A stretch of 64,000 nucleotides of DNA from Methanoplanus sp. FWC-SCC4 (GTDB taxonomy: Archaea; Halobacteriota; Methanomicrobia; Methanomicrobiales; Methanomicrobiaceae), in NCBI RefSeq assembly GCF_032878975.1, contig NZ_CP043875.1, positions 1,852,370 to 1,916,369 on the forward strand. Direction: 5' to 3'. Below the pieces are notes generated by a model, which did not search any database, had not been told where the DNA came from, and saw only the letters and a program-made list of their open reading frames with translations. Made by a program: the position numbers and the translations under genes. Of this stretch, positions 1 through 64,000 are shown in pieces. Position 1 is the stretch's first letter; every line of letters begins with the position of its first letter.

Positions 1-1495
1 CATTTAATACGATTACAGGGTATTTTCTTCCTTCCCTTGAAAGATATCCAAGATGGACCATCTCTCTTAGAAAAGAATTCCACTCATCCTTTTTGTACAT
101 TCTGCCCTTACCGTACAGAGGAAGTTTGTCATGCCCTCTTTCCTTAACCCGGGCAGACGATGAACCCCACAAAATATCAGCAATATAACCTATTCCAAAA
201 GGCTGTTTTAGCATTTCAATGCATTTAATGGCAGTCTTTGCAGGTTCTGTGCCATCAAAAAGCTCACGTGGATTTATACAGTTGTCACATACACCGCATC
301 TGAAATCACTGTTTGTCTCACCAAAATATTCGAGAAGGGTTTTAAAACGGCACGAATTGCTTTCACAGTATTCAGTCATCGCCTCAAGTTTCTTCTCTGC
401 AACACCCCGAAGTGTCCTGCTGTCGAGTTTATCAATGAAATACTGTATCTTTGCCCTGTCGCCCCTGCTGTAGAAGAGAATGCAGTCGCCGCGTCCTCCG
501 TCACGCCCGGCACGTCCGGTTTCCTGATAATAAGCCTCGGGACTCTGTGAGAGATCATAGTGAATTACGAATCTTACATCAGGCTTGTTTATTCCCATCC
601 CGAATGCGACGGTTGCAACAATCACCGGTATGTCATCTTTTATGAATTTATCCTGAGTCTTTTCACGGATTTTTTTGGAAAGCCCTGCATGATAGGGAAG
701 AGCCGGAACATTGGCAAGGTTCAGCTTTTTTGAAAGTGATTCGGCACTGTTTCTGCTGTTGCAGTATATTATTCCCGAATCACGCGGGTGATCTTTTATA
801 TAGGCAAGAATCTGTCCAAAGGCATCTTTTTTTGGAAGAACCTGGTAATGGAGATTTTCCCTGAAAAAAGTCCCCACATATGTATATGGCAGCTTTAACC
901 TGAGCTGCTTTAAGATATCATCCCTTACAACCGACGTTGCCGTTGCAGTGAGAGCAATAACCGGTATTTTTGGAAACTCTTTTTTAAGTATGCTCAGCTT
1001 CCTGTATTCCGGCCGGAATTCATGTCCCCACTGGGATATGCAGTGGGCTTCGTCAACTGCAAACAGGGAAACATCGAACTGTTTTAAAAGAGCTCTGAAA
1101 GAAGGGGTAACCGCTTTTTCAGGAGATACATAAAGAATATCAAGTTTCCCGCTTTTAAGCCGGCTTACAGTCATCAGATATTCGGAATAGTCCTGGGTGC
1201 TGTTGAGGCACCCGGCAGGTATTCCGTTTGCCAAAAGACCGTCCACCTGATCTTTCATTAAGGCAATAAGAGGCGATATTATAACAGCAGTGCCTTTCAT
1301 CATAACCGCCGGAAGCTGATAACATATGGATTTCCCGCCTCCTGTTGCGATGACTGCAAAAACATCCCTGCCTGTAAGGATATTTCTTATAATCTCCTCC
1401 TGATACGGATGAAAAGAAGAGTACCCGAAATACTTCCGGAGATAATATTTTGCAGTCGTTATTTTATCATCAGAATTTTCGGGAGTAACAGTCAT
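1..1495 (-). CDS. recQ: ATP-dependent DNA helicase RecQ (C-terminus beyond window edge)
   Basis: Superfamily 2 3'-5' DNA helicase acting in recombination and repair of stalled forks. Reading leftward from the ATG at 1495, the frame stays open to the window edge, giving about 498 residues. The Walker A motif TGGGKS lies at about residue 51, followed by the DEAH box VDEAHCISQW and the motif VI region QETGRAGRDG. A zinc-binding cluster (CESNSC ... CGVCDNC) is the RQC hallmark, and a winged-helix part follows. Any HRDC domain would lie outside the window. It is 92 bases downstream of the chemoreceptor gene on the same strand. Family assignment is firm; only the end is missing. Confidence 0.95.
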   Translation of the reverse strand, partial: MTVTPENSDDKITTAKYYLRKYFGYSSFHPYQEEIIRNILTGRDVFAVIATGGGKSICYQLPAVMMKGTAVIISPLIALMKDQVDGLLANGIPAGCLNSTQDYSEYLMTVSRLKSGKLDILYVSPEKAVTPSFRALLKQFDVSLFAVDEAHCISQWGHEFRPEYRKLSILKKEFPKIPVIALTATATSVVRDDILKQLRLKLPYTYVGTFFRENLHYQVLPKKDAFGQILAYIKDHPRDSGIIYCNSRNSAESLSKKLNLANVPALPYHAGLSKKIREKTQDKFIKDDIPVIVATVAFGMGINKPDVRFVIHYDLSQSPEAYYQETGRAGRDGGRGDCILFYSRGDRAKIQYFIDKLDSRTLRGVAEKKLEAMTEYCESNSCRFKTLLEYFGETNSDFRCGVCDNCINPRELFDGTEPAKTAIKCIEMLKQPFGIGYIADILWGSSSARVKERGHDKLPLYGKGRMYKKDEWNSFLREMVHLGYLSREGRKYPVIVLN

Positions 1496-1587
1496 TTATT
1501 TTGCCACATATCTGTTTGTAGCTCACAGGTCAAAAACAAGACTAAAAAAAAGATTGGTTATTTATTGGGGGGGATTTATTGAAAAAT

Positions 1588-3852
1588 TCATTCTGTCTTG
1601 AAATTGTCCATATTCTTTCTGAGAACGCCTGCCATCTCATTTACCTCATGTATGGCACTGCCGATCTCCTCTACTGAAGCGCTTGACTCTTCTGCAAGTG
1701 CGGCAAGTTCTTCGACTTCTCTCAGGTTCGCTTCGGTCTCGGTTGTTCCATGTTCTGCCGAGCTTACGACATTGTTTGCGATATTTGCCTGGTCCTCAAT
1801 CGCACGTGCAATCTCGCCCATATCGGTTGATACCTGAAGTGACTCGCGAACAATATTATTTAGACCCTCAATTGTTGCATTCACACTTTCAACAGCGCTG
1901 ATGACCTCGACATTTGCCTTGTGAATGTCCTCTGCCGTGTTGTCACTCTTCTTCTGAATAGAAGCGATGACTTTTTCGATATGATCTGTTGCGCCTCTTG
2001 CATCGGCTGCAAGATTTTTAACCTCACCTGCAACAACTGCAAATCCTCTGCCGTGTTCTCCGGCACGGGCAGCCTCGATTGCGGCATTGAGAGCGAGAAG
2101 GTTGATCTGTCCGGTGATGTCGTTGATCATCTTGACAATGTTGTTGATCTCCTTGATCTGGTCGTTAAGCTCTTTAATTTCCTCAACACTCTTTGTCGTG
2201 ATGTCTTCAACAGACTCCATCTTGTGATTCGCATCATTTCCAAGAGCCTGCGCATTGTTGCCTATAACAGTCATGTTCTCGGCATTTTTCAGGACATCCT
2301 GTGAGGTGGCGGCAATCTCCTCATTTGATGCGGAGAGATCCGAAATCTGCCTCTGGATATCCTCCATCTGAGTCAGGACATTTCTGCTCAGGTCTGCACA
2401 TTTCTGACTTGTCATTGCAACCTGCTCAGTTGCTTTTGCAACCTCGTCAGATCCCTTGCTTGCCTCGGAAGTGCCAACAGTTACATGATCGACAGCCTTT
2501 ATGACATCCCCGATAACAACGACAAGCTGTTCACCGAGTTTGTTCAGAGAGTTTTTGAAATTATCAAATTCACCCTTAACTACCAGCTTATCAGAGAAGC
2601 GTACCGTGTAGTCATTGTTCGCATAGGAGTTTGCGACTCTCATTGCCTCATCTAACGGTGCAGAGATCATATCAAGAGTCTGGTTGAAACCTCCGACAAC
2701 ATCCTTAAAGTGCCCCTGATGCTTTGTCAGGTCAGTCCTGAGATCCAGTTTTCCATCAATTGCAGCTTCTGCAAGCATCTCCGAATCATTTACAAGTCTT
2801 TCAATCGCAACCTTTGCCTCTCCGAGACTCTCAGAAATATCAAGCATTAATTTTCTTGCACCCTCTGTATAACGGTTGGATTCGCCGACCGCAAGATCAA
2901 ATCCGAGATCTCCCCTGGAGAGCATTTTCAGGTTATCTGATACTTTGTCAACTTCCGCATGGAGGTAGTTGCTGAGCTCCTTTTCCGCTGTTAAATCCTG
3001 ATAGATGTAATAGTTGACGTCAATTTCGCCGTTTTCATCAAGAATTGGTGTCTGGAACAGACGCAGATAGGTTTTCTCTCCCCTGTCCCATGAGATCTCC
3101 ATATCAGTTACAGCTTTTCTCTTTGTTTCAAATGAAGCATAGAAGTCATCTCCACCTGTGATCTCGATATCAAAGTCATAGAGCTTCTTTCTCATGAGCT
3201 CATCATAGCTTCCACGCCATTCACGCTCATATTCCTTATTTAAGTCAAGGCGGGATTTGTCTTTTGCAAGTACAGCAATTCCCTGCGGGTTCTCTGCAAC
3301 AAAGGCATCCGCACGCCTCTGAAGGCTGTTGATTCTCTCGATTTCAGACATCTGCTCTGTGAGATCCTGATAGATGTAATAGTTGATGTCAATATTGCCG
3401 TTTTCATCGAGAATAGGAGTCTGGAAAAGGCGCAGATAGGTTTTCTCCCCGTTTTCCCATGAGATTTCCATATCGGTCACAGCTTTTTTCTTTGTCTCAA
3501 AAGAGGCATAGAAATCGTCTCCACCAGTGATGTTGATGTTGAAATCATAGAGCTTCTTTCTCATGAGATCATCATAACTACCGCGCCATGCACGTTCATA
3601 TTCCACGTTTAAATCAAGGCGGGATTTATCGGGTGCAAGTACGGCTATGGCCTGAGGATTTTCACTTACGAAATCTTTCAGACGTTTTTCGTAGATTTCA
3701 GATTCTCCGGCAATTTCAAGCTTTTCGATCACTGCATTTATTGTCGCTGCAAGACCCTTCATTTCAGACGGCATTTCGTTCTCGTCTACACGTAATGAGG
3801 TATCTCCTTCAAGTGCCCTTTTCAGGACACTGTTAATGATATCAATGCTCAT
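1588..3852 (-). CDS. Soluble methyl-accepting chemotaxis protein with tandem duplicated PAS domains
   Basis: Chemoreceptor of 754 residues that should signal to CheA/CheW. No membrane segment is visible, so it is probably a cytoplasmic sensor. Two nearly identical PAS domains lie at about residues 61-166 and 183-288; both contain the segments [18 protein letters not shown] and [15 protein letters not shown], so they arose by internal duplication. HAMP-like helices follow (about 290-440), then the coiled-coil signalling domain. The conserved hairpin tip is at about 585-615 ([22 protein letters not shown]). The C-terminus ends in NMDNFKTE with no CheR/CheB tether motif that I recognise. The ligand or cofactor of the PAS pair cannot be read from sequence. 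Confidence 0.95.
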
Positions 3853-4340
3853 TTTTACTCACCCACAATATCCATAAATTGTATTTGAAATAGTGATTCG
3901 TTGAATTTGCAATAAAGGTTGTTAATTTACCACGAATTGCAAATGAAAAAAGTATTTATACAGCAACACATGAAATATACGCTGCATTCCTGTCAATTTT
4001 AATTTTAAGATTAATTAAGGATTACACCCGGTTGGGCACAACAAATATGATGTGCACATACAATTAGCATATATACACTTCAAAAAATAATTCTCTTTCA
4101 AAAACAAATATTTTTTTAATCCGGTTAGAATACAAGATTCTTTTTCAAACTTTTTTGAAACATCAGTTGTTAAATTCAAAAATTACGCGCAAAAAACATT
4201 GAACCGGTTTATCTGCCGCACAATAAGCAAAACACAGGATATATTTTCATCAGACAAGAACAGATATAGGTATATATAAAAAAATTAAAAAAAAAGATAC
4301 TGGTATCCGGGAAATATAATGAAAGCAGGCGGAGTCTGAA
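3853..4340. other. Intergenic region between divergent chemoreceptor and TPR genes
   Basis: 488 bases without a credible gene, strongly AT-rich and between divergent transcription units. A good archaeal TATA-like stretch (ataggtatatataaaaa, about 4265-4281) could serve the TPR gene starting at 4341. The chemoreceptor promoter must also lie here, in the AT-rich run around 3870-3960. I see no RNA gene or repeat. Confidence 0.5.
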
Positions 4341-4715
4341 ATGAAAGTCGGCGTAAGCTACTGGTACAACAAGGGAGTATCCCTTATCGAGGCAGATCTC
4401 TATGAGAGAGCCCTCCCGTGTTTTGACAAAGCACTTGATATTGACGAAAAGGTTGCCACAGTCTGGTTCAAAAGAGGCATAGCACTCTTCAGGACAAAAG
4501 ATTTTGAAAAAGCGGTAAGAAGCTTTGACAGGGCAATGACGCTTGAGCCCGACAATCCGGTAGCACTTAACAACAAGGGCATTGCTCTTTTGGGACTAAA
4601 GAGATACAGTGAAGCAGACACATGCTTTAAAATGGCCCTTGACCTCAGACCCGACAGCCAGGCAATCAGAATCAACAGAAAAATTGCCGATGAGATAAAA
4701 GGTAAGGCCATATAG
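4341..4715 (+). CDS. Small tetratricopeptide repeat protein
   Basis: 124-residue protein made almost entirely of about three TPR units. Typical TPR positions are visible: YWYNKGVSLIEADLYERAL, VWFKRGIALFRTKDFEKAV and ALNNKGIALLGLKRYSEAD, each followed by a second helix and an LEPDNP/LRPDSQ-type turn. There is no signal peptide or membrane segment, so it is probably a cytosolic protein-protein scaffold. The partner is unknown. The ATG at 4341 is preceded by a weak purine-rich stretch. TPR proteins recur in this window (5631-9917 and at the right edge). Confidence 0.85.
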   Translation: MKVGVSYWYNKGVSLIEADLYERALPCFDKALDIDEKVATVWFKRGIALFRTKDFEKAVRSFDRAMTLEPDNPVALNNKGIALLGLKRYSEADTCFKMALDLRPDSQAIRINRKIADEIKGKAI

Positions 4716-4935
4716 GAATCTGATTATTCATTCACCACACAGGAACCTGTTGTTTCAAAGCTGTATTCCGAAGAACTCTCATAGTCAGTATGCAACCATA
4801 AACCGCCGGCAGGTTTATCCGAACATACAAAACGAGAACAATGTTAAAATCACAAAAACCAAATAAGCCGCATCCAATTCATAATGTGGCAAAGATAAAA
4901 TCAAATCATATACCAAATCAGAAAAGGAGACGAAT

Positions 4936-5502
4936 ATGAGGATTACAATTACAATCGATGATGAACTTGGAGCAGAGATCGATGCCTCCGCAGCTTCACT
5001 TGGACTAAAAAGAGTGGAATGGATAAGAGTAGCCTGCGCTGAATATCTAACTGCCATGGCAGGGAACAAAGCCCCTGATTCAAAACCGGAAACAAAAACC
5101 ACCCTGGAAATTTCAGAGGATAATTCTGATATTCTCTCAGGCAAAGATGAGGAAATTTCAAGGCTAAAAGATGAAATTGAAATGGAGAGGGAACTTAGGA
5201 ATGCATACAGCAGACTCATCGATGAAAAAGACGGCAGAATAGATGATCTAAAAGAAGAAATTTCCAGGATAGAGGCATTAAGCATCACTGCCGCAGATAA
5301 TATCGCGTCATCAAAAGACGAAAGGATAACAGACTTAAACAACATGATAGACCATCTTCAGGCACAGGCGGCGGCACACAGTGTTGCACTTCAGTCGGCA
5401 GTACGCACTCCTGCACTCGAAGAGAAAAAAGAAGATGAAGAAGCCGAAGAAAAAAGCGGCGTTGAACTCATTGAAAAGCCAAAGTGGATGTTCTGGAAAT
5501 AA
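4936..5502 (+). CDS. Ribbon-helix-helix domain protein with coiled-coil tail
   Basis: 188 residues. The N-terminus (about residues 1-45, MRITITIDDEL followed by two helices) matches a ribbon-helix-helix DNA-binding fold of the CopG/Arc type. Residues about 65-135 form a charged coiled coil rich in E, K and D. The C-terminus is acidic and ends in an unusual aromatic tail (KPKWMFWK). A clear Shine-Dalgarno sequence (aaaggaga) precedes the ATG. A DNA-binding or segregation-like role is plausible but unproven, and no toxin partner is adjacent. The downstream neighbour is convergent. Confidence 0.75.
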   Translation: MRITITIDDELGAEIDASAASLGLKRVEWIRVACAEYLTAMAGNKAPDSKPETKTTLEISEDNSDILSGKDEEISRLKDEIEMERELRNAYSRLIDEKDGRIDDLKEEISRIEALSITAADNIASSKDERITDLNNMIDHLQAQAAAHSVALQSAVRTPALEEKKEDEEAEEKSGVELIEKPKWMFWK

Positions 5503-5630
5503 AAAAATCCCCACAGGTCTCTCTGAAATTTTTAAAACAAAAAACCTGGCGAAAATAATTTTTAAAACAGCTGTCAGGATTTTGTGAAAAATATTAACAG
5601 GGTATTTTAATTATCATATTTTTGATATCT

Positions 5631-8600
5631 TCATAAAAGTCTTTTTAAAGCCATTTTTTTGGCTTTGAGGGCTCCTTCATGCCCGGGCTTTAGAATGAGA
5701 GCCTTTTCAAAACATTCAAGAGCAAGATCATATTTTCCTGTTTTGCCATATACCAGACCAAGTGAAAATATCATGTTGGCATTGGTTTTATCCAGTGCAA
5801 ATCCGTGACTGAAACACTTTATTGCAGAGTCGTAGTAACCTTTTTTGGTGAGGGCAAGACCTTTTCTGTAGAGATATCCCGGATCTTTTAACATCTCAGG
5901 CGAGGGTTTGTCAAAAACAACAGTTCCGGATTCGTCCACAAAAGATTCGGATTTGACATCTTTTGAATAATCCCCTGCACTTTCCGGTTTCATTTTTGAC
6001 CCCTGCGAAACACCGGAGAGGAGATCCTGTCTGATAAATGAAGTTGCATCAATGCCCCTCTCCGCCCAGAGTTTTCCGTATTTTGGATCAATATCTATTG
6101 TTCTGAGATAACATTCAAGAGCACCCTCAGAGTCACCCAGTTTAAGCAGAGCAAGACCCTTGTTCAAAAGAGCCCTTACATCATCAGGCCTGGTTTTTAA
6201 CGCATCCGAAAAGGAGGCAACCGAATCCTCATATTTTTCCGCAGACATTAGAGCAATTCCCTTTGATATCATAAGGGAGATCTCATCCGGCATCAAAACA
6301 ATCAGATTATCATAATACTCAACCGATTCTTCATAAAGACCAAGATCATGGAGAACTTCTATTAAATCAAGAGTTATATACCGGTCCCCAGGCTCTTTCC
6401 TGACAGCAGACCTTAAAAGAACAGCGGCTTCATCAGCTCTTTTCAGCTTCATTAATGCCCTTCCCTTGTCTGCCATAAGTCCGGCATCATTGGGATTCTG
6501 GACAATCAGCATATCATACAAAGGCAGGGTTTCCTGATATCTCCCCTTTGATAGAAGAATTCTCAGTTTTCCATGAAGGGCTTCCTGCATACCGGGGATT
6601 TTTTCAAGTATCTTTGTGTATGCAAAAAGTGCCTCATCAGATCTGCCCATCCGCTCATAAAGTCCACCAAGGGAGAGCAGTGCATCCTCGTTACGTGGCT
6701 CAAGAGCTGTAATCTTTTTGTAATCAACTATTGCCTCGTCAATATTTCCTGCGGCCTCTTCCAGTGATGCTTTTGAGAAAAGTATGCTTACATCATCAGG
6801 ACTGTATTTTGCAGCCATGCCAAAGGCAGAAAGGGCACCGTTGAAATCACCGGTCTTCTCAAGTATTTTACCCTTCATAAACCACAGATAACCTGAATTT
6901 CCCTCTTTTGCAAGAATTTCCTCAAGATCTGATAATGCTTCCCCGTATCTTCCAAGATTTTTGAGAATCAGGGCTTTTTCAATCAGTGCATCCACGTCAC
7001 CAGGCGAAAGCAGAAGTGCTCTCTCAAAGTCACTAAGAGCATCATCATAACGCCCAAGAGTACGAAGAACAAGACCTCTTGAATACCACAATGCATGATT
7101 ATCAGGATTCCCTACAAGAAGGCGCTCATAACATTCAAGAGCATCTTCGTGTTTTTCAATTTTTACGAGCGATATGGCACGTTTGACAAGTGCTTTTGTA
7201 TTGTCGGGCTCATATGAGAGTACTCTGGCGTAATCATCTGCGGATCTTGAATAATTTCCTGCTTTTTCATTTAGCAATCCTCTTTTGAGCCACAGATCAG
7301 GATTTTGGGGATTTTCATCCAGAAGTATGCCGAGAATAGAAAGGGCTTCACCATCCCTGCCTGAATTTTCCAAAACCTCTGCCTTCTTTTGAAGAATTTT
7401 CTCATCACGGCTCTTCAGGTTCAGGGCAGAGTCATATGAGAGAATGGCCTCATCATACATTCCTGATCTTGAGAAGAGGTCACCTTTTAATTCATACAGT
7501 TCAAAGCTCGCGGGAACAATTAAGGAAAGCTTCTCCATGCATGAAAGTGCCTCTGCATTCCTGCCGGATGTTGAGAGTATATCCAGTTTATGACGCAGGG
7601 CTTTTTCTGTATCCCCGCCTGACGAAATTACCTCATCATAAAGCGCCAATGCCTCATCAAAAAGACCTGCCCCCTCTTTTGCAAGAGCATAATCCATTAT
7701 GATATCAATATTGCCTTCAATGGCGGTTTTATGATCGTCAAAACAGGAAAGAGCTTCATTGTATCTGCCAAGGAGGGTTAGTATATGTCCCTTCCCAAGA
7801 GATGCGGCAGAATCTTTTGGTGATATGGAAATTACCTGTTCAAAAGAAAACAGAGCTTCATCATAACGCTCCATTTCAAGAAGTATTTCCGCTTTTTTGG
7901 TCATAAGTTCAGGACTCTCAGAATCCGCTTTTAAAAGTTCATCGAGGTAATACAAAGCGTCATATAAAAGATCTTCACCTTTGCTCAGCTCATAAAGCCT
8001 TAGGAGAACATCCCTGTTTTCAGGTTCATTAACCAGTATTTCCTTAAACAGGCCTTTTGCCTCTTCTGTGTTGCCGGATTCAAGGGCTTTTAGCCCTTCT
8101 GCAAAAAGCCTCTCTGATATGGGAATTTCCTCAGCCACTGAGGATACCAACGTCTCATCTGCTGAAGAGATTTCAGAGACCAAAGAATCATCAGGGCTTT
8201 CGAGATCAAGACCGGAAACTTCCATTGAATCTTCTGATACAAAAGAATCTTCTAAAACCTCACCAACATCAGGTTTTTCGGATTCAGAAACCAAAAGGGC
8301 AGAATCCGATAAATCCAAATCAGAAAGTTCCAGATCTTCAGCCAGATCTAAAGATTCAGAAGGGATTTCAGAGACCAAAGAATCATCAAGGCTTTCGAGA
8401 TCAAGACCAGAAACTTCCATTGAATCTTCTGATACAAAAGAATCTTCTAAAACCTCACCAACATCAGGTTTTTCGGATTCAGAAACCAAAAGGGCAGAAT
8501 CCGATAAATCCAAATCAGAAAGTTCCAGATCTTCAGCCAGATCTAAAGATTCAGAAGAGATTTCAGAGACCAAAGAATCATCAAGGCTTTCGAGATCAAG

Positions 8601-9917
8601 ACCGGAAACTTCCATTGAATCTTCTGATACAAAAGAATCTTCTAAAACCTCACCAACATCAGATTTTTCGGATTCAGAAACCAAAAGGGCAGAATCCGAT
8701 AAATCCAAATCAGAAAGTTCCAGATCTTCAGCCAGATCTAAAGATTCAGAAGGGATTTCAGAGACCAAAGAATCATCAAGGCTTTCGAGATCAAGACCGG
8801 AAACTTCCATTGAATCTTCTGATACAAAAGAATCTTCTAAAACCTCACCAACATCAGATTTTTCGGATTCAGAAACCAAAAGGGCAGAATCCGATAAATC
8901 CAAATCAGAAAGTTCCAGATCTTCAGCCAGATCTAAAGATTCAGAAGGGATTTCAGAGACCAAAGAATCATCAAGGCTTTCGAGATCAAGACCGGAAACT
9001 TCCATTGAATCTTCTGATACAAAAGAATCTTCTAAAACCTCACCAACATCAGGTTTTTCGGATTCAGAAACCAAAAGGGCAGAATCCGATAAATCCAAAT
9101 CAGAAAGTTCCAGATCTTCAGCCAGATCTAAAGATTCAGAAGAGATTTCAGAGACCAAAGAATCATCAAGGCTTTCGAGATCAAGACCAGAAACTTCCAT
9201 TGAATCTTCTGATACAAAAGAATCTTCTAAAACCTCACCAACATCAGATTTTTCGGATTCAGAAACCAAAAGGGCAGAATCCGATAAATCCAAATCAGAA
9301 AGTTCCAGATCTTCAGCCAGATCTAAAGATTCGGAAGTGATTTCAGAGACCACAGAATCATCAGGGCTTTCGAGATCAAGGTCGCAAACCTCCAATAAAT
9401 CTTTTGAAACAGGAGATTTTCCAGAAACTTCAGGAACAGAGGATTTGGAAGGCATTTTGGATACAAAAGAAACATCAGAAACTGTTACTCCGGCTTCTGA
9501 TTCTAACAGACCAGGTATTATATCAGGTATTTCTTCAGGCCCTGCACCTGTTGCAGGAACCCCGGAGGGCAGAGCATCCTTTGAGATACCCAAAAATAAA
9601 TTCTCAGGCTCCTTTTCCTGATCTAATTTTTCCTGATCCAATTCATCCGTTATTTTGCCGTGTTCAATGGGCTCAATGTGGCGCGCCCATTCAAACATCT
9701 GTTCCATTTCCTGAAGAACAGTCTCTAAAAGATGTGAATCCTCAGGTATTGATACGTGTACACCGTTTTTTAGCGGCTCGACATATAATATATTATAGCT
9801 TGAAAAAACCCCCTTTAAATCATCAGGCTTTATTGAATCAAACGATATTGAATACTCAGACGGGTATAATATTCCATCCCCTGTCTCACGATATTTTATA
9901 ATATTTACCTGCGCCAT
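5631..9917 (-). CDS. Giant TPR protein with an internal array of 65-residue acidic repeats
   Basis: About 1428 residues. I chose the ATG at 9917 over the one 15 bases upstream because GGAGGGG lies five bases before it. Residues about 1-110 form a unique domain with no family I recognise. A Ser/Asp/Glu/Leu-rich region follows that contains six nearly identical 65-residue units (DNA at 8169-9338) with the recurring words ESLDLAEDLELSDLDLSDSALL and EVLEDSFVSEDSMEVSGLD. The remaining roughly 850 residues are a long run of TPR units (for example ALWYSRGLVLRTLGRYDDAL). It has no signal peptide. It probably acts as a large scaffold whose acidic array is a flexible spacer or binding platform. Function unknown. 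Confidence 0.9.
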   Translation of the reverse strand: MAQVNIIKYRETGDGILYPSEYSISFDSIKPDDLKGVFSSYNILYVEPLKNGVHVSIPEDSHLLETVLQEMEQMFEWARHIEPIEHGKITDELDQEKLDQEKEPENLFLGISKDALPSGVPATGAGPEEIPDIIPGLLESEAGVTVSDVSFVSKMPSKSSVPEVSGKSPVSKDLLEVCDLDLESPDDSVVSEITSESLDLAEDLELSDLDLSDSALLVSESEKSDVGEVLEDSFVSEDSMEVSGLDLESLDDSLVSEISSESLDLAEDLELSDLDLSDSALLVSESEKPDVGEVLEDSFVSEDSMEVSGLDLESLDDSLVSEIPSESLDLAEDLELSDLDLSDSALLVSESEKSDVGEVLEDSFVSEDSMEVSGLDLESLDDSLVSEIPSESLDLAEDLELSDLDLSDSALLVSESEKSDVGEVLEDSFVSEDSMEVSGLDLESLDDSLVSEISSESLDLAEDLELSDLDLSDSALLVSESEKPDVGEVLEDSFVSEDSMEVSGLDLESLDDSLVSEIPSESLDLAEDLELSDLDLSDSALLVSESEKPDVGEVLEDSFVSEDSMEVSGLDLESPDDSLVSEISSADETLVSSVAEEIPISERLFAEGLKALESGNTEEAKGLFKEILVNEPENRDVLLRLYELSKGEDLLYDALYYLDELLKADSESPELMTKKAEILLEMERYDEALFSFEQVISISPKDSAASLGKGHILTLLGRYNEALSCFDDHKTAIEGNIDIIMDYALAKEGAGLFDEALALYDEVISSGGDTEKALRHKLDILSTSGRNAEALSCMEKLSLIVPASFELYELKGDLFSRSGMYDEAILSYDSALNLKSRDEKILQKKAEVLENSGRDGEALSILGILLDENPQNPDLWLKRGLLNEKAGNYSRSADDYARVLSYEPDNTKALVKRAISLVKIEKHEDALECYERLLVGNPDNHALWYSRGLVLRTLGRYDDALSDFERALLLSPGDVDALIEKALILKNLGRYGEALSDLEEILAKEGNSGYLWFMKGKILEKTGDFNGALSAFGMAAKYSPDDVSILFSKASLEEAAGNIDEAIVDYKKITALEPRNEDALLSLGGLYERMGRSDEALFAYTKILEKIPGMQEALHGKLRILLSKGRYQETLPLYDMLIVQNPNDAGLMADKGRALMKLKRADEAAVLLRSAVRKEPGDRYITLDLIEVLHDLGLYEESVEYYDNLIVLMPDEISLMISKGIALMSAEKYEDSVASFSDALKTRPDDVRALLNKGLALLKLGDSEGALECYLRTIDIDPKYGKLWAERGIDATSFIRQDLLSGVSQGSKMKPESAGDYSKDVKSESFVDESGTVVFDKPSPEMLKDPGYLYRKGLALTKKGYYDSAIKCFSHGFALDKTNANMIFSLGLVYGKTGKYDLALECFEKALILKPGHEGALKAKKMALKRLL
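8169..9338. repeat. Six tandem 195-bp coding repeats
   Basis: The word gatttcagagacc recurs at 8169, 8364, 8559, 8754, 8949, 9144 and 9339, exactly 195 bases apart, giving six full units with degenerate flanks. The units differ by only a few bases (aggttttt versus agattttt; agggattt versus agagattt; ccggaaac versus ccagaaac), so near identity holds at the DNA level, including silent sites. Because 195 is divisible by three, the array stays in frame inside the giant TPR gene. This indicates recent expansion or homogenisation by recombination. Confidence 0.97.
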
Positions 9918-10028
9918 TTTCCCCTCCGGCATTGAATTAATCTGTTTATTAAATGAAAATGTATATTTTTTTGGAAGGATTCAAGAATGAAAAGAAGTTA
10001 TTTTTTAAAATATAAACAATTTTTGAAA

Positions 10029-10607
10029 CTATTCTGACTTCTTTGAATCACGATGTGTGTTGCTGACAAGCTTTAGTATCTTCTCTGCAACTTCCGTGCA
10101 CTTTTTTTGTGCATGAAGATCATTTAAAACCTCACCTTCCTTAAATCCTCTGCCGGAAACATAGCCGAGATAGGAAAATCCGTGCGTGTTGACAAAACCC
10201 TCCAGGCTCTCCAGAGTCCTCTCACAGCCACGATCCGCACATACAGATACCACAACAGAATATTTTCCATTGAGTTTTCGGTCATGATACAGTGAATACG
10301 TTCTGTCAATGAGATTTTTGGTCTGTCCGTTTACGTCATAGAAGTATGTGGGCGACCCAAAGACCAGTACATCACAGTTCACGATTTTGTTGGCAACTTC
10401 TGTCCAGTCATCCTTTTGCACACACCATTTTGCTTCCCTGCATTTCTCACATCCCATACAGGGATTTATTTTTTTGCCGGCAAGGGAGATAAATTCGGTT
10501 TCAAATTCGTCACAGCCCTCGGTGTCAACATAATCAACTATCTTCCTGACAAGTGCCGCCGTGTTTCCGTCCTTCCTCATGCTGCCTGAAATACCCAGAA
10601 CTTTCAT
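10029..10607 (-). CDS. NADPH-dependent FMN reductase / Fe-S flavoprotein-like protein
   Basis: 192-residue flavodoxin-fold protein. The N-terminal FMN phosphate loop is GISGSMRKDGNTA (about residues 5-17). A cysteine motif, CMGCEKCREAKWC, resembles the Fe-S site of methanogen iron-sulfur flavoproteins. The FMN ring-binding stretch is FGSPTYFYDVNGQTKNLIDR. Family members pass electrons from ferredoxin or NAD(P)H to diverse acceptors; the partner here is unknown. Three more relatives lie in the window (37490, 44336, 58870). It appears to be a single-gene unit. Confidence 0.88.
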   Translation of the reverse strand: MKVLGISGSMRKDGNTAALVRKIVDYVDTEGCDEFETEFISLAGKKINPCMGCEKCREAKWCVQKDDWTEVANKIVNCDVLVFGSPTYFYDVNGQTKNLIDRTYSLYHDRKLNGKYSVVVSVCADRGCERTLESLEGFVNTHGFSYLGYVSGRGFKEGEVLNDLHAQKKCTEVAEKILKLVSNTHRDSKKSE

Positions 10608-10717
10608 AAGTTTAAACTTGATCTGCTCTTATAAGATATTTATTATAGAAACATAATTTGAATGAGATGAAAAATAAAGTATTGAAATATAAACCGGCGC
10701 CTAAACCCTGATACTCA

Positions 10718-11320
10718 TTAATATGAGGACATTTCAATCATCGAAAGTGCCATGCCGATATTTTCACTTCCTCCAGAACTCATCGGATCACCATGTCCGG
10801 GATAAAGAGCCTTTACGTCAAGAGATGAAAGGCGCTTTATGGAAGCCTTTAATTTATCAGCATTTCCGCCGGGGAAGTCAAACCGTCCGTATCCACCGTC
10901 TGAAAACACTGTGTCCCCGGAGATTAAAAACTTCTCTTCTTTGTTATACAAACATATACCGCCAGGAGTATGACCGGGCGTGTGAATAACCAGAAGATCC
11001 TTTATTATATCCCCGTCAGAGAGCATCCTGTCAGGAACTATTCCCGGACTTCTTTCCCCGAACATCAGGGCAAGACTGGGAGTTTCATCAACAAGTCCGC
11101 CCGCATCATCCTTATGGATGCATACCTTTGCTTCGCACAAATGTGAGATCTCCTTTACGCGTGCTATATGATCGTAATGACAGTGTGTGAGTATGATGGT
11201 GTCAATATCATCCCTGAAAGGTTTGAGAGCTACCGGAGAAACTCCGGCATCCACCAAAACCGACCCGAAAACATAGGAGTTTGCAAAATACCCCTCTCCT
11301 CTTATCCAGTGAACAGACAT
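10718..11320 (-). CDS. Metallo-beta-lactamase-fold hydrolase (glyoxalase II-like)
   Basis: 200 residues from the ATG at 11320; a GTG seven codons upstream is possible but less likely. The dinuclear metal site is complete: H46-C-H48-Y-D50-H51, then GHTPGG, then GDTVFSDGG, then a final His in LYPGHGDP. No extra domain is present, so this is a small glyoxalase II-like thiolesterase/lactonase type of unknown substrate. It is transcribed divergently from thiC with only 38 bases between the start codons, so the two promoters must be compact or overlapping. Confidence 0.9.
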   Translation of the reverse strand: MSVHWIRGEGYFANSYVFGSVLVDAGVSPVALKPFRDDIDTIILTHCHYDHIARVKEISHLCEAKVCIHKDDAGGLVDETPSLALMFGERSPGIVPDRMLSDGDIIKDLLVIHTPGHTPGGICLYNKEEKFLISGDTVFSDGGYGRFDFPGGNADKLKASIKRLSSLDVKALYPGHGDPMSSGGSENIGMALSMIEMSSY

Positions 11321-11358
11321 TAAATAGTAATTTTTAGTCACAGGACAAAATCATATCC

Positions 11359-12618
11359 ATGCAGACTCTCATCGGGAAGTGCAAATCCGGCATTCCTGAA
11401 ACTGTAATTTCCGCTGCAAAAAGCGATGGAACCGATGCATCAAAGCTTGCACAAAATATTGCCAGGGGAAGGGCTGTCATTCCTGCCAACCCTCTTCGTG
11501 AACATAAACTCTGTTCAATCGGAGAAGGCTGTCCTGTAAGGGTGAACGTCAACATAGGCACATCAGGTGCAAGGTGCGATCCGGAACTTGAAATGCTCAA
11601 GGCAGAATGCGCCATTTCCGAAGGAGCAGACGCCATTATGGATCTCTCCACAGGCGGCGACCTTGAAGCTATCAGAAAGCAGATTCTCGGACTTGACACA
11701 ACAATAGGAACTGTTCCGATTTACGAGGCAGTCCGCCGTGCGGGCAGTGCACTTGATATCAGTGCCGACATACTTTTCAACGTAATCCGTGACCACTGCA
11801 AACAGGGTGTTGATTTCCTGACACTCCACTGCGGAGTCAACAAGGCAACGCTTCACTCCCTAAGGGAAGACCCGAGGGTTATGGGTGTTGTATCAAGAGG
11901 CGGTGCCTTCCATACCGCAATGATCGCATCATCCGGAGAGGAGAACCCGTTATTTTCAGAATACGACTACCTGCTTGAGATTCTTGCGGAGTATGACGTC
12001 GTCATATCCTTAGGCGACGGAATGCGCCCCGGGGCAATGGTTGACGCAGTAAAACGTGCAAAGACTGTTGAATACATAAACCTCGGAGAGCTTGCCAAAA
12101 GAGCACTTGACGCAGGAGTCCAGAGGATGATTGAAGGGCCGGGACATATTCCCGTTGACCAGATCGCCTATAACGTGAGGACGATAAAAGAGGTTACCAA
12201 TAATGCACCGCTTTATCTGTTAGGTCCGCTTGTTACCGACATTTTCCCCGGATACGATCACGTTTCAGGCGCAATCGGCGGATCTATTGCCGCGATGAAC
12301 GGAGCAGACTTCCTCTGTATGGTATCACCGTCCGAGCATCTTGCACTCCCTGACGTTTCTGACATCAGAGAGGGAACAAGGGTTGCAAAGCTTGCGGCAC
12401 ATGTCGGGGACACCGTCAGAATGAAGGATGCCTGGTTTGAGACCGGGGAAGCCGATATGGCAGAGGCACGCCGCGATCTTGACTGGAAACGCCAGTTTGA
12501 GATTGCAACGTATGGCGAACACGCAAAAAAGATACACGAACGTGACGGCGACATAGAGACATGTTCGATGTGCGGCGATCTCTGTGCTGTAAAGATTGTA
12601 AGGGAAAGTCTGTTGTAA
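11359..12618 (+). CDS. thiC: Phosphomethylpyrimidine synthase ThiC
   Basis: Radical SAM enzyme that converts aminoimidazole ribotide to HMP-phosphate, the pyrimidine of thiamine. 419 residues, the short archaeal form without the N-terminal extension of plant and bacterial ThiC. Conserved segments include CSIGEGCPVRVNVNIGTS, MDLSTGGD and EGPGHIPVDQI. The C-terminal cluster motif is CSMCGDLC (C402, C405, C409), i.e. CX2CX3C rather than the bacterial CX2CX4C; as I recall, archaeal members show this spacing. No THI-box riboswitch fits in the 38-base divergent gap. An iron-sulfur cluster and SAM are required. Confidence 0.96.
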   Translation: MQTLIGKCKSGIPETVISAAKSDGTDASKLAQNIARGRAVIPANPLREHKLCSIGEGCPVRVNVNIGTSGARCDPELEMLKAECAISEGADAIMDLSTGGDLEAIRKQILGLDTTIGTVPIYEAVRRAGSALDISADILFNVIRDHCKQGVDFLTLHCGVNKATLHSLREDPRVMGVVSRGGAFHTAMIASSGEENPLFSEYDYLLEILAEYDVVISLGDGMRPGAMVDAVKRAKTVEYINLGELAKRALDAGVQRMIEGPGHIPVDQIAYNVRTIKEVTNNAPLYLLGPLVTDIFPGYDHVSGAIGGSIAAMNGADFLCMVSPSEHLALPDVSDIREGTRVAKLAAHVGDTVRMKDAWFETGEADMAEARRDLDWKRQFEIATYGEHAKKIHERDGDIETCSMCGDLCAVKIVRESLL

Positions 12619-12644
12619 AAACAGGATTTTAATTTTTTTTATTT

Positions 12645-13046
12645 TCAGCTGATATTCAGCATTCTTATGGCAAGGTGTGCGGCGTTTGCACCGTTGTCAA
12701 CACCGACACATGCGACAGGGACACCACGCGGCATCTGGACAATCGAGAGCAGTGCATCAAGTCCTCCGAGTGTGCCTGAAACAGGAACGCCAATGACAGG
12801 TTTTTCCGTTTTTGAGGCAACGACACCCGGAAGGGCGGCTGAAAGCCCTGCGATGCAGATGAATACCTTTGCATCGGTTGTCTTTACAAACTCATCAAGC
12901 TCATCAGGGTTTCTGTGCGCCGAGATTACTTTGTATTCGTAGCTGATCCCGCTCTCATCAAGGACTGCTGATGCCTTCTTTACAATATGTTCATCAGATG
13001 CAGAACCTGCAATTAATGCAACATCACTCATGCTGTTAGTATTCAT
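12645..13046 (-). CDS. purE: 5-(Carboxyamino)imidazole ribonucleotide mutase PurE
   Basis: 133-residue PurE catalysing CO2 transfer in de novo purine synthesis. Hallmarks: the N-terminal nucleotide-binding loop IAGSASDEH, the SAHRNPDEL motif (classic PurE SAHR), and the [25 protein letters not shown] stretch read in two halves around the active site. It could also start at the internal Met at 13031, since neither start has a strong Shine-Dalgarno sequence. It converges on thiC. No purK is next to it, so whether it uses N5-CAIR (class I) or AIR plus CO2 (class II) cannot be settled here. Confidence 0.94.
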
Positions 13047-13298
13047 CCCGATGGAATTTATTATTTTAGAATCCCGGTGATTTTATTTCCGTCTGCCCGG
13101 TTATGATTATGAAAACCGGCATTCCTCAAAATATCCTGCATTAAAATGATGATTGCAGTGAATATTTTTTCACACTTTAAAAAAATTGAAAACCATTTTA
13201 AATAATAAAATATAATTTTCAACTGTTGTATCATAAGGGATAAAACCAGGGCCTTTGATACAGACAAAAACGACAGAATATTTTGGAGATGAAAAATT

Positions 13299-13379
13299 AT
13301 GTTTGACTGGCTTGGATTTGCAATAATGCTGTTAAAATTCATTACTGAAAACTGGGATTCACTTACAGGACTTTTCTAA
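13299..13379 (+). CDS. Possible 26-residue small membrane-associated protein
   Basis: Short frame encoding a hydrophobic peptide that begins MFDWLGFAIMLLKF and ends LTGLF. It has a ribosome-binding sequence, ggagatgaaaa, at proper spacing before its ATG, and is followed by a stem-loop with T-runs (13443-13461). It sits alone between purE and the class V aminotransferase. Its size and hydrophobic character suggest a small membrane peptide, but no homology can be claimed from sequence alone. Confidence 0.4.
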   Translation: MFDWLGFAIMLLKFITENWDSLTGLF

Positions 13380-13442
13380 AAAAGAAAAACCCCCTATTAT
13401 TAAACCCTGTAATTCTTATCCTGGAGATTTAAAATCCCTCGG

Positions 13443-13461
13443 AAAAAACCTCCGGTTTTTT
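13443..13461 (+). terminator. Stem-loop with T-rich tail
   Basis: Perfect inverted repeat AAAAAACC-TCC-GGTTTTTT followed by T-rich sequence through about 13480. It lies 64 bases after the small 26-codon frame and about 90 bases before the aminotransferase start, consistent with a terminator insulating the two. Confidence 0.5.
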
Positions 13462-13550
13462 ACTATTTTTACTTTTTTTATAATAGCACACCCGCAACAT
13501 AACAGATAAACTAAATTCCTTATGGGGAAAAATAGTAAGAACTGATTTTT

Positions 13551-15160
<1,610 letters not shown>

Positions 15161-15266
15161 AAAATATATATTTTTACAATATCATTTTAGCATCACTTTT
15201 TTTATCAGCAATTATCACCAATAAAAGATAATACAATTACAGACAATTTTTAAGAGGAGATAAACT

Positions 15267-15674
15267 ATGGCAATAAAACTCGGATTCGTTGTCGCAGAAT
15301 TTAACCGCGACTTAACCTATATGATGGAAATCGAAGGAGAAGAACACGCAAAATTCCTCGGAGCAGAAGTAACCGAGAGAATCTACGTCCCCGGCGCTTA
15401 CGACATGCCGCTTGCAATCAAAAAGATGCTAAAAGACGGAAAAGTCGACGCAGTCGTTACAATCGGATGTGTAATCGAGGGTGCAACCCAGCATGATGAA
15501 GTCGTTGTCCAGCATGCGGCAAGGAAAATTATCGACCTCTCACTTGAGTTTGACAAACCTGTAACACTCGGCATCTCAGGGCCCGGCATGACACGCCTTG
15601 AAGCGACCCAGAGAATTGACTATGCAAAGCGTGCTGTCGAATCTGCTGTAAAACTCGTTAAAAGATTGGAATGA
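15267..15674 (+). CDS. ribH: 6,7-Dimethyl-8-ribityllumazine synthase
   Basis: 135-residue lumazine synthase that condenses a pyrimidinedione with dihydroxybutanone phosphate. Conserved motifs: [10 protein letters not shown] at the N-terminus, [12 protein letters not shown], and [13 protein letters not shown] with the active-site His. aagaggaga precedes the ATG. It forms the penultimate step of riboflavin/F420-chromophore chemistry together with ribC. The last four bases overlap the next aminotransferase gene (ATGA), so those two are translationally coupled. Confidence 0.95.
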
Positions 15675-16801
15675 AGAGCCTCTCTTTAAAAATATCAGGA
15701 ATACCACCCTCGGCCACAATCGAGATTACCGACAAGGCAAGACGGATGAAGGCCGAAGGGACTGATGTCATATCCCTCTCCATAGGGGAGCCGGACTTTG
15801 ACACACCAAAACATATTACAGATGCATGTATCAGGGCTCTTTTGGAAGGAAAAACCCACTACGAAGCAAGTCAGGGACTTCTGGAACTCAGGGAAGCGAT
15901 AGCAGACAAGCTGAAGGCTGAGAATTCAATAGAAACCTCCGCTGCTGAGATTATCGTATCATGCGGTGCCAAGGACACAATCTACGAGGCAATGGAGGCC
16001 TGCGTAAATCCCGGAGATGAGGTCTTAATCCTTGATCCGTCATGGGTCAGCTATGAACCGGCAGTAAAAATCGCCGACGGAAACCCCGTGCACCATTCCC
16101 TGAGACAGAGCGATTTTCAGGTTGACGACTCGGTTCTTGAAAAGATCAACAGCAAAACCAAGATGATTGTCTTCAACACCCCGTCAAACCCGACAGGATC
16201 TGTTCTCGGAATGGAATCACTGCGTTTGCTAAAGGATGTCTGTGAGGACAATGACCTAATAGCCCTCTCTGATGAGATCTATGAGAAGCTCATCTATGAC
16301 AAAGAGCACATCTCGATTGCATCCCTAGGCGACATGCACGAGAGAACAATCACTGTCAACGGATTCTCAAAGGCATATGCAATGACAGGGTGGAGAATAG
16401 GCTATGCAGCAGCTCCCCTGCCGATATTAAAGCAAATGACAAAGGTTCAGCAGCACACAATAAGCCACCCCGCAACATTTGCGATGTGGGGTGCGGTTGA
16501 GGCACTGAGGGGTGACCAGTCCTGTGTTGAGGATATGAGGCAGGAGTTTGACAAACGTCGCAGATACCTGATTGGTGCGTTAAACGACATAGGGTACAAA
16601 ACAGCACCTGCAGACGGTGCGTTCTATGCATTTGTCAACATTGACGGTGATGATATGGCAGTGAGTGCGAAGTGGCTTGATGAGGGCCATGTCGCAACAA
16701 CTCCGGGTACTGCATTCAATGCACCCGGCTGGATACGCATCTCATACGCTGCTGACATGAACACATTAAAAGAGGCAGTCCGCCGTATAGGCGAACTCTG
16801 A
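15671..16801 (+). CDS. Class I PLP aminotransferase (aspartate aminotransferase-like)
   Basis: 376 residues. Fold-type I aminotransferase with the AspAT layout: [13 protein letters not shown] at the N-terminus, [37 protein letters not shown], the PLP lysine in [17 protein letters not shown], and a late arginine (WIRISYA) that would bind the substrate carboxylate. Coupled to ribH by a four-base overlap. Besides aspartate, an enzyme of this kind is needed to turn cysteate into sulfopyruvate for coenzyme M (genes at 49357-55133); this protein is a candidate, but nothing in the sequence proves it. Confidence 0.93.
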
Positions 16802-16826
16802 ATACATATTTTTTTCAGGATTCCTG

Positions 16827-17537
16827 ATGGCAGACATTACTTCCAAAATTACCGGATTTTTTGAAGGTCTTTCACCGGGGAAAAAACTTTTATTAAACCT
16901 TTCAGCACCCTTCATACTCGGCGGAGCATACTTTTCAATGCTTTTTGTGGCACTCCCTTTCGGGATGTTTGAAAAGCTGATGGGTTTAATGGTCATAAAC
17001 CTCATCCCTCCGGCAGGAAAGGAGTCGGTAATTCCCCTCGGGATTGCACTTGGCATACCGTGGTGGATAATCGCTTCATCGACTGCAATGATGGACGTAT
17101 GTGCAGGTCTTTTCATGGCCCTGAACTTTGATCTGGCAACAAAAATCCCATTCCTCGGCCCCTGGATCAGTGGATTTATGGACAGCGGAGAGGCTTTCTT
17201 TAAAAAACGTCCATGGATTGAACGGCTCTCCGAGGCAGGACTTGTTGTCTTTGTAATGGTGCCTTTCCAGGGGTCAGGGGGTGTCGGTGGCACTCTTGTC
17301 GGGCGAATGCTTGGAATGCCAAAAATGAAAGTTTTTTTCTCAATAGCAATCGGTGCATTCCTTGGATCATACCTGATTGCCCTCGGTTTTGAATATGTGA
17401 TAATGCTCTTCAAAACAGATCTCATGGCTGCAGTGGCAGTTGTCCTTTTGGTTATAGCAATAGCGGCCGCAGTATATTTTTACAGAAGAAAAAGCTCCAG
17501 AAAACTAAGAAGCATCCCCATAAAAAAGAAGAAATAA
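16827..17537 (+). CDS. COG2426-like small multidrug export membrane protein, copy 1
   Basis: 236-residue integral membrane protein with about five hydrophobic segments. The loop IPPAGKESVIPLGIALGIPWW and the later VPFQGSGGVGG pattern resemble the COG2426/small multidrug exporter family. The C-terminus is basic (RRKSSRKLRS). A close paralogue follows at 17791; both share the PPAGKESVIP and NFDLA(T/L)KIP words. True substrates of this family are not established. The gene starts 25 bases after the aminotransferase stop and may belong to the same transcript. Confidence 0.75.
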   Translation: MADITSKITGFFEGLSPGKKLLLNLSAPFILGGAYFSMLFVALPFGMFEKLMGLMVINLIPPAGKESVIPLGIALGIPWWIIASSTAMMDVCAGLFMALNFDLATKIPFLGPWISGFMDSGEAFFKKRPWIERLSEAGLVVFVMVPFQGSGGVGGTLVGRMLGMPKMKVFFSIAIGAFLGSYLIALGFEYVIMLFKTDLMAAVAVVLLVIAIAAAVYFYRRKSSRKLRSIPIKKKK

Positions 17538-17790
17538 TCACCCTGAGATAATTTCTCACCTGTATTTTTTAAATTTCATCTGAAATCAGCGAAAAGCTGT
17601 TTTAAATAACAGATAATAATGACTAAAAAGAGATTTTACATAGATACAACAAACTGCCTTTATACTTTCGGAAATGAATGAAAAATCCCGAACATACAGG
17701 CATTCAATATCATCTTTTACTCTTGTCAACAGACTCTTCTGCCACATTAAGGATAGCAATTTATCTACATTTAATTACCACTTCTAAGAA

Positions 17791-18501
17791 ATGGAAGGAG
17801 CATCCCCCATATGTTTGGGTAATATGTCACATGCAGGAATGCTTCTTTTTAAACTGACAGTTCCCTTCCTTTTACTCGGTGGATATTGCCTCCTGATGTA
17901 TGCAGCACTCCCCTATGAGGTATATGTTGCACTCATGGGGATGATGTTCATATACTTCATTCCCCCCGCAGGGAAGGAATCCGTCATACCAATCGGGATA
18001 TCACTCGGCATTCCATGGTGGATTCTTGCATTCTCGCTTGCACTTACAGACATACTCTCAACCCTCTTTATGCTGCTCAACTTTGATCTGGCGCTTAAGA
18101 TACCGGTTCTCGGAGACAGATTCATGAAATCATTCATGGAGCACGGGGAGACATTCTTCCACAAACACCGATGGGTTGAGAGGCTTTCAACAATAGGCCT
18201 CGGCATAGTTGTGATGGTTCCGATGCAGGGCACAGGAGGGGTTGCAACACCCATTCTTGGAAGAATAATCGGGATGACTCCTCAAAAAATTTTCATTGCC
18301 GTTGTATCCGGTTCACTATTCGGATGTTACGCAATTGCAATCGGAACAGAATATATCCGGCAGCTTTTCCTGATAGACATAAAATACGGGGCTGCCGCCG
18401 TATTAATCCTGATAATTGCAATCATATCGGGATACATATTATGGAACAAAAAACAGAGAAAATTAAAGGAGAAATCTCCGAAATCAAACATTTTCCAGTA
18501 A
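17791..18501 (+). CDS. COG2426-like small multidrug export membrane protein, copy 2
   Basis: Up to 236 residues and a paralogue of the preceding gene (shared PPAGKESVIP and (V)PMQGTGG motifs and hydrophobic layout). The start is uncertain: ATG at 17791, TTG at 17815 or ATG at 17824, with ggaaggag at 17793-17800 pointing to one of the later starts. The downstream ArsC-like gene begins two bases after its stop, so transport and phosphatase functions are probably coupled. That pairing suggests export of an oxyanion or a reduced product. The function is inferred from context. Confidence 0.75.
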   Translation: MEGASPICLGNMSHAGMLLFKLTVPFLLLGGYCLLMYAALPYEVYVALMGMMFIYFIPPAGKESVIPIGISLGIPWWILAFSLALTDILSTLFMLLNFDLALKIPVLGDRFMKSFMEHGETFFHKHRWVERLSTIGLGIVVMVPMQGTGGVATPILGRIIGMTPQKIFIAVVSGSLFGCYAIAIGTEYIRQLFLIDIKYGAAAVLILIIAIISGYILWNKKQRKLKEKSPKSNIFQ

Positions 18502-18503
18502 AC

Positions 18504-18911
18504 ATGAAGAGCCTGAAAAAATCTGTTTTGTTTGTCTGCACATACAATTCCGCACGATCCCCGATGGCTGAAGGGATACTAAAAAACCTGTACGGTGACA
18601 GATATGAGTCATTTAGTGCAGGTCTTTACCTGGGCGAGACTGACAAAAGGGCAGTTGCCGTTCTGGCTGAATCGGGAATCGATATAAAAGAGCACAAACC
18701 TCAGACACTCGGAATGGTTTCTGATAAAAAGTTTGATTATATTGTCTTTTTATGTGAAAATGCACACATGTCTGCCCATTACCTTCCGGAGTCAAAACAG
18801 ACGGTGATACACTATGTAAATGTGCCGGCCGGTTTTGGAGATGACGGACTTTCAGGATTCAGGATGCTTCGCGAGAGTCTTTCTGACTGGATAAACATTT
18901 ACTTCAGTTAA
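18504..18911 (+). CDS. Low-molecular-weight phosphatase / arsenate reductase-like protein
   Basis: 135 residues from the ATG at 18504, two bases after the membrane protein stop (an earlier in-frame ATG at 18441 overlaps that gene). The P-loop CTYNSARS (C12 to R18, CX5R) is the catalytic loop of low-molecular-weight tyrosine phosphatases and thioredoxin-type ArsC. The usual Asp-Pro general-acid loop is not seen; the equivalent region reads VNVPAGFGDD. The protein may therefore be catalytically altered. The two members of this family here (see 18960) differ in this loop. Confidence 0.82.
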   Translation: MKSLKKSVLFVCTYNSARSPMAEGILKNLYGDRYESFSAGLYLGETDKRAVAVLAESGIDIKEHKPQTLGMVSDKKFDYIVFLCENAHMSAHYLPESKQTVIHYVNVPAGFGDDGLSGFRMLRESLSDWINIYFS

Positions 18912-18959
18912 AAAAACAAATTAAAATAACATAAAAAAATATCCGGATGTAAGGTAAAA

Positions 18960-19376
18960 ATGACGGAAAAAAAGGATATTCTCTTCATCTGCAACCATAA
19001 CGCCGGCAGATCACAAATGGCCGAGGCGTTTTTGAATAACCGCTACGGCAATAAATATCAGGCTTTTAGTGCGGGAGTAAACCCGTCAGAAGAGATTAAC
19101 AAAATCACAATCAGTGTTTTAAAAGAGTCAGGGATTGATATCTCGGATAAAAAAACAAAAAATATCTCTGAATTTAACGGCAAAGTGTTTGACACAGTTG
19201 TATTAATGTGCGACTGCGAACGTGAATCAGTTGAATTCCCAAAAACAGAGAATTTTATCAGAAAGGTCTTTTCAGATCCGTATGTTTTCAGCGGAAACAA
19301 GGATGAGATCACAAAAGGGTTTAGAAACGTAAGGGATGACATATCAGGCTGGATTGACGAGACATTCAGAAAATAA
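18960..19376 (+). CDS. Arsenate reductase ArsC-like (low-molecular-weight phosphatase family)
   Basis: 138 residues with the P-loop CNHNAGRS (C11 to R17, CX5R) and a downstream SDPYVF segment that supplies the Asp-Pro acid loop missing in the neighbour. Further cysteines are in VLMCDCERE, matching the redox cysteines of thioredoxin-linked ArsC. Reduction of arsenate to arsenite, or a tyrosine-phosphatase role, are both possible. It lies between the exporter-like/ArsC pair and a cysteine-rich protein on the same strand. Confidence 0.85.
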   Translation: MTEKKDILFICNHNAGRSQMAEAFLNNRYGNKYQAFSAGVNPSEEINKITISVLKESGIDISDKKTKNISEFNGKVFDTVVLMCDCERESVEFPKTENFIRKVFSDPYVFSGNKDEITKGFRNVRDDISGWIDETFRK

Positions 19377-19394
19377 AATATCGGTGATATCAAT

Positions 19395-19769
19395 ATGAAA
19401 GAGATTCTTATACAGCTCAGATGCAAAGACGACCCCACACAGCCGCCACTAAGATGCCCTGATACGGGAAGGACGGTAAAGGAAGTAACCGAAGATTTAA
19501 AGACAATTGCGGAGGGAAAAGGATTTTCACTGAAACTTCAGGAGACAACGGATAAAATTTCTGAGAGATTCGAAGAGTCTCTTATGGCAATAAACGGTCT
19601 TTCACTCGAAGAAATAACACCCCTCCCTGACCCACGGAAATACTGCGGAATGGCATGCTCAGGCTGTGGAGGCGGTGACAATGATTCATGTCAGCAGGGT
19701 TTTTACCGTGAGATACCCGAATCAGTTCTCAGGCTTGCTGTAATGAAACAGATGAAAAATAATCTTTAA
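19395..19769 (+). CDS. Cysteine-rich protein, resembles DUF2703
   Basis: 124 residues. Cysteines come in clusters: one near the start (RCKDD ... LRCPDTGRT) and one late, CGMACSGCGGGDNDSC. The pattern (a cysteine/Thr/Gly segment, a central helix pair, then a Cys-Gly cluster and a FYREIP-type ending) is reminiscent of DUF2703 proteins, which I recall near metal/metalloid genes. That comparison is from memory and should be confirmed by HMM search. It closes the exporter/ArsC unit, 18 bases after the previous gene, and may bind a metal or thiol-reactive compound. Confidence 0.6.
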   Translation: MKEILIQLRCKDDPTQPPLRCPDTGRTVKEVTEDLKTIAEGKGFSLKLQETTDKISERFEESLMAINGLSLEEITPLPDPRKYCGMACSGCGGGDNDSCQQGFYREIPESVLRLAVMKQMKNNL

Positions 19770-19921
19770 AAATATCAATATTCAAAAACCTGATATCCTT
19801 TTTTAATTTCAGAATCATTTATTCTGTTTTATATCTCCGGCAGGCCTATATAAAAATATATAAAACCTGAGAATAACCACTTTTCACATTAATCAAAAAA
19901 AAGATACAAGGGAGATATAAT

Positions 19922-20788
19922 ATGAAAGCAACAGCAATCACGGCAATTACCCTGATGCTTGCAGTCAGCATAATTTTTACAGCCGGCTGCATCTCATCAT
20001 CCGACACAACAGAAAAGAATGTTGTAATCGTCAAGACCCAGGAGACAACCCTTCAACCCGTTTCATATGACGACTCACAGGTCCAGTACAGTGACGTAAA
20101 CGGAGTTACTATTGCATACCGTGAATTCGGAACGGAAAATAAAGAACCGCTGCTTATGATTATCGGATTCGGCGGCGTTATGGAAGACTGGAATACCACT
20201 TTTATCGGTATCCTTTCTGAGAAATATCATGTTTTCCTGTATGATCACAGGGGTATTGGAAAGAGTACTGATGTTGAAGAACAGTTTACCATATCACAGC
20301 TCTCGGACGATGCGGCAGATCTGATCACTGCACTTGGATATGAGAAGATGAATATCTACGGTGTTTCAATGGGATCAACAGTCTCACAGCGGCTTTTAAT
20401 CGATCACCCTGATAAAGTGAGAAAAGCCGTACTCTCCTCTGCCGCATACAGTTCCAACATTCCTGAAACGGAGAAGCTGCACGGACTCTTGAAAGATGCG
20501 GCAGAAAACCCTGATTCTCCAAAAGGAGTGCAAAAAGAGGCTGTCGCAAACCTTCTGTACGAAGGCAGCTATGACGGTCTTTCAGGGATCACAAATGATG
20601 TCATGCTTATCACAGGCACAGCAGACGACATAACCCCGCAGTCGGTTGCAGTGGATATCGCAGACAAAATTGACGGTTCATGGCTTGTCAGGTTCAAAGG
20701 CATTCCACATGTGGGTTCATCCTATGCACCGGAAGAATACGGGCAGATTGTAACAACATTCCTGGAGATGGATGAATCTCCGGCTTAA
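19922..20788 (+). CDS. Lipoprotein-anchored alpha/beta hydrolase
   Basis: 288 residues. An N-terminal hydrophobic stretch ends in a lipobox-like TAGC (Cys about residue 23), so the protein is probably lipid-anchored outside the membrane. The alpha/beta hydrolase fold follows: HDHRG-type loop (YDHRGIGKS), nucleophile elbow GVSMGS, acid GTADDITP, and His in IPHVGSSY. This is a complete Ser-Asp-His triad. The sequence is closest to general peptidase/epoxide/haloalkane-like hydrolases; the substrate is unknown. ggagata precedes the ATG. Confidence 0.85.
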   Translation: MKATAITAITLMLAVSIIFTAGCISSSDTTEKNVVIVKTQETTLQPVSYDDSQVQYSDVNGVTIAYREFGTENKEPLLMIIGFGGVMEDWNTTFIGILSEKYHVFLYDHRGIGKSTDVEEQFTISQLSDDAADLITALGYEKMNIYGVSMGSTVSQRLLIDHPDKVRKAVLSSAAYSSNIPETEKLHGLLKDAAENPDSPKGVQKEAVANLLYEGSYDGLSGITNDVMLITGTADDITPQSVAVDIADKIDGSWLVRFKGIPHVGSSYAPEEYGQIVTTFLEMDESPA

Positions 20789-20958
20789 ATATATATTTTT
20801 AAAATTCAGAACAATTTTTCCAGAGGGACAACTATTTCTCCGGGCATTCAAAACAAAAACCTGAGTCTGAATCGGGTATGTGTTTACTAAAATAAATCAA
20901 CGGGGGGATTAAACGCATCCATACAATTTATATAAAGAATCTGTTGATAATAAAAGAC

Positions 20959-21594
20959 ATGATTCCAGTAAAAGATATTCTTTTATCACCAAAGAATTTT
21001 TTTGAGTCGTTTTGCAAACAGGAGGACAGCCTGAAGGCCCCGATAGTAATTATATTAATTCTGGCTGTAATCGCTTCGCTTACAGCAGTTATATCCGCAT
21101 CCATAACAGGTGCATTCCTGCCCCCGGAAGCGGAATTCATGAAGCCTGTCATTTCAGTCATAACATTTGCTGTTACAATCATAATGACATTCATATTATG
21201 GGTAATTTTTGCAGCAATATTTCACGGAATATCGGCCCTCTTCAAAGGAACGGGCTCTTTTAACAAAACTCTTGCAATCACCTCCTACGGATACATCCCG
21301 CAGATCATCTCAGGCCTTATCACATCAGTGCTTACATACATGCACATTTCATCAATTACGGTTGTACCAACAACCAATCCTGAACAGATACAGGCTTACG
21401 TTGAGATGATATCATCCGGCCCTATGATTACGGCAATATCTGTAATCAGCATTGTATTTTTACTATGGAGCGCAAACATATGGCTGTTCGGAATTAAGGA
21501 GTGCAGAAAAATCAGCATGAGAGATGCCGCAATAACAGTCGGAGTCCCTGTAATTCTGTACATTTTATTTATCCTTGGAACACTACTGATGTAA
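20959..21594 (+). CDS. Yip1-domain membrane protein
   Basis: About 211 residues from the ATG at 20959 (a TTG at 20944 would add five residues). The sequence DILLSPKNFFESF is a typical Yip1/YIF1-type start, followed by about five hydrophobic segments. It has no catalytic residues. Yip1-domain proteins are common and uncharacterised in methanogens; a relative is at 61493 on the other strand. The gene lies 30 bases before a COG1361 protein and may be co-transcribed with it. Confidence 0.75.
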   Translation: MIPVKDILLSPKNFFESFCKQEDSLKAPIVIILILAVIASLTAVISASITGAFLPPEAEFMKPVISVITFAVTIIMTFILWVIFAAIFHGISALFKGTGSFNKTLAITSYGYIPQIISGLITSVLTYMHISSITVVPTTNPEQIQAYVEMISSGPMITAISVISIVFLLWSANIWLFGIKECRKISMRDAAITVGVPVILYILFILGTLLM

Positions 21595-21624
21595 ATTCCA
21601 TGATAAAAACCGGAGATAATCTAT

Positions 21625-22797
21625 ATGAAAAAATTAATCCCCATGATGGCTGTGATGATTCTGGCAGCGGCACTGATCGTCCCTGCTGCTTTGGCGCAAA
21701 CCACAGCCACGCCTGCATCGCAGATATCAATCATGTCATATGAGACCGATCCATTGGTTTTCATATCCGGCGATACAGGCACAATAAAGGTCACAATAAA
21801 AAATACAGGCGCCCAGAGTGTTGATATCAAAAGGGCAACAGTATATTCAAAAGACGTTGATGTCCTGAACAGTGAGGCATATGCAACTGTGGGTGCAATC
21901 GGTCCCGGTGTTTCAAAGGACTTCACATTCACGGTTCGTGCAAAAAAGTCAGATGCGATATACTACCCGAAATTCTACATCGAATTCAGCAACAGCGGCA
22001 GTTTAAGCTACCTGATTCCACTAAAAGTTGAGTCCACGCCCCTTGAAGTATCACTTGTTACAAAGCCGGATTCATTTCAAAAGGACGTGAAGGATACAAT
22101 CACAATCAGCATTGGAAATCCCCGTGAAAACGCGATTAACGGAATTGTGGTAAGACCTGAGAGCACAACTGCCTCCTTTACACAAACAAGCCGCTTTATC
22201 GGAGAGCTTGAATCCGACCAAAGTTCTGAAGTCAGCTTTGACGTAACACCGGCTGAAAACGGTGAGATCAGATTCATTACCGAATACAGAAACGGAATCA
22301 ACTCACATGAATCAGTGCTTAGAGTTCCTGTATCACTTGAAGACGGAAAGAAGAACGCAGACCCCGTCGTAAACAATATCGAGGTCGTTTTTGAAGGGGC
22401 AGGATACAAAATATCAGGTGACGTGACAAATGCAGGACTGGAAAATGCAAAGTCTGTTGTGGTTACAACCGCAGAACCTGCAGTACCGACAGAGCCAAAC
22501 CGCCTGTATGTAATAGGCGAACTTGAGCCTGACGACTTCTCAAGCTTTGATGTTACATTCCTGGCAGACGGTGAAAACACAGTTCCTCTGGTTATCAGTT
22601 ACAAGGATGAGGACGGAAACCAGTACTCAAAGACAGTTGACATCAGTCTTGGTAGCAACCTTCCCGGAAAAAAAACAGATAACACAAAAAACAGCACATC
22701 ATCCGATGAAGGATTTCCGATTGGAATAGCTGTACTGGTGCTGGTAATTATCGCAAGTGTCGGCGGTGCAATATACTATTCATGGAAAAAACAGTAA
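21625..22797 (+). CDS. COG1361-like secreted protein of an ABC module (copy 1)
   Basis: 390 residues: signal peptide (about 1-24), several immunoglobulin-like repeats of the S-layer-related COG1361 type (SIMSYETDPLVFISGDTGT, then two to three further beta-domain units), and a C-terminal membrane helix at about 364-387 followed by WKKQ. It is therefore anchored outside the cell. It is followed by a LolD/MacB-type ATPase and a permease. The triad recurs at 31491-34602. In such modules the COG1361 protein probably acts as the extracellular partner of the permease. Confidence 0.85.
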   Translation: MKKLIPMMAVMILAAALIVPAALAQTTATPASQISIMSYETDPLVFISGDTGTIKVTIKNTGAQSVDIKRATVYSKDVDVLNSEAYATVGAIGPGVSKDFTFTVRAKKSDAIYYPKFYIEFSNSGSLSYLIPLKVESTPLEVSLVTKPDSFQKDVKDTITISIGNPRENAINGIVVRPESTTASFTQTSRFIGELESDQSSEVSFDVTPAENGEIRFITEYRNGINSHESVLRVPVSLEDGKKNADPVVNNIEVVFEGAGYKISGDVTNAGLENAKSVVVTTAEPAVPTEPNRLYVIGELEPDDFSSFDVTFLADGENTVPLVISYKDEDGNQYSKTVDISLGSNLPGKKTDNTKNSTSSDEGFPIGIAVLVLVIIASVGGAIYYSWKKQ

Positions 22798-22845
22798 ATC
22801 AGGGATTAATTCCATGAAAATAATATTTTTTGGGGGTTAGACCGA

Positions 22846-23523
22846 TTGAACGCACAGACACCGGTAATCGAGCTTAAAGACGTATCAAAAATCTATTCTC
22901 TTCCGTTCGGGGATGTGACTGCCTTAAACCATGTATCACTTGAGGTCATGCCCGGCGATTTTCTGGCTATAATGGGGCCTTCCGGGTCAGGCAAATCAAC
23001 GATGCTTAATTTAATCGGTTCTCTTGATGTCCCGACTGATGGTGATCTCTTCATCGACGGAACAAACATAAAGAATCTGACAGATGAGGAGCTGACAAGT
23101 CTTCGGAGGGACAATATCGGATTTATTTTCCAGCAGTTCAATCTGCTTCCCCTTCTTACAGTCAAGGAAAATGTCGAATACCCCTATATTCTCAAATACC
23201 GCCACGGCGACTATGAAGGAAGATGCGAAAAGCTGCTTGAACGGGTGGGGCTCACAGATCACCTAATGCACCACAAACCAACAGAACTCTCCGGCGGACA
23301 GCAGCAGAGGGTTGCAATTGCAAGGGCACTTATCAACAACCCGAAAATCATGCTCTGCGACGAGCCTACCGGTAACCTTGACTCAAAGACAGGAAGCCAG
23401 GTGATGGATCTTTTGGCAGAACTCAACCGGCAGGGAAAGACTGTTATCATGGTAACACATGATGCCGATATCGCAGAATATGCCAACAAAAAAATAGTGA
23501 TAACAGATGGTGAGATAAAATGA
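22846..23523 (+). CDS. ABC transporter ATP-binding protein (LolD/MacB type)
   Basis: 225 residues. TTG start at 22846 with a G-rich ribosome-binding sequence upstream (gggggt, 22832-22837). Complete ABC ATPase: Walker A GPSGSGKST, Q-loop, signature LSGGQQQRVAIARAL, Walker B IMLCDEPTGNLDS and switch His (VTHDADIAEYA). These motifs are typical of ATPases that drive MacB-like mechanotransmission permeases rather than substrate translocators. The stop overlaps the permease start (ATGA). Confidence 0.95.
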   Translation: MNAQTPVIELKDVSKIYSLPFGDVTALNHVSLEVMPGDFLAIMGPSGSGKSTMLNLIGSLDVPTDGDLFIDGTNIKNLTDEELTSLRRDNIGFIFQQFNLLPLLTVKENVEYPYILKYRHGDYEGRCEKLLERVGLTDHLMHHKPTELSGGQQQRVAIARALINNPKIMLCDEPTGNLDSKTGSQVMDLLAELNRQGKTVIMVTHDADIAEYANKKIVITDGEIK

Positions 23524-24692
23524 AATTTATCAAAGGTATCTTCTTTGAATTTGCAAAGAGAAGCGTCCGTCTCCACCTCTTAAGATCATCGCTTGCAGTC
23601 ATAGGAATTGTCATAGGCGTTGCGGCAATTTCTGCTATGGGGATGCTTGGAAACAGTCTTGTACTCTCGGTTTCGGAATCCCTCTCTGATGTGGGCGACT
23701 CAATTGTGATATATCCGCACGGCGGGGTCTCACAGGGACCTGCAAGCGCCACAACCGACGATAAAATAACCGAAAGGATGCTAAAGGACATCAAAAGCGC
23801 TGCCGGGCCAAACGATGTGATACCGATATACTCAACCGCAGACACAATAGAAGTCGGGGGAGAGGATGGAATTGCATCTGTTTACGGAATGAAACCGACC
23901 GACATCCCCATTATGCTCGATCTCGAGGAAGGGCAGTGGCTTAAAAGTTCATCAGGAGCAATAGCAGGCACCCGCATTGCAGATGAGTTTGACCTCAAAA
24001 TAGGGAGCAAAATAAAACTCGGCGATAAAAAGCTGAGAATAGTCGGCATATTAAAGGAACGGGGGATGGGATTCGATATAAATCCTGATTATGCCATTAT
24101 TGTCGAGGACAAATTTTACAAATCAGCATATGACCAGGAAGACTATGATCAGGTCATTGTCAAGGTTAGGGACATAAACGAGATCGATTCTGTAAAAAGT
24201 GCAATTGAAAAGAAGATGAACAGAAAGGATGATGTCATAAACGCATTTGACACAAAGGCGATTCTTGAGACCATTCTTGACACCTTCGGCAAAATATCAA
24301 TGTTCACAACCGCAATCGGAGGAATATCACTCATTGTGGCAGGAGTCTCGATATTCAATGTTCAGATGATGTCGGTTACAGAGAGAATCAAAGAGATTGG
24401 AATCATAAGAAGCATAGGGACTCAGAAAAGCGAGGTCATGAAGATGTTTTTGTACGAAGCCCTGATTCTCGGATTCTTCGGAGCGGCGGTCGGTGCTTTG
24501 TTCAGTTTTCTCGGGGGATATCTCGCAATCTATGTAATGCTTCAGGAGACCTCATATCTCTTTGAACCCTCAACCCTCGTGTACATACCCTTCGGGATGG
24601 CATTTGGAATTGCAACAAGTCTTCTGTCAGGGATTTACCCGGCATGGAAGGCGGCAAACCTTAATCCGATTGAGGCTCTGAGGCACGAGTAG
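23520..24692 (+). CDS. ABC transporter permease (FtsX/MacB type)
   Basis: 390 residues. Architecture of a MacB-like permease: an N-terminal membrane helix (about 22-48), a large extracellular domain (about 50-260), then three C-terminal helices with the FtsX-domain signature MMSVTERIKEIGIIRSIGTQKSEV. Its start overlaps the ATPase gene. Together with the COG1361 protein it should form a membrane complex that couples ATP hydrolysis to events outside the cell, e.g. lipoprotein or surface-protein handling. The cargo is unknown. Its end overlaps the convergent small gene at 24661-24909 by 32 bases. Confidence 0.93.
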   Translation: MKFIKGIFFEFAKRSVRLHLLRSSLAVIGIVIGVAAISAMGMLGNSLVLSVSESLSDVGDSIVIYPHGGVSQGPASATTDDKITERMLKDIKSAAGPNDVIPIYSTADTIEVGGEDGIASVYGMKPTDIPIMLDLEEGQWLKSSSGAIAGTRIADEFDLKIGSKIKLGDKKLRIVGILKERGMGFDINPDYAIIVEDKFYKSAYDQEDYDQVIVKVRDINEIDSVKSAIEKKMNRKDDVINAFDTKAILETILDTFGKISMFTTAIGGISLIVAGVSIFNVQMMSVTERIKEIGIIRSIGTQKSEVMKMFLYEALILGFFGAAVGALFSFLGGYLAIYVMLQETSYLFEPSTLVYIPFGMAFGIATSLLSGIYPAWKAANLNPIEALRHE

Positions 24693-24909
24693 ACTGCTGA
24701 CTCAAAAAATCCTCAAGCCAACCTTCCTCTTTTTCAAGTGAAATTTTAAATGCAAAATCGCCGGATGTAATAATCAGGCCGACCGGCTTTGCAGAGCAAT
24801 TCCCACCAAGACTGTCATAAACAGAGATATCGGCACTTACAACAGGCATTATTTTCATGCCGGCAACACTAAGCAGCCTTCCTCCGATAAGTTTTTTTTC
24901 TGTCTTCAT
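24661..24909 (-). CDS. Small protein of the DUF2953-GerW operon
   Basis: 82 residues. No known domain. The sequence reads as a compact beta-rich protein (KIMPVVSADISVYDSLGG, AKPVGLIITSGDFAFKI) with one cysteine. Its ATG overlaps the stop of the upstream DUF2953 gene (ATGA), so translational coupling makes it real despite its small size. It overlaps the convergent permease gene at its 3' end by 32 bases. It probably works with the DUF2953 and GerW-like proteins. Confidence 0.6.
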   Translation of the reverse strand: MKTEKKLIGGRLLSVAGMKIMPVVSADISVYDSLGGNCSAKPVGLIITSGDFAFKISLEKEEGWLEDFLSQQSTRASEPQSD

Positions 24910-25553
24910 AACGGGGCACCCATGCTTTTATTCAGCTCAGCCGGATTCTTTTCTGAGGTTTTTGATGATTTGGATGATTTTGATATTTTACGGTACATCC
25001 TGAATGCAGGAAGGAATAATCTAAAAAGTCTCCTGACCGTGATTTCAAATTCAAAGTCGGGCTCAAATGCAAATTCGTCAAAAACCGGAAATACATCTAT
25101 ATCAACCCTTTTTTCACTGCATAAAACACCTTTTGCCGCCATTAAAAGTCCGTATATCATCCCTGTCTCTGCCGCATCATCCAGGCCGAACCGGAGACGA
25201 AGGTAAAGACGGCTTATTGAAATCTGTCTTAAAATATCTAAAACATCTGATTTTAGTGAAAAAATAACCTTTATATCGGTTTTTTTTGATTTCTGTGGAG
25301 CTTCGGGTTTTTGTTTCTCCTCTTTTATCTTTTCCTCACCTTTTTTAATTAAGGATGAAACAGGTTTTTCAACCACCGAAAATCCCATAAATTTAACAGA
25401 AAAGGTTTCGTTATCCTTTATATCCGCACGGAGTCTTAAAATACCCCAGGCTAATGATATGTATGCATTATTCTTCAGCCCCGGTTTTATCCTGCCTCTT
25501 AGATAGACAGGCAGAACGGTTATATGAAGAATTAATACTGCAAGAATCAGCAC
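24906..25553 (-). CDS. DUF2953 membrane-anchored protein
   Basis: 215 residues read from a GTG at 25553; the hydrophobic stretch continues a few codons upstream, so the exact start is uncertain. N-terminal membrane helix, a beta-rich part, a charged linker (EEKIKEEKQKPEAPQKSKKTD) and a domain containing LYLRLRFGLDDAAETGMIYG, the recognisable DUF2953 region. In Bacillus the DUF2953 gene ytfI lies next to ytfJ (GerW), and the same order occurs here with the GerW-like gene at 25600. That conserved linkage supports both calls. Confidence 0.8.
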   Translation of the reverse strand: MLILAVLILHITVLPVYLRGRIKPGLKNNAYISLAWGILRLRADIKDNETFSVKFMGFSVVEKPVSSLIKKGEEKIKEEKQKPEAPQKSKKTDIKVIFSLKSDVLDILRQISISRLYLRLRFGLDDAAETGMIYGLLMAAKGVLCSEKRVDIDVFPVFDEFAFEPDFEFEITVRRLFRLFLPAFRMYRKISKSSKSSKTSEKNPAELNKSMGAPL

Positions 25554-25599
25554 TAAAAAATAAAGGATATATTGCAGGATGGCAAATCACCACTTTTTT

Positions 25600-25998
25600 T
25601 TACTTGCTTTCCTGAATATTTTCTTCTTCTGATTTTTTTGTCTCTTCTTTTTCCTTTATGACTTCCATTACCTTTGGCAGAATTTCATTTCCTACTGCAT
25701 TAATCGCCTCGGTGATCGGCCCTGGTTTTCTTACAGGAATGACCCTTATGTGCTCAGGCCCTTTAAGATTTTTATCGACAATTATCATGGCAACAGGGGA
25801 CACACCGCCACCTGCACCAGCTCCTGCACCGCCGTCCTGCTCACTTCCCCCGAATCCTGCACCAAACCCAAAGCCAAATGATGCAACAGGAATTGCAATG
25901 ATATCCCCAATTTCAACAGGGTCTCCAAGAACTGTTCCCGCATTTACAAGTTTATCAACTTCGGTCAGGGCTTTTTCAAATAAAATGTCTGCGTTCAT
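25600..25998 (-). CDS. GerW/YtfJ family protein
   Basis: 132 residues. The family core is plain: an N-terminal helix, VLGDPVEIGDIIAIPVASFGFGFGAG, a glycine-rich loop, and VSPVAMIIVDK followed by a C-terminal charged tail. GerW/YtfJ is needed for spore germination in Bacillus, but archaea do not sporulate, so the role here must be different. A good ribosome-binding sequence (GGAGTGA) precedes the ATG. It is the first gene of a three-gene minus-strand operon. Confidence 0.92.
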   Translation of the reverse strand: MNADILFEKALTEVDKLVNAGTVLGDPVEIGDIIAIPVASFGFGFGAGFGGSEQDGGAGAGAGGGVSPVAMIIVDKNLKGPEHIRVIPVRKPGPITEAINAVGNEILPKVMEVIKEKEETKKSEEENIQESK

Positions 25999-26123
25999 TA
26001 AAAGTTCACTCCTTTTTTTAGAGATAGATGCACATTCAGATATAAAAATGATTCAGATACGATTGGGAATATCGGGGGAAAAAAAAGATATGTGTTGATC
26101 AGAGGATTCGTCTGATTAAAGCA

Positions 26124-26978
26124 TTAAAGAGTCTTTATTATCATTATTCTCCATTCAGTGCCATGAATACCGCATGTTGTCCAGAATGCCTCTTTTTTCG
26201 CCTCTTTAAGGGAGCCTGGATCAGTGAAACGATAAACATACCTTCCTGACCATTTCTCCGCAAATTGCTCTCCAAATCCGGATATTTCAGGGTAATCCTC
26301 ATACATGGGATCTTTAAATGTGTTTTTTCCGATCTCTTCAGGGTCTTCATCATAGAGGATCACTCCGTTTTTCTGAACTGCCATGAACTGAAATTCGTCC
26401 TGATAAAAATTCTTCTTTAAAATATCACCAAACATGATTGCAGGATCAAATGTAAGACTTACGAATCCTGCATACCTGTCATCACCGGTAAATACCGGGT
26501 AGTTTATAGATGCCGCCTTTCCTCCTTCTGCAAGATCAAACTGATCTGTCATCAGGGGAACTTTCCGGGAATTCATAAGGGATACAACAGGTGTGTTTCC
26601 AAGATCCTTTCCGACAATTTCCTGATGGGACACAGGCACCATAGCCTTTACGTAACCGGCCCCGTCAAAAGTCCCGATAGTTACGATGGATGGATTTTTG
26701 CTCATATATTCTTCAAGTATTTTTTCCGTGCCCTCACCATCAAGGCCCGTTTTGGAGATCCTTTCTGCGGCAGAAGACGCAATTTCATTTAATTCATAGA
26801 ACCCTTCCTGCACATACCCCTGAAAATCCGAAATTCCGGTCATCATTTCATTTTGAATATCCGGACTATTTTCAGGATCAGGAGACGGATTTATTATACT
26901 AAATCCGGCAAAGAACAAGATCACAAAGACAACAACTGATGCTGTTAAAAATATTGCAACATCTGTGATTTTTGACAT
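26124..26978 (-). CDS. Stand-alone membrane-anchored Cache (PDC) sensor domain
   Basis: 284 residues. One N-terminal membrane helix (about 8-28) is followed by a single extracellular Cache-like domain (IVTIGTFDGAGYVKAMVPVS, GYAGFVSLTFDP, VILYDEDPEEIGKNTF). No cytoplasmic signalling domain follows: the protein ends soon after WRIMIIKTL. It could be a ligand-binding partner for separate sensors, or a periplasmic-type binding protein. Calling it a truncated chemoreceptor is possible, but no broken remainder is visible downstream. Confidence 0.8.
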   Translation of the reverse strand: MSKITDVAIFLTASVVVFVILFFAGFSIINPSPDPENSPDIQNEMMTGISDFQGYVQEGFYELNEIASSAAERISKTGLDGEGTEKILEEYMSKNPSIVTIGTFDGAGYVKAMVPVSHQEIVGKDLGNTPVVSLMNSRKVPLMTDQFDLAEGGKAASINYPVFTGDDRYAGFVSLTFDPAIMFGDILKKNFYQDEFQFMAVQKNGVILYDEDPEEIGKNTFKDPMYEDYPEISGFGEQFAEKWSGRYVYRFTDPGSLKEAKKEAFWTTCGIHGTEWRIMIIKTL

Positions 26979-27034
26979 AAAGGAAAATTAATTTAGGAGA
27001 AATAAATATTTTTTGAATTTGCATCTGTTTCTGA

Positions 27035-28286
27035 TTATTTTTGAAATACCACAATCCTGTTTGTATTGGTTCCGTTCTTTTTGTTTGAGATACCCCAGAT
27101 GTTTGAAGTCTTGGTAAAGTCCTGCTCGTTTATCAAAACACCGGCACAGGTAAATCCTGCCTCTCTGCCTATTGGTATTACATGTTCATCAAGGCAGACT
27201 TTCCCGTTCCTGACCTCCCCTACTTCAAACGCAACCCATCCTTTCGGTTTTGTTATCCTGAAGAGTTCATGAAAAACATTCTGCATAACGCCTGTCCATT
27301 CGGGAAGGGTCTTTGACATTGTAATCTTTTTTCCGATCTCTCTCTCGTCAAGTGAGTTGAACCAGCATCTCAGCCAGTTGTCACCTGCATACTGAACAAT
27401 ATCAAGAAACGGAGGTGATGTTACAGTGAGGGAGACGGAATTTTGTGGTATTTCTTTTGTCTCTCCCGCATCACATTGCAGGAAAGCAGCAGTTTTACCG
27501 GCCTTTTTCAGATTTTCCCTCTCGGCTTCGGTCAGTCTTTTTAAGAGAGCCCGTGTTTTTTTCAGAATAAGCTTTTTTGTATCCCGGTATTCGGGAGTCT
27601 GGTTTCTTTTTTCGTTAATTTTTATCTGGCTCCGGGGAGATACAGCCTGATTGGGCGGGAGTGTATATACCGAAAAAAATCCGGAGGAATGCCCTGTAAG
27701 GCGGTTTGTTGCGACCATCCTGATCCATCTGTCGGTGTTGTCTTCTTCTCCCGACTCCTTTCTCTCAAAAAGATAATTTTTCAAAGATACAATCTCGGAT
27801 TCTGTTTCCTTTTCATAAAACATAGAGAGATCTATGTCACCTGAGAGATTTTTTTCCAGATTAATCCTGTCAAGCCTTTCTTTCACACAATTGATATCAG
27901 GCGGAGAAAACCTGGGCTCGCAGAGTATTCTGCTTAAAGGGTTGATGTCATTTGAAACAGCATTTCTCCCCATAAGCCCTGCCTCAATTACCGTAGTTCC
28001 TGCCTGTGAAGGGATCATAAACAACATCACCCGAATCTGTGAGGAGATCAATAAAAAAACGGGGCAGCTGGGGTTTAAAGCATGCCCTGTATGAAACCTC
28101 GTGGATTGATGATGCCTGCCTTTGTTTTGATGTCCAGAATTCGTTTGTATACTTAGTGATATCAGGTCTTCCTTCAAAAGAGGTTAAATTTGTAATACTT
28201 CCCGGCATTTCACCACAGGCGTCACCCTCAAGGCTGAATTTCTCAAGGTACTCACCAAATGATTCCGGATCAAAACTGGCTTTCAT
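27035..28286 (-). pseudogene. N4/N6 DNA methyltransferase split by a frameshift
   Basis: Two reading frames carry the halves of one enzyme. The upstream frame (ATG 28286, read to the stop at 27984) ends at motif I as [11 protein letters not shown] then leaves frame. The downstream frame resumes with [23 protein letters not shown] and later contains TSPPFLDIVQYAG (motif IV). Joining needs two extra bases in the GGCAGGAACTACGG stretch near 28000, which would restore the family motif DPFTGRGTT. A TTG at 28370 extends the first frame but lies in the trpB2 promoter. Either a genuine inactivating deletion or a homopolymer sequencing error. Confidence 0.75.
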
Positions 28287-28382
28287 ATATTCCGGTTTAG
28301 TATTTCTGAAACTGATCCATGTTATCTTTATAGGTAAAGACGGGCTTAAGAGAGATGCTGATATATGCAATTGTGCTTATTT

Positions 28383-28408
28383 TGTACAATAATGTATATA
28401 TATGTACA
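28383..28408 (+). promoter_or_regulatory. Two TRP-box-like TGTACA sites upstream of trpB2
   Basis: TGTACA occurs at 28383-28388 in reverse and forward symmetric form (TTTGTACA) and at 28403-28408 (TGTACAAA), together an inverted repeat TTTGTACA-N14-TGTACAAA centred 20 bases apart, i.e. about two helical turns. An AT-rich TATA-like segment (atgtatatatatg) lies between them, and the trpB2 ATG follows at 28427. TGTACA is the published consensus of the TrpY regulator box in Methanothermobacter, where trpB2 is one of the regulated genes. Repressor binding here would block the promoter. Confidence 0.6.
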
Positions 28409-28426
28409 AACCCTAACAGGTGTAGC

Positions 28427-29788
28427 ATGCCCACAAAGATAATTCTCGATGAGAATGAAATCCCAAAAAAATGGTACAACATACAGGCGGATATGCCGAA
28501 TCTGCCGGGAATACCCCATAATCCGATTACAAAGAAAGCGGTGGAGGCAAAGGATCTTGCACCGATATTTGCTGACGGTCTGATTAAACAGGAGTTCTCA
28601 ACAGAAAAATACATAGACATACCTCCTGAAGTCAGGGAGATACTGACACTGTGGAGACCATCCCCTCTCTTAAGGGCAGAGAGGCTTGAAAAGCTCCTGA
28701 AAACACCTGCAAAAATCTACTACAAATACGAAGGACAAAGCCCCTCAGGAAGCCACAAGACAAACACTTCCGTTGCACAGGCTTACTACAACAAAGAGGA
28801 CGGCATTGAGAGAATCGCAACCGAAACAGGTGCAGGGCAGTGGGGTTCCGCACTCTCGTTTGCAACACAGTTCTTCGGGATGGAATGCACCATCTACATG
28901 GTCAGGGGAAGCTATGAACAAAAACCATACCGGAAGATGATGATGCAGACCTGGGGTGCAAAATGCTACCCGAGCCCGACAACAATGACAAATTCAGGCA
29001 GGGAAATTCTAAAACGCGATCCCAATACATCCGGAAGTCTCGGAATTGCAATCTCTGAGGCAGTAGAGGACGCCGCAACGCATGAGAACACAAACTATGC
29101 TCTTGGTTCCGTTCTAAATCATGTCTGCCTCCACCAGACAGTAATCGGACTTGAGGCCCGAAAACAGCTGGATATCGCAGAAGAAACGGCTGATATCGTA
29201 ATCGGCTGTGCGGGGGGAGGCTCAAACTTTGCTGGGATAGCATTCCCGTTTGTCAGGGACAAAATTGAAAAGAAGAACCCTGATGTCGAGATCATCGCAT
29301 CAGAGCCTGCCGCCTGCCCGACCCTTACAAAAGGCCTTTATGCGTATGACTTCGGTGATGTTGCGGGACTAACCCCGATTATGCAGATGTACACACTCGG
29401 CCATGACTTCATCCCGCCGTCAATTCATGCCGGAGGACTCAGGTATCACGGAATGTCCCCGCTTGTATCACGCCTCCATGCGGACGGCCTGATAAAATCG
29501 GTTGCATACCACCAAAACGAATGCTTCAAAGTGGCAGTTGACTTTGCAAAAACCGAAGGAATAATTCCCGCACCGGAATCAGCCCATGCGATAAAGGCAG
29601 CGGTTGAACAGGCACTTTTGTGCAAAAAAACGGGTGAGGAGAAGACAATTGTATTCAACCTGAGCGGACATGCACACTTTGACATGTCGGCATACGAGGC
29701 ATACTTCAACAAAACGCTGCCGGACTACGAATACCCGGCAGAATTAATTAAGGAATCACTTTCAAAACTACCACACATTGAAGATTAA
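28427..29788 (+). CDS. trpB2: Tryptophan synthase beta chain type 2 (TrpB2)
   Basis: 453 residues from the ATG at 28427, with aggtg just upstream. TrpB2 is the longer archaeal tryptophan synthase beta paralogue, which uses PLP to join indole and serine. The PLP lysine is K111 in SGSHKTNTS; the phosphate-binding loop [11 protein letters not shown] and the C-terminal [17 protein letters not shown] are conserved. TrpB2 is usually proposed to salvage indole independently of TrpA. No trpA lies next to it. The promoter carries TRP-box-like sites. Confidence 0.96.
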
Positions 29789-29798
29789 AAACAGTGAA

Positions 29799-30902
29799 AT
29801 GAAAAAAATAGGATTTCTGATAAACCCGGTGGCCGGGATGGGGGGAAAAGTCGCCCTTAAGGGCACAGACGGACAGTACGAAAGGGCATTGGAGCTCGGT
29901 GCAGAGCCTGTTGCAGAAAAAAAGGCGGCTGAGTTTGTCCGGGCACTTGACCTCTCAGAAATCATGTTTTTTACCGCCGGCGGTCTGATGGGTGAGGGAC
30001 TCCTGAAAAGCACAGGCACTGCCAGATACAAAGTCGTTTTCAACCCGAATAATCCGACATCGGCAGAGGATACAAAAAAAGCATGCCTGATGATGCTAAA
30101 GGCAGGCGTTGAAATGATCGTTTTCTGCGGAGGAGACGGTACTGCAAGGGATGTCGTTTCTGCAACAGGGGATAAAGTTCCGCTGCTTGGAATACCCTCA
30201 GGCGTCAAGATGTTTTCGGGAATTTTTGCCCTGACACCAAAGACAGGTGCGGATATAGTAAACCGTTTTCCTGATTTAAGCATTGTAAAAACAGAGGTCA
30301 TGGACATAGACGAGGAGGAGTACAGAAAAGGCAGGCTGAAGACTGTGATCTTTGCAGAGGCGAAAGTCCCTTTGATACCGCAAAAATCACAGGGCGGAAA
30401 ATGGGTCTCCTCCGGCAGTGACGAGAGAAACAGAAAGGAGATCGGTCGTTTCCTTGCAGAGATCCTCTCTGATGACACGCTGTATCTCATCGGTGCAGGC
30501 ACGACGGCAAAATCCATTTTGGATGAACTCGGGCTATCAGGCTACACACTCCTCGGGATTGACGCACTGTTCTCAGGCAGGTTAATCGGGCGGGATTTAA
30601 GCGAAAGGGATATACTAAAACTTCTTGAAGGGCACAAAAAGGCAAAGATAATAATCAGCCCGATAGGTGCCCAGGGATTTATTCTGGGACGGGGAAACCA
30701 GCAGTTTTCACCAGAGGTGCTCAGAAAAACCGGTACTGAAAATATAATCATTGCCGCCACAAATGCAAAACTGATGATGACAAAGGAGCTTTTCATAGAC
30801 ACCGGTGACATGGACCTTAACAGATCATTTCCGGACTCTGTCCAGGTCATATGCGGCGACTGCATGGCACAGCGTGTAAAAATTCAAAAGCCCGGGCAGT
30901 AA
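29799..30902 (+). CDS. ATP-NAD kinase-like protein (COG3199)
   Basis: 367 residues from the ATG at 29799, 10 bases after the trpB2 stop, so probably co-transcribed. The fold is that of NAD kinase/diacylglycerol kinase proteins: FLINPVAGMGG at the start, FCGGDGTARDV as the GGDGT motif, and PSGVKMFSGIFA. The C-terminal part is typical of the COG3199 family, which is annotated as ATP-NAD kinase but whose exact substrate is not settled. NADP supply would fit a biosynthetic context with trpB2. Confidence 0.85.
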   Translation: MKKIGFLINPVAGMGGKVALKGTDGQYERALELGAEPVAEKKAAEFVRALDLSEIMFFTAGGLMGEGLLKSTGTARYKVVFNPNNPTSAEDTKKACLMMLKAGVEMIVFCGGDGTARDVVSATGDKVPLLGIPSGVKMFSGIFALTPKTGADIVNRFPDLSIVKTEVMDIDEEEYRKGRLKTVIFAEAKVPLIPQKSQGGKWVSSGSDERNRKEIGRFLAEILSDDTLYLIGAGTTAKSILDELGLSGYTLLGIDALFSGRLIGRDLSERDILKLLEGHKKAKIIISPIGAQGFILGRGNQQFSPEVLRKTGTENIIIAATNAKLMMTKELFIDTGDMDLNRSFPDSVQVICGDCMAQRVKIQKPGQ

Positions 30903-30979
30903 TATCCCTTTGAGGAAATCCTGAAATTTCAGGACTTTTAACTCCGTTAATTAAAACAGATTCTATTATCTGGCAATAA

Positions 30980-31291
30980 ATGGATATTCTTTTAATGGAG
31001 CATTTAATAGTCCCTCTTGAAGAAAAAGAGGCAGAAGGATTTGTAATTCCTCTCGGAGACGTAAATCTCGTTTTTGTAAAAACCGATTCCGGCATTGTCG
31101 GATGCGGTGCAATTGATGTCATGGCACTTGAAAAATTCGGTTACCCTGCCGCAAAGGTAAAACCAAAAGGAAATTCGGTGGCAGACATAAATGATCTGAT
31201 GGAAGGAGAGATTGCCGCAGTAAATCCTTCCGGCGAAAAGCTTGGAATTAAGATAGGAATGACAGGAAAAGAAGCAGTCCGGCTTCTTTAA
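30980..31291 (+). CDS. YunC/DUF1805 family protein
   Basis: 103 residues. The DUF1805 features are present: a hydrophobic beta-strand start, VNLVFVKTDSGIVGCGAIDVMALEKFG and a C-terminal KIGMTGKEAV. The family is small and of unknown function, widespread in Bacillus and methanogens. A single cysteine sits in GCGAID. The gene stands alone, 77 bases after the NAD kinase-like gene and 200 bases before the second COG1361 module. Confidence 0.85.
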   Translation: MDILLMEHLIVPLEEKEAEGFVIPLGDVNLVFVKTDSGIVGCGAIDVMALEKFGYPAAKVKPKGNSVADINDLMEGEIAAVNPSGEKLGIKIGMTGKEAVRLL

Positions 31292-31490
31292 AATATTTTA
31301 TAACCCTGATTTTTTCAAAAACTCTCTAAACTCTATAAAAACCCTCCCTGTTTTTATTACCAGCCGATACTCACGGCCATCTGATATTTTCATCTCCCAA
31401 AACAGCTGACACTTTGTCCCCCCGACTGCCAAAAGAAAGATATGCTATGCAGAATACAAAACTGGCAGAGATAAATTAAGGGGAGACAAT

Positions 31491-32699
31491 ATGAGGACAT
31501 TATATATTACAACCATCATAGGACTCTTTTTTGCCGCAGTCCTTGCAAACCCTGTATATGCAGGGGAGGCAACAGTGATAGTCACCGACACTTCCATAAC
31601 GCCGGATGTTTTAATGCCCGGTGACAAGGCGCTTATCTATGTCACTCTCAAAAACACTGCCACAAGTGCCACACTTACAAAGACAGAGCCGCAGACATCG
31701 CTTGTAACTGACATCAACCCGACAATCCAGAGCGTTTTTCTGGATGGCAGAAAGGAGATAAAAGTCCTTGAGGGAAACTCACAGTTTTCAGGCGACATAG
31801 GACCTGGCCAGACAATAAAGCTCACATTTCTAATAGAGGCAGGAGAAAAGGAGGGAATATTCTTCCCGACCTTAAGAGTCGGCGTAAAGGGGGCGGAGAG
31901 TGTAAGTTACCCAATCCCTGTTAACGTCAACACACAGATAGCCACCGCAAAAAAACCTGCGATAATTTTTGACCAGACCCCCGGCAAAGTTGTAAATCCG
32001 GGTGATGAAATTAATATCGTTCTCAATGTTTCAAACCAGGGCAAAAGCACAGCAGAGGATATCACAATAAAACTCTCTCCTGAAGAATCCTCAGTTGCGG
32101 CAAAAAATCAGGGAACCTATTACATAAACTCACTATATCCGGGCGAGTCACGGACACTTTTTGTAGACCTCATCTCTGACAGGGAAGCAGAGCCAAAAAT
32201 TCACACAATACCTCTTAAAGTTACCTACATAACATCGGGGGGAGAGGAAAAAACGGAGCTTTCGGGGATAAACATTGACATTAAGGGAAAGGCCGAACCC
32301 GGGATAGCATCTGTAAAAACTGATCCTTCAAGAATCAGCAAAGGCGATGACTTCGATCTCACAATAAGGATTGAGAACACAGGAACAGGCGAGGCAAAAT
32401 CAACAGCGGCAATGATTGATCTCCCTCTTTTAGGAACAAGAGAGGCATTTGTCGGAAAGATCAAAGCCGGAAACGATGCACCCGCCGTATTCATCCTGAA
32501 TGCCAACAAAGCCGGCGATTTTGAATACAAACTTAAAGTAACCTACACAGACGACACAGGAGAATATGAAAAGGACTACACTCTCCACTTAAACGTCTCT
32601 GAAAATGACAATACGGCAGGAATACTCATAGTTCTGATAGTCATCTGTGCAGGCGGATATCTTGGATACAGGTACCTGCGGCAGAAAAAGGAAGAATGA
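31491..32699 (+). CDS. COG1361-like secreted protein of an ABC module (copy 2)
   Basis: 402 residues: signal peptide (about 1-25), beta-rich repeats of the COG1361 type (TDTSITPDVLMPGDKALIYV; later KTDPSRISKGDDFDLTIRIENTG) and a C-terminal helix (AGILIVLIVICAGGYLGYR) with a basic tail. It is anchored on the outer face of the membrane. ggggaga precedes the ATG. It is followed by a permease and an ATPase, in the reverse order to the module at 21625-24692. Its end overlaps the permease start (ATGA). Confidence 0.85.
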   Translation: MRTLYITTIIGLFFAAVLANPVYAGEATVIVTDTSITPDVLMPGDKALIYVTLKNTATSATLTKTEPQTSLVTDINPTIQSVFLDGRKEIKVLEGNSQFSGDIGPGQTIKLTFLIEAGEKEGIFFPTLRVGVKGAESVSYPIPVNVNTQIATAKKPAIIFDQTPGKVVNPGDEINIVLNVSNQGKSTAEDITIKLSPEESSVAAKNQGTYYINSLYPGESRTLFVDLISDREAEPKIHTIPLKVTYITSGGEEKTELSGINIDIKGKAEPGIASVKTDPSRISKGDDFDLTIRIENTGTGEAKSTAAMIDLPLLGTREAFVGKIKAGNDAPAVFILNANKAGDFEYKLKVTYTDDTGEYEKDYTLHLNVSENDNTAGILIVLIVICAGGYLGYRYLRQKKEE

Positions 32700-33913
32700 T
32701 ATCCGGTATGCTAAATGACCTGAAAGTCTCGGCGTTTCTTGCGACACGATCGCTAAAGAGGGGAAGCAGGGGAAGTTTTGTACTAAACATCCTCATTATC
32801 GCGATGGTATTTACGAATATGATCCTCCTCCCCTCAATAATCACCGGCTCGGTCATGCTTTTTAACGAACAGACGATCAACTACCAGACATCCGACATAA
32901 TCATTTCACCAAAAAGTGAGGAAAGATATATAGAGGACGCATCGGCCCTTCTGGATAAAATAAACCGTATACCCGGGGTTTTAAGAGCATCAGCACGCTA
33001 CCAGTTAGGTTCCACCATAAACTTTGAATCAAAATCGGTGAGTATTCCAATAACCGCCTTTCAGCCTTCCGATGAAACAGAGGTCACATTAATACATACA
33101 AAAATGAGGGACGGAAATTTCCTGAGCAGTGCCGATACCGGTGAAATCATTTTAGGCAGTTATGCAATCGGAAACGAGGATGAAAGCAAGGATTTCCTGA
33201 AGTCTCTTGGTGCACCCGATGTAGGGGACTCGGTCACAGTATCCTTTGAAAACGGCGAAAGACGTGAATACAGGATTAAAGGGATATTTGAAACCAAATC
33301 ATACCAGACTGATTATACGGGCTTTATCACATGGGATGAGATGGAGAATGTTTTAGGCACTGAAATAGAAAGTGCAACCTCAATACTGGTAAAGACGGAA
33401 AATCCCGAAGATGTCGACAAGGTGAAATTAAATCTTATATCCTACGGAGTCTCTGAAGAAGTAAAGACATGGGAAGAGGCCCTCTCCAAAATCGTAGAGG
33501 AATCTGTTGAAACCTTCAATATAATAAATGACATCACAATGCTTGTGAGCCTGATAATAGCTGTTGTCGTGCTGTTCATCGTCATAATGATTAAGGCAAT
33601 CAACAACCGGCGGCAGATTGGAATATTAAAGGCGATCGGGATTAACAAACAGATTATAATCAACTCATATGTCTTTCAGGTGCTGATTATCTGCATACTC
33701 GGGATAATTCTCGGGTTGATCTTAGTAAGGCTGCTGACCTTTTATTTTACCTTATATCCAATGAAATTCCCGGACGGCGATGTTGTGCCGCACGTTGAAA
33801 CATCCCTTTTGATTGAGAATGCAATCAGTCTTCTGATTGCGTCCGCCATTGCCGGTTACGTCCCTGCCTGGAGGATAACAAAAGAGAATATACTCGACGC
33901 CATGAGAAGGTGA
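32696..33913 (+). CDS. ABC transporter permease (FtsX/MacB type), module 2
   Basis: 405 residues: an N-terminal helix at about 25-50, an extracellular domain (about 55-260), then three C-terminal helices with the FtsX signature KAINNRRQIGILKAIGINKQ. Start overlaps the COG1361 gene, and the stop overlaps the ATPase start (GTGA). Only distantly similar to the permease at 23520; the two extracellular domains look quite different, so the modules probably act on different cargo. Confidence 0.92.
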   Translation: MISGMLNDLKVSAFLATRSLKRGSRGSFVLNILIIAMVFTNMILLPSIITGSVMLFNEQTINYQTSDIIISPKSEERYIEDASALLDKINRIPGVLRASARYQLGSTINFESKSVSIPITAFQPSDETEVTLIHTKMRDGNFLSSADTGEIILGSYAIGNEDESKDFLKSLGAPDVGDSVTVSFENGERREYRIKGIFETKSYQTDYTGFITWDEMENVLGTEIESATSILVKTENPEDVDKVKLNLISYGVSEEVKTWEEALSKIVEESVETFNIINDITMLVSLIIAVVVLFIVIMIKAINNRRQIGILKAIGINKQIIINSYVFQVLIICILGIILGLILVRLLTFYFTLYPMKFPDGDVVPHVETSLLIENAISLLIASAIAGYVPAWRITKENILDAMRR

Positions 33914-34602
33914 TTTTTATAATTACGCTAAAAGACGTGTTTAAAATATACGGCATTGGGGCTGCAACCGTGCATGCATTAAACGGGGTTAGCCTTGAGA
34001 TAGAAAAAGGCGAGTTCGTCGGCATAACAGGTTCAAGCGGGAGCGGAAAGTCAACCCTTCTTCATATGGTCGGGCTTTTGGACGAACCTACAAAAGGGGA
34101 TGTGTTCATCGGCACCACAGATGTATTAGAGCTCTCTGACGAAGAAAAATCCAGATTCCGGCTTAAAAGGTTTGGATATGTCTTTCAGGACTATGCACTT
34201 GTCCCCGAGCTTTCCGCTGCTGAAAATGTTCTTCTTCTTGCAATGGCAAGGGGGCTTGATGATGAGGAGGCTAAAATAAAAAGCGTTGAGATACTTGAAA
34301 AGGTTGGTCTTTCAGGCAGGATAGAACACCTCCCCGGTGAGATGTCGGGAGGGGAACAGCAGAGGGTTGCTATTGCAAGGGCACTTGTAAACAACCCGGA
34401 GATACTCTTTGCAGACGAACCCTGTGCAAACCTTGACAGCGTGAACTCAAAAAACGTGCTTGATCTTTTCAGGGAGATAAACAGGGAGTTAAAGCAGACC
34501 ATTGTCATGGTATCCCATGAGGACTGGCATATCCCTTACTTTGACAGAATTATTCGCCTCCATGACGGAAAAATAATCGAGGATTACAAGCCAAAGAAAT
34601 AG
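33910..34602 (+). CDS. ABC transporter ATP-binding protein, module 2
   Basis: 230 residues from a GTG overlapping the permease stop. Walker A GSSGSGKST, signature MSGGEQQRVAIARAL, Walker B ILFADEPCANLDS (usually PTGNLD in this family, here PCANLD) and a His switch in MVSHEDWHIPY. Belongs to the same MacB/LolD ATPase group as the gene at 22846. It completes an operon-like triad with the two genes before it. Confidence 0.94.
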   Translation: MIFIITLKDVFKIYGIGAATVHALNGVSLEIEKGEFVGITGSSGSGKSTLLHMVGLLDEPTKGDVFIGTTDVLELSDEEKSRFRLKRFGYVFQDYALVPELSAAENVLLLAMARGLDDEEAKIKSVEILEKVGLSGRIEHLPGEMSGGEQQRVAIARALVNNPEILFADEPCANLDSVNSKNVLDLFREINRELKQTIVMVSHEDWHIPYFDRIIRLHDGKIIEDYKPKK

Positions 34603-34669
34603 ACCAAAATATAAAATAAAATTTAATTTAAAAAACAGGATTATGGATATTTTAGGGGATTTTTGTAAT

Positions 34670-35893
34670 TCAGACAGGGTTGCCCGAACAGTTGTCCTCT
34701 CCGTTTCTCTTTAGATAATTTATTGCATCCTCAATGTCGGATTTTTCAATCAGTGACACTCCGTAATGTTTTGCAATCATCTTCCTGACCTTTTCGGATT
34801 CAATCCAGCCGTTGTCAAGACGGTTTATGAGTTTGTCAATCTCCTTTACATGAGGGATTATTTTCTGTGTTATTTCAGGGGATTCAAGGTCAACAATGCC
34901 AAGGATTACCTGAAGCGGATTTCTTATATGATCGTTTAGGACTGCAAACTGCTCCATGTTTTTGTCAATCTGCATAAACGCCTCTTTTTTCATTTCATCC
35001 AAAAGGTAGTACTTTGTAATGTCTCGTAAATACAAAACAGACTGTTTTAGTTTTCCCTTCTCGACAATTGGAACATTACGGACACTGAAAATTGTAACAT
35101 TCGCACCATACCGAAACTTCATGTTTGTCTCAAAAAAGCGTGAGAACATCCCCTCATTAAAAGTATAATTTCTGTTTTCAGGATGAAAATGCTGAAAAAT
35201 CTCTTTTATCGGCATTCCGGAGAAGTAATTTTCAATCCCAGTTTTCCGGCAGAGTTTTTCAAATGCGTGATTATATATTACCACATTTAATAAAGGGTCG
35301 ATTACGACCACCACTTCATTTAAGGAATTGATGGTTGTTCTGTACTGAAGTTCCGAATCACGAATCGTCTTTTCCATCATCTCCCTTTCACTGATGTCAC
35401 GACATACGGCAGTGATGAAATTTTCATCTCCCAAAAGGGCCATGCTGAAGTTGAACTCCATGTGAATGCCCCGGTCCCTGCTTGTCCATATCGTCGAACT
35501 AAAGATTCTGTGGGTTCCGGAGCGGAGCTTTTCCATGTCAACCCTGTTTTCAAAAAAGTTTTCATCTGTCAGATCGTCAATACTTTTTGTCAAAAGTTCA
35601 TCTTTTTCATAGCCCAGAATTTCACACGCACGCAGATTGGCATCAATGATATTTCCGGTGGAGGAATTGAGGATAAAAACGATATCGCTGGTGCTGTCAA
35701 GGGCAACCCTGAATCTTTCAAGTTCCCCCTTTTTATACTGAAGTTCTGGATAGTAATTCTTGCGGGTGGAGGCCTCACCAAAACCGATGATGCGGTTTCT
35801 TATTTCTTTGAGCCTTTCCTCGTAGTCGTCGGCATTTTGCAGCATATTTCCCAGTGGTTGATCTCTAAAAGGCGTCTTTTGTATTCTATCCAT
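34670..35893 (-). CDS. PAS-domain sensor with a histidine-kinase-like helix but no ATPase domain
   Basis: 407 residues, no membrane segment. Two PAS domains at about residues 63-175 and 185-310 (GNIIDANLRACEILGYEKDEL; LLNVVIYNHAFEKLCRKTGIENYFSGMPI). A dimerisation-like helix follows with DHIRNPLQVILGIVDL, resembling the phospho-acceptor helix of methanogen histidine kinases, but the protein ends about 85 residues later with no HATPase domain. It may be a partner or decoy for complete kinases, or a remnant. The N-terminus is charged and Glu-rich. Confidence 0.85.
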   Translation of the reverse strand: MDRIQKTPFRDQPLGNMLQNADDYEERLKEIRNRIIGFGEASTRKNYYPELQYKKGELERFRVALDSTSDIVFILNSSTGNIIDANLRACEILGYEKDELLTKSIDDLTDENFFENRVDMEKLRSGTHRIFSSTIWTSRDRGIHMEFNFSMALLGDENFITAVCRDISEREMMEKTIRDSELQYRTTINSLNEVVVVIDPLLNVVIYNHAFEKLCRKTGIENYFSGMPIKEIFQHFHPENRNYTFNEGMFSRFFETNMKFRYGANVTIFSVRNVPIVEKGKLKQSVLYLRDITKYYLLDEMKKEAFMQIDKNMEQFAVLNDHIRNPLQVILGIVDLESPEITQKIIPHVKEIDKLINRLDNGWIESEKVRKMIAKHYGVSLIEKSDIEDAINYLKRNGEDNCSGNPV

Positions 35894-36022
35894 CTCTCTT
35901 TTTTCAGCAATAATACTTTAGCAGAGAGGTATACCAAAAAATGCGGGGACCTTTGGAATTCTATTAGGATAACTCCCGGAAAAAATCAGGCACTGCCTGA
36001 CAAAACAATACAAATATCAGAT

Positions 36023-37189
36023 TTAAAGTAAATTTTGAAAGATAATCCTGAGAACTTCTGCTGAGGGTATTACAGGGTTTGTGGCTATACAGGGATCATC
36101 ATATGTTCTTTTTACAAGTTCTTCTATGTCGTCTTCTGATGCACCGTAAGATGAAAGCGAGAGATCCTCCTGGCCATTTCCTCTCATCATGGAGATTTTT
36201 CCAAATATTTCATCCAGAAGATCATCAGCACCCTTATTTTTTACATCTATACCCAGCGCTTCCGCAATTTTCCGGTAACCTTCCGGCACATAATTGTAGT
36301 TGTAACTGATTACAGGATCCATCACAATTGAACTGCTCAGACCGTGCGGGAGATCAAATATCCCGCCTATCGCATGGGACATTGAATGTATAAGACCAAG
36401 ACCTGCATTTGAAAAGGCAATGCCGGCATAAAGACTTGCAAGCATTGTGTCAAACCTGAAATCAAGATCAGATCTCTTCTCTTCAGGATAGGGAAAGGAT
36501 TGCCCGAGAAGACGGATCGCCTCAAGAGAAAGCAGGCTGCTCAGGTGGGATGAACCATTTGAAACATAAGCCTCAATTGCATGTGTAAGCGCATCAATGC
36601 CCGAGTTGATTGTGACGGAATCAGGGAGTGTTGCAAGAGTCACGGGATCTATTAAGGTTACATCAGGAACAATGGACTTTGAGACAATGATGCTTTTTTT
36701 TCTTTTCTCAGCACTTCTTATGACCGCATACTGCGAGACATCAGCAGAGCTTCCGGCTGTTGTCGGCACGCATATCATCGGGGGACAGGGATTAGTCACA
36801 AGATCAACACCGACATAGTCGCTGATGTGCCCTTTGTTTGCCACGACAATACCTATGCCCTTGGCACAATCGAGAACACTTCCGCCTCCAACAGCTACAA
36901 TTCCTGTGCATTCCCCGGATTCATAGACATCTGCACCTGTCATAACATCAGATTCACGGGTATTTTCGGATATATCTGAAAAAATTGTGTATTCTATTGA
37001 ATTTTCATCCAGACCTGCGGTTATCTCCTTCATCCATGGCTGTTTTAGAACTTTTTTGTCGGTTGCAAGAATTATATTTTTTGACCTGAAATTGCCTGCA
37101 TATCTGCCTGCAAAAACACGGGAATTATCCCCTGTAATAAATTCTGGCGCTACAAATTTTCTTAGTTCTCTCAAAACAGCCGGCGACAT
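36023..37189 (-). CDS. Iron-containing (type III) alcohol dehydrogenase
   Basis: 388 residues. NAD(P)-binding region with GGGSVLDCAKGIGI, and iron ligands in IDALTHAIEAY, HSMSHAIGG and LPHGLS, all conserved. The fold is that of type III alcohol dehydrogenases including 1,3-propanediol and lactaldehyde enzymes. In a methanogen it might oxidise alcohols for growth or detoxify aldehydes. It is a single gene, with PAS protein downstream and a divergent FMN reductase upstream. Confidence 0.93.
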   Translation of the reverse strand: MSPAVLRELRKFVAPEFITGDNSRVFAGRYAGNFRSKNIILATDKKVLKQPWMKEITAGLDENSIEYTIFSDISENTRESDVMTGADVYESGECTGIVAVGGGSVLDCAKGIGIVVANKGHISDYVGVDLVTNPCPPMICVPTTAGSSADVSQYAVIRSAEKRKKSIIVSKSIVPDVTLIDPVTLATLPDSVTINSGIDALTHAIEAYVSNGSSHLSSLLSLEAIRLLGQSFPYPEEKRSDLDFRFDTMLASLYAGIAFSNAGLGLIHSMSHAIGGIFDLPHGLSSSIVMDPVISYNYNYVPEGYRKIAEALGIDVKNKGADDLLDEIFGKISMMRGNGQEDLSLSSYGASEDDIEELVKRTYDDPCIATNPVIPSAEVLRIIFQNLL

Positions 37190-37489
37190 AACGGTTTTAC
37201 CTGACGGATTTCCTCTATTGGAAATTTGTTTCTTTCGCAGTCTTTTACCTGAATCCTATTTATCGTTATTCATAGAGATTCAGACAGTATTTATTGCGGC
37301 TCAGTATGGTTTTCTCAAAAAATGATTTATCTGATTAAATCTCCTGCAATTAAGGCAGGTAATTTTTCCAAGGAAAAACAAAGCAGTCGATACGGATCTA
37401 AATTATTATCCGGAATTTTAACACCAATTATAAAATACTGCCACATGTATAATATGCAATTATATACATACATAATCAAAATCAAAGCT
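37190..37489. other. Divergent intergenic region upstream of FMN reductase gene
   Basis: 300 bases between the alcohol dehydrogenase (minus strand) and the FMN reductase (plus strand). The reading frame of the reductase remains open upstream but no start with a ribosome-binding site is seen there. A TATA-like sequence (caattatatacatac, about 37458-37472) lies about 20-30 bases before the start at 37490, leaving almost no leader. I see nothing else. Confidence 0.4.
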
Positions 37490-38074
37490 ATGAAAATACT
37501 CGGTATTTCAGGAAGTCCAAGAAAAAGAGGGAATACAGATATAATACTAAATCAGATTCTTCTCGGAGCAAATGATTCAGGTTTTGAAACAGAAGCCATA
37601 TTCCTCAGGGATTATACCATTAACTCCTGTATAGGATGTGAAAAATGCAGAAAGGATCTCACATGTTCTCACTTCAAAGACGGAATGAACCTTATTTATC
37701 CAAAAATTGAAGAAGCTGAACTATTAATTCTTGGATCGCCTGTCTACAATTACAATATAACAAGCCGGATGAAATCCTTCATCGACCGCCTGTATCCATA
37801 TTATGAATTTTCTGATGACCGCCCGAGGAAATACAGTTCACGTCTTACAAACAAAAAACGTCAGGCCCTTGTTTTTTCGGTATGTGAACAGACTGATCCA
37901 AAGGAAGACGGATTTGCAACTGAAGCTCTGGCAAGGCCTCTTGAGGCACTCGGTTACGAGATAGCTGATAAATTAACTTTATTCGGTTTCTTTGAGAGAG
38001 GAGCTGTCCTTAAGGATATGGAAACCATGGAAAAAGCCCGCCTTTCAGGAGCAAAATTCGCTGAAAATTACTAA
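37490..38074 (+). CDS. NADPH-dependent FMN reductase / Fe-S flavoprotein-like protein
   Basis: 194 residues from the ATG at 37490. FMN phosphate loop GISGSPRKRGNTD at the N-terminus; CIGCEKCRKDLTC gives a four-cysteine cluster motif; FMN-ring region LGSPVYNYNITSRMKSFIDR. A relative of 10029, 44336 and 58870. It probably transfers electrons between ferredoxin or NADPH and an unknown acceptor. Divergent from the alcohol dehydrogenase gene. Confidence 0.87.
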   Translation: MKILGISGSPRKRGNTDIILNQILLGANDSGFETEAIFLRDYTINSCIGCEKCRKDLTCSHFKDGMNLIYPKIEEAELLILGSPVYNYNITSRMKSFIDRLYPYYEFSDDRPRKYSSRLTNKKRQALVFSVCEQTDPKEDGFATEALARPLEALGYEIADKLTLFGFFERGAVLKDMETMEKARLSGAKFAENY

Positions 38075-38110
38075 ATTCTTTTTCAACCCGCTGATCTTTA
38101 TGCATTATTT

Positions 38111-38196
38111 TTTAGGTCAGGGAAATTATTCCTAAACTATTTTGGTAATTCTTAATTTTCATAACAATTTTAGGACGCGGTTAATCCCTCCCTAAT
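38111..38196 (+). promoter_or_regulatory. Candidate operator repeats upstream of the feo operon
   Basis: Two nested inverted repeats precede feoA: TTTAGG (38111-38116) with CCTAAA (38131-38136) around a GGAA-ATTA-TTCC core (38121-38132), and TTTAGG (38169-38174) with CCTAAT (38191-38196). TTAGG/CCTAA half-sites are typical of DtxR-type metal regulators. The GGAA-N4-TTCC core also occurs upstream of the DtxR-family gene at 42421-42885. Binding is not shown. Confidence 0.5.
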
Positions 38197-38224
38197 ATCA
38201 GAAATCAAAGGGAGGAATAATAAA

Positions 38225-38452
38225 ATGATGCTGACCTCCCTGAAAAAGAACGAACAGGGATATATAGAGAAAATAGACGGGGGGGAAGAGCTAAAACAGC
38301 GGCTTTCCCTCAGAGGCATTATCAAAGGTGCACGTCTGAAGGTGATAAACTCACGCTGCGGCCCTGTGATTGTTGACATCAACGGCTCTGTTCTTGCTCT
38401 GGGTCGTGGTATGGCAGGGAAAATAATTGTTGAAAGGTGTTCTGATGATTAA
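38225..38452 (+). CDS. feoA: FeoA-domain protein, first copy
   Basis: 75 residues, SH3-like FeoA domain that helps FeoB in ferrous iron uptake. Typical words: GEELKQRLSLRGIIKGARLKV and GPVIVDINGSVLALGRGMAGKI. ggaggaataata precedes two adjacent ATGs (38225, 38228). Its stop overlaps the second feoA start, so the two are coupled. The pair of FeoA domains as separate proteins, followed by split FeoB parts, makes a four-gene feo unit. Confidence 0.92.
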   Translation: MMLTSLKKNEQGYIEKIDGGEELKQRLSLRGIIKGARLKVINSRCGPVIVDINGSVLALGRGMAGKIIVERCSDD

Positions 38453-38666
38453 AAAACTCTCAGAGATGGAATACGGGACAAACGGTTCAGTAACAGAGAT
38501 CAAAAGGCCTTCACGTGAGATTAACGCAATCGGCATACGGGTCGGAAAGAAGGTCAGGATGATCACAAAACAGCCGGTAAAAGGCCCGGTTGTTGTCGTT
38601 GTCGGGGAGATGGAAGTCGCACTCGGGTTTCATACAGCCTCGGACGTAATGGTGGAAGTAAATTAA
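38445..38666 (+). CDS. feoA: FeoA-domain protein, second copy
   Basis: 73 residues from the ATG at 38445, which overlaps the previous gene by eight bases. A second FeoA domain (MIKKLSEMEYGTNGSVTEIKR ... VGKKVRMITKQPVKGPVVVVVGEMEVALG). In several archaea FeoA copies occur in tandem. It presumably also helps FeoB; whether the two FeoA proteins form a heterodimer is unknown. Confidence 0.9.
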   Translation: MIKKLSEMEYGTNGSVTEIKRPSREINAIGIRVGKKVRMITKQPVKGPVVVVVGEMEVALGFHTASDVMVEVN

Positions 38667-38708
38667 AAACAGGCCACATATACCATAATTTCAAAAAAAG
38701 AGGAATAA

Positions 38709-39314
38709 ATGAGTGATAATACAGGCACTATCCTGCTCATAGGCAATCCGAATGTCGGAAAAAGCGTTCTTTTTAACAGACTTACAGGAGCAGATGCAGT
38801 CGTATCAAACTATCCGGGAACGACTGTTGACTACACAATGGGAAAAGTGACGATCGATAAAAAAACGATGACAGTAATTGACGTTCCGGGTGCATACTCG
38901 CTGAAGGCAAGGGACAGGGCAGAAGAGGTTGCTGTAAAGATGCTCAGGGAACATCCCCGTGCTGTCGTTATAATCGTCCTTGATGCGACAAGAATTGAAC
39001 GTGGTCTTTACATTGCACTTGAAACACTGGAAATGGGATATCCGGCGGTCGTTGTCCTGAATATGACAGACATTGCAAAGGAAAAACAGATCCTGGCTGA
39101 TGCCGGAAAACTCCAGAAAATTCTCGGAGTGCCGGTCGTTGCCACAAGTGCAATCAGCGGAGAGGGTGTCAAAAATCTGGGGGATGTGATCCGAAAAGCA
39201 CAGATTGCAAATCCGGAGGAGATTAAAGCACGTGCAGAAGGAAAGGAAATAAAACCCGTGAAAAAACCGGGGTGTGCCGGATGCGGCGGCTGTGGCGGAT
39301 GCGGAGGCATTTAG
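38709..39314 (+). CDS. feoB: FeoB GTPase domain protein (split FeoB, N-terminal half)
   Basis: 201 residues: the cytosolic G domain of FeoB as its own protein. G1 GNPNVGKS (residues 12-19), G3 DVPGAY and G4 NMTD are present. The usual helical spacer is short, and it ends in a glycine/cysteine-rich tail, CAGCGGCGGCGGI, which could bind Fe or a cluster. The membrane part follows directly after its stop (39315). The split is a real feature: stop codon then immediate ATG, not a frameshift. Confidence 0.92.
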   Translation: MSDNTGTILLIGNPNVGKSVLFNRLTGADAVVSNYPGTTVDYTMGKVTIDKKTMTVIDVPGAYSLKARDRAEEVAVKMLREHPRAVVIIVLDATRIERGLYIALETLEMGYPAVVVLNMTDIAKEKQILADAGKLQKILGVPVVATSAISGEGVKNLGDVIRKAQIANPEEIKARAEGKEIKPVKKPGCAGCGGCGGCGGI

Positions 39315-40529
39315 ATGACAATGAGTGAGAGTGAACGCTGGCTGCTTGTCGATTCAATTGCCGGACAGGTCATAAGTGTTGGTGAATACAGGCAGAAAAT
39401 AGGCGATGTTTTAGGAGAGCTGACAATAAAACCGCTTACAGGAATTCCTGTTGCATTCGCTGTTCTGTATGCATTCTGGAGCGTTTTTGGATCATTTGCA
39501 GGCTCGCTGTTCACGGACGGCTTTTTTGTGAAATTTTTTGACAACTACTTCCTGCCGTGGATACAGTCGGCATGGCCTGATCCTGCAAGCATTCACTATT
39601 TCCTGTTTGTGGGCGATCCGCTTGCGACCAATTCCTTTGAGGCCTTTGGTGTGCTGACATCGGGTTTGTTTGTCGCAATCGGGGTTGTTCTGCCGGCCGT
39701 GTTCATCTTCTACCTCATGATGTCGCTGCTTGAGGATTCGGGATACCTGCCACGACTTGCAGTTTTGGTTGATACCGTTCTGCACAAAATCGGCCTTCAC
39801 GGATATGCAATTGTTCCGACCATTCTCGGTCTCGGATGCAATGTGCCTGCCGTTACCGCAACACGCATTCTCGAGACAAAAAAGCAGCGTTTTATGATGA
39901 TGACGCTTATTGCGATATTCATACCCTGCGGTGCCCAGCTTGGAATTATGATGGAGGTTCTTCCTGAGAGCGTCGGATACGTGATGCTCTTTTTAATCAC
40001 CGGGTACTTTGTATTCGGATACATACTGAGCAAAATCGTTCCGGGTGAAAATCCCGAGATTTTAATTGACGTTCCGCCATACCACATGCCGCAGTGGTCA
40101 AATCTCAGTAAAAAACTCATTGTAAGGACAAAGGGATTTTTATTCAACGCTGTTCCGTTTGTTCTCTTTGGAATCCTTCTCGTAAACCTGCTGTACCTCG
40201 GAGGCGTCATCCAGTGGCTCTCTGAACTCCTGGCACCTGTGTTTGTCACGTGGTTTGGAGTTCCAAAAGAGACGGCCGGAGCACTTGTTGCAGCGTTTCT
40301 AAGGAAGGATCTTGCGGTTGCACAGCTCTCAAACATTGCGATGACACAGTATCAGATGATATCTTCGGTTGTCTTAATCTCCATCTACTTCCCGTGTGTT
40401 GCAACATTTGTTGTGATGCTTAAGGAAGGATGGAAAGAGCTTTTGGCAGCGGTCGGGGTGCTTTTCGCGGTAGCATTTGTCTACGGCGGAATCATCCATG
40501 CAATAGGAATACTTCTGGGGCTGGCATAA
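39315..40529 (+). CDS. feoB: FeoB membrane permease part (split FeoB, C-terminal half)
   Basis: 404 residues with about ten membrane segments and the paired Gate/nucleoside-recognition domains of FeoB. The segments GLGCNVPAVTATRILETKKQR, and later the KDLAVAQLSNI-PCVATFVVM sequence, match the two Gate repeats. It starts right at the stop of the G-domain gene, so it is co-translated. Ferrous iron would be imported by the complex of the two halves. No further FeoC-like gene is visible, but a small membrane protein follows. Confidence 0.92.
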   Translation: MTMSESERWLLVDSIAGQVISVGEYRQKIGDVLGELTIKPLTGIPVAFAVLYAFWSVFGSFAGSLFTDGFFVKFFDNYFLPWIQSAWPDPASIHYFLFVGDPLATNSFEAFGVLTSGLFVAIGVVLPAVFIFYLMMSLLEDSGYLPRLAVLVDTVLHKIGLHGYAIVPTILGLGCNVPAVTATRILETKKQRFMMMTLIAIFIPCGAQLGIMMEVLPESVGYVMLFLITGYFVFGYILSKIVPGENPEILIDVPPYHMPQWSNLSKKLIVRTKGFLFNAVPFVLFGILLVNLLYLGGVIQWLSELLAPVFVTWFGVPKETAGALVAAFLRKDLAVAQLSNIAMTQYQMISSVVLISIYFPCVATFVVMLKEGWKELLAAVGVLFAVAFVYGGIIHAIGILLGLA

Positions 40530-40530
40530 A

Positions 40531-41001
40531 ATGAGTGATACAAAATATAAGTTATATACAGTATATTTCGGGGTAATCGGCATCCTGGCCACATTACTCG
40601 GACTTGCCGATATCCTTGTCCAGTTGGGGATATCAGGCGGAATTGAATCAGGAATAATGCAAATCTCAGGGGACGACTTTTTCCGGTGGGCATGGGGAGG
40701 TCTTGTGGTGCTCTTCGGGGGCATCCTGATACTCTCCGGATGCAGGGATATCAAAGATATGCACCAGTTTTCAAAGGTGCTTTTGGGATCGGTTATGGTA
40801 TGGATTATCGCAGGGTGCGATATCTTTGCGATGATATGTGAGAGTATCCCGGCACCGGCGGATGCACCCGGGTTTTTAAATTCGTTTGCAGGCTTTACCG
40901 GGGGATTTGCACCACCATACGCACCTGCTGTAATACTCCTGCCGTTCACCTTTGCGGCACTTTTGATGTATTATACGGAAGGTTATGCAAAAGAGGATTA
41001 G
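40531..41001 (+). CDS. Small membrane protein at the end of the feo operon
   Basis: 156 residues, about four hydrophobic segments (LYTVYFGVIGILATLLGLAD; GLVVLFGGILILSG; VLLGSVMVWIIAGCDIFAM; a C-terminal helix). I recognise no family. Its ATG follows the FeoB stop by one base, so it belongs to the operon and may be an accessory subunit of iron uptake. An ACTAA-TTTT-TTAGT inverted repeat at 41082-41095 lies after it. Confidence 0.6.
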   Translation: MSDTKYKLYTVYFGVIGILATLLGLADILVQLGISGGIESGIMQISGDDFFRWAWGGLVVLFGGILILSGCRDIKDMHQFSKVLLGSVMVWIIAGCDIFAMICESIPAPADAPGFLNSFAGFTGGFAPPYAPAVILLPFTFAALLMYYTEGYAKED

Positions 41002-41390
41002 ACGGAATATTAATATTTTACTTTTTAAAAGAATCCAATAGAGACTCCTTTTTTTCACAACTAAACTGATTTTGCAGAGAAACTAATTTTTTAGTCTGCT
41101 TAGTATAATTTAGCACACTGTGATTTCAAAAAATATTTCCATCAGATTATTCCATAAAAAATAAAATCACATTATCAGATTAAATAACATAGAAAGGCTT
41201 TTTGGGTTCACCTGCAGGCAAAGCAGGAGAGCTTAAAAATAAAGCAGACCTGCGGACCGAATTGACAAATTTATTTTATAAAATATTGCCAAGCATATAA
41301 TTTTTTTTAGCTAAGATCATTAGGCTTTCGCTTTGGCATTCTGATAGTTGGAATAAATCAGCACAGGAATGCCGGGCAGGAGTTTTAAAA
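41002..41390. other. Intergenic region after the feo operon
   Basis: 389 bases without a gene. It contains the ACTAA-TTTT-TTAGT inverted repeat (41082-41095, possible terminator or metal-regulator site) and a hairpin CCTGC-AGGCAAA-GCAGG (about 41212-41228) of unknown use. The promoter of the PEF-CTERM protein should lie near 41340-41390. Nothing else is evident. Confidence 0.4.
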
Positions 41391-42218
41391 ATGATACAAA
41401 AACAAAGGATTCGCAGGCAATGCGTAATTATGGGATGCCTTCTGATACTTTTATCAGGTGTTTCATACGCATCTGCCGATACCGGCGGAGACTGTGACAT
41501 AATGTGGGATCTGACACATGGTGTATATTTAAATTATGAGCCTGCCGGTGATTATTCAGTTCTTACCGGTATGCTTGAAGGAAAGGGTTACACTGTTGAT
41601 ACAACAGATATAGGACTCAACAATGTGGATCTCAGTGATTATGAAGTTCTTGTACTTAGCATTGGTTCATCCTATTTTAGTCCCTATACACCTGATGAAA
41701 TCAGTACGATTAAAACATTTGTGGCCAACGGAGGAGGCCTCCTGATAATGGGCGAGAATACTGGTTGTCCAAATGATAATTTAAACCCGGTATCACAGGA
41801 ATTCGGAACGACTCTTGGAATATCTTACCTCTCCCCTATTGATCTATATATTACAGACATGACAACACATCCGGTATTCAACGGAGTGAGTATGTTTTAT
41901 TACAGGGCGGCAGGTGAACTTGCAGGCGCCGGTGCACTCAGCGGTCCTGCCATTGCATGGACAGATGATGGAGAAATTGTGATGACGGCAGTTAGCAGTC
42001 CGGGAAAGGTCATTGTAACAGGAGACTGTAACTTCTGTGATAATGACTATATTGCAGAGGCTGACAACCTGGCTCTGTCTGAAAATATTTTTGACTGGCT
42101 TTGCTGTAGTTCACCAATACCCACTCCGGAATACCCGACACTTATGATACCCGGAGCTCTAATATTGGGAATGTTATTTATTACAGGATTTATGAGAATT
42201 AACAAAAAGGAGGATTAA
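41391..42218 (+). CDS. Secreted surface protein with PEF-CTERM-like sorting signal
   Basis: 275 residues: signal peptide (about 12-28), a flavodoxin-like/ThuA-like domain that reads as a DUF4350 or glutamine-amidotransferase-like fold (YSVLTGMLEGKGYTVDT, EVLVLSIGSSYFSPYTPDEIS, GGGLLIMGENTGC) and a C-terminal tripartite motif: PTPEYP, a hydrophobic helix, then basic residues MRINKKED. This is the pattern of PEF-CTERM substrates of archaeosortases, so the protein is probably cleaved and anchored to the cell surface. No archaeosortase gene is in the window. Confidence 0.7.
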   Translation: MIQKQRIRRQCVIMGCLLILLSGVSYASADTGGDCDIMWDLTHGVYLNYEPAGDYSVLTGMLEGKGYTVDTTDIGLNNVDLSDYEVLVLSIGSSYFSPYTPDEISTIKTFVANGGGLLIMGENTGCPNDNLNPVSQEFGTTLGISYLSPIDLYITDMTTHPVFNGVSMFYYRAAGELAGAGALSGPAIAWTDDGEIVMTAVSSPGKVIVTGDCNFCDNDYIAEADNLALSENIFDWLCCSSPIPTPEYPTLMIPGALILGMLFITGFMRINKKED

Positions 42219-42420
42219 AACAAATTTTTTAATAATTTATTCCATTTTTGCAAGGGATGAAACATTCACAAAGAATGATTATTTTCTTAGTTATGTTTTT
42301 ATCTGGCAAAACAGGAAGTTTCATGATCAGAATCAGCCAATAATCATTCAGCTTTCAGACAGGTTTTCACGGACACAAATTAAAAAAAATGTTTAATATT
42401 TATACTTCCTGACAGTCAGA

Positions 42421-42885
42421 CTACTCAGACCGGTCTTTTACTGAACGCTTAACCAGGCAGTACTCTGAGAAATCCTCAAGAGTGTGAAGCTCTGAACCCC
42501 TTTCCTTTAGGAATTCAACAAAATAATGTATCTGCTCAATTGTTTTCGGGTGAAGCTCGTGCTCCATGATACATGCATCATCGTTTGCGATATCAGCGGG
42601 AACATCAATCAGCTTTAAAAAAGACATCAGGGTGTCATGCCTGTATTTGATGACGCTGGCAATCTCCCTTCCCTTCGGCTTTAGAAGAACGCCCTCATAT
42701 TTCCTGTATTCAATCATCCCGAGTTTGTCAAGCTTAATAAACATCTCAACAACGGAAGGAGGGCTTACATTAAGTTCCTTTGCAATATCCCTTGTTTTTG
42801 CGTATCCTTTTATAAGACTGACATTGAGGATTGCCTCGAGATAATCCTCGGCTTTTCTGCTAAGACTGCTGTTTAAACCACTCAT
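42421..42885 (-). CDS. DtxR/MntR-family metal-dependent regulator
   Basis: 154 residues. An N-terminal winged helix-turn-helix (KAEDYLEAILNVSLIKGYAKTRDIAKELNVSPPSVVEMFIKLDKLG) followed by a metal-sensing dimerisation domain (HDTLMSFLKLIDVP, ACIMEHELHPKTIEQ, where Cys, Glu and His metal ligands are expected). It probably represses feo or other iron/manganese genes. Two palindromes lie upstream at 42929-42985. The downstream end is short, so it is of the two-domain type without the SH3-like tail. Confidence 0.88.
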   Translation of the reverse strand: MSGLNSSLSRKAEDYLEAILNVSLIKGYAKTRDIAKELNVSPPSVVEMFIKLDKLGMIEYRKYEGVLLKPKGREIASVIKYRHDTLMSFLKLIDVPADIANDDACIMEHELHPKTIEQIHYFVEFLKERGSELHTLEDFSEYCLVKRSVKDRSE

Positions 42886-43768
42886 AGAATATCACCGGAA
42901 AAACCGGGGTTATCATCAATTTAAAAAATTCAGGAATATCTTCCTGAAATTTGAATCTTTTATTTGTCACCCTAACAATATTAGGTTATCTGAAAAATAA
43001 CCAGAACAGGATATGCATCATTATCAATTCTTTGTATGTAAATTTTCAAGAAAATCTGAAATATAAATTTAAAAAAGATATTAACGGAAATTAAGGATTA
43101 ATTCCAATATATCGATATATTTACCGGTTTGCGTTTTACATCTGGCATTATTTCTCTAAATAATAAACCAGTGAAACCAAAAAAACGGTTTTACCAGGGA
43201 TTCATATATTGGAGCATAAATATACTCCTGATTTGTCCGCGTAAAGTCAAAAGGCGGCAATTTAGTGGGATAAATCGTTTCCTAAACACCTCAACGGGAT
43301 CTTTGTGTCACAGAACCTTTTCTCTTTTTTTTGCAGTCGTCCATATCGCTTCCGGCGAGATGAAGCAGGCTTAAAAGTGCAGGAGGCATATTTTTGGTAT
43401 CAGAAATACCCCTCAGAGATGCTCTTGTGCCCGTCTAAATCACCTCCAAAAAGATATTTTGACAATCTCTTTTGTTGGCATCATAAGCATCGGTCCAAAA
43501 GACCGGTTCAACAGAGCAGGGAACAGAGACTTTCAAACGTAAATCCTGTCTCGAATCTGTATTTTTCTCAATTTTTTCTTCATCGTTCATTTTAATTTAT
43601 CACCTCATTATTCTCTGATATAAATTAGGCATTTAGGCTGCAATAAACAGAACCCGAAAAATGTTCAGCCAAATTAGAAATTCCTAAAAATTTTTCGGCA
43701 AATTTTGTTTTTTTGTTATTCTAAAATATTTAATTATAAATAAAGCAAAAATAATATTTACTGATATC
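42886..43768. other. 883-bp intergenic region
   Basis: Holds the regulator's promoter and palindromes at its left end (see 42929-42985). The rest is AT-rich. Frames at 43129-43374 and 43305-43595 exist, but the codon pattern is unlike a real gene and no ribosome-binding sequence is seen. A middle stretch (about 43225-43560) is less AT-rich than its surroundings and may be a decayed gene or mobile-element remnant. TTAGGCATTTAGGC (about 43625-43638) and TTAG-N6-CTAA (43674-43687) are further half-site repeats near the start of the methyltransferase gene. Confidence 0.35.
42929..42985 (-). promoter_or_regulatory. Palindromes in the promoter of the DtxR-family gene
   Basis: A perfect palindrome TTCAGGAA-TATC-TTCCTGAA (42929-42948) lies between a TATA-like AAATAAAAGATT (about 42953-42966, minus strand) and the ATG, about where transcription should begin. 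A second, CCTAA-CAATA-TTAGG (42971-42985), lies just upstream of the TATA element. Both are good candidate operators for autoregulation by the DtxR-family protein. Confidence 0.55.
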
Positions 43769-44341
43769 ATGAAGAAGAAAGAAGATACCGGAAATGAAAA
43801 AATGCCGGACACAGTATTCAGAATAATGGCTTTTACCATAAAAATAAACGATTTATTCAACCCGCCATCTGAACTTGTAAAATTGGCAGGAATTAAAGAA
43901 GGCATGACAGTCGTTGATTACGGCTGCGGTCCCGGAAGCAACACAATATGGGCATCAGAATATGCAGGTGAAACCGGTCTTGTATATGCAGTCGATATAC
44001 ATCCCCTTGCTATTGAAATGGTCACAAAAATGGCAGAAAAAAACAATCTCTCAAACATAAAAACAGCACTTGCAAAAGGTTATAATTCAGGACTCGAAAA
44101 TGAGACCGCAGACCTTGTAATGGCACTGGACATGTTCCACATGATAGAAGAACCGGAGAAATTTCTTTCTGAAATAAAAAGAATACTAAAACCTGACGGA
44201 GTTTTGTTCATAGACGACGGCCATCAGCCAAGGGAATCTGCCAGGAATAAAATAATCGCATCAGGGCTCTTTAAAATAGAAGAAGAGAACAAACGGTTCC
44301 TCAGGTGCAGGATTAAGACAAATACTCAGTTATCTTCATAA
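43769..44341 (+). CDS. Class I SAM-dependent methyltransferase
   Basis: 190 residues. The Rossmann fold has the SAM-binding motif VVDYGCGPGSNT (motif I), an acidic end of strand 2 (VYAVDIHPLAIE), and LVMALDMFHMIEEPEKFLSEIKRILKPDGVLF as motifs III/post-III. Small UbiE/ArsM-like type with no extra domain; the acceptor cannot be predicted. No ribosome-binding site is evident, so it may be leaderless. Convergent with the flavoprotein gene at 44336, overlapping it by six bases. Confidence 0.85.
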   Translation: MKKKEDTGNEKMPDTVFRIMAFTIKINDLFNPPSELVKLAGIKEGMTVVDYGCGPGSNTIWASEYAGETGLVYAVDIHPLAIEMVTKMAEKNNLSNIKTALAKGYNSGLENETADLVMALDMFHMIEEPEKFLSEIKRILKPDGVLFIDDGHQPRESARNKIIASGLFKIEEENKRFLRCRIKTNTQLSS

Positions 44342-45238
44342 TCTGGAAATATCAAGAGCCGATCTTAGTGCCTCTTCAACCTCTGCCTTTAATCCCGTTA
44401 CATTTCTTAGATCCCTGATCTCATCAATGTTGTCGACAAGTATCTGACCTGATTTTTTTATCCCCACATTTGCCATAAAGGAATCAGTGACTGAAATGAG
44501 GCATTTGAAATTGAAGTCACCCTCTCTTCCCGCAACAGCAAGAAGAATGCCTTTTGGGTTATTTTTTGAATGCAAAAGAGTCCTCTTTGCATGATATGCC
44601 TGAAAACGATCCATGCAGATTTTAAGTCCCCCGGGAACCGTGTTCGTGTAAACCGGCGAACATATGACAACCAGTGAGGCACCGTGGACATAACTGATTA
44701 TGTCCTGCATTTCATCGCGGAAAACGCAGAAACCATAATTATAGCACTGGTAGCATCCGATGCAGGAGTGGATGTTTAAGTCATCCAGATAAATGACAGC
44801 CGGAATTTTCCCAAGCGACTTTGCTGTTTTAGAAGCCCACCCTGCAAATATGGAACAGTTCCCGTCAGGCCTCGGACTTCCCTGAATAATTACAACATCA
44901 GGAGAATCCCTCTTGTGACCGGCGTACATCTTCTTGATCCTCTCCTTCTTAATTAAAAGGTGCTCAACAAAGTCCGAAGGAAACTCCCTGAGATTCTCTG
45001 CCCATTCATCAAATTTTAAAAATGCAGTCTTTTCAGCCTCAAGCGGAACTGTCGGGGAATATTCATAGGTGTTGGTTCTGAAATCAAACAGAAATTCGCC
45101 ATTCATTACAAGTGTCAGTATGTACCGATACATCCCGGGATAAGGCGCTCTGCCCGACTCACGACAGAGAACAAGATAAAACTCATCTCCTCCGCCGTAT
45201 ATTTTTTCCTCCCTGAGAATTTCTGATGAGACTGACAC
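44336..45238 (-). CDS. NADPH-dependent FMN reductase / Fe-S flavoprotein with N-terminal extension
   Basis: 300 residues from a GTG; the start is uncertain. Residues about 1-115 are an extra domain (YLVLCRESGRAPYPGMYRYI, LFDFRTNTYEY) with no family I recognise. The rest is a flavodoxin-fold reductase: FMN loop QGSPRPDGNCS, a four-cysteine cluster motif CIGCYQCYNYGFC, and FMN-ring region SPVYTNTVPGGLKICMDR. The extension distinguishes it from the three shorter relatives (10029, 37490, 58870) and may bind a partner. Confidence 0.85.
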   Translation of the reverse strand: MSVSSEILREEKIYGGGDEFYLVLCRESGRAPYPGMYRYILTLVMNGEFLFDFRTNTYEYSPTVPLEAEKTAFLKFDEWAENLREFPSDFVEHLLIKKERIKKMYAGHKRDSPDVVIIQGSPRPDGNCSIFAGWASKTAKSLGKIPAVIYLDDLNIHSCIGCYQCYNYGFCVFRDEMQDIISYVHGASLVVICSPVYTNTVPGGLKICMDRFQAYHAKRTLLHSKNNPKGILLAVAGREGDFNFKCLISVTDSFMANVGIKKSGQILVDNIDEIRDLRNVTGLKAEVEEALRSALDISRL

Positions 45239-45380
45239 ACATGTTTCAGTTGACAGACATTATAATTAATAATTTGCCGTGTTTTTTCTCAGGCCGTACA
45301 GGAAGTCCGGTTAGATACCCCTTTATATATCCGTAGTGACACAATAGGGAATTATCAGGGAAATCTGAAAAGGGGGAACC

Positions 45381-47834
45381 ATGGCGATTACGGAAGATGA
45401 GAAAAAGGAGAAGGGGAAAAAAACCGAAATCAAAATCACCGGAATGCACTGTGCATCATGTGCCATAAATCTTGAAAATGCCCTGAAAAAAGCAGAAGGG
45501 ATCGATGAGGCATCGGTTGATATCTCATCCGAAAATGCAAGGATCTCATTTGACCCTGAAAAAATAAATTTCAGGGAGATAGAAAAGCTTGTCAAAGAAA
45601 CAGGCTACGGAGTCCTGAAGGCACAGAAAAAAATCAAAGTCGGCGGAATGCACTGTGCATCATGTGTTGGGACGGTTAAGGCCGCACTTGAAAAAATAAA
45701 CGGAGTCGAGTCCGCTGAAGTAAACTTAACAGACAACTCCGCAATAATCACCTACATAACAGGTGAAGCAGACTTATCCGATTTTAAATCCGCAATAGAA
45801 GAGGCAGGATATGATTATATAGGAACGGACGAGGAAGCCGGCCGTGACATTGAAGCAGAATACTTTGAAGCCGAACAGAAGAACAGGGTGAAGATGATGG
45901 CTGTCGGTTTCAGTGTCTCAGCTGTCCTCCTTCTAATCATGTTCTCCGGCATAAAACTCCCTTTCCCAAATGCCTACCTGATGTTTGTCATCACAACGCC
46001 TCCTTTTTTTTATCTAGGATACCCGATATTCAAAGCGGCTTACAGTTCGCTTAAAAACAGGGCACTCAATATGGATGTTATGTATGCACTCGGAATCGGG
46101 GTTGCATACCTCTCATCAGTCTTTGGAACTTTTGAGATCTTTCTGACACGGGAATTTCTGTTTTATGAAACCGCACTGATGCTTGCATCATTCCTGACAC
46201 TTGGAAGGTACCTTGAGGCAAACGCAAAAGGCAGAACCAACGAGGCTGTAAAAAAACTCATCAGCCTGAAACCAAAAACAGCGTTTGTAAAACGGGCGGA
46301 TGATTTTCTTGAAATATCCGCAGAAGAAGTTGTACCGGGAGACGAAATCCTTGTAAAACCGGGAGGAAAAATCCCTGTCGACGGCACCGTCATCTCAGGC
46401 GAGGCCTTCATCGATGAATCGATGATAACAGGCGAACCGATTCCGGTTAGAAAGGAGAAGGACGACAGTGTTATCGGCGGAACCCTGAATACAAGCGGTG
46501 CTGTGGTATTCAGGTCGACAAAGGTCGGAAAGGACACAGTTCTCTCACAGATCATTTTGTTTGTGGAAGAGACACAGAGGTCAAAGCCGCCTGTCCAGCG
46601 TATCGCAGACATGGCAGTTGCCTACTTTATCCCTGCAATACTTACTATTGCAACCGTATCCGCAATTTTGTGGTATTTTGTCTTCGACAGCACTCCGGTT
46701 TTTGCAATGACAGTATTCATCTCCGTAATTGTCATTGCATGCCCCTGTGCCCTCGGCCTCGCAACCCCTACCGCCGTTACAGTCGGCATAGGACGTGGTG
46801 CAGAGCTTGGAATCCTCATTAAAAACGGTGAAGCACTTGAGATCTCCGAAAAACTCAGAACCGTTGTCTTTGATAAAACAGGAACGCTTACCATCGGAAA
46901 ACCGGACGTAACATCAGTCACGGGGTTTGAAACAGACGAAAAAGAACTCATTTCACTGGCAGCAGGCGTTGAGATGCAGTCAGAACACCCGATTGGAATG
47001 GCAATTGTGAACAGGGCAAAAGAACAAAATATTCAGCCCAAACCAATGGAAGATTTCAAATCATACGCAGGGGGCGGCGTTTTGGCTGTTTCAAACGGCA
47101 TGCAGATATATGCAGGAAACAGGGATTTCATCGCAAACAACGGAATCACCATAACAGCTGAAACAGAAGAAGAGCTCTTGGCAAATGAAAAGAGGGGAAG
47201 AACTGCAATAATAATCGCAAAAGAAAAATCCGTCATTGGTGTCATCTCAATTGCCGACATGTTAAAAGAGAGCACTCCGGCCGCAATTGAGGAGATAAAA
47301 AGACTGGGACTCTCTGTTGCAATGATTACGGGGGACAATGCAATAACAGCCCTCTCAATAGCAGACGAGGCAGGAATAAAACAGGTCTACGCAAATGTTC
47401 TTCCAAAAGACAAGGCCACAGAAGTAGGCCGTATTCGTGAAGAATCCTCCGGGATGATCGCCTTTGTAGGAGACGGAATTAACGATGCACCCGCACTTGC
47501 AGAGGCAGATGTCGGTATTGCAGTCGGGAGCGGCACAGAAGTTGCACTTGAGAGTGCAGACATAGTCCTGATGAGAAACAATCTGCTTGACGTTGCCGCC
47601 TCAATAGAACTCTCAAACAAGGTGATGTCAAGAATAAAAATGAACCTCTTCTGGGCTTTTGCATACAATACAGCATTAATACCTGTGGCGGCAGGCCTTC
47701 TCTACCCGCTTTACGGAATTGTCTTCCGGCCCGAATATGCGGGGGCAGCAATGGTTTTAAGCTCGGTTACGGTCGTTTCACTCTCACTTCTGCTCAAAAA
47801 CTACACTCCAAAGGCGGTTCTTTTAAAAACCTGA
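45381..47834 (+). CDS. copA: Copper-translocating P-type ATPase (CopA)
   Basis: 817 residues, full-length P1B-ATPase with two N-terminal heavy-metal-associated domains (CASC at residues 25-28 and 92-95). Eight membrane helices are expected; the CPC motif of the metal pathway is at 454-456 (IACPCALGL) and the phosphorylated Asp at 498 (DKTGTLT). The TGES-type loop (MITGEPIPVRKEK) and the GDGINDAPAL hinge are intact. It exports Cu(I). No adjacent CopY/CsoR regulator or copper chaperone is seen; the HTH regulator downstream is on the opposite strand and of another family. Confidence 0.96.
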   Translation: MAITEDEKKEKGKKTEIKITGMHCASCAINLENALKKAEGIDEASVDISSENARISFDPEKINFREIEKLVKETGYGVLKAQKKIKVGGMHCASCVGTVKAALEKINGVESAEVNLTDNSAIITYITGEADLSDFKSAIEEAGYDYIGTDEEAGRDIEAEYFEAEQKNRVKMMAVGFSVSAVLLLIMFSGIKLPFPNAYLMFVITTPPFFYLGYPIFKAAYSSLKNRALNMDVMYALGIGVAYLSSVFGTFEIFLTREFLFYETALMLASFLTLGRYLEANAKGRTNEAVKKLISLKPKTAFVKRADDFLEISAEEVVPGDEILVKPGGKIPVDGTVISGEAFIDESMITGEPIPVRKEKDDSVIGGTLNTSGAVVFRSTKVGKDTVLSQIILFVEETQRSKPPVQRIADMAVAYFIPAILTIATVSAILWYFVFDSTPVFAMTVFISVIVIACPCALGLATPTAVTVGIGRGAELGILIKNGEALEISEKLRTVVFDKTGTLTIGKPDVTSVTGFETDEKELISLAAGVEMQSEHPIGMAIVNRAKEQNIQPKPMEDFKSYAGGGVLAVSNGMQIYAGNRDFIANNGITITAETEEELLANEKRGRTAIIIAKEKSVIGVISIADMLKESTPAAIEEIKRLGLSVAMITGDNAITALSIADEAGIKQVYANVLPKDKATEVGRIREESSGMIAFVGDGINDAPALAEADVGIAVGSGTEVALESADIVLMRNNLLDVAASIELSNKVMSRIKMNLFWAFAYNTALIPVAAGLLYPLYGIVFRPEYAGAAMVLSSVTVVSLSLLLKNYTPKAVLLKT

Positions 47835-47916
47835 AAAAAACGAAAAAATATTTTAAATTTTCAAAAACCAGCGGGAGGCATTGACCCAGATTGCCAGGGA
47901 TTTCCCTGATAACCGG

Positions 47917-48405
47917 TCATTCCAGCCGGTTTTCAAGAGAATCAAGGGCCTCAATTATAGTCGCAGTCTCCGGTTTCATAATCGCAACCGGCACCTCCAC
48001 AACCTTTTCAATTATTGATGCAAGAATCGGTGCGCAAACTATCCCCGAAGCACCCTCCTTTTCAGCCCTGACGGCTGATACAATGCATTCCTCCATCGTA
48101 TATGCAGGATATCCCCTTATTTTATATTTCTCCTCCCCGATTGTCACCCTTCTGGATTCAACCTCGTCAAGCAGGAATTTCGCGGCGATGACTGCTACAA
48201 ATTTATTATCATGAGGTTCAAGTGCCCTTACTATCGCCTGAACAGTTGAAAACCTTGGATCTCTTTCACCCGACGTGATTTTGTAGACTGTTGCCGGGGG
48301 TATTTTAGCCCTCTCTGCAAGCTCTTTTATGCTGACTCCCTTTCTTTCGAGCTCTTCTTCCAGAGCAGCCTTAAAACCAATCTGAAATATTCTCTGCGAA
48401 AACAT
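47917..48405 (-). CDS. HTH transcriptional regulator, possible TrpY-like
   Basis: 162 residues. An N-terminal XRE-type helix-turn-helix (GVSIKELAERAKIPPATVYKITSGERDP, about 24-50) is followed by a small ligand-binding-like domain (GYPAYTMEECIVSAVRAEKEGASGIVCAPILASIIEKV) that slightly resembles substrate-binding folds. Its promoter contains a TTGTACAA palindrome (48423-48430), the same TGTACA box as in the trpB2 promoter at 28383-28408. A TrpY-like role in tryptophan control is therefore attractive, but family identity should be checked by profile search. Confidence 0.7.
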   Translation of the reverse strand: MFSQRIFQIGFKAALEEELERKGVSIKELAERAKIPPATVYKITSGERDPRFSTVQAIVRALEPHDNKFVAVIAAKFLLDEVESRRVTIGEEKYKIRGYPAYTMEECIVSAVRAEKEGASGIVCAPILASIIEKVVEVPVAIMKPETATIIEALDSLENRLE

Positions 48406-48422
48406 GATTACTCAGTCTACAA

Positions 48423-48430
48423 TTGTACAA
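48423..48430 (-). promoter_or_regulatory. TGTACA palindrome in the HTH regulator promoter
   Basis: TTGTACAA (48423-48430), overlapped by TACAATTGTA (48418-48427), lies 18 bases before the regulator start at 48405 and just after a TATA-like AATAATATATGG (about 48436-48449, minus strand). The position near the transcription start fits autorepression. The sequence matches the TRP-box consensus TGTACA seen at trpB2. Confidence 0.55.
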
Positions 48431-48494
48431 ACAGACCATATATTATTTTCCCTCAAGTGACAATATGAGAATTTAGATCTCAATACTTTCCGGA

Positions 48495-49043
48495 TCAGAT
48501 ATGGCATGATAATACCAGACAATCCTCATCAGAATATTCCGCAAAATTATCCGGTGAAAAACTCAGATAATCCCCTGTCGGAAACAGATGACCTCCGTAT
48601 CCGGTGTAAAGCCCGTCATATACCCTGTAAAACGACTCAGACGATTTATTGTACCCATCCATATCCCCGGATGATGCACCTCTTAAAGCCTCATCCAGAT
48701 ATTTTTTTAGTAAATCTGTATTCATGCCGTCAGATTCGGCCTCCTTTAACAGACGACTCATTTCGGGGAGTTCATCTGCCGGTGTTATCCTTATCTCAGG
48801 ATAGAGGATATCCATATCTGTATCCAAAACTGCCCCTAAATCAGACTGAATTAAGGAGAGAGGAACACATTCCTCTTTAAGCCCTGTTAATCCCATGTTT
48901 ATGTTTTTTGAAAACAAACAAATTTTTGAACCCATGTTAATCTCTGTCCGGGTGATGCAAGGGTCTTCAATTATATCCTGTATCATTTTTTCGCCTTTTT
49001 TACTCGTACCGGAGATGAAGGATTCCGGTAACTCCTGCCTCAT
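48495..49043 (-). CDS. Hypothetical protein
   Basis: 182 residues, no membrane helix, signal peptide or known motif. Four cysteines are scattered. The C-terminal half is rich in Tyr, Ser and Asp (SESFYRVYDGLYTGYGG). I recognise no family. It lies alone between the HTH regulator and the coenzyme M cluster, pointing away from the latter. The reading frame is long and free of odd codon use, so it is probably real. Confidence 0.6.
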   Translation of the reverse strand: MRQELPESFISGTSKKGEKMIQDIIEDPCITRTEINMGSKICLFSKNINMGLTGLKEECVPLSLIQSDLGAVLDTDMDILYPEIRITPADELPEMSRLLKEAESDGMNTDLLKKYLDEALRGASSGDMDGYNKSSESFYRVYDGLYTGYGGHLFPTGDYLSFSPDNFAEYSDEDCLVLSCHI

Positions 49044-49356
49044 TGAATATAAGATTCATTTCAAAATGGTATAAATGATTAAAACATAACCCATTCAAAA
49101 GACTAACCTGATGGTTAAACACCTGCACCAAAACCATTATTCGATGAGTTAAAAAACCAAAAACAGCCGGGTAAAACAGACCCGATAAATGCCCCCAGAA
49201 AACCCCTGAAATTTATGCACAGGACAATTCAATCATACAATATCTCGTACTTTTTTATACATAACGCCAATCTCAAAATGTAATTTTGTTATTAAAGTAT
49301 CAATTATTTGATCATAATGGAACAGTTTAAACAATATGATGCATTAAAAATAATGC
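49044..49356. other. Promoter region of the coenzyme M cluster
   Basis: 313 bases without a gene. A TATA-like ttttttatacata is at about 49251-49263. Further downstream are GTTTAAAC (49325-49332) and a perfect palindrome that reaches into the first start codon (49339-49358). These are the only strong regulatory features seen. Confidence 0.45.
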
Positions 49357-49358
49357 AT
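49339..49358 (+). promoter_or_regulatory. Perfect 20-base palindrome spanning the start codon of the ABC ATPase gene
   Basis: ATGCATTA-AAAA-TAATGCAT, eight-base arms around a four-base spacer; its last two bases are the first two of the ATG at 49357. No Shine-Dalgarno sequence precedes the start. The palindrome could be an operator or, in RNA, a hairpin that controls initiation of the first gene of the coenzyme M cluster. Confidence 0.6.
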
Positions 49359-50136
49359 GCACCTGCATAAAATAGAAGAAATAACAATTCTGCCGGGAAA
49401 TAACAGAAACGGGGATACAGAAAATTTTAATAAAATAACAATAAAACCGGGAGATACAATCTCGGTTGTAGGGCCAACCGGCTCGGGCAAAAGTGCACTG
49501 ATAAACGATATAGAGATTTTTGCAAAAAAAGATACAAACACAAAGAGGACAGTGCTTGTAAACGGCGACTATCCTCCCGAAGATTTCATCCGTGACCCTT
49601 CAAAAAAGCCCGTCGCTCTTATTACACAGAATACAAAATGCCTCGCTGACTTAAGCGTTGAAAATTTCCTTGAAATGCACGTCCGCTCAAGGAAAATAAC
49701 TGACGAAAAAATAATTCAGGAGACAATAACGCTTGCAAACGAGTTCACAGGCGAAAAAATAAAACCTCATGTGAGGATGACCTCACTTTCAGGCGGCCAG
49801 ACAAGATCACTGATGGTTGCCGATGCAATAATGATATCAAACGCACCGATAATTCTGCTTGATGAGGTTGAAAACGCAGGAATCTTCAAGGAAAAGGTGA
49901 TAGAATGCCTCAAAAAGCACAACAAGGCGCTTATTTTTGTAACACACGACCCACTCGTTTCCCTCATGTCAGGGCGAAGGATTGTAATGAAAAACGGTGC
50001 AGTTGAAAAAATTCTTGAGCCGGGGGAAGAAGAAAAAGAGGCACTCTCTGATATAATACAAATGGACGCTGCATTGTGCTCAATGCGTGAGAGAATACGT
50101 GCCGGGGAAATTATCAGGAGCATATCACTTACATGA
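49357..50136 (+). CDS. ABC-type ATPase of the coenzyme M cluster
   Basis: 259 residues, a single ABC ATPase domain without membrane helices. Walker A GPTGSGKSAL, signature LSGGQTRSLMVADAI, Walker B and D-loop in IILLDEVENAG (unusual DEVENAG), His switch in FVTHDPLVS. It lacks a permease partner. It resembles soluble ABC ATPases such as the methyl-CoM reductase component A2 type more than importers. The stop overlaps the next gene (ATGA). An ATP-driven activation role in coenzyme M synthesis is inference from linkage. Confidence 0.8.
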   Translation: MHLHKIEEITILPGNNRNGDTENFNKITIKPGDTISVVGPTGSGKSALINDIEIFAKKDTNTKRTVLVNGDYPPEDFIRDPSKKPVALITQNTKCLADLSVENFLEMHVRSRKITDEKIIQETITLANEFTGEKIKPHVRMTSLSGGQTRSLMVADAIMISNAPIILLDEVENAGIFKEKVIECLKKHNKALIFVTHDPLVSLMSGRRIVMKNGAVEKILEPGEEEKEALSDIIQMDAALCSMRERIRAGEIIRSISLT

Positions 50137-50840
50137 AGCTGATAGTCATAGCAGGCCCTCCGTCTGCCGGAAAAACCGCCGTTGTGAGACAGATTATTTC
50201 ACACTTTAAGGAGACAAAAAAGTGTGCATACCTAAAAATAGACGTTGTGAGAGCCTTTGAGGATGAGGAGCTCAGGGAAGAGTTTCAAATCCCCACAAAA
50301 AAGGTTTACTCAGGCGATGTCTGCCCTGATCATGTGGGAATCCTTGTGATGAAGGACACAATAAAATGGGCTGAAGAGGAGAACGCCGATCTTTTAATCG
50401 TCGAGAGTGCGGGACTCTGCCTCAGGTGCTCGCCTTATACCACCCAGTCGCTTGGAATTGTCGTATTAAGTGCGGTCTCAGGGATTAACACACCGCTGAA
50501 GATGTCAGCAATGCTTGCACTTGCCGACACCGCCGTTGTTACAAGGATTGATCTGGTGTCACAGGCTGAAAAAGAGGTATTCCGGGAGAGAATTAAGGAA
50601 GTAAGCCCCGGCCTTGACATAGTTGAGACAAACGCCGTTCAGGGAACAGGCCTTAGATATCTCTTCAGGGCGGTTGAAAACCAGGCCGAAGTAACCGATC
50701 CTGAAAAGATTGTCCTGAAAGGAGCCGCTCCTCTCGGAGTCTGCACTGTCTGTGCAGGCAAAAAGGAGATTGGCTGGCAGAATCACTTCGGTGTGATCAG
50801 ACAACTTGACGGGGCCGAATTTATGTTCAGGGGTGAATAA
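50133..50840 (+). CDS. G3E-type GTPase (HypB/CobW-like) of the coenzyme M cluster
   Basis: 235 residues. P-loop GPPSAGKTA (residues 8-16), Walker B LLIVESAGLCLRC, and a TRIDLV base-recognition-like sequence. Additional cysteines: GDVCPDHV, GLCLRC, and a C-terminal CTVCAGKKEIG, suggesting metal or cluster handling like HypB/UreG metallochaperones. Overlaps the ATPase by four bases. Cofactor or metal delivery to the Fe-S proteins downstream is the likely role, not proven. Confidence 0.8.
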   Translation: MKLIVIAGPPSAGKTAVVRQIISHFKETKKCAYLKIDVVRAFEDEELREEFQIPTKKVYSGDVCPDHVGILVMKDTIKWAEEENADLLIVESAGLCLRCSPYTTQSLGIVVLSAVSGINTPLKMSAMLALADTAVVTRIDLVSQAEKEVFRERIKEVSPGLDIVETNAVQGTGLRYLFRAVENQAEVTDPEKIVLKGAAPLGVCTVCAGKKEIGWQNHFGVIRQLDGAEFMFRGE

Positions 50841-50842
50841 AT

Positions 50843-51514
50843 TTGAAGGCTCCAAAAAAAAAGGACTGGAAACCCCCCGGCAAAGACTGCGGTGCATGCG
50901 GTGCAAAAACCTGTGAGGAATTTACAGGGTTTTTAAAAGAAGGCATAAAGGAAGAGGAAGACTGCCCGTTTTACAATGATTTGGAAGATGAAGATTCAAA
51001 AATCCTGCCTGAAGAAAAAATCTGTTTGAAAGGAGAGGCTGTTTACGGCGACACTGACATCCTGAACAAACCCTTCGATTTCATACTGCTTCCGTTCAAA
51101 GGAGAGCCGTCCGCACGAAAGATCGTTCTTCCGTTCAGGCCTGATCTTACTGAAAAATGGGAGATCAAAAAAGGCGATATCGTCCTTGGAAGACCGATGG
51201 GTGCGGGGTGCCCTGTCCAGCATATTTTATCAGTGATTGATGCAGATTACGTGACCGGAGTCTTAACCTGCCATGTAGTAAGTCCGCTTGTTGCAAGAAA
51301 CAATCCGGAGAAGGTAAAGGACATAAAAGCCTATCACATGCTCGGCTTTGAGGGAATTGCAAAAACAGCTGCAAAAAAACCAAAATTCGGACACCGACAA
51401 AGATTCCTGCCGGGATACTGCATGATGAATCTCGGACACACCGGACTTGTAAATATGGTAATAGAGCGTGATTCCGGCACACATGTGAGAGTGGAGGACG
51501 TAATAATATTATGA
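50843..51514 (+). CDS. Fe-S cluster-binding protein of the coenzyme M cluster
   Basis: 223 residues from a TTG (50843), two bases after the GTPase stop. N-terminal cysteine motif CGACGAKTCEEF ... DCPFY matches the 4Fe-4S domain of the PF04060 type (CXXCXXXXC...C). The rest contains KIVLPFRPDLTEKWEIKKGDIVLGRPMGAGCPVQH with no family I recognise. Stop overlaps the ComF-like gene start (ATGA), so it likely supplies electrons or a cluster to it. Its conservation next to ComF-like genes should be tested. Confidence 0.75.
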   Translation: MKAPKKKDWKPPGKDCGACGAKTCEEFTGFLKEGIKEEEDCPFYNDLEDEDSKILPEEKICLKGEAVYGDTDILNKPFDFILLPFKGEPSARKIVLPFRPDLTEKWEIKKGDIVLGRPMGAGCPVQHILSVIDADYVTGVLTCHVVSPLVARNNPEKVKDIKAYHMLGFEGIAKTAAKKPKFGHRQRFLPGYCMMNLGHTGLVNMVIERDSGTHVRVEDVIIL

Positions 51515-52767
51515 AGACAATAGCCGATATAAACAATAAAATAAAAAGCGGAAAAGCGGTAGTCTACACAGCATCAGAGTTCAAGGAGCTTGTCAGAGAA
51601 AATAAAACCCCCTCCGCTGAGGAGGTGGATGTTGTAACCTGCGGCACATGCGGGATTATGTCAGGAACATTTGCAGTCATGACAGTTCCGGTTGGAGAGC
51701 CGGGAGCCTTCAGGCGTGCCGAATCGATAACACTCAACGGAGTGCCGGCGTTCCCCGGGCCCTGCCCGAACGAGGGCCTTGGCACAGTAGACCTGATCGT
51801 CTACGGCACATCCCATGCAGACGAATCATACGGCGGAGGACACCTTCTCCGCGATATCGTTGAGGAGAAGGAAATCGAGGTTGTTGCCGTATCAGAAGGA
51901 AAAACTTATGAAAATCTGATATACGGAGAAGACATACAGTCCGCACGCCTGATTACCTCAAGAAGCGCCTTTAAAAACTACTCTGCAATAGTGAACCGGG
52001 ATACAGACCCCTATAACACTATCTTTTCTGTCCTTCCGCTCATAGGAGGACTCTCAGAGGCAACCGTCAGCGGATGCGGTGAAATAAACCCGCTGCAAAA
52101 CGACCCCTTTATGAGATTCATAAAGGCAGGGGCAGGGATTCTCCTAAACGGGGCTCCCGGTTTTATAATGGGCACCGGTACAAGGAGCAGTCAGGAGAAG
52201 CCGAACATCGCCGCATTTGCGGATATGAAAGATATGTCGCCTGAGCTGATGGGCGGCTTTATAACTTCGGCAGGCCCTGAATGTCTGGTATCAGTCGCCG
52301 CCGCAATCCCGGTTACTGATGAGGAGACGATTAAATCCCTTTCAGTTCTCGATGAGGACATACCGCTTCCTGTTGCCGACGTAAAACACAGGGAAACAAT
52401 AGGATACTCAGATTACGGACAGATTTGGCAGAACACGGATCACAGGGTTATAGTGAACCCCTTAAACTGTATGTTCTGCGGAGAGTGCCCGGCTGCTGTA
52501 GCCTGTCCGACAAAGGCGATAATGCCCGGAGGGGGAGTTATTTTCTCACGCTGTGTCTCATGCGGAACATGCACAACAACATGTCCGGGAGAAGTCTACA
52601 CAATGGAGATGGGCACAATAAAAGTCGGGGATCAGGAAATTCCGGTTACACTAAGGCAGTCTGACAGGACAAAGGGAGAAGAGATCAGCGCAATGTTAAA
52701 AGATATGATAAACAGGGGGCATTTTTCCTTCTGTGATACAGGAGAAGAGAAAGATGGGGGAATATGA
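51511..52767 (+). CDS. comF: ComF-like coenzyme M synthase (COG1900/DUF39 domain plus 2[4Fe-4S] ferredoxin)
   Basis: 418 residues. A COG1900/DUF39 domain (with C44 and C47 in CGTCG and C189 in SGCGE) is followed by a ferredoxin domain with two four-cysteine motifs starting at C320 (CMFCGEC ... CP) and C348 (CVSCGTC ... CP). COG1900 proteins insert sulfide into aldehydes to make homocysteine; a relative, MJ1681 (ComF), was reported to make coenzyme M from sulfoacetaldehyde. Position beside cysteate synthase and ComDE favours the ComF role over homocysteine synthesis. The assignment is inference from context plus domain. Confidence 0.8.
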   Translation: MKTIADINNKIKSGKAVVYTASEFKELVRENKTPSAEEVDVVTCGTCGIMSGTFAVMTVPVGEPGAFRRAESITLNGVPAFPGPCPNEGLGTVDLIVYGTSHADESYGGGHLLRDIVEEKEIEVVAVSEGKTYENLIYGEDIQSARLITSRSAFKNYSAIVNRDTDPYNTIFSVLPLIGGLSEATVSGCGEINPLQNDPFMRFIKAGAGILLNGAPGFIMGTGTRSSQEKPNIAAFADMKDMSPELMGGFITSAGPECLVSVAAAIPVTDEETIKSLSVLDEDIPLPVADVKHRETIGYSDYGQIWQNTDHRVIVNPLNCMFCGECPAAVACPTKAIMPGGGVIFSRCVSCGTCTTTCPGEVYTMEMGTIKVGDQEIPVTLRQSDRTKGEEISAMLKDMINRGHFSFCDTGEEKDGGI

Positions 52768-54025
52768 ACTAAAATGCCCGGTATGCAGGGCAACAGTTCC
52801 GGATCATTACACCAATGAATGCCCGGAAAAGTGCAGCGGCCTGATTTTGGCAGAATACAAAGAAAAGCAGTTTATCCCAAAGGGTCTCCCCGGAATGTTC
52901 AGGTATCACAACTGGCTTCCGGTGGAGGGTTACAGGGATGTAAAAACAGGCCCGGCAACTTACAAGAGCAAGGCGCTTGCCGAAAAACTCGGGCTAAAAA
53001 ATCTGTATATCTGCTTTAACGGCTACTGGCCGGAAAAAGACGCATGGATTAAGACCTGTTCGTTCAAGGAGCTTGAGGCCGTCCCGACAATGCTCAGGAT
53101 GGAGGAGAAAGGAAGCGGAATCCTCCAGATCTCATCTGCCGGAAACACGGGCAGGGCATTTTGTGAGGTTTCGGCTGATACTGGCGTTCCTGTCATAGTT
53201 GTCGTTCCAAAATACGCAACAGAAAGCATATGGACGACAAAACCCGCAGAAGATGTATTCCTGATCACAATAGACGGCGACTATACCGATGCAATTGAAT
53301 TCGGGAACAAACTCTGTCAGATGGAGGGGATAATCCCTGAAGGAGGGGCAAAAAACCCAGCAAGACGTGACGGAATGGGGACTACGCTCCTGAGCGGTTT
53401 TGAGGCGGCAGGCATGATTCCCGACTGGTACTTCCAGGCTGTCGGGAGCGGAACAGGTGCAATTGCAGCGTGGGAGATGTCAAAACGCCTCGTTTCAGAC
53501 GGAAGATTCAAAGACAGGCTTCCCCGGCTTTACCTCTCGCAAAACATCCCCTTCATCCCGATGGTCAGTGCATGGAATGCAAAAAGGCGTGAGATTATTG
53601 AAGATGTTGATATGCCTGACGCTAAAAACTCGGCCATGTCTGTTTATGCAACAGTTCTTACAAACCGCCACCCGCCGTACAGCACAAAGGGCGGCCTTTT
53701 TGATGCACTCACAGAAACCAACGGAATTATGGAAGGTATCGAAAGTAAACGGGCAGAAGAGGCAGCGGAAATTTTTGAAAAACTTGAAGGAGCCGACACT
53801 GATCCAGCGGCTGCCGTCTGTGTTGCCTCACTCATTGATGCAGCAACAAAGGGGGTTGTAAAACCTGATGATGTTATCCTCCTCAATATCACAGGCGGAG
53901 GCTACAAAAGGGCTGATTTGGATTTTGAAAAGATCATTGTTGAACCAAAGGTATCCCTGCCGGCAGGAAGCGATACCGGAGTTATAAAAGACGAACTTGT
54001 AAAATGGATGAGTAACTATGCTTGA
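52754..54025 (+). CDS. Cysteate synthase (threonine synthase-like)
   Basis: 423 residues from the ATG at 52754 (good aggag upstream); an earlier frame start at 52733 is less likely. PLP enzyme of the threonine synthase family, with zinc-like cysteines at the start (CPVCRATVPDHYTNECPEKC), the PLP-lysine region TYKSKALAEKLG and SSAGNTGRAF as the phosphate loop. Methanosarcina's cysteate synthase, which turns phosphoserine and sulfite into cysteate, has this architecture and the same neighbour. It overlaps comF and ComDE, so the enzymes are co-produced. Confidence 0.9.
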   Translation: MGEYELKCPVCRATVPDHYTNECPEKCSGLILAEYKEKQFIPKGLPGMFRYHNWLPVEGYRDVKTGPATYKSKALAEKLGLKNLYICFNGYWPEKDAWIKTCSFKELEAVPTMLRMEEKGSGILQISSAGNTGRAFCEVSADTGVPVIVVVPKYATESIWTTKPAEDVFLITIDGDYTDAIEFGNKLCQMEGIIPEGGAKNPARRDGMGTTLLSGFEAAGMIPDWYFQAVGSGTGAIAAWEMSKRLVSDGRFKDRLPRLYLSQNIPFIPMVSAWNAKRREIIEDVDMPDAKNSAMSVYATVLTNRHPPYSTKGGLFDALTETNGIMEGIESKRAEEAAEIFEKLEGADTDPAAAVCVASLIDAATKGVVKPDDVILLNITGGGYKRADLDFEKIIVEPKVSLPAGSDTGVIKDELVKWMSNYA

Positions 54026-55133
54026 GGATTTTGTCTGCGACATGCTAAAAGAACAGGGGATCGAGTTTATTGTATCCCTTCCCTGTGACAGAACAAAGGA
54101 TCTGTGTGCACTCATGGAGGCCGGCTTTCACTATGTAAACATAAACCGCGAGGAGGACGGGGCAGGTGTCTGTGCCGGACTTGCACTTGCAAAGAGAAGG
54201 TTCGTCCTTCAGATGCAGAGCTCGGGGCTTGGAAATTCCCTGAATGCAATGATGTCCCTGACAGAGCTCTATAAAATGCCCCTCCCGGTCATTGCAAGCT
54301 GGAGAGGATATTACAAAGAGAAGATTCCTGCACAGATTCCGTTCAACAGCAAAATCCCAAGGATTCTTGATGCACTCGAAATTAAATACACAATCATATC
54401 AGAGCCGGATGAACTGGTAAAATTAAAAGACGTGATTGAGGATGCATACGAAAACTCGAGAATCCACGTTGCCCTAATCTCACCAAAAGTCTGGGAGGGT
54501 GAAAGCTGCAAATGCCCTGTCAGAATTGTTCCTGACAGAAAAAGGGAGATACATATCGAGTACACACGGGAGATTCACGAGCCTGTGATGAAAAGGGCTG
54601 ATGCAATAGGTGTTGCGGCAGAACTTTTAAAAAATGAACTTACAGTCTCCAACATAGGTGTTCCTTCAAAGGAGCTCTATGCGGCTAATGACAGGCCGGA
54701 AAATTTCTACATGCTCGGAAGTTATACGCAGGCAACACCGATTGGTCTCGGCCTCGCAGTAGGACAGGACAGGGATGTAATTGTACTTGACGGCGACGGA
54801 AGTCTTCTTGGAACGGCCATTATGCCGGCTGTTGCAGCTGAAAACCCAAAAAACCTAACAATTGTTGCCCTTGACAACGGAGCATTCGGAAGTACCGGAA
54901 GTCAGCAGACACATGCATGGACAGGGTGTGATCTTGAGCTGATGGCGATCGGTGCCGGGATTAAAGACACATTCAAGGCTAACTCAGAGGAGGATCTAAA
55001 AGAGGCCCTTTTAAAGAGAACAAACGGCCCGAAGTTCATACATGTCATATTAAAACCCGGAAACACAGATGCACCAAATATCAAAACAGGGCCTGAAGAG
55101 ATTAAGAAAAGATTTCAGGATTCCTTCTTATAA
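54018..55133 (+). CDS. comDE: Sulfopyruvate decarboxylase, fused ComD-ComE
   Basis: 371 residues. Thiamine diphosphate enzyme that decarboxylates sulfopyruvate to sulfoacetaldehyde. The N-terminal half (about 1-170) is ComD-like (PYR domain, NREEDGAGVCAGLALAKRR); the C-terminal half (about 190-371) is ComE-like with the ThDP motif G259-D260-G261 ... VALDNGAFGSTGS. In Methanocaldococcus the two halves are separate genes; here they are fused, as in other Methanomicrobia. Overlaps cysteate synthase by eight bases. Last gene of the cluster. Confidence 0.94.
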   Translation: MLEDFVCDMLKEQGIEFIVSLPCDRTKDLCALMEAGFHYVNINREEDGAGVCAGLALAKRRFVLQMQSSGLGNSLNAMMSLTELYKMPLPVIASWRGYYKEKIPAQIPFNSKIPRILDALEIKYTIISEPDELVKLKDVIEDAYENSRIHVALISPKVWEGESCKCPVRIVPDRKREIHIEYTREIHEPVMKRADAIGVAAELLKNELTVSNIGVPSKELYAANDRPENFYMLGSYTQATPIGLGLAVGQDRDVIVLDGDGSLLGTAIMPAVAAENPKNLTIVALDNGAFGSTGSQQTHAWTGCDLELMAIGAGIKDTFKANSEEDLKEALLKRTNGPKFIHVILKPGNTDAPNIKTGPEEIKKRFQDSFL

Positions 55134-55201
55134 TTTTTTTAGGTACTGATGCTTTTTAAAAACAGCAGAAAACTGAAAAAATTTTATTAACCTGTTAAAA
55201 T

Positions 55202-56425
55202 TTAGTTTTTGCCGAATTTTGCCCATGATTCCTCAAGGGCTGCAACCGCCGGCAGTTTCTTTCCGGTCAGAAATTCAATGCATGCCCCGCCGCCTGTTGA
55301 GATGTGGCTGAAACTCTCATCAATTCCGAGGGATTCAACAACAACCGCAGTGTGTCCGCCGCCTACAACAGAGAAATCAGCCTTTCCGGCAGCTTTCAAG
55401 AGTTCAAAAGTTCCTGTTGAGAAGGCCTCCTCCTCAAATACACCCGCGGGCCCGTTGAACACAACAGTTCCGGAATTTTTTATTGTTTCCGTAAAAGGAA
55501 TAAGGGATTCAAGACCGAGATCCAGTACAGGTCTCTCAGACGGGATTTTGTCCACAGAAACCTCTTCCCTTTCACCTTCCGTATTTTTAATCGCGACATG
55601 CTCAGGCATGACAATTCTGTCGCGGTGGTTTTTGAGCATCTCTTTGGCCTTGCCTATCTCACCCTCATACCCGAGAGTCTTAATAAGGTCACCGGACGGC
55701 TTTCCGATATCAACGCCGTCTGCTGCCAGAAATACATTTGAAACGACTCCGACAACAAGCACCTGATCGGCAATGCCTGCGTCAAGCACATTTTTTGCAA
55801 CGTCCATTGAGTCATCAACCTTTGTGCCCCCGAGAACGAAGGTAACCGGCTTTGGTGCATCCGTAAAGACCTTTGAGAGTGTCTTTACCTCCCTTTCCAT
55901 GAGTGTTCCGGCAACAGATTTCATTGAATACGGAAGACCGACAATTGTTGGCTGTGATCTGTGGGCTGTTCCGAATGCATCGTTTACATAGATGTCGCCC
56001 ATCGCACGAAGACCGCGTACGAGGTGGGTTGATGCCGCATCCTGCGGAGACATCTTTATGTTCTCCTCAGCATTGAACCTGACATTTTCAAGCATGAGGA
56101 CATCCCCGCAGTCCATTGAACGAACAGCCTCACGGGCACATTTTCCAAAAATATCATCGGTATAGTCGACCGGCCTTCCAATCAGGCGTTCGAGCCTTTC
56201 CGCATGTGCCTGAAGGGTTGTAAAATCCTTTTTCTGCGGTCTGCTCTGATGTGTTATCACAACAACCTTTGAGTCTGAAAGATTCTGAACTGTCGGCGCA
56301 TGCTCGCGGAATCTCTTATCGTCAAGAATCAGGTTTGATGCGGGGTCTATCGGAGAGTTAAAATCAACACGCAAAAGGACAGTTTTCCTGTCTGTCTCAA
56401 TATCATCCAGTGTTCCGAATTTCAT
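55202..56425 (-). CDS. pgk: Phosphoglycerate kinase
   Basis: 407 residues, the usual archaeal length. Substrate site: LLRVDFNSPIDP, HQSRPQKKD and MLENVRFNAEEN. Nucleotide site: GGTKVDDSMDV and VVGGGHTAVV-type glycine-rich end. Reversible 3-phosphoglycerate/1,3-bisphosphoglycerate conversion in gluconeogenesis. It converges on the coenzyme M cluster and is divergent from the methyltransferase at 56577. Confidence 0.97.
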   Translation of the reverse strand: MKFGTLDDIETDRKTVLLRVDFNSPIDPASNLILDDKRFREHAPTVQNLSDSKVVVITHQSRPQKKDFTTLQAHAERLERLIGRPVDYTDDIFGKCAREAVRSMDCGDVLMLENVRFNAEENIKMSPQDAASTHLVRGLRAMGDIYVNDAFGTAHRSQPTIVGLPYSMKSVAGTLMEREVKTLSKVFTDAPKPVTFVLGGTKVDDSMDVAKNVLDAGIADQVLVVGVVSNVFLAADGVDIGKPSGDLIKTLGYEGEIGKAKEMLKNHRDRIVMPEHVAIKNTEGEREEVSVDKIPSERPVLDLGLESLIPFTETIKNSGTVVFNGPAGVFEEEAFSTGTFELLKAAGKADFSVVGGGHTAVVVESLGIDESFSHISTGGGACIEFLTGKKLPAVAALEESWAKFGKN

Positions 56426-56576
56426 ATATTACACCTGAAAAGCCTGGTCGGGCGGGAAATTTAATATGTGATATATGGTTGGATAGTATCTGAAATATTG
56501 GTTTCTTAAAGAATTTACAAAATGCATTATTCCGACCACAAAGATAATGGTGTAAATTTAAAGAAATATTTGTTTA

Positions 56577-57323
56577 ATGGATAACAATATCATTTTTGAA
56601 ATATTTGAGGGACTACCAAGACAGGGGCCCGGGGACAACAGATGCACAAAACAGGCATTTGAAACAATCCCGATTCCAAAAAAAAGCCTGAAGATACTCG
56701 ATATCGGGTGCGGTTCGGGGATGCAGACAATTCAGCTTGCAAAACTCTGCGAAGACTGCACGATTACCGCAACCGACATCTACCAGCCGTACCTTGATGA
56801 TCTTAAACAAAAATCAGAGGCAGAAGATCTCCCGTCGGGAGTAATTACAGAGTGCGTCTCCATGGAAAATCTTCCATATGATAAGGAGTCCTTTGACATC
56901 ATCTGGTCGGAAGGCTCCGTTTTTATAATGGGATTTGAGAACGGGATTACCTACTGGAAGGACTTTTTAAAGACGGGAGGATACCTCTGCCTGACAGAGG
57001 CGGCATGGTTTTTGGACAATCCTTCCAAAGAAGCTGAACTATTCTGGAATGAGGCGTATCCTCTGATTAAAACGATTGACGGGAACATAGAGATTATTAA
57101 AAAATGCGGATATGAAATTGTTGATACATTCAGACTGCCGGAATCGGCATGGACTGATAACTATTACACACCGGTGATAAACCACATAAACAAAATACGG
57201 GATGATTACAGAGGAAACGATGAAGCTCTAAACCTCATTAAAGAAATAGAGAAAGAAGCTGAAATCTATCAAAAACACCACAATGACTACGGCTATGTCT
57301 TTTTTGTTTTGAAAAAGATATAA
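56577..57323 (+). CDS. Class I SAM-dependent methyltransferase
   Basis: 248 residues. Motif I is ILDIGCGSGMQTIQLAKL, followed by TATDIYQPYLDDLK and DIIWSEGSVFIMGFENG. This matches a group of small-molecule methyltransferases with the SEG(A/S) motif in place of the usual D/N catalytic region. A single 248-residue domain; the acceptor is unknown. No ribosome-binding site is seen before the ATG, so leaderless initiation is likely. It is divergent from pgk. Confidence 0.88.
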   Translation: MDNNIIFEIFEGLPRQGPGDNRCTKQAFETIPIPKKSLKILDIGCGSGMQTIQLAKLCEDCTITATDIYQPYLDDLKQKSEAEDLPSGVITECVSMENLPYDKESFDIIWSEGSVFIMGFENGITYWKDFLKTGGYLCLTEAAWFLDNPSKEAELFWNEAYPLIKTIDGNIEIIKKCGYEIVDTFRLPESAWTDNYYTPVINHINKIRDDYRGNDEALNLIKEIEKEAEIYQKHHNDYGYVFFVLKKI

Positions 57324-57535
57324 TCACATTATTTCTCAAATCCGAAAATGCACAGGGATTTTAATAATCTTTATTCATTTCATCCATACTTCTCCGGACA
57401 TTTTTTGTGGAGGCAAAAGAATAATCAGCTAAAATAACCGAATAAATAAAGTTGCTATAATAACCGGCCGGAGAAATACCGGTGAGATAAAACATACGAA
57501 ATATTACGGAATAATTGGAAAAAATACATAAATTA

Positions 57536-58054
57536 ATGATAACCATGACAACAAGTATAATTGAAAGAGTCTTTGAAAAGATGCTCTGGAGTACAAGATA
57601 TGTTGTACTCTTAGGTGTCATATTTGGTGCACTTAGCGCAATCATTCTCTTTATTGCAGGTTCACTTGAAATCTATGATGTACTGCTTGACTACCTTGCT
57701 GAGAGCGGGGGGCATTTAGAGCACGAAGACATCCTTATAGGGATTATCGGTGCCATTGACTTTTATTTAATCGCCCTTGTTCTTCTCATATTCAGTTTCG
57801 GAACATATGAGCTGTTTATATCCGAGCTTGAAATTGCCAGAATGAAAGGGGATTTTGGGAATATCCTTGAAGTCAAAAATCTCGATGACCTTAAAAACAA
57901 AATTATCAAGGTTATCATAATGGTTCTGATTGTCAGCTTTTTCCAGAGGATATTGTCAATGGATTTCACAACATCGATGGATATGCTGGCGATGGCAGTT
58001 TCAATCTCTGTTATCTGTATCGGTGTCTATTTCCTTGGAAAGCATCACATATAA
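57536..58054 (+). CDS. YqhA/UPF0114 family membrane protein
   Basis: About 172 residues from the ATG at 57536 (alternatives at TTG 57515 and ATG 57545). Three to four hydrophobic segments, with LFEKMLWSTRYVVLLGV-type start and IGAIDFYLIALVLLIFSFGTYELFIS, which match the UPF0114/YqhA family. Function unknown; a channel- or transporter-like role is proposed for relatives without proof. Stands alone on the plus strand. Confidence 0.85.
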   Translation: MITMTTSIIERVFEKMLWSTRYVVLLGVIFGALSAIILFIAGSLEIYDVLLDYLAESGGHLEHEDILIGIIGAIDFYLIALVLLIFSFGTYELFISELEIARMKGDFGNILEVKNLDDLKNKIIKVIIMVLIVSFFQRILSMDFTTSMDMLAMAVSISVICIGVYFLGKHHI

Positions 58055-58221
58055 TTTTTAAAACCATATCACATTTTAAAGGCACTTTACGACAGATACG
58101 CAGATTTTTGGCCTGAAGACTAACAGTAAATGGCCTTATCAATATCTCAAACCCTCTCAGAAATCTATAACGCTTCCGAATTGCCAAATTAAAATCAGGA
58201 AGGATTTGGGGAGAGCATCTG

Positions 58222-58719
58222 GTGTTGGTTATTATTTATGGTCTGGTTTTGGCGGTTTGTACCGCATTTGCATATTATACGGCAGGTAAACTTATCAAAA
58301 ATATAAGACTGAGGATTATTGTACTCATATCTGCAGGCGTTATCACAGGTATGATTTATGGACTTTACCTGATTCCGCCAAAGCTTATCCCGTTTAATGA
58401 AACAGTAAGGACAGTCGGGTTTCTAACCGGTATGATGATTCATCCGTTTTTTTATTCCGCCGGTTTTTTCCTGACAGAGTGGAAATTCCCGCAATACAGA
58501 TATTCAGCTTTGGTTCTGGTGGCTGCAATTATGATTACTGTTTATTTTGATTTACTCTTTTCAGCCATCGCCCAAGTATTAGCACCATTTGAAATCCATA
58601 AGGCAGGAGTCCTGATGATCGCTGATATGATCCTGATCGGCGCAGGGGACATAATAATTGCAGTCCTTTTTTATCTGGCGGCATCAATAATTGCCAAAAA
58701 TGCAAGAAGAGAGCAATAG
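58222..58719 (+). CDS. Hypothetical membrane protein
   Basis: 165 residues from a GTG with gggagag just upstream. About five hydrophobic segments (VIIYGLVLAVCTAFAYYTAG; LRIIVLISAGVITGMIYGLYLIP; MMIHPFFYSAGFFL; ALVLVAAIMITVYFDLLF; MIADMILIGAGDIIIAVLFYL). No family recognised. Its basic C-terminus (NARREQ) is probably cytosolic. It is not obviously linked to its neighbours. Confidence 0.6.
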   Translation: MLVIIYGLVLAVCTAFAYYTAGKLIKNIRLRIIVLISAGVITGMIYGLYLIPPKLIPFNETVRTVGFLTGMMIHPFFYSAGFFLTEWKFPQYRYSALVLVAAIMITVYFDLLFSAIAQVLAPFEIHKAGVLMIADMILIGAGDIIIAVLFYLAASIIAKNARREQ

Positions 58720-58869
58720 CGGACAATTATCATCAGCCATCATTAATTATCAGATATTTTAGCCATGCAAAGTATTATTTATATAAAACCTGTATTTCAG
58801 GATATCACCGGCCGGATAAAAAACAAAATCCCGGCCGTTATGATCAAAACATTCCGGGGGGATTAAAAA

Positions 58870-59448
58870 TTGGTTAAAGTTGTTGCATTTAACGCAAGTC
58901 CAAGGAAGGACGGAAATACAAAAAGACTTCTTGATGAAGTCATAAAAGAGCTTGAGGCGAAAAAAATAGAGACCGAGATTATCCAGATAGGCGGGCAGAG
59001 GGTCCACGGATGTACTGCATGCATGAAATGCCTTGAAAATCAGGATGAAAAATGTGTTCTTAACAAGGATTTTGTAAATGAATGCATACAGAAGATGAAA
59101 GAGGCAGACGGAATAATCATCGGAACACCGACATATTTTGCAGACGTTTCAACTGAAGCCAAGGCACTTATAGACCGGGCCGGTTTCGTTGCAATTGTAA
59201 ACGGGGGGCTTTTCAAAAGAAAGGTAGGTGCAGCAGTGGTTGCTGTGAGAAGAGCCGGAGCAGTTCATGCATATGATACGATAAACCACTTTTTCGGCAT
59301 CAACAATATGGTAACGGTAGGCTCATCATACTGGAATCTCGGGATAGGATTTGAAGCCGGAGATGTTGAAAAAGATGAGGAAGGAATCCAGACGATGAGG
59401 GATCTCGGAAACAACATGGCATGGCTTCTTAAAAAAATCAGTGACTAA
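58870..59448 (+). CDS. NADPH-dependent FMN reductase / Fe-S flavoprotein-like protein
   Basis: 192 residues from a TTG at 58870 with a strong ribosome-binding site (cggggggatt) upstream. FMN loop NASPRKDGNTK, cluster motif CTACMKCLENQDEKC, FMN-ring region IGTPTYFADVSTEAKALIDR. Relative of 10029, 37490 and 44336; these appear as scattered single genes, which suggests several partners rather than one pathway. A conserved C-terminal segment GSSYWNLGIGF is also visible. Confidence 0.87.
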   Translation: MVKVVAFNASPRKDGNTKRLLDEVIKELEAKKIETEIIQIGGQRVHGCTACMKCLENQDEKCVLNKDFVNECIQKMKEADGIIIGTPTYFADVSTEAKALIDRAGFVAIVNGGLFKRKVGAAVVAVRRAGAVHAYDTINHFFGINNMVTVGSSYWNLGIGFEAGDVEKDEEGIQTMRDLGNNMAWLLKKISD

Positions 59449-59855
59449 TGATGGAAAATTCAGGTGACTGATAAGGTAGCCTGAAGCCTTAATACAGGAT
59501 AACAATAATCACATTTTTTTCTTTTTCGTTAAGAAAAGCATAAATAACCAAAAAATACGCCCAAAATGTAGCATTTTGAATCCACACAGAAGCCCTGTAT
59601 TCCATTATTCTGTCTTCACCTGACATATACATCGTCTGAGATTGGCAGCCCTGTATAAATGCCGATATAAATCACAATTTAGGCTTTAAATTACAAAATA
59701 TCGCAAATATTCCATTTAATTTTCAGGATTGAAAAATGGGCTAAAAGAAGCTCAAATCAGGGTTCTTTTGTCATTTTCAGACGAAGGGTATGCCAGATAT
59801 GTCCAGGCGGGAAGTGTTATTTTTTTGGTTGTGTCCGGATGGGAATTCTCCTGTC
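59449..59855. other. Intergenic region between convergent genes
   Basis: 407 bases without a gene. One perfect hairpin, CAAAATG-TAG-CATTTTG (59563-59579), is present, perhaps a terminator between the converging genes. A frame at 59790-60140 on the plus strand is antisense to the MazG-like gene and is not considered real. Confidence 0.4.
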
Positions 59856-60227
59856 TCAGTCACTTTCATAGATGAAATCGCTTCTTTCACACCTGCAAAT
59901 GCCCGATTGTGTATTAACGATTTCTTTCAGGTACAGACTCCGATCAAAACCGCCTCTCTCCTCCCTTTTTTTAAGGCGGACTCTTTCAAGCTCTTTTATG
60001 CTGAATCCTTCCATCTCACAGAGTTTGTAAACAACCTCCATAATATCTGCAAGTTCCTCAAGGCAGGGTGTTTTTTTATATTCATCAACCTCTTCCTGAA
60101 GCTTCTTCTTCATCGCAACATAAAACAAAAGCTCGTTTAATACCTCAACAGAGCATTCGCTGCCCGAATCCCTGATAATATCAGGTATCTTGTCTCTTAC
60201 AGCCTTGCCAAAATATTCAGAACTCAT
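59856..60227 (-). CDS. MazG-like nucleotide pyrophosphohydrolase
   Basis: 123 residues. All-alpha NTP-pyrophosphohydrolase (HisE/MazG superfamily): the metal-binding EEXXE motif at E45, E46 and E49, and ELAD (E58, D61) complete the usual ligand set. The N-terminus (AVRDKIPDIIRDSG) is typical of phosphoribosyl-ATP-pyrophosphohydrolase-like small proteins. It would hydrolyse a (d)NTP or similar. Coupled to the HNH protein by a four-base overlap (ATGA), so the two work together; this pairing suggests nucleotide-linked defence or clean-up. Confidence 0.8.
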   Translation of the reverse strand: MSSEYFGKAVRDKIPDIIRDSGSECSVEVLNELLFYVAMKKKLQEEVDEYKKTPCLEELADIMEVVYKLCEMEGFSIKELERVRLKKREERGGFDRSLYLKEIVNTQSGICRCERSDFIYESD

Positions 60228-61363
60228 ACACTACTCCATTCAGAAAATCCACGAACATTTATCAGATATTCACAAGTGCCCGCCAAAACTACTATTGCAT
60301 CATCCTGCCATCCCGGACCCGGCTTCTTTAAAAGAGACACTCCAATCTCCTTTTCAAACCTTGCCGGAAATCTTTCATGTAAAATATCCCAGTACCCTGT
60401 AATAGAATCAGATCTTTTTTCCACCAGTGCAGGCGCAGGAATACTGTCACTTTTTTTTGAATTGACAGATGCAAGGCTGGGCAAAAGATTCCATAAATCA
60501 TTATTCTTCCATACAGAAAACGGGAGCATATGATCTATTGCCATCATCTCAGGATTTGAGATCCTTTTTCCCGACCATACACATTCCAAAAAATTACCTG
60601 CCAAATATTGTGATTCATAGCATTTTCTGACATCATAAACAGATCTCTGTGTCTCCGGCGATCTGTTCAGAATTTCAAGAACCACAGAATCACTTATCTG
60701 CCCGGTTTTATCGAGATTTGTTGTAAATTCAGCCCATTTTTTAAGAAGCCCTTCCTCTCCGGATATAAATGATCCAAAATATTCAAAAATGGTTGCCAAA
60801 TCAGCGGACATCGAAAAATAACCTCCTGACCGGACAAAAAGACTTCTGTCATTTATCTCCTGAAAGATAATTTTTGGAACAGGCCTTTTAGGGGTAAATA
60901 TGGAATAGAACTCTCCATTGTATGACCTTCCAAGATACTGCATCGGCTGATTAATTATTGTGTTCCGGATCTCCTTTGAAAGCTTATAAAATACAGGCTG
61001 TATTTCCAAAGGAAGATTCCCGCAGGTATAATCCTGATAAAAAACTGAAAATCCACCCTTATCCTTATAGTATCCGGTCAGTTTTTCAAAAAGCGGCCTG
61101 AACACAATGCTGTGTTTTCCGTCAGGCTCTCCTTTCTTCTGCGGGATATAGATTTCACTTTCAGTTAACGGGTAATAATACAAAATCCATTTTTCAATAA
61201 GTATTCCAAGCGGAAAGGTTACTTTGTTATCTTTTGTTTCTCCAAGCACCTGATGTTTCTGACAGACTTCGATTACACTGCGTATAAGTGCATATTTGTA
61301 TGTGGTGTCTGCCTTATCATGCTCAATTATTGAATTTATTTTTTTCAGCTCAGAGAAATCCAT
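60224..61363 (-). CDS. HNH nuclease-domain protein
   Basis: 379 residues. The C-terminal third holds an HNH nuclease motif: C261 (CVWSGKR), D277-H278 (AIDHMLPF), N292 in LWNLLP and N301-K304 (NSKKS), the pattern of HNH_4-type enzymes. The first 240 residues have no domain I recognise. A DNA-cleavage role is inferred. Linked by an ATGA overlap to the MazG-like gene, this forms a two-gene operon of possible defence type. Confidence 0.8.
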   Translation of the reverse strand: MDFSELKKINSIIEHDKADTTYKYALIRSVIEVCQKHQVLGETKDNKVTFPLGILIEKWILYYYPLTESEIYIPQKKGEPDGKHSIVFRPLFEKLTGYYKDKGGFSVFYQDYTCGNLPLEIQPVFYKLSKEIRNTIINQPMQYLGRSYNGEFYSIFTPKRPVPKIIFQEINDRSLFVRSGGYFSMSADLATIFEYFGSFISGEEGLLKKWAEFTTNLDKTGQISDSVVLEILNRSPETQRSVYDVRKCYESQYLAGNFLECVWSGKRISNPEMMAIDHMLPFSVWKNNDLWNLLPSLASVNSKKSDSIPAPALVEKRSDSITGYWDILHERFPARFEKEIGVSLLKKPGPGWQDDAIVVLAGTCEYLINVRGFSEWSSV

Positions 61364-61492
61364 TTATAAAAAACAATTGTTTTTCACTAATCTATATCTT
61401 TTGGATTTTATACATACGGTCTGAGCATTTTCTCCCATCCGTTAAAAGGGCAATATATGAGAGATTTCTAAAAAGAAATTATGTTATTATCC

Positions 61493-62077
61493 TCAGGCAC
61501 ATGCCACAACAGCCGTGAAAAAGAAAAAACCAAGGATGATTATTGCAAAGAGCAGTATTCCAAACAGTATTACCGGCAGAAGAACCGCAAGTAATGAACG
61601 TCCGGTTGATATCTCATGAAGCTCCCTGATACCAAGAATCTCAAGGATTAATGACCAGACTCCAAAGATTATTCCGACAACAGGTATCCACCCAAACAGA
61701 AGTGACGGTGTTGATGAGTATAAAACCGCCTTGATTGTCTCGGAAAGCCCTTTTCTTCCTCCCACAATATAGACAAAAAGGTGAAGAATCAGACCTCCAA
61801 TAAGAGTTGCCACAATTGTGCCGATTAAGGAGAATACAAACATTGATACAAAGCCAAATGCCCCTGTAAAGGCTAACTGCTCAAATCCATCAATTCCTGC
61901 AAACGGGTTGTCGATCCCTGCTGCAACCATGATCCCAAAAAGTACAGAGTATAAAACCAGTAATACAGCAAAAAAGCCGAATGCATCGGAGAGGCTGTCA
62001 TCTTTGGAATTTCTGAAGGTTTCCACAGGCTCAAGGATAAATCCTTTTGCCTTTTCAATAATATTATCAAAATTCAT
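61493..62077 (-). CDS. Yip1-domain membrane protein
   Basis: 194 residues, about five hydrophobic segments. The first helix follows KAKGFILEPVETFRNSKDDSLSDAFGFF, typical for Yip1 proteins of methanogens, and a Gly/Leu-rich stretch (GTIVATLIGGLILHLFVYIVGG) lies in the middle. It is a distant relative of the gene at 20959. No function is assigned. Single-gene unit 130 bases upstream of the HNH gene on the same strand. Confidence 0.78.
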   Translation of the reverse strand: MNFDNIIEKAKGFILEPVETFRNSKDDSLSDAFGFFAVLLVLYSVLFGIMVAAGIDNPFAGIDGFEQLAFTGAFGFVSMFVFSLIGTIVATLIGGLILHLFVYIVGGRKGLSETIKAVLYSSTPSLLFGWIPVVGIIFGVWSLILEILGIRELHEISTGRSLLAVLLPVILFGILLFAIIILGFFFFTAVVACA

Positions 62078-62348
62078 TACCTAAATTTCGCGGGAATTAG
62101 TATTTAAGGGAGTATGATGGAATAAATCCCGGCAGGTTACCCGCCAGTTGTATATCTGTTCATTTAATGATTTCTGGTAAAACTCTATCCTAAAAAAATA
62201 TAATAAATTCTAAGGTTTTCTACAGAACCAATAATGCAGAAGAATTGAATGCCGGTACTATCAGCCGGCAGGTAAATCCCGGGAAAGAAAGGGAACAGGA
62301 TTGGTCAAATCAGTCCATTTTTTTCATTGGAAATTTAAGTCAGGGACA

Positions 62349-63521
62349 CTACAGCCAGCCATAATAATATCTCGTTCCAAGCAGGGCATATCCTCCATCT
62401 CCTGTTTTGAGAAGAGATACACAATTGATCTTCTGATTTTTATCATGAGTCATGGATAATCTTATGCTTTCATTGATAAGGCTGGGAAATTCAAGAGAAC
62501 TGCCGCCCTTAAAAAGCCACAGTGGCAATTCTGAAATGTTCTTCAAAAACTCCTTCTTTTGCACCTGCCCGTTAATGTCAAACCGTGTCCTCACAATGCC
62601 CTCCAGGTCATCTGAGGTAAAATTACCATGTTTTCGTGAAAGATAGATGATGTCGTATCCCGCTGAATTTTCATGCATTCCTATAAGATCATTGGGTTTA
62701 CAAAGCGTATAGTTACATTTAAGAAGTGTTGTATTCCAGATTTGGGTATTATTGGCATCTGTTTTTTCAATCAGAATTTTTTGCCCGCCCTCTGTGTGAT
62801 AATAATAAAATTTACCAATTAAAAAGCCACCGTCATTTGTCGCAAGAATATCCGTTGCTCCGGCAATATTTATCATATCATCTGGTCTTTTTGATAATAA
62901 CGTCCCGTTTTGTGAAATACCTGCAATTAATACCGGCTTTTGCATAATATTAAAACCACCTCCGGTAAGAACTGCACAGATATTTCCATTGGATGTCGTA
63001 AAAACAGAACTCACGAACATTTCAGGATATGTCGCTCCCCCAATCAGGTGCAGATCATCTGGAATGTTTATGCCGGTTTGCATCGTTCCTGATGCATTGA
63101 AATTATCTACATGCCCGTCTTTCCAGAAAATCGAATATCCTCTGTCATCTCGCTCAACAATAGCAAGAAGAGTTTCAATAGTTCTTGTTTGTCCGGGTAT
63201 TTGCTTATTAAAAACAATGTTCCCTTTACAATCAGTCTTCAGAATTCTTAGGTAATTACCCATAGAGCTGTTTCTCAAAACGCTTACAATGAAATATCCA
63301 TTATCCAATGTCTGCATAAATTGACTGGGTCCTGGTGCATATGAACGGGGTATGTTATAGTCATTATTTTCAAATACACTGGTCCACTGAATATTTTCCT
63401 TACTATCCAGCTTCATCAATACGGTATCAGTTTTTTCAAAAGAGCCCTCAATGCATCCGGAAAATATCGTGAGCAGTATTAGAAAAGAGATAATGTAAAG
63501 GAGAACGGTGTTTTTTATCAT
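62349..63521 (-). CDS. Lipoprotein with beta-propeller-like repeats
   Basis: 390 residues from the ATG at 63521 (GAGGAA upstream); an earlier in-frame ATG at 63599 lacks this support. Signal peptide with a lipobox-like FSGC (Cys about residue 22). The mature part has repeats of the kind DNGYFIVSVLRNSS, DDRGYSIFWKDG, NDGGFLIGKFYYY, GDGGYALLGTRYYYG, i.e. beta-propeller-type blades with a D-G-G/Y-F pattern. Surface-anchored protein of unknown ligand. Confidence 0.75.
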   Translation of the reverse strand: MIKNTVLLYIISFLILLTIFSGCIEGSFEKTDTVLMKLDSKENIQWTSVFENNDYNIPRSYAPGPSQFMQTLDNGYFIVSVLRNSSMGNYLRILKTDCKGNIVFNKQIPGQTRTIETLLAIVERDDRGYSIFWKDGHVDNFNASGTMQTGINIPDDLHLIGGATYPEMFVSSVFTTSNGNICAVLTGGGFNIMQKPVLIAGISQNGTLLSKRPDDMINIAGATDILATNDGGFLIGKFYYYHTEGGQKILIEKTDANNTQIWNTTLLKCNYTLCKPNDLIGMHENSAGYDIIYLSRKHGNFTSDDLEGIVRTRFDINGQVQKKEFLKNISELPLWLFKGGSSLEFPSLINESIRLSMTHDKNQKINCVSLLKTGDGGYALLGTRYYYGWL

Positions 63522-63680
63522 TTTATAATAATTCCTCAATTTTTGATATAAATATAATCGTGAATTTGTTATTGCCAGGTGCAGGCTCAATGTTGCCATG
63601 CTGTTTTAATTTTCATTTTTTCAGCATAATCCAATGGATCGGAAAATAATCAGAATATCTGCATGCAAAAAATATTTTCC

Positions 63681-64000
63681 TCATCTTTTACCAATATAAT
63701 TAATCTTTAAATCCTCAGCAAGCGGTTCATATTGGGAATTAATCTCTATTGCTTTTTGAAGACATTTCTCAGCCTCATTAAATCTTTTCAGGTTTAACAA
63801 CGAAACCGCCTTTGCATAATAGGCATGTGCAAACCCCGGGTCAAGTTCAATTGCCTTATCGTAATGTAAAAGAGCCTCTTTGTGCCCGTCTGGCAGTGCT
63901 GCACTGCTCATACCTTTAAGTGTCCATTCAAGCGGATTTTCAGGATCTTTTTTGTATTTCTCCGGATTATTGAGGTATTCCGAAAGCCATTTCTGGTGGG
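63681..64000 (-). CDS. TPR protein (N-terminus beyond window edge)
   Basis: Open to the right window edge: upstream of the Met at 63911 the frame continues (HQKWLSEYLNNPEKYKKDPENPLEWTLKG), so the real start lies outside. The visible 106 residues contain two TPR units (ALLHYDKAIELDPGFAHAYY; AVSLLNLKRFNEAEKCLQKAI). Like the other TPR proteins of the window it is probably a scaffold. Function unknown. Confidence 0.8.
   Translation of the reverse strand, partial: HQKWLSEYLNNPEKYKKDPENPLEWTLKGMSSAALPDGHKEALLHYDKAIELDPGFAHAYYAKAVSLLNLKRFNEAEKCLQKAIEINSQYEPLAEDLKINYIGKR

Follow-up and report, generated by a model that had tools for sequence, protein, structure and literature searches.

A soluble ATPase, GTPase and Fe-S protein trio in a coenzyme M operon of Methanoplanus and its possible role in metal and sulfur handling

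Three genes in a coenzyme M (CoM) operon of Methanoplanus sp. FWC-SCC4, encoding a soluble ABC-type ATPase, a HypB-like GTPase and a Fe-S protein (hereafter the trio), may represent a general soluble, nucleotide-driven module for handling metal, Fe-S clusters or sulfur that has been recruited to CoM operons, where it would most likely provide enzymes of sulfur insertion, in this case ComF, with sulfur or a metal-sulfur centre. We assign this reading a probability of roughly 0.4; it draws on gene order, motifs, distribution, neighbours, trees and a domain model, from which we infer all of the biochemical steps as well as the client. The co-localisation of the trio with CoM genes is already published, having been reported across methanogen orders by Chadwick et al. 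in 2025 with the role given as unknown (PMC12068725, Fig. 2 legend), and the statement of the first-pass annotation that no study assigns the three genes still holds.

The window, that is, the whole analysed stretch of 64,000 nucleotides, contains the following features.
47917..48405, minus strand: XRE-type HTH regulator (family search, neighbourhoods of relatives)
49339..49358, no strand: perfect inverted repeat ATGCATTA-4-TAATGCAT, which runs up to and into the ABC start codon
49357..50136, plus strand: soluble ABC-type ATPase, 259 aa, without a permease (PF00005, motif alignment)
50133..50840, plus strand: HypB/CobW-type GTPase, 235 aa (PF02492, alignment with HypB)
50843..51514, plus strand: Fe-S protein, 223 aa, TTG start (PF04060 N-terminal domain)
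51511..52767, plus strand: ComF (methanogenesis marker 16), COG1900 plus ferredoxin domain, CoM synthase (TIGR03287, 526 bits against a cut-off of 364; function from PMC12068725)
52754..54025, plus strand: cysteate synthase (TIGR03844, 597 bits against a cut-off of 325)
54018..55133, plus strand: ComDE, fused sulfopyruvate decarboxylase (TIGR03845, 204 bits against 148; TIGR03846, 234 bits against 222)

The last six features form a continuous run at 49357-55133, in which the junctions, read directly from the open reading frames, are overlaps of 4-14 bases or a gap of 2 bases. The ABC ATPase and GTPase genes share an ATGA overlap, as do those of the Fe-S protein and ComF, the GTPase and Fe-S protein genes are separated by the 2-base gap, and cysteate synthase, with its best start at ATG 52754, overlaps ComF by 14 bases and ComDE by 8. 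The three CoM proteins all score above curated cut-offs within this one run, and the gene set, the overlaps and the link to the CoM pathway proposed from the sequence are borne out. The genome has a single copy of the trio. Upstream, homologues of the XRE-type HTH protein likewise face away from the trio in several relatives, making it a candidate regulator of the six-gene operon; the inverted repeat is a possible operator, and no equivalent of it is present in those upstream sequences of relatives that were read.

The ABC ATPase has an intact Walker A (GPTGSGKS), signature (LSGGQ), Walker B (LLDE) and H-loop (THD), all kept in 21 aligned relatives. Family searches found no membrane permease among the six genes, which argues against an ABC importer or exporter, and no match to a SufB/D, IscU or NifU scaffold among the six proteins; a NifS-type desulfurase is also absent from the unit. 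For the GTPase the best NCBIfam match is HypB (TIGR00073) with 69.8 bits, which is below the cut-off of 121.2. Its invariant C64 and H67 align with the Cys-His metal motif of the HypB G domain, C96 and C99 lie close to the second Cys of HypB, and a CxxC at the C-terminus (C204/C207) is an addition absent in HypB.

The Fe-S protein, assigned to COG2000 by Chadwick et al. (PMC12068725), the only relevant paper that we found on this group, carries a cluster motif (C16, C19, C24 and C41) in its N-terminal PF04060 domain, which is closest to the CFeSP large subunit (PDB 4djd, E 1.5e-7) and to RnfB. No Pfam match to the TIM-barrel or corrinoid-binding domains of CFeSP subunits of the AcsC type was found in the 223 residues. 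Its C-terminal beta domain holds C123, H127, C193 and H199, invariant in all aligned rows, and matches no Pfam or NCBIfam model. The predicted model of this second domain is confident, and a fold search against the PDB gave nothing with E <0.001, the cluster domain alone being recognisable. The C-terminal domain may represent a new metal-binding fold.

Genome scans for the trio used its GTPase, a sampling that favours relatives of the ANME-1 type. Among 194 genomes of the phylum, a trio-type GTPase is found in 48, ComF in 88 and both in 44, an association beyond chance (Fisher p 1.5e-14, kinship ignored); in most of the inspected genomes where the GTPase and ComF are not within 10 kb of each other, the trio adjoins cysteate synthase. 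For Methanobacteriales and Methanococcales, which lie outside the sample, we rely on PMC12068725. The first-pass annotation had proposed that the trio is dedicated to ComF, providing it with ATP-driven activation, clusters and electrons, and the direct 4-base overlap in the window, the same order in many Methanomicrobiales, a distance of at most 10 kb between GTPase and ComF in 33 of the 44 genomes with both, and the ferredoxin domain of ComF itself all fit with such a role. However, 44 of the 88 ComF-bearing genomes lack a trio-type GTPase, trios occur without ComF in G036, G049 and G167 (with a partial copy in G003), f21 and G166 have the trio beside cysteate synthase and ComF elsewhere, and bacterial genomes with the trio almost lack COG1900. 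In Methanosarcina acetivorans, moreover, ComF is functional (PMC12068725) and cysteate synthase is directly adjacent to comDE, with no intervening gene (PMC12713407, Table 2). Exclusive service to ComF is therefore doubtful, and the Methanosarcina case, with no trio in the CoM cluster, counts against the general-module reading as well.

An upstream step offers another conceivable point of action, the trio either providing or handling sulfite for cysteate synthase or acting on cysteate synthase or ComDE instead of ComF. In Methanosarcinales-type loci the trio indeed follows cysteate synthase or separates it from ComD/ComE, and ComF is divergent or located elsewhere. None of the three families suggests a sulfite-forming activity, however, and the ANME-1 copy (L028/L051) has ComF as its neighbour, a cysteate synthase not being detected up to about 9 kb away. 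This explanation appears improbable.

Bacterial copies of the trio are common; no CoM genes were found near them, and only 3 of 50 such genomes encode any COG1900 protein. Together with the archaeal trios lacking ComF, this rules out a CoM-specific accessory, and a wide occurrence away from CoM genes is what the first-pass annotation had named as grounds for refuting its proposal. Of 80 mainly bacterial loci, 35 include a NifS-type cysteine desulfurase in the unit, as does one archaeal copy (L026), and 26 of the 80 have a Rrf2 regulator just upstream. Since the bacterial trios often stand beside NifS and lack nearby CoM genes, they look like a general metal/sulfur kit, and the role first suggested in delivering clusters or metal stays plausible as one in handling metal, clusters or sulfur. 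When neighbours were clustered without preselection, no family apart from the module and its regulators recurred more often than CysK and MetY: against whole-genome rates, 8 of 50 loci had MetY, with 14 occurrences in total (0.39 expected), and 9 of 50 had CysK (0.49 expected), about 20 times expectation in this one sample, with Poisson values that ignore kinship between the loci. MetX, MetW and ThiF/MoeB-like genes, identified by eye, also recur near the trio. The link to CysK and MetY is weak in the Bacillota sample (2 of about 17 trio loci), where NifS was not found in the trio loci; the Chloroflexota and Acidobacteriota samples consist mostly of a sister system and provide no test of it. 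This uneven sulfur-gene neighbourhood, strong in one sample and weak in Bacillota, where the recurrent neighbour in one clade is a 2-oxoacid:ferredoxin oxidoreductase, tells somewhat against a general module. CysK and MetY are PLP enzymes which elsewhere act on free sulfide and are not known to need a helper there, a further point against the general-module reading. HydE lies inside or beside the unit in three loci (L115, L117 and L095). A tie to [FeFe]-hydrogenase maturation is not general, with HydG above its cut-off in just 21 of 51 trio genomes.

The trio might alternatively be a low-potential reductive activator, in which ATP hydrolysis would power electron transfer, via the CFeSP-like Fe-S protein, to an acceptor that is hard to reduce; RACo and component A2 play such a part towards CFeSP and MCR, respectively. 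The kinship of the Fe-S domain with the CFeSP large subunit and RnfB, a second trio copy (L021) whose neighbours encode a corrinoid protein, a methyltransferase and a RamA-type corrinoid activase, the POR-type oxidoreductase genes that lie close to the trio in a clostridial clade, and the reduction required to convert sulfoacetaldehyde to CoM are all consistent with such a function. It is nevertheless unlikely: it accounts neither for the NifS gene inside the unit nor for the CysK/MetY neighbours or the HypB-like metal site, and the ABC protein is not a reductase ATPase of the ASKHA or NifH type.

In the trees, the ATPases and GTPases from CoM operons form two separate lineages, of which one groups with the bacterial trios and the other with a DUF364-linked pair, as if CoM operons had acquired such a module twice; a single ancient CoM-linked origin followed by losses may also be compatible with the trees. 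A chance insertion of a mobile, patchy metal-homeostasis or redox operon into the CoM cluster, with no functional CoM link, would agree with the patchy distribution, any such GTPase being present in 2 of 201 Chloroflexota, 9 of 198 Acidobacteriota and 37 of 250 genomes of the Bacillota set, many of them of the sister type. Such an accident is improbable, however, given the two lineages inside CoM operons and a gene order with overlapping stops and starts that is conserved across families. The general-module reading is instead supported by the NifS, Rrf2, CysK and MetY neighbours, the invariant HypB-type motif, the CFeSP-like domain and the four invariant Cys/His residues, and also by the two CoM-operon lineages, a sister GTPase/ABC pair that adjoins a hybrid-cluster (prismane) protein in Clostridia, and the precedent of MCR component A2, a soluble ABC ATPase that drives metalloenzyme activation (PMC12176620).

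As a general module, the trio could operate as follows. The GTPase would be a HypB-like metallochaperone holding a metal on its Cys/His site, and the Fe-S protein a carrier or scaffold with a [4Fe-4S] cluster in the N-terminal domain and a second metal or sulfur site at the Cys2-His2 set of the C-terminal one, with the ABC ATPase as a putative conformational motor for loading or release. Sulfur may come from the NifS of the unit in many bacteria, and free sulfide may substitute for it in methanogens. The product would most likely be cluster- or metal-bound sulfur or a metal-sulfur centre, and the clients would be enzymes that attach sulfur to carbon, namely ComF in methanogens and perhaps sulfhydrylases of the CysK/MetY type in bacteria. 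A bolder and less likely version is that the trio, aided by NifS where sulfide runs short, constitutes an undescribed energy-dependent sulfur-delivery system of bacteria and archaea, whose Fe-S protein with its new C-terminal domain brings metal-bound sulfur to such enzymes and which many methanogens use as the hitherto missing helper in making CoM. The sulfur and electron source for the ComF conversion of sulfoacetaldehyde to CoM is an open question (PMC12068725). If the module feeds this step, CoM synthesis in many methanogens relies on a nucleotide-driven helper that is lacking from the CoM cluster of M. acetivorans, the species studied so far, and through the bacterial copies the question could be tested outside methanogens.

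The trio resembles several known systems in part. Its GTPase shares the P-loop family PF02492, the Cys-His motif and a Cys pair near the second Cys of HypB with the G3E GTPases HypB, UreG and CobW, but it scores below the HypB and UreG cut-offs, has the extra C-terminal CxxC and is paired with a soluble ABC ATPase, in a run devoid of hydrogenase and urease genes. The Fe-S protein has the N-terminal PF04060 cluster domain in common with the CFeSP large subunit (AcsC/CdhE), and a coupling of nucleotide hydrolysis to a low-potential Fe-S protein, as in activation by RACo or RamA, is conceivable; in contrast to that system, the Fe-S protein has no corrinoid domain, its C-terminal domain matches no solved fold found, and the ATPase is of the ABC type. 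MCR component A2 (AtwA) is likewise a soluble methanogen ABC ATPase that cooperates with Fe-S proteins in acting on an enzyme linked to CoM (PMC12176620), but it is a tandem two-domain protein acting on MCR, whereas the trio ATPase is single-domain and accompanied by a GTPase. The SBP-GTPase-ABC sister system (DUF1858/SBP_bac_6, with DUF364 or the hybrid-cluster protein) has a paralogous GTPase and ABC ATPase of roughly 35-48% identity, yet no Fe-S protein and other partners. Finally, many bacterial trio copies share an ATPase, a scaffold-like Fe-S protein, a NifS-type desulfurase and a Rrf2 regulator with the SUF, ISC and NIF assembly systems; the unit in the window differs from these in lacking SufB/SufD, IscU and NifU, and to their common theme the trio adds a HypB-like GTPase and a putative new carrier domain.

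The coenzyme M (CoM) operon of the window comprises six plus-strand genes for an ABC ATPase, a HypB-like GTPase, a PF04060 Fe-S protein (together, the trio), ComF (MMP16), cysteate synthase (CS) and a fused ComDE, joined by overlaps of 4, 4, 14 and 8 bases and a single 2-base gap. The coordinates and gene types given for this run in the first-pass annotation proved correct when the ORFs and families were re-read. The co-localization itself is already published, since an ATPase, a Ni-binding GTPase and a COG2000 Fe-S protein are reported to be often encoded alongside CoM genes, with no role assigned (Chadwick et al. 2025, PMC12068725, Fig. 2 legend); the same paper shows MMP16 to be the main CoM synthase of M. 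acetivorans, and a COG2000 literature search found nothing relevant beyond it. As far as searches could tell, four findings described here are new: the NifS-linked form in bacteria, the existence of two lineages, the HypB-type site and the carrier domain that has no structural match. Upstream lies a candidate regulator of the CoM operon, with homologues of 57-76% identity at four related loci:

Window 47917-48405, minus strand: XRE-type HTH regulator, divergent from the trio
L011:7152-7643: homologue upstream of the trio, oriented away
L015:7818-8306: homologue upstream of the trio, oriented away
L016:10602-11090: homologue upstream of the trio, oriented away
L030:10311-10868: homologue upstream of the trio, oriented away

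Between regulator and trio, a 182-aa ORF (48495-49043, minus strand) has no Pfam or NCBIfam match. A perfect inverted repeat at 49339-49358, ATGCATTA-AAAA-TAATGCAT, overlaps the ABC start codon; no counterpart was seen in the upstream sequences of relatives.

Among 194 genomes of the host phylum, the trio-type GTPase occurs in 48, ComF in 88 and both in 44 (Fisher p 1.5e-14, not corrected for kinship), the two genes lying at most 10 kb apart in 33 of these 44. ComF occurs without the trio in 44 genomes, and the trio without ComF in G036, G049 and G167, with a partial copy in G003. With taxonomic orders assigned from family grouping and gene content, the Methanomicrobiales-type arrangement is ABC-GTPase-FeS-ComF-CS-ComDE (L011, L012, L014, L016, L018, L022-L024) and the Methanosarcinales type is CS-ABC-GTPase-FeS-ComD-ComE with ComF divergent (L031, L032, L034, L038) or, in a variant, elsewhere (L036, L037, L040). 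In M. acetivorans comDE lies directly beside cysteate synthase (PMC12713407, Table 2), so no trio separates them. In one archaeal copy, with no ComF nearby, a gene for a NifS-type cysteine desulfurase separates the GTPase gene from the Fe-S gene (L026:7965-9128, minus strand). A second trio copy in G187 (L021:8932-16441) adjoins a RamA-type corrinoid activase, a corrinoid protein, a UROD-type methyltransferase and an NMT1-like binding protein.

Scanning with an alignment of the GTPase retrieved at least 573 relatives, of which the best 80 (55-67% identity) come from bacterial MAGs and genomes of many phyla, except L051 and one Thermoplasmata MAG, in a bacterial sampling skewed toward relatives of the ANME-1 type. 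Within these 80, the ABC gene adjoins the GTPase in 74, in many with the overlap seen in the window, and the Fe-S gene is present in at least 63; the unit includes a NifS-type cysteine desulfurase in 35 (476 bits, short of the 531-bit cut-off) and is directly preceded by an Rrf2 regulator in 26 (nearest named model CymR, 76 bits, under cut-off). A dedication of the trio to ComF in particular is not supported, as bacterial trios are widespread with no CoM genes nearby and COG1900 occurs in only 3 of 50 bacterial trio genomes. The radical SAM maturase HydE lies within the bacterial trio-NifS operon in L115 and L117 (335 bits in L117, over cut-off) and adjoins the unit in L095.

In the trees of both GTPase and ABC protein, the Methanomicrobiales CoM copies group with bacterial trios and the Methanosarcinales copies with a DUF364-linked pair, each with starred support. 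The trees fit either two entries of such a module into CoM operons or one CoM-linked ancestor whose link was repeatedly lost, and under both a fortuitous association is unlikely. A paralogous system, comprising a DUF1858/SBP_bac_6 protein, a HypB-like GTPase and an ABC ATPase without the Fe-S protein, is found as follows:

Archaea: L033, L035, L042-L049
Clostridia: L131-L146 and others
Further loci: L171-L176

It lies next to DUF364/DUF4213 proteins, to transporters, to a prismane/hybrid-cluster protein or to a Cys-rich protein of 80 aa, with DUF364 proteins adjoining in methanogens and the hybrid-cluster protein in Clostridia, and it fits a metal-cluster theme without proving it.

In unselected neighbour clustering, CysK and MetY rank directly after the module and its regulators. 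MetY was observed 14 times in 8 of 50 loci (0.39 expected) and CysK in 9 of 50 (0.49 expected), with expectations from counts over the complete genomes of these 50, loci counted by BLAST threshold and genomes by HMM matches, and Poisson values inflated by kinship among loci. The linked loci span Omnitrophota, Acidobacteriota, Chloroflexota, Actinomycetota, Myxococcota and Bacteroidota. The link is genuine in some clades and not universal, because an independent Bacillota sample of about 17 trio loci gave only 2 such cases and no NifS. In one clostridial clade, 2-oxoacid:ferredoxin oxidoreductase genes (POR_N, TPP_enzyme_C) lie near the trio (L164:11303-13284) and likewise at sister loci L162 and L166.

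In the Fe-S protein, four cluster cysteines resembling those of CFeSP are invariant, and C123, H127, C193 and H199 are kept in every aligned row; many bacterial forms carry additional cysteines. Its AlphaFold2 model (mean pLDDT 87.7) has a confident beta domain, which no PDB chain matched at E < 0.001 in a fold search. The CFeSP-like domain, the trio copy beside the RamA-type activase (L021) and component A2 as a precedent (PMC12176620) would suit ATP-driven electron delivery, the main rival reading, which we consider rather improbable. We favour, at a probability of roughly 0.4, a nucleotide-driven module handling metal, Fe-S clusters or sulfur; its anatomy and genomic associations are shown, its chemistry and client inferred. 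In such a module, the GTPase would be the metal carrier, the Fe-S protein a carrier of cluster or sulfur, the ABC ATPase the motor and NifS, where present, the sulfur source, with sulfur-inserting enzymes as clients. Of the first-pass annotation, in which the trio would supply ComF with activation, cluster or metal and electrons, the observation is confirmed and the interpretation supported in part. The ABC protein possesses the full set of catalytic motifs. The GTPase shares with HypB the Cys-His metal motif, has two further cysteines close to HypB's second cysteine, and differs from HypB in an additional CxxC at the C terminus; none of these residues varies across 25 sequences.
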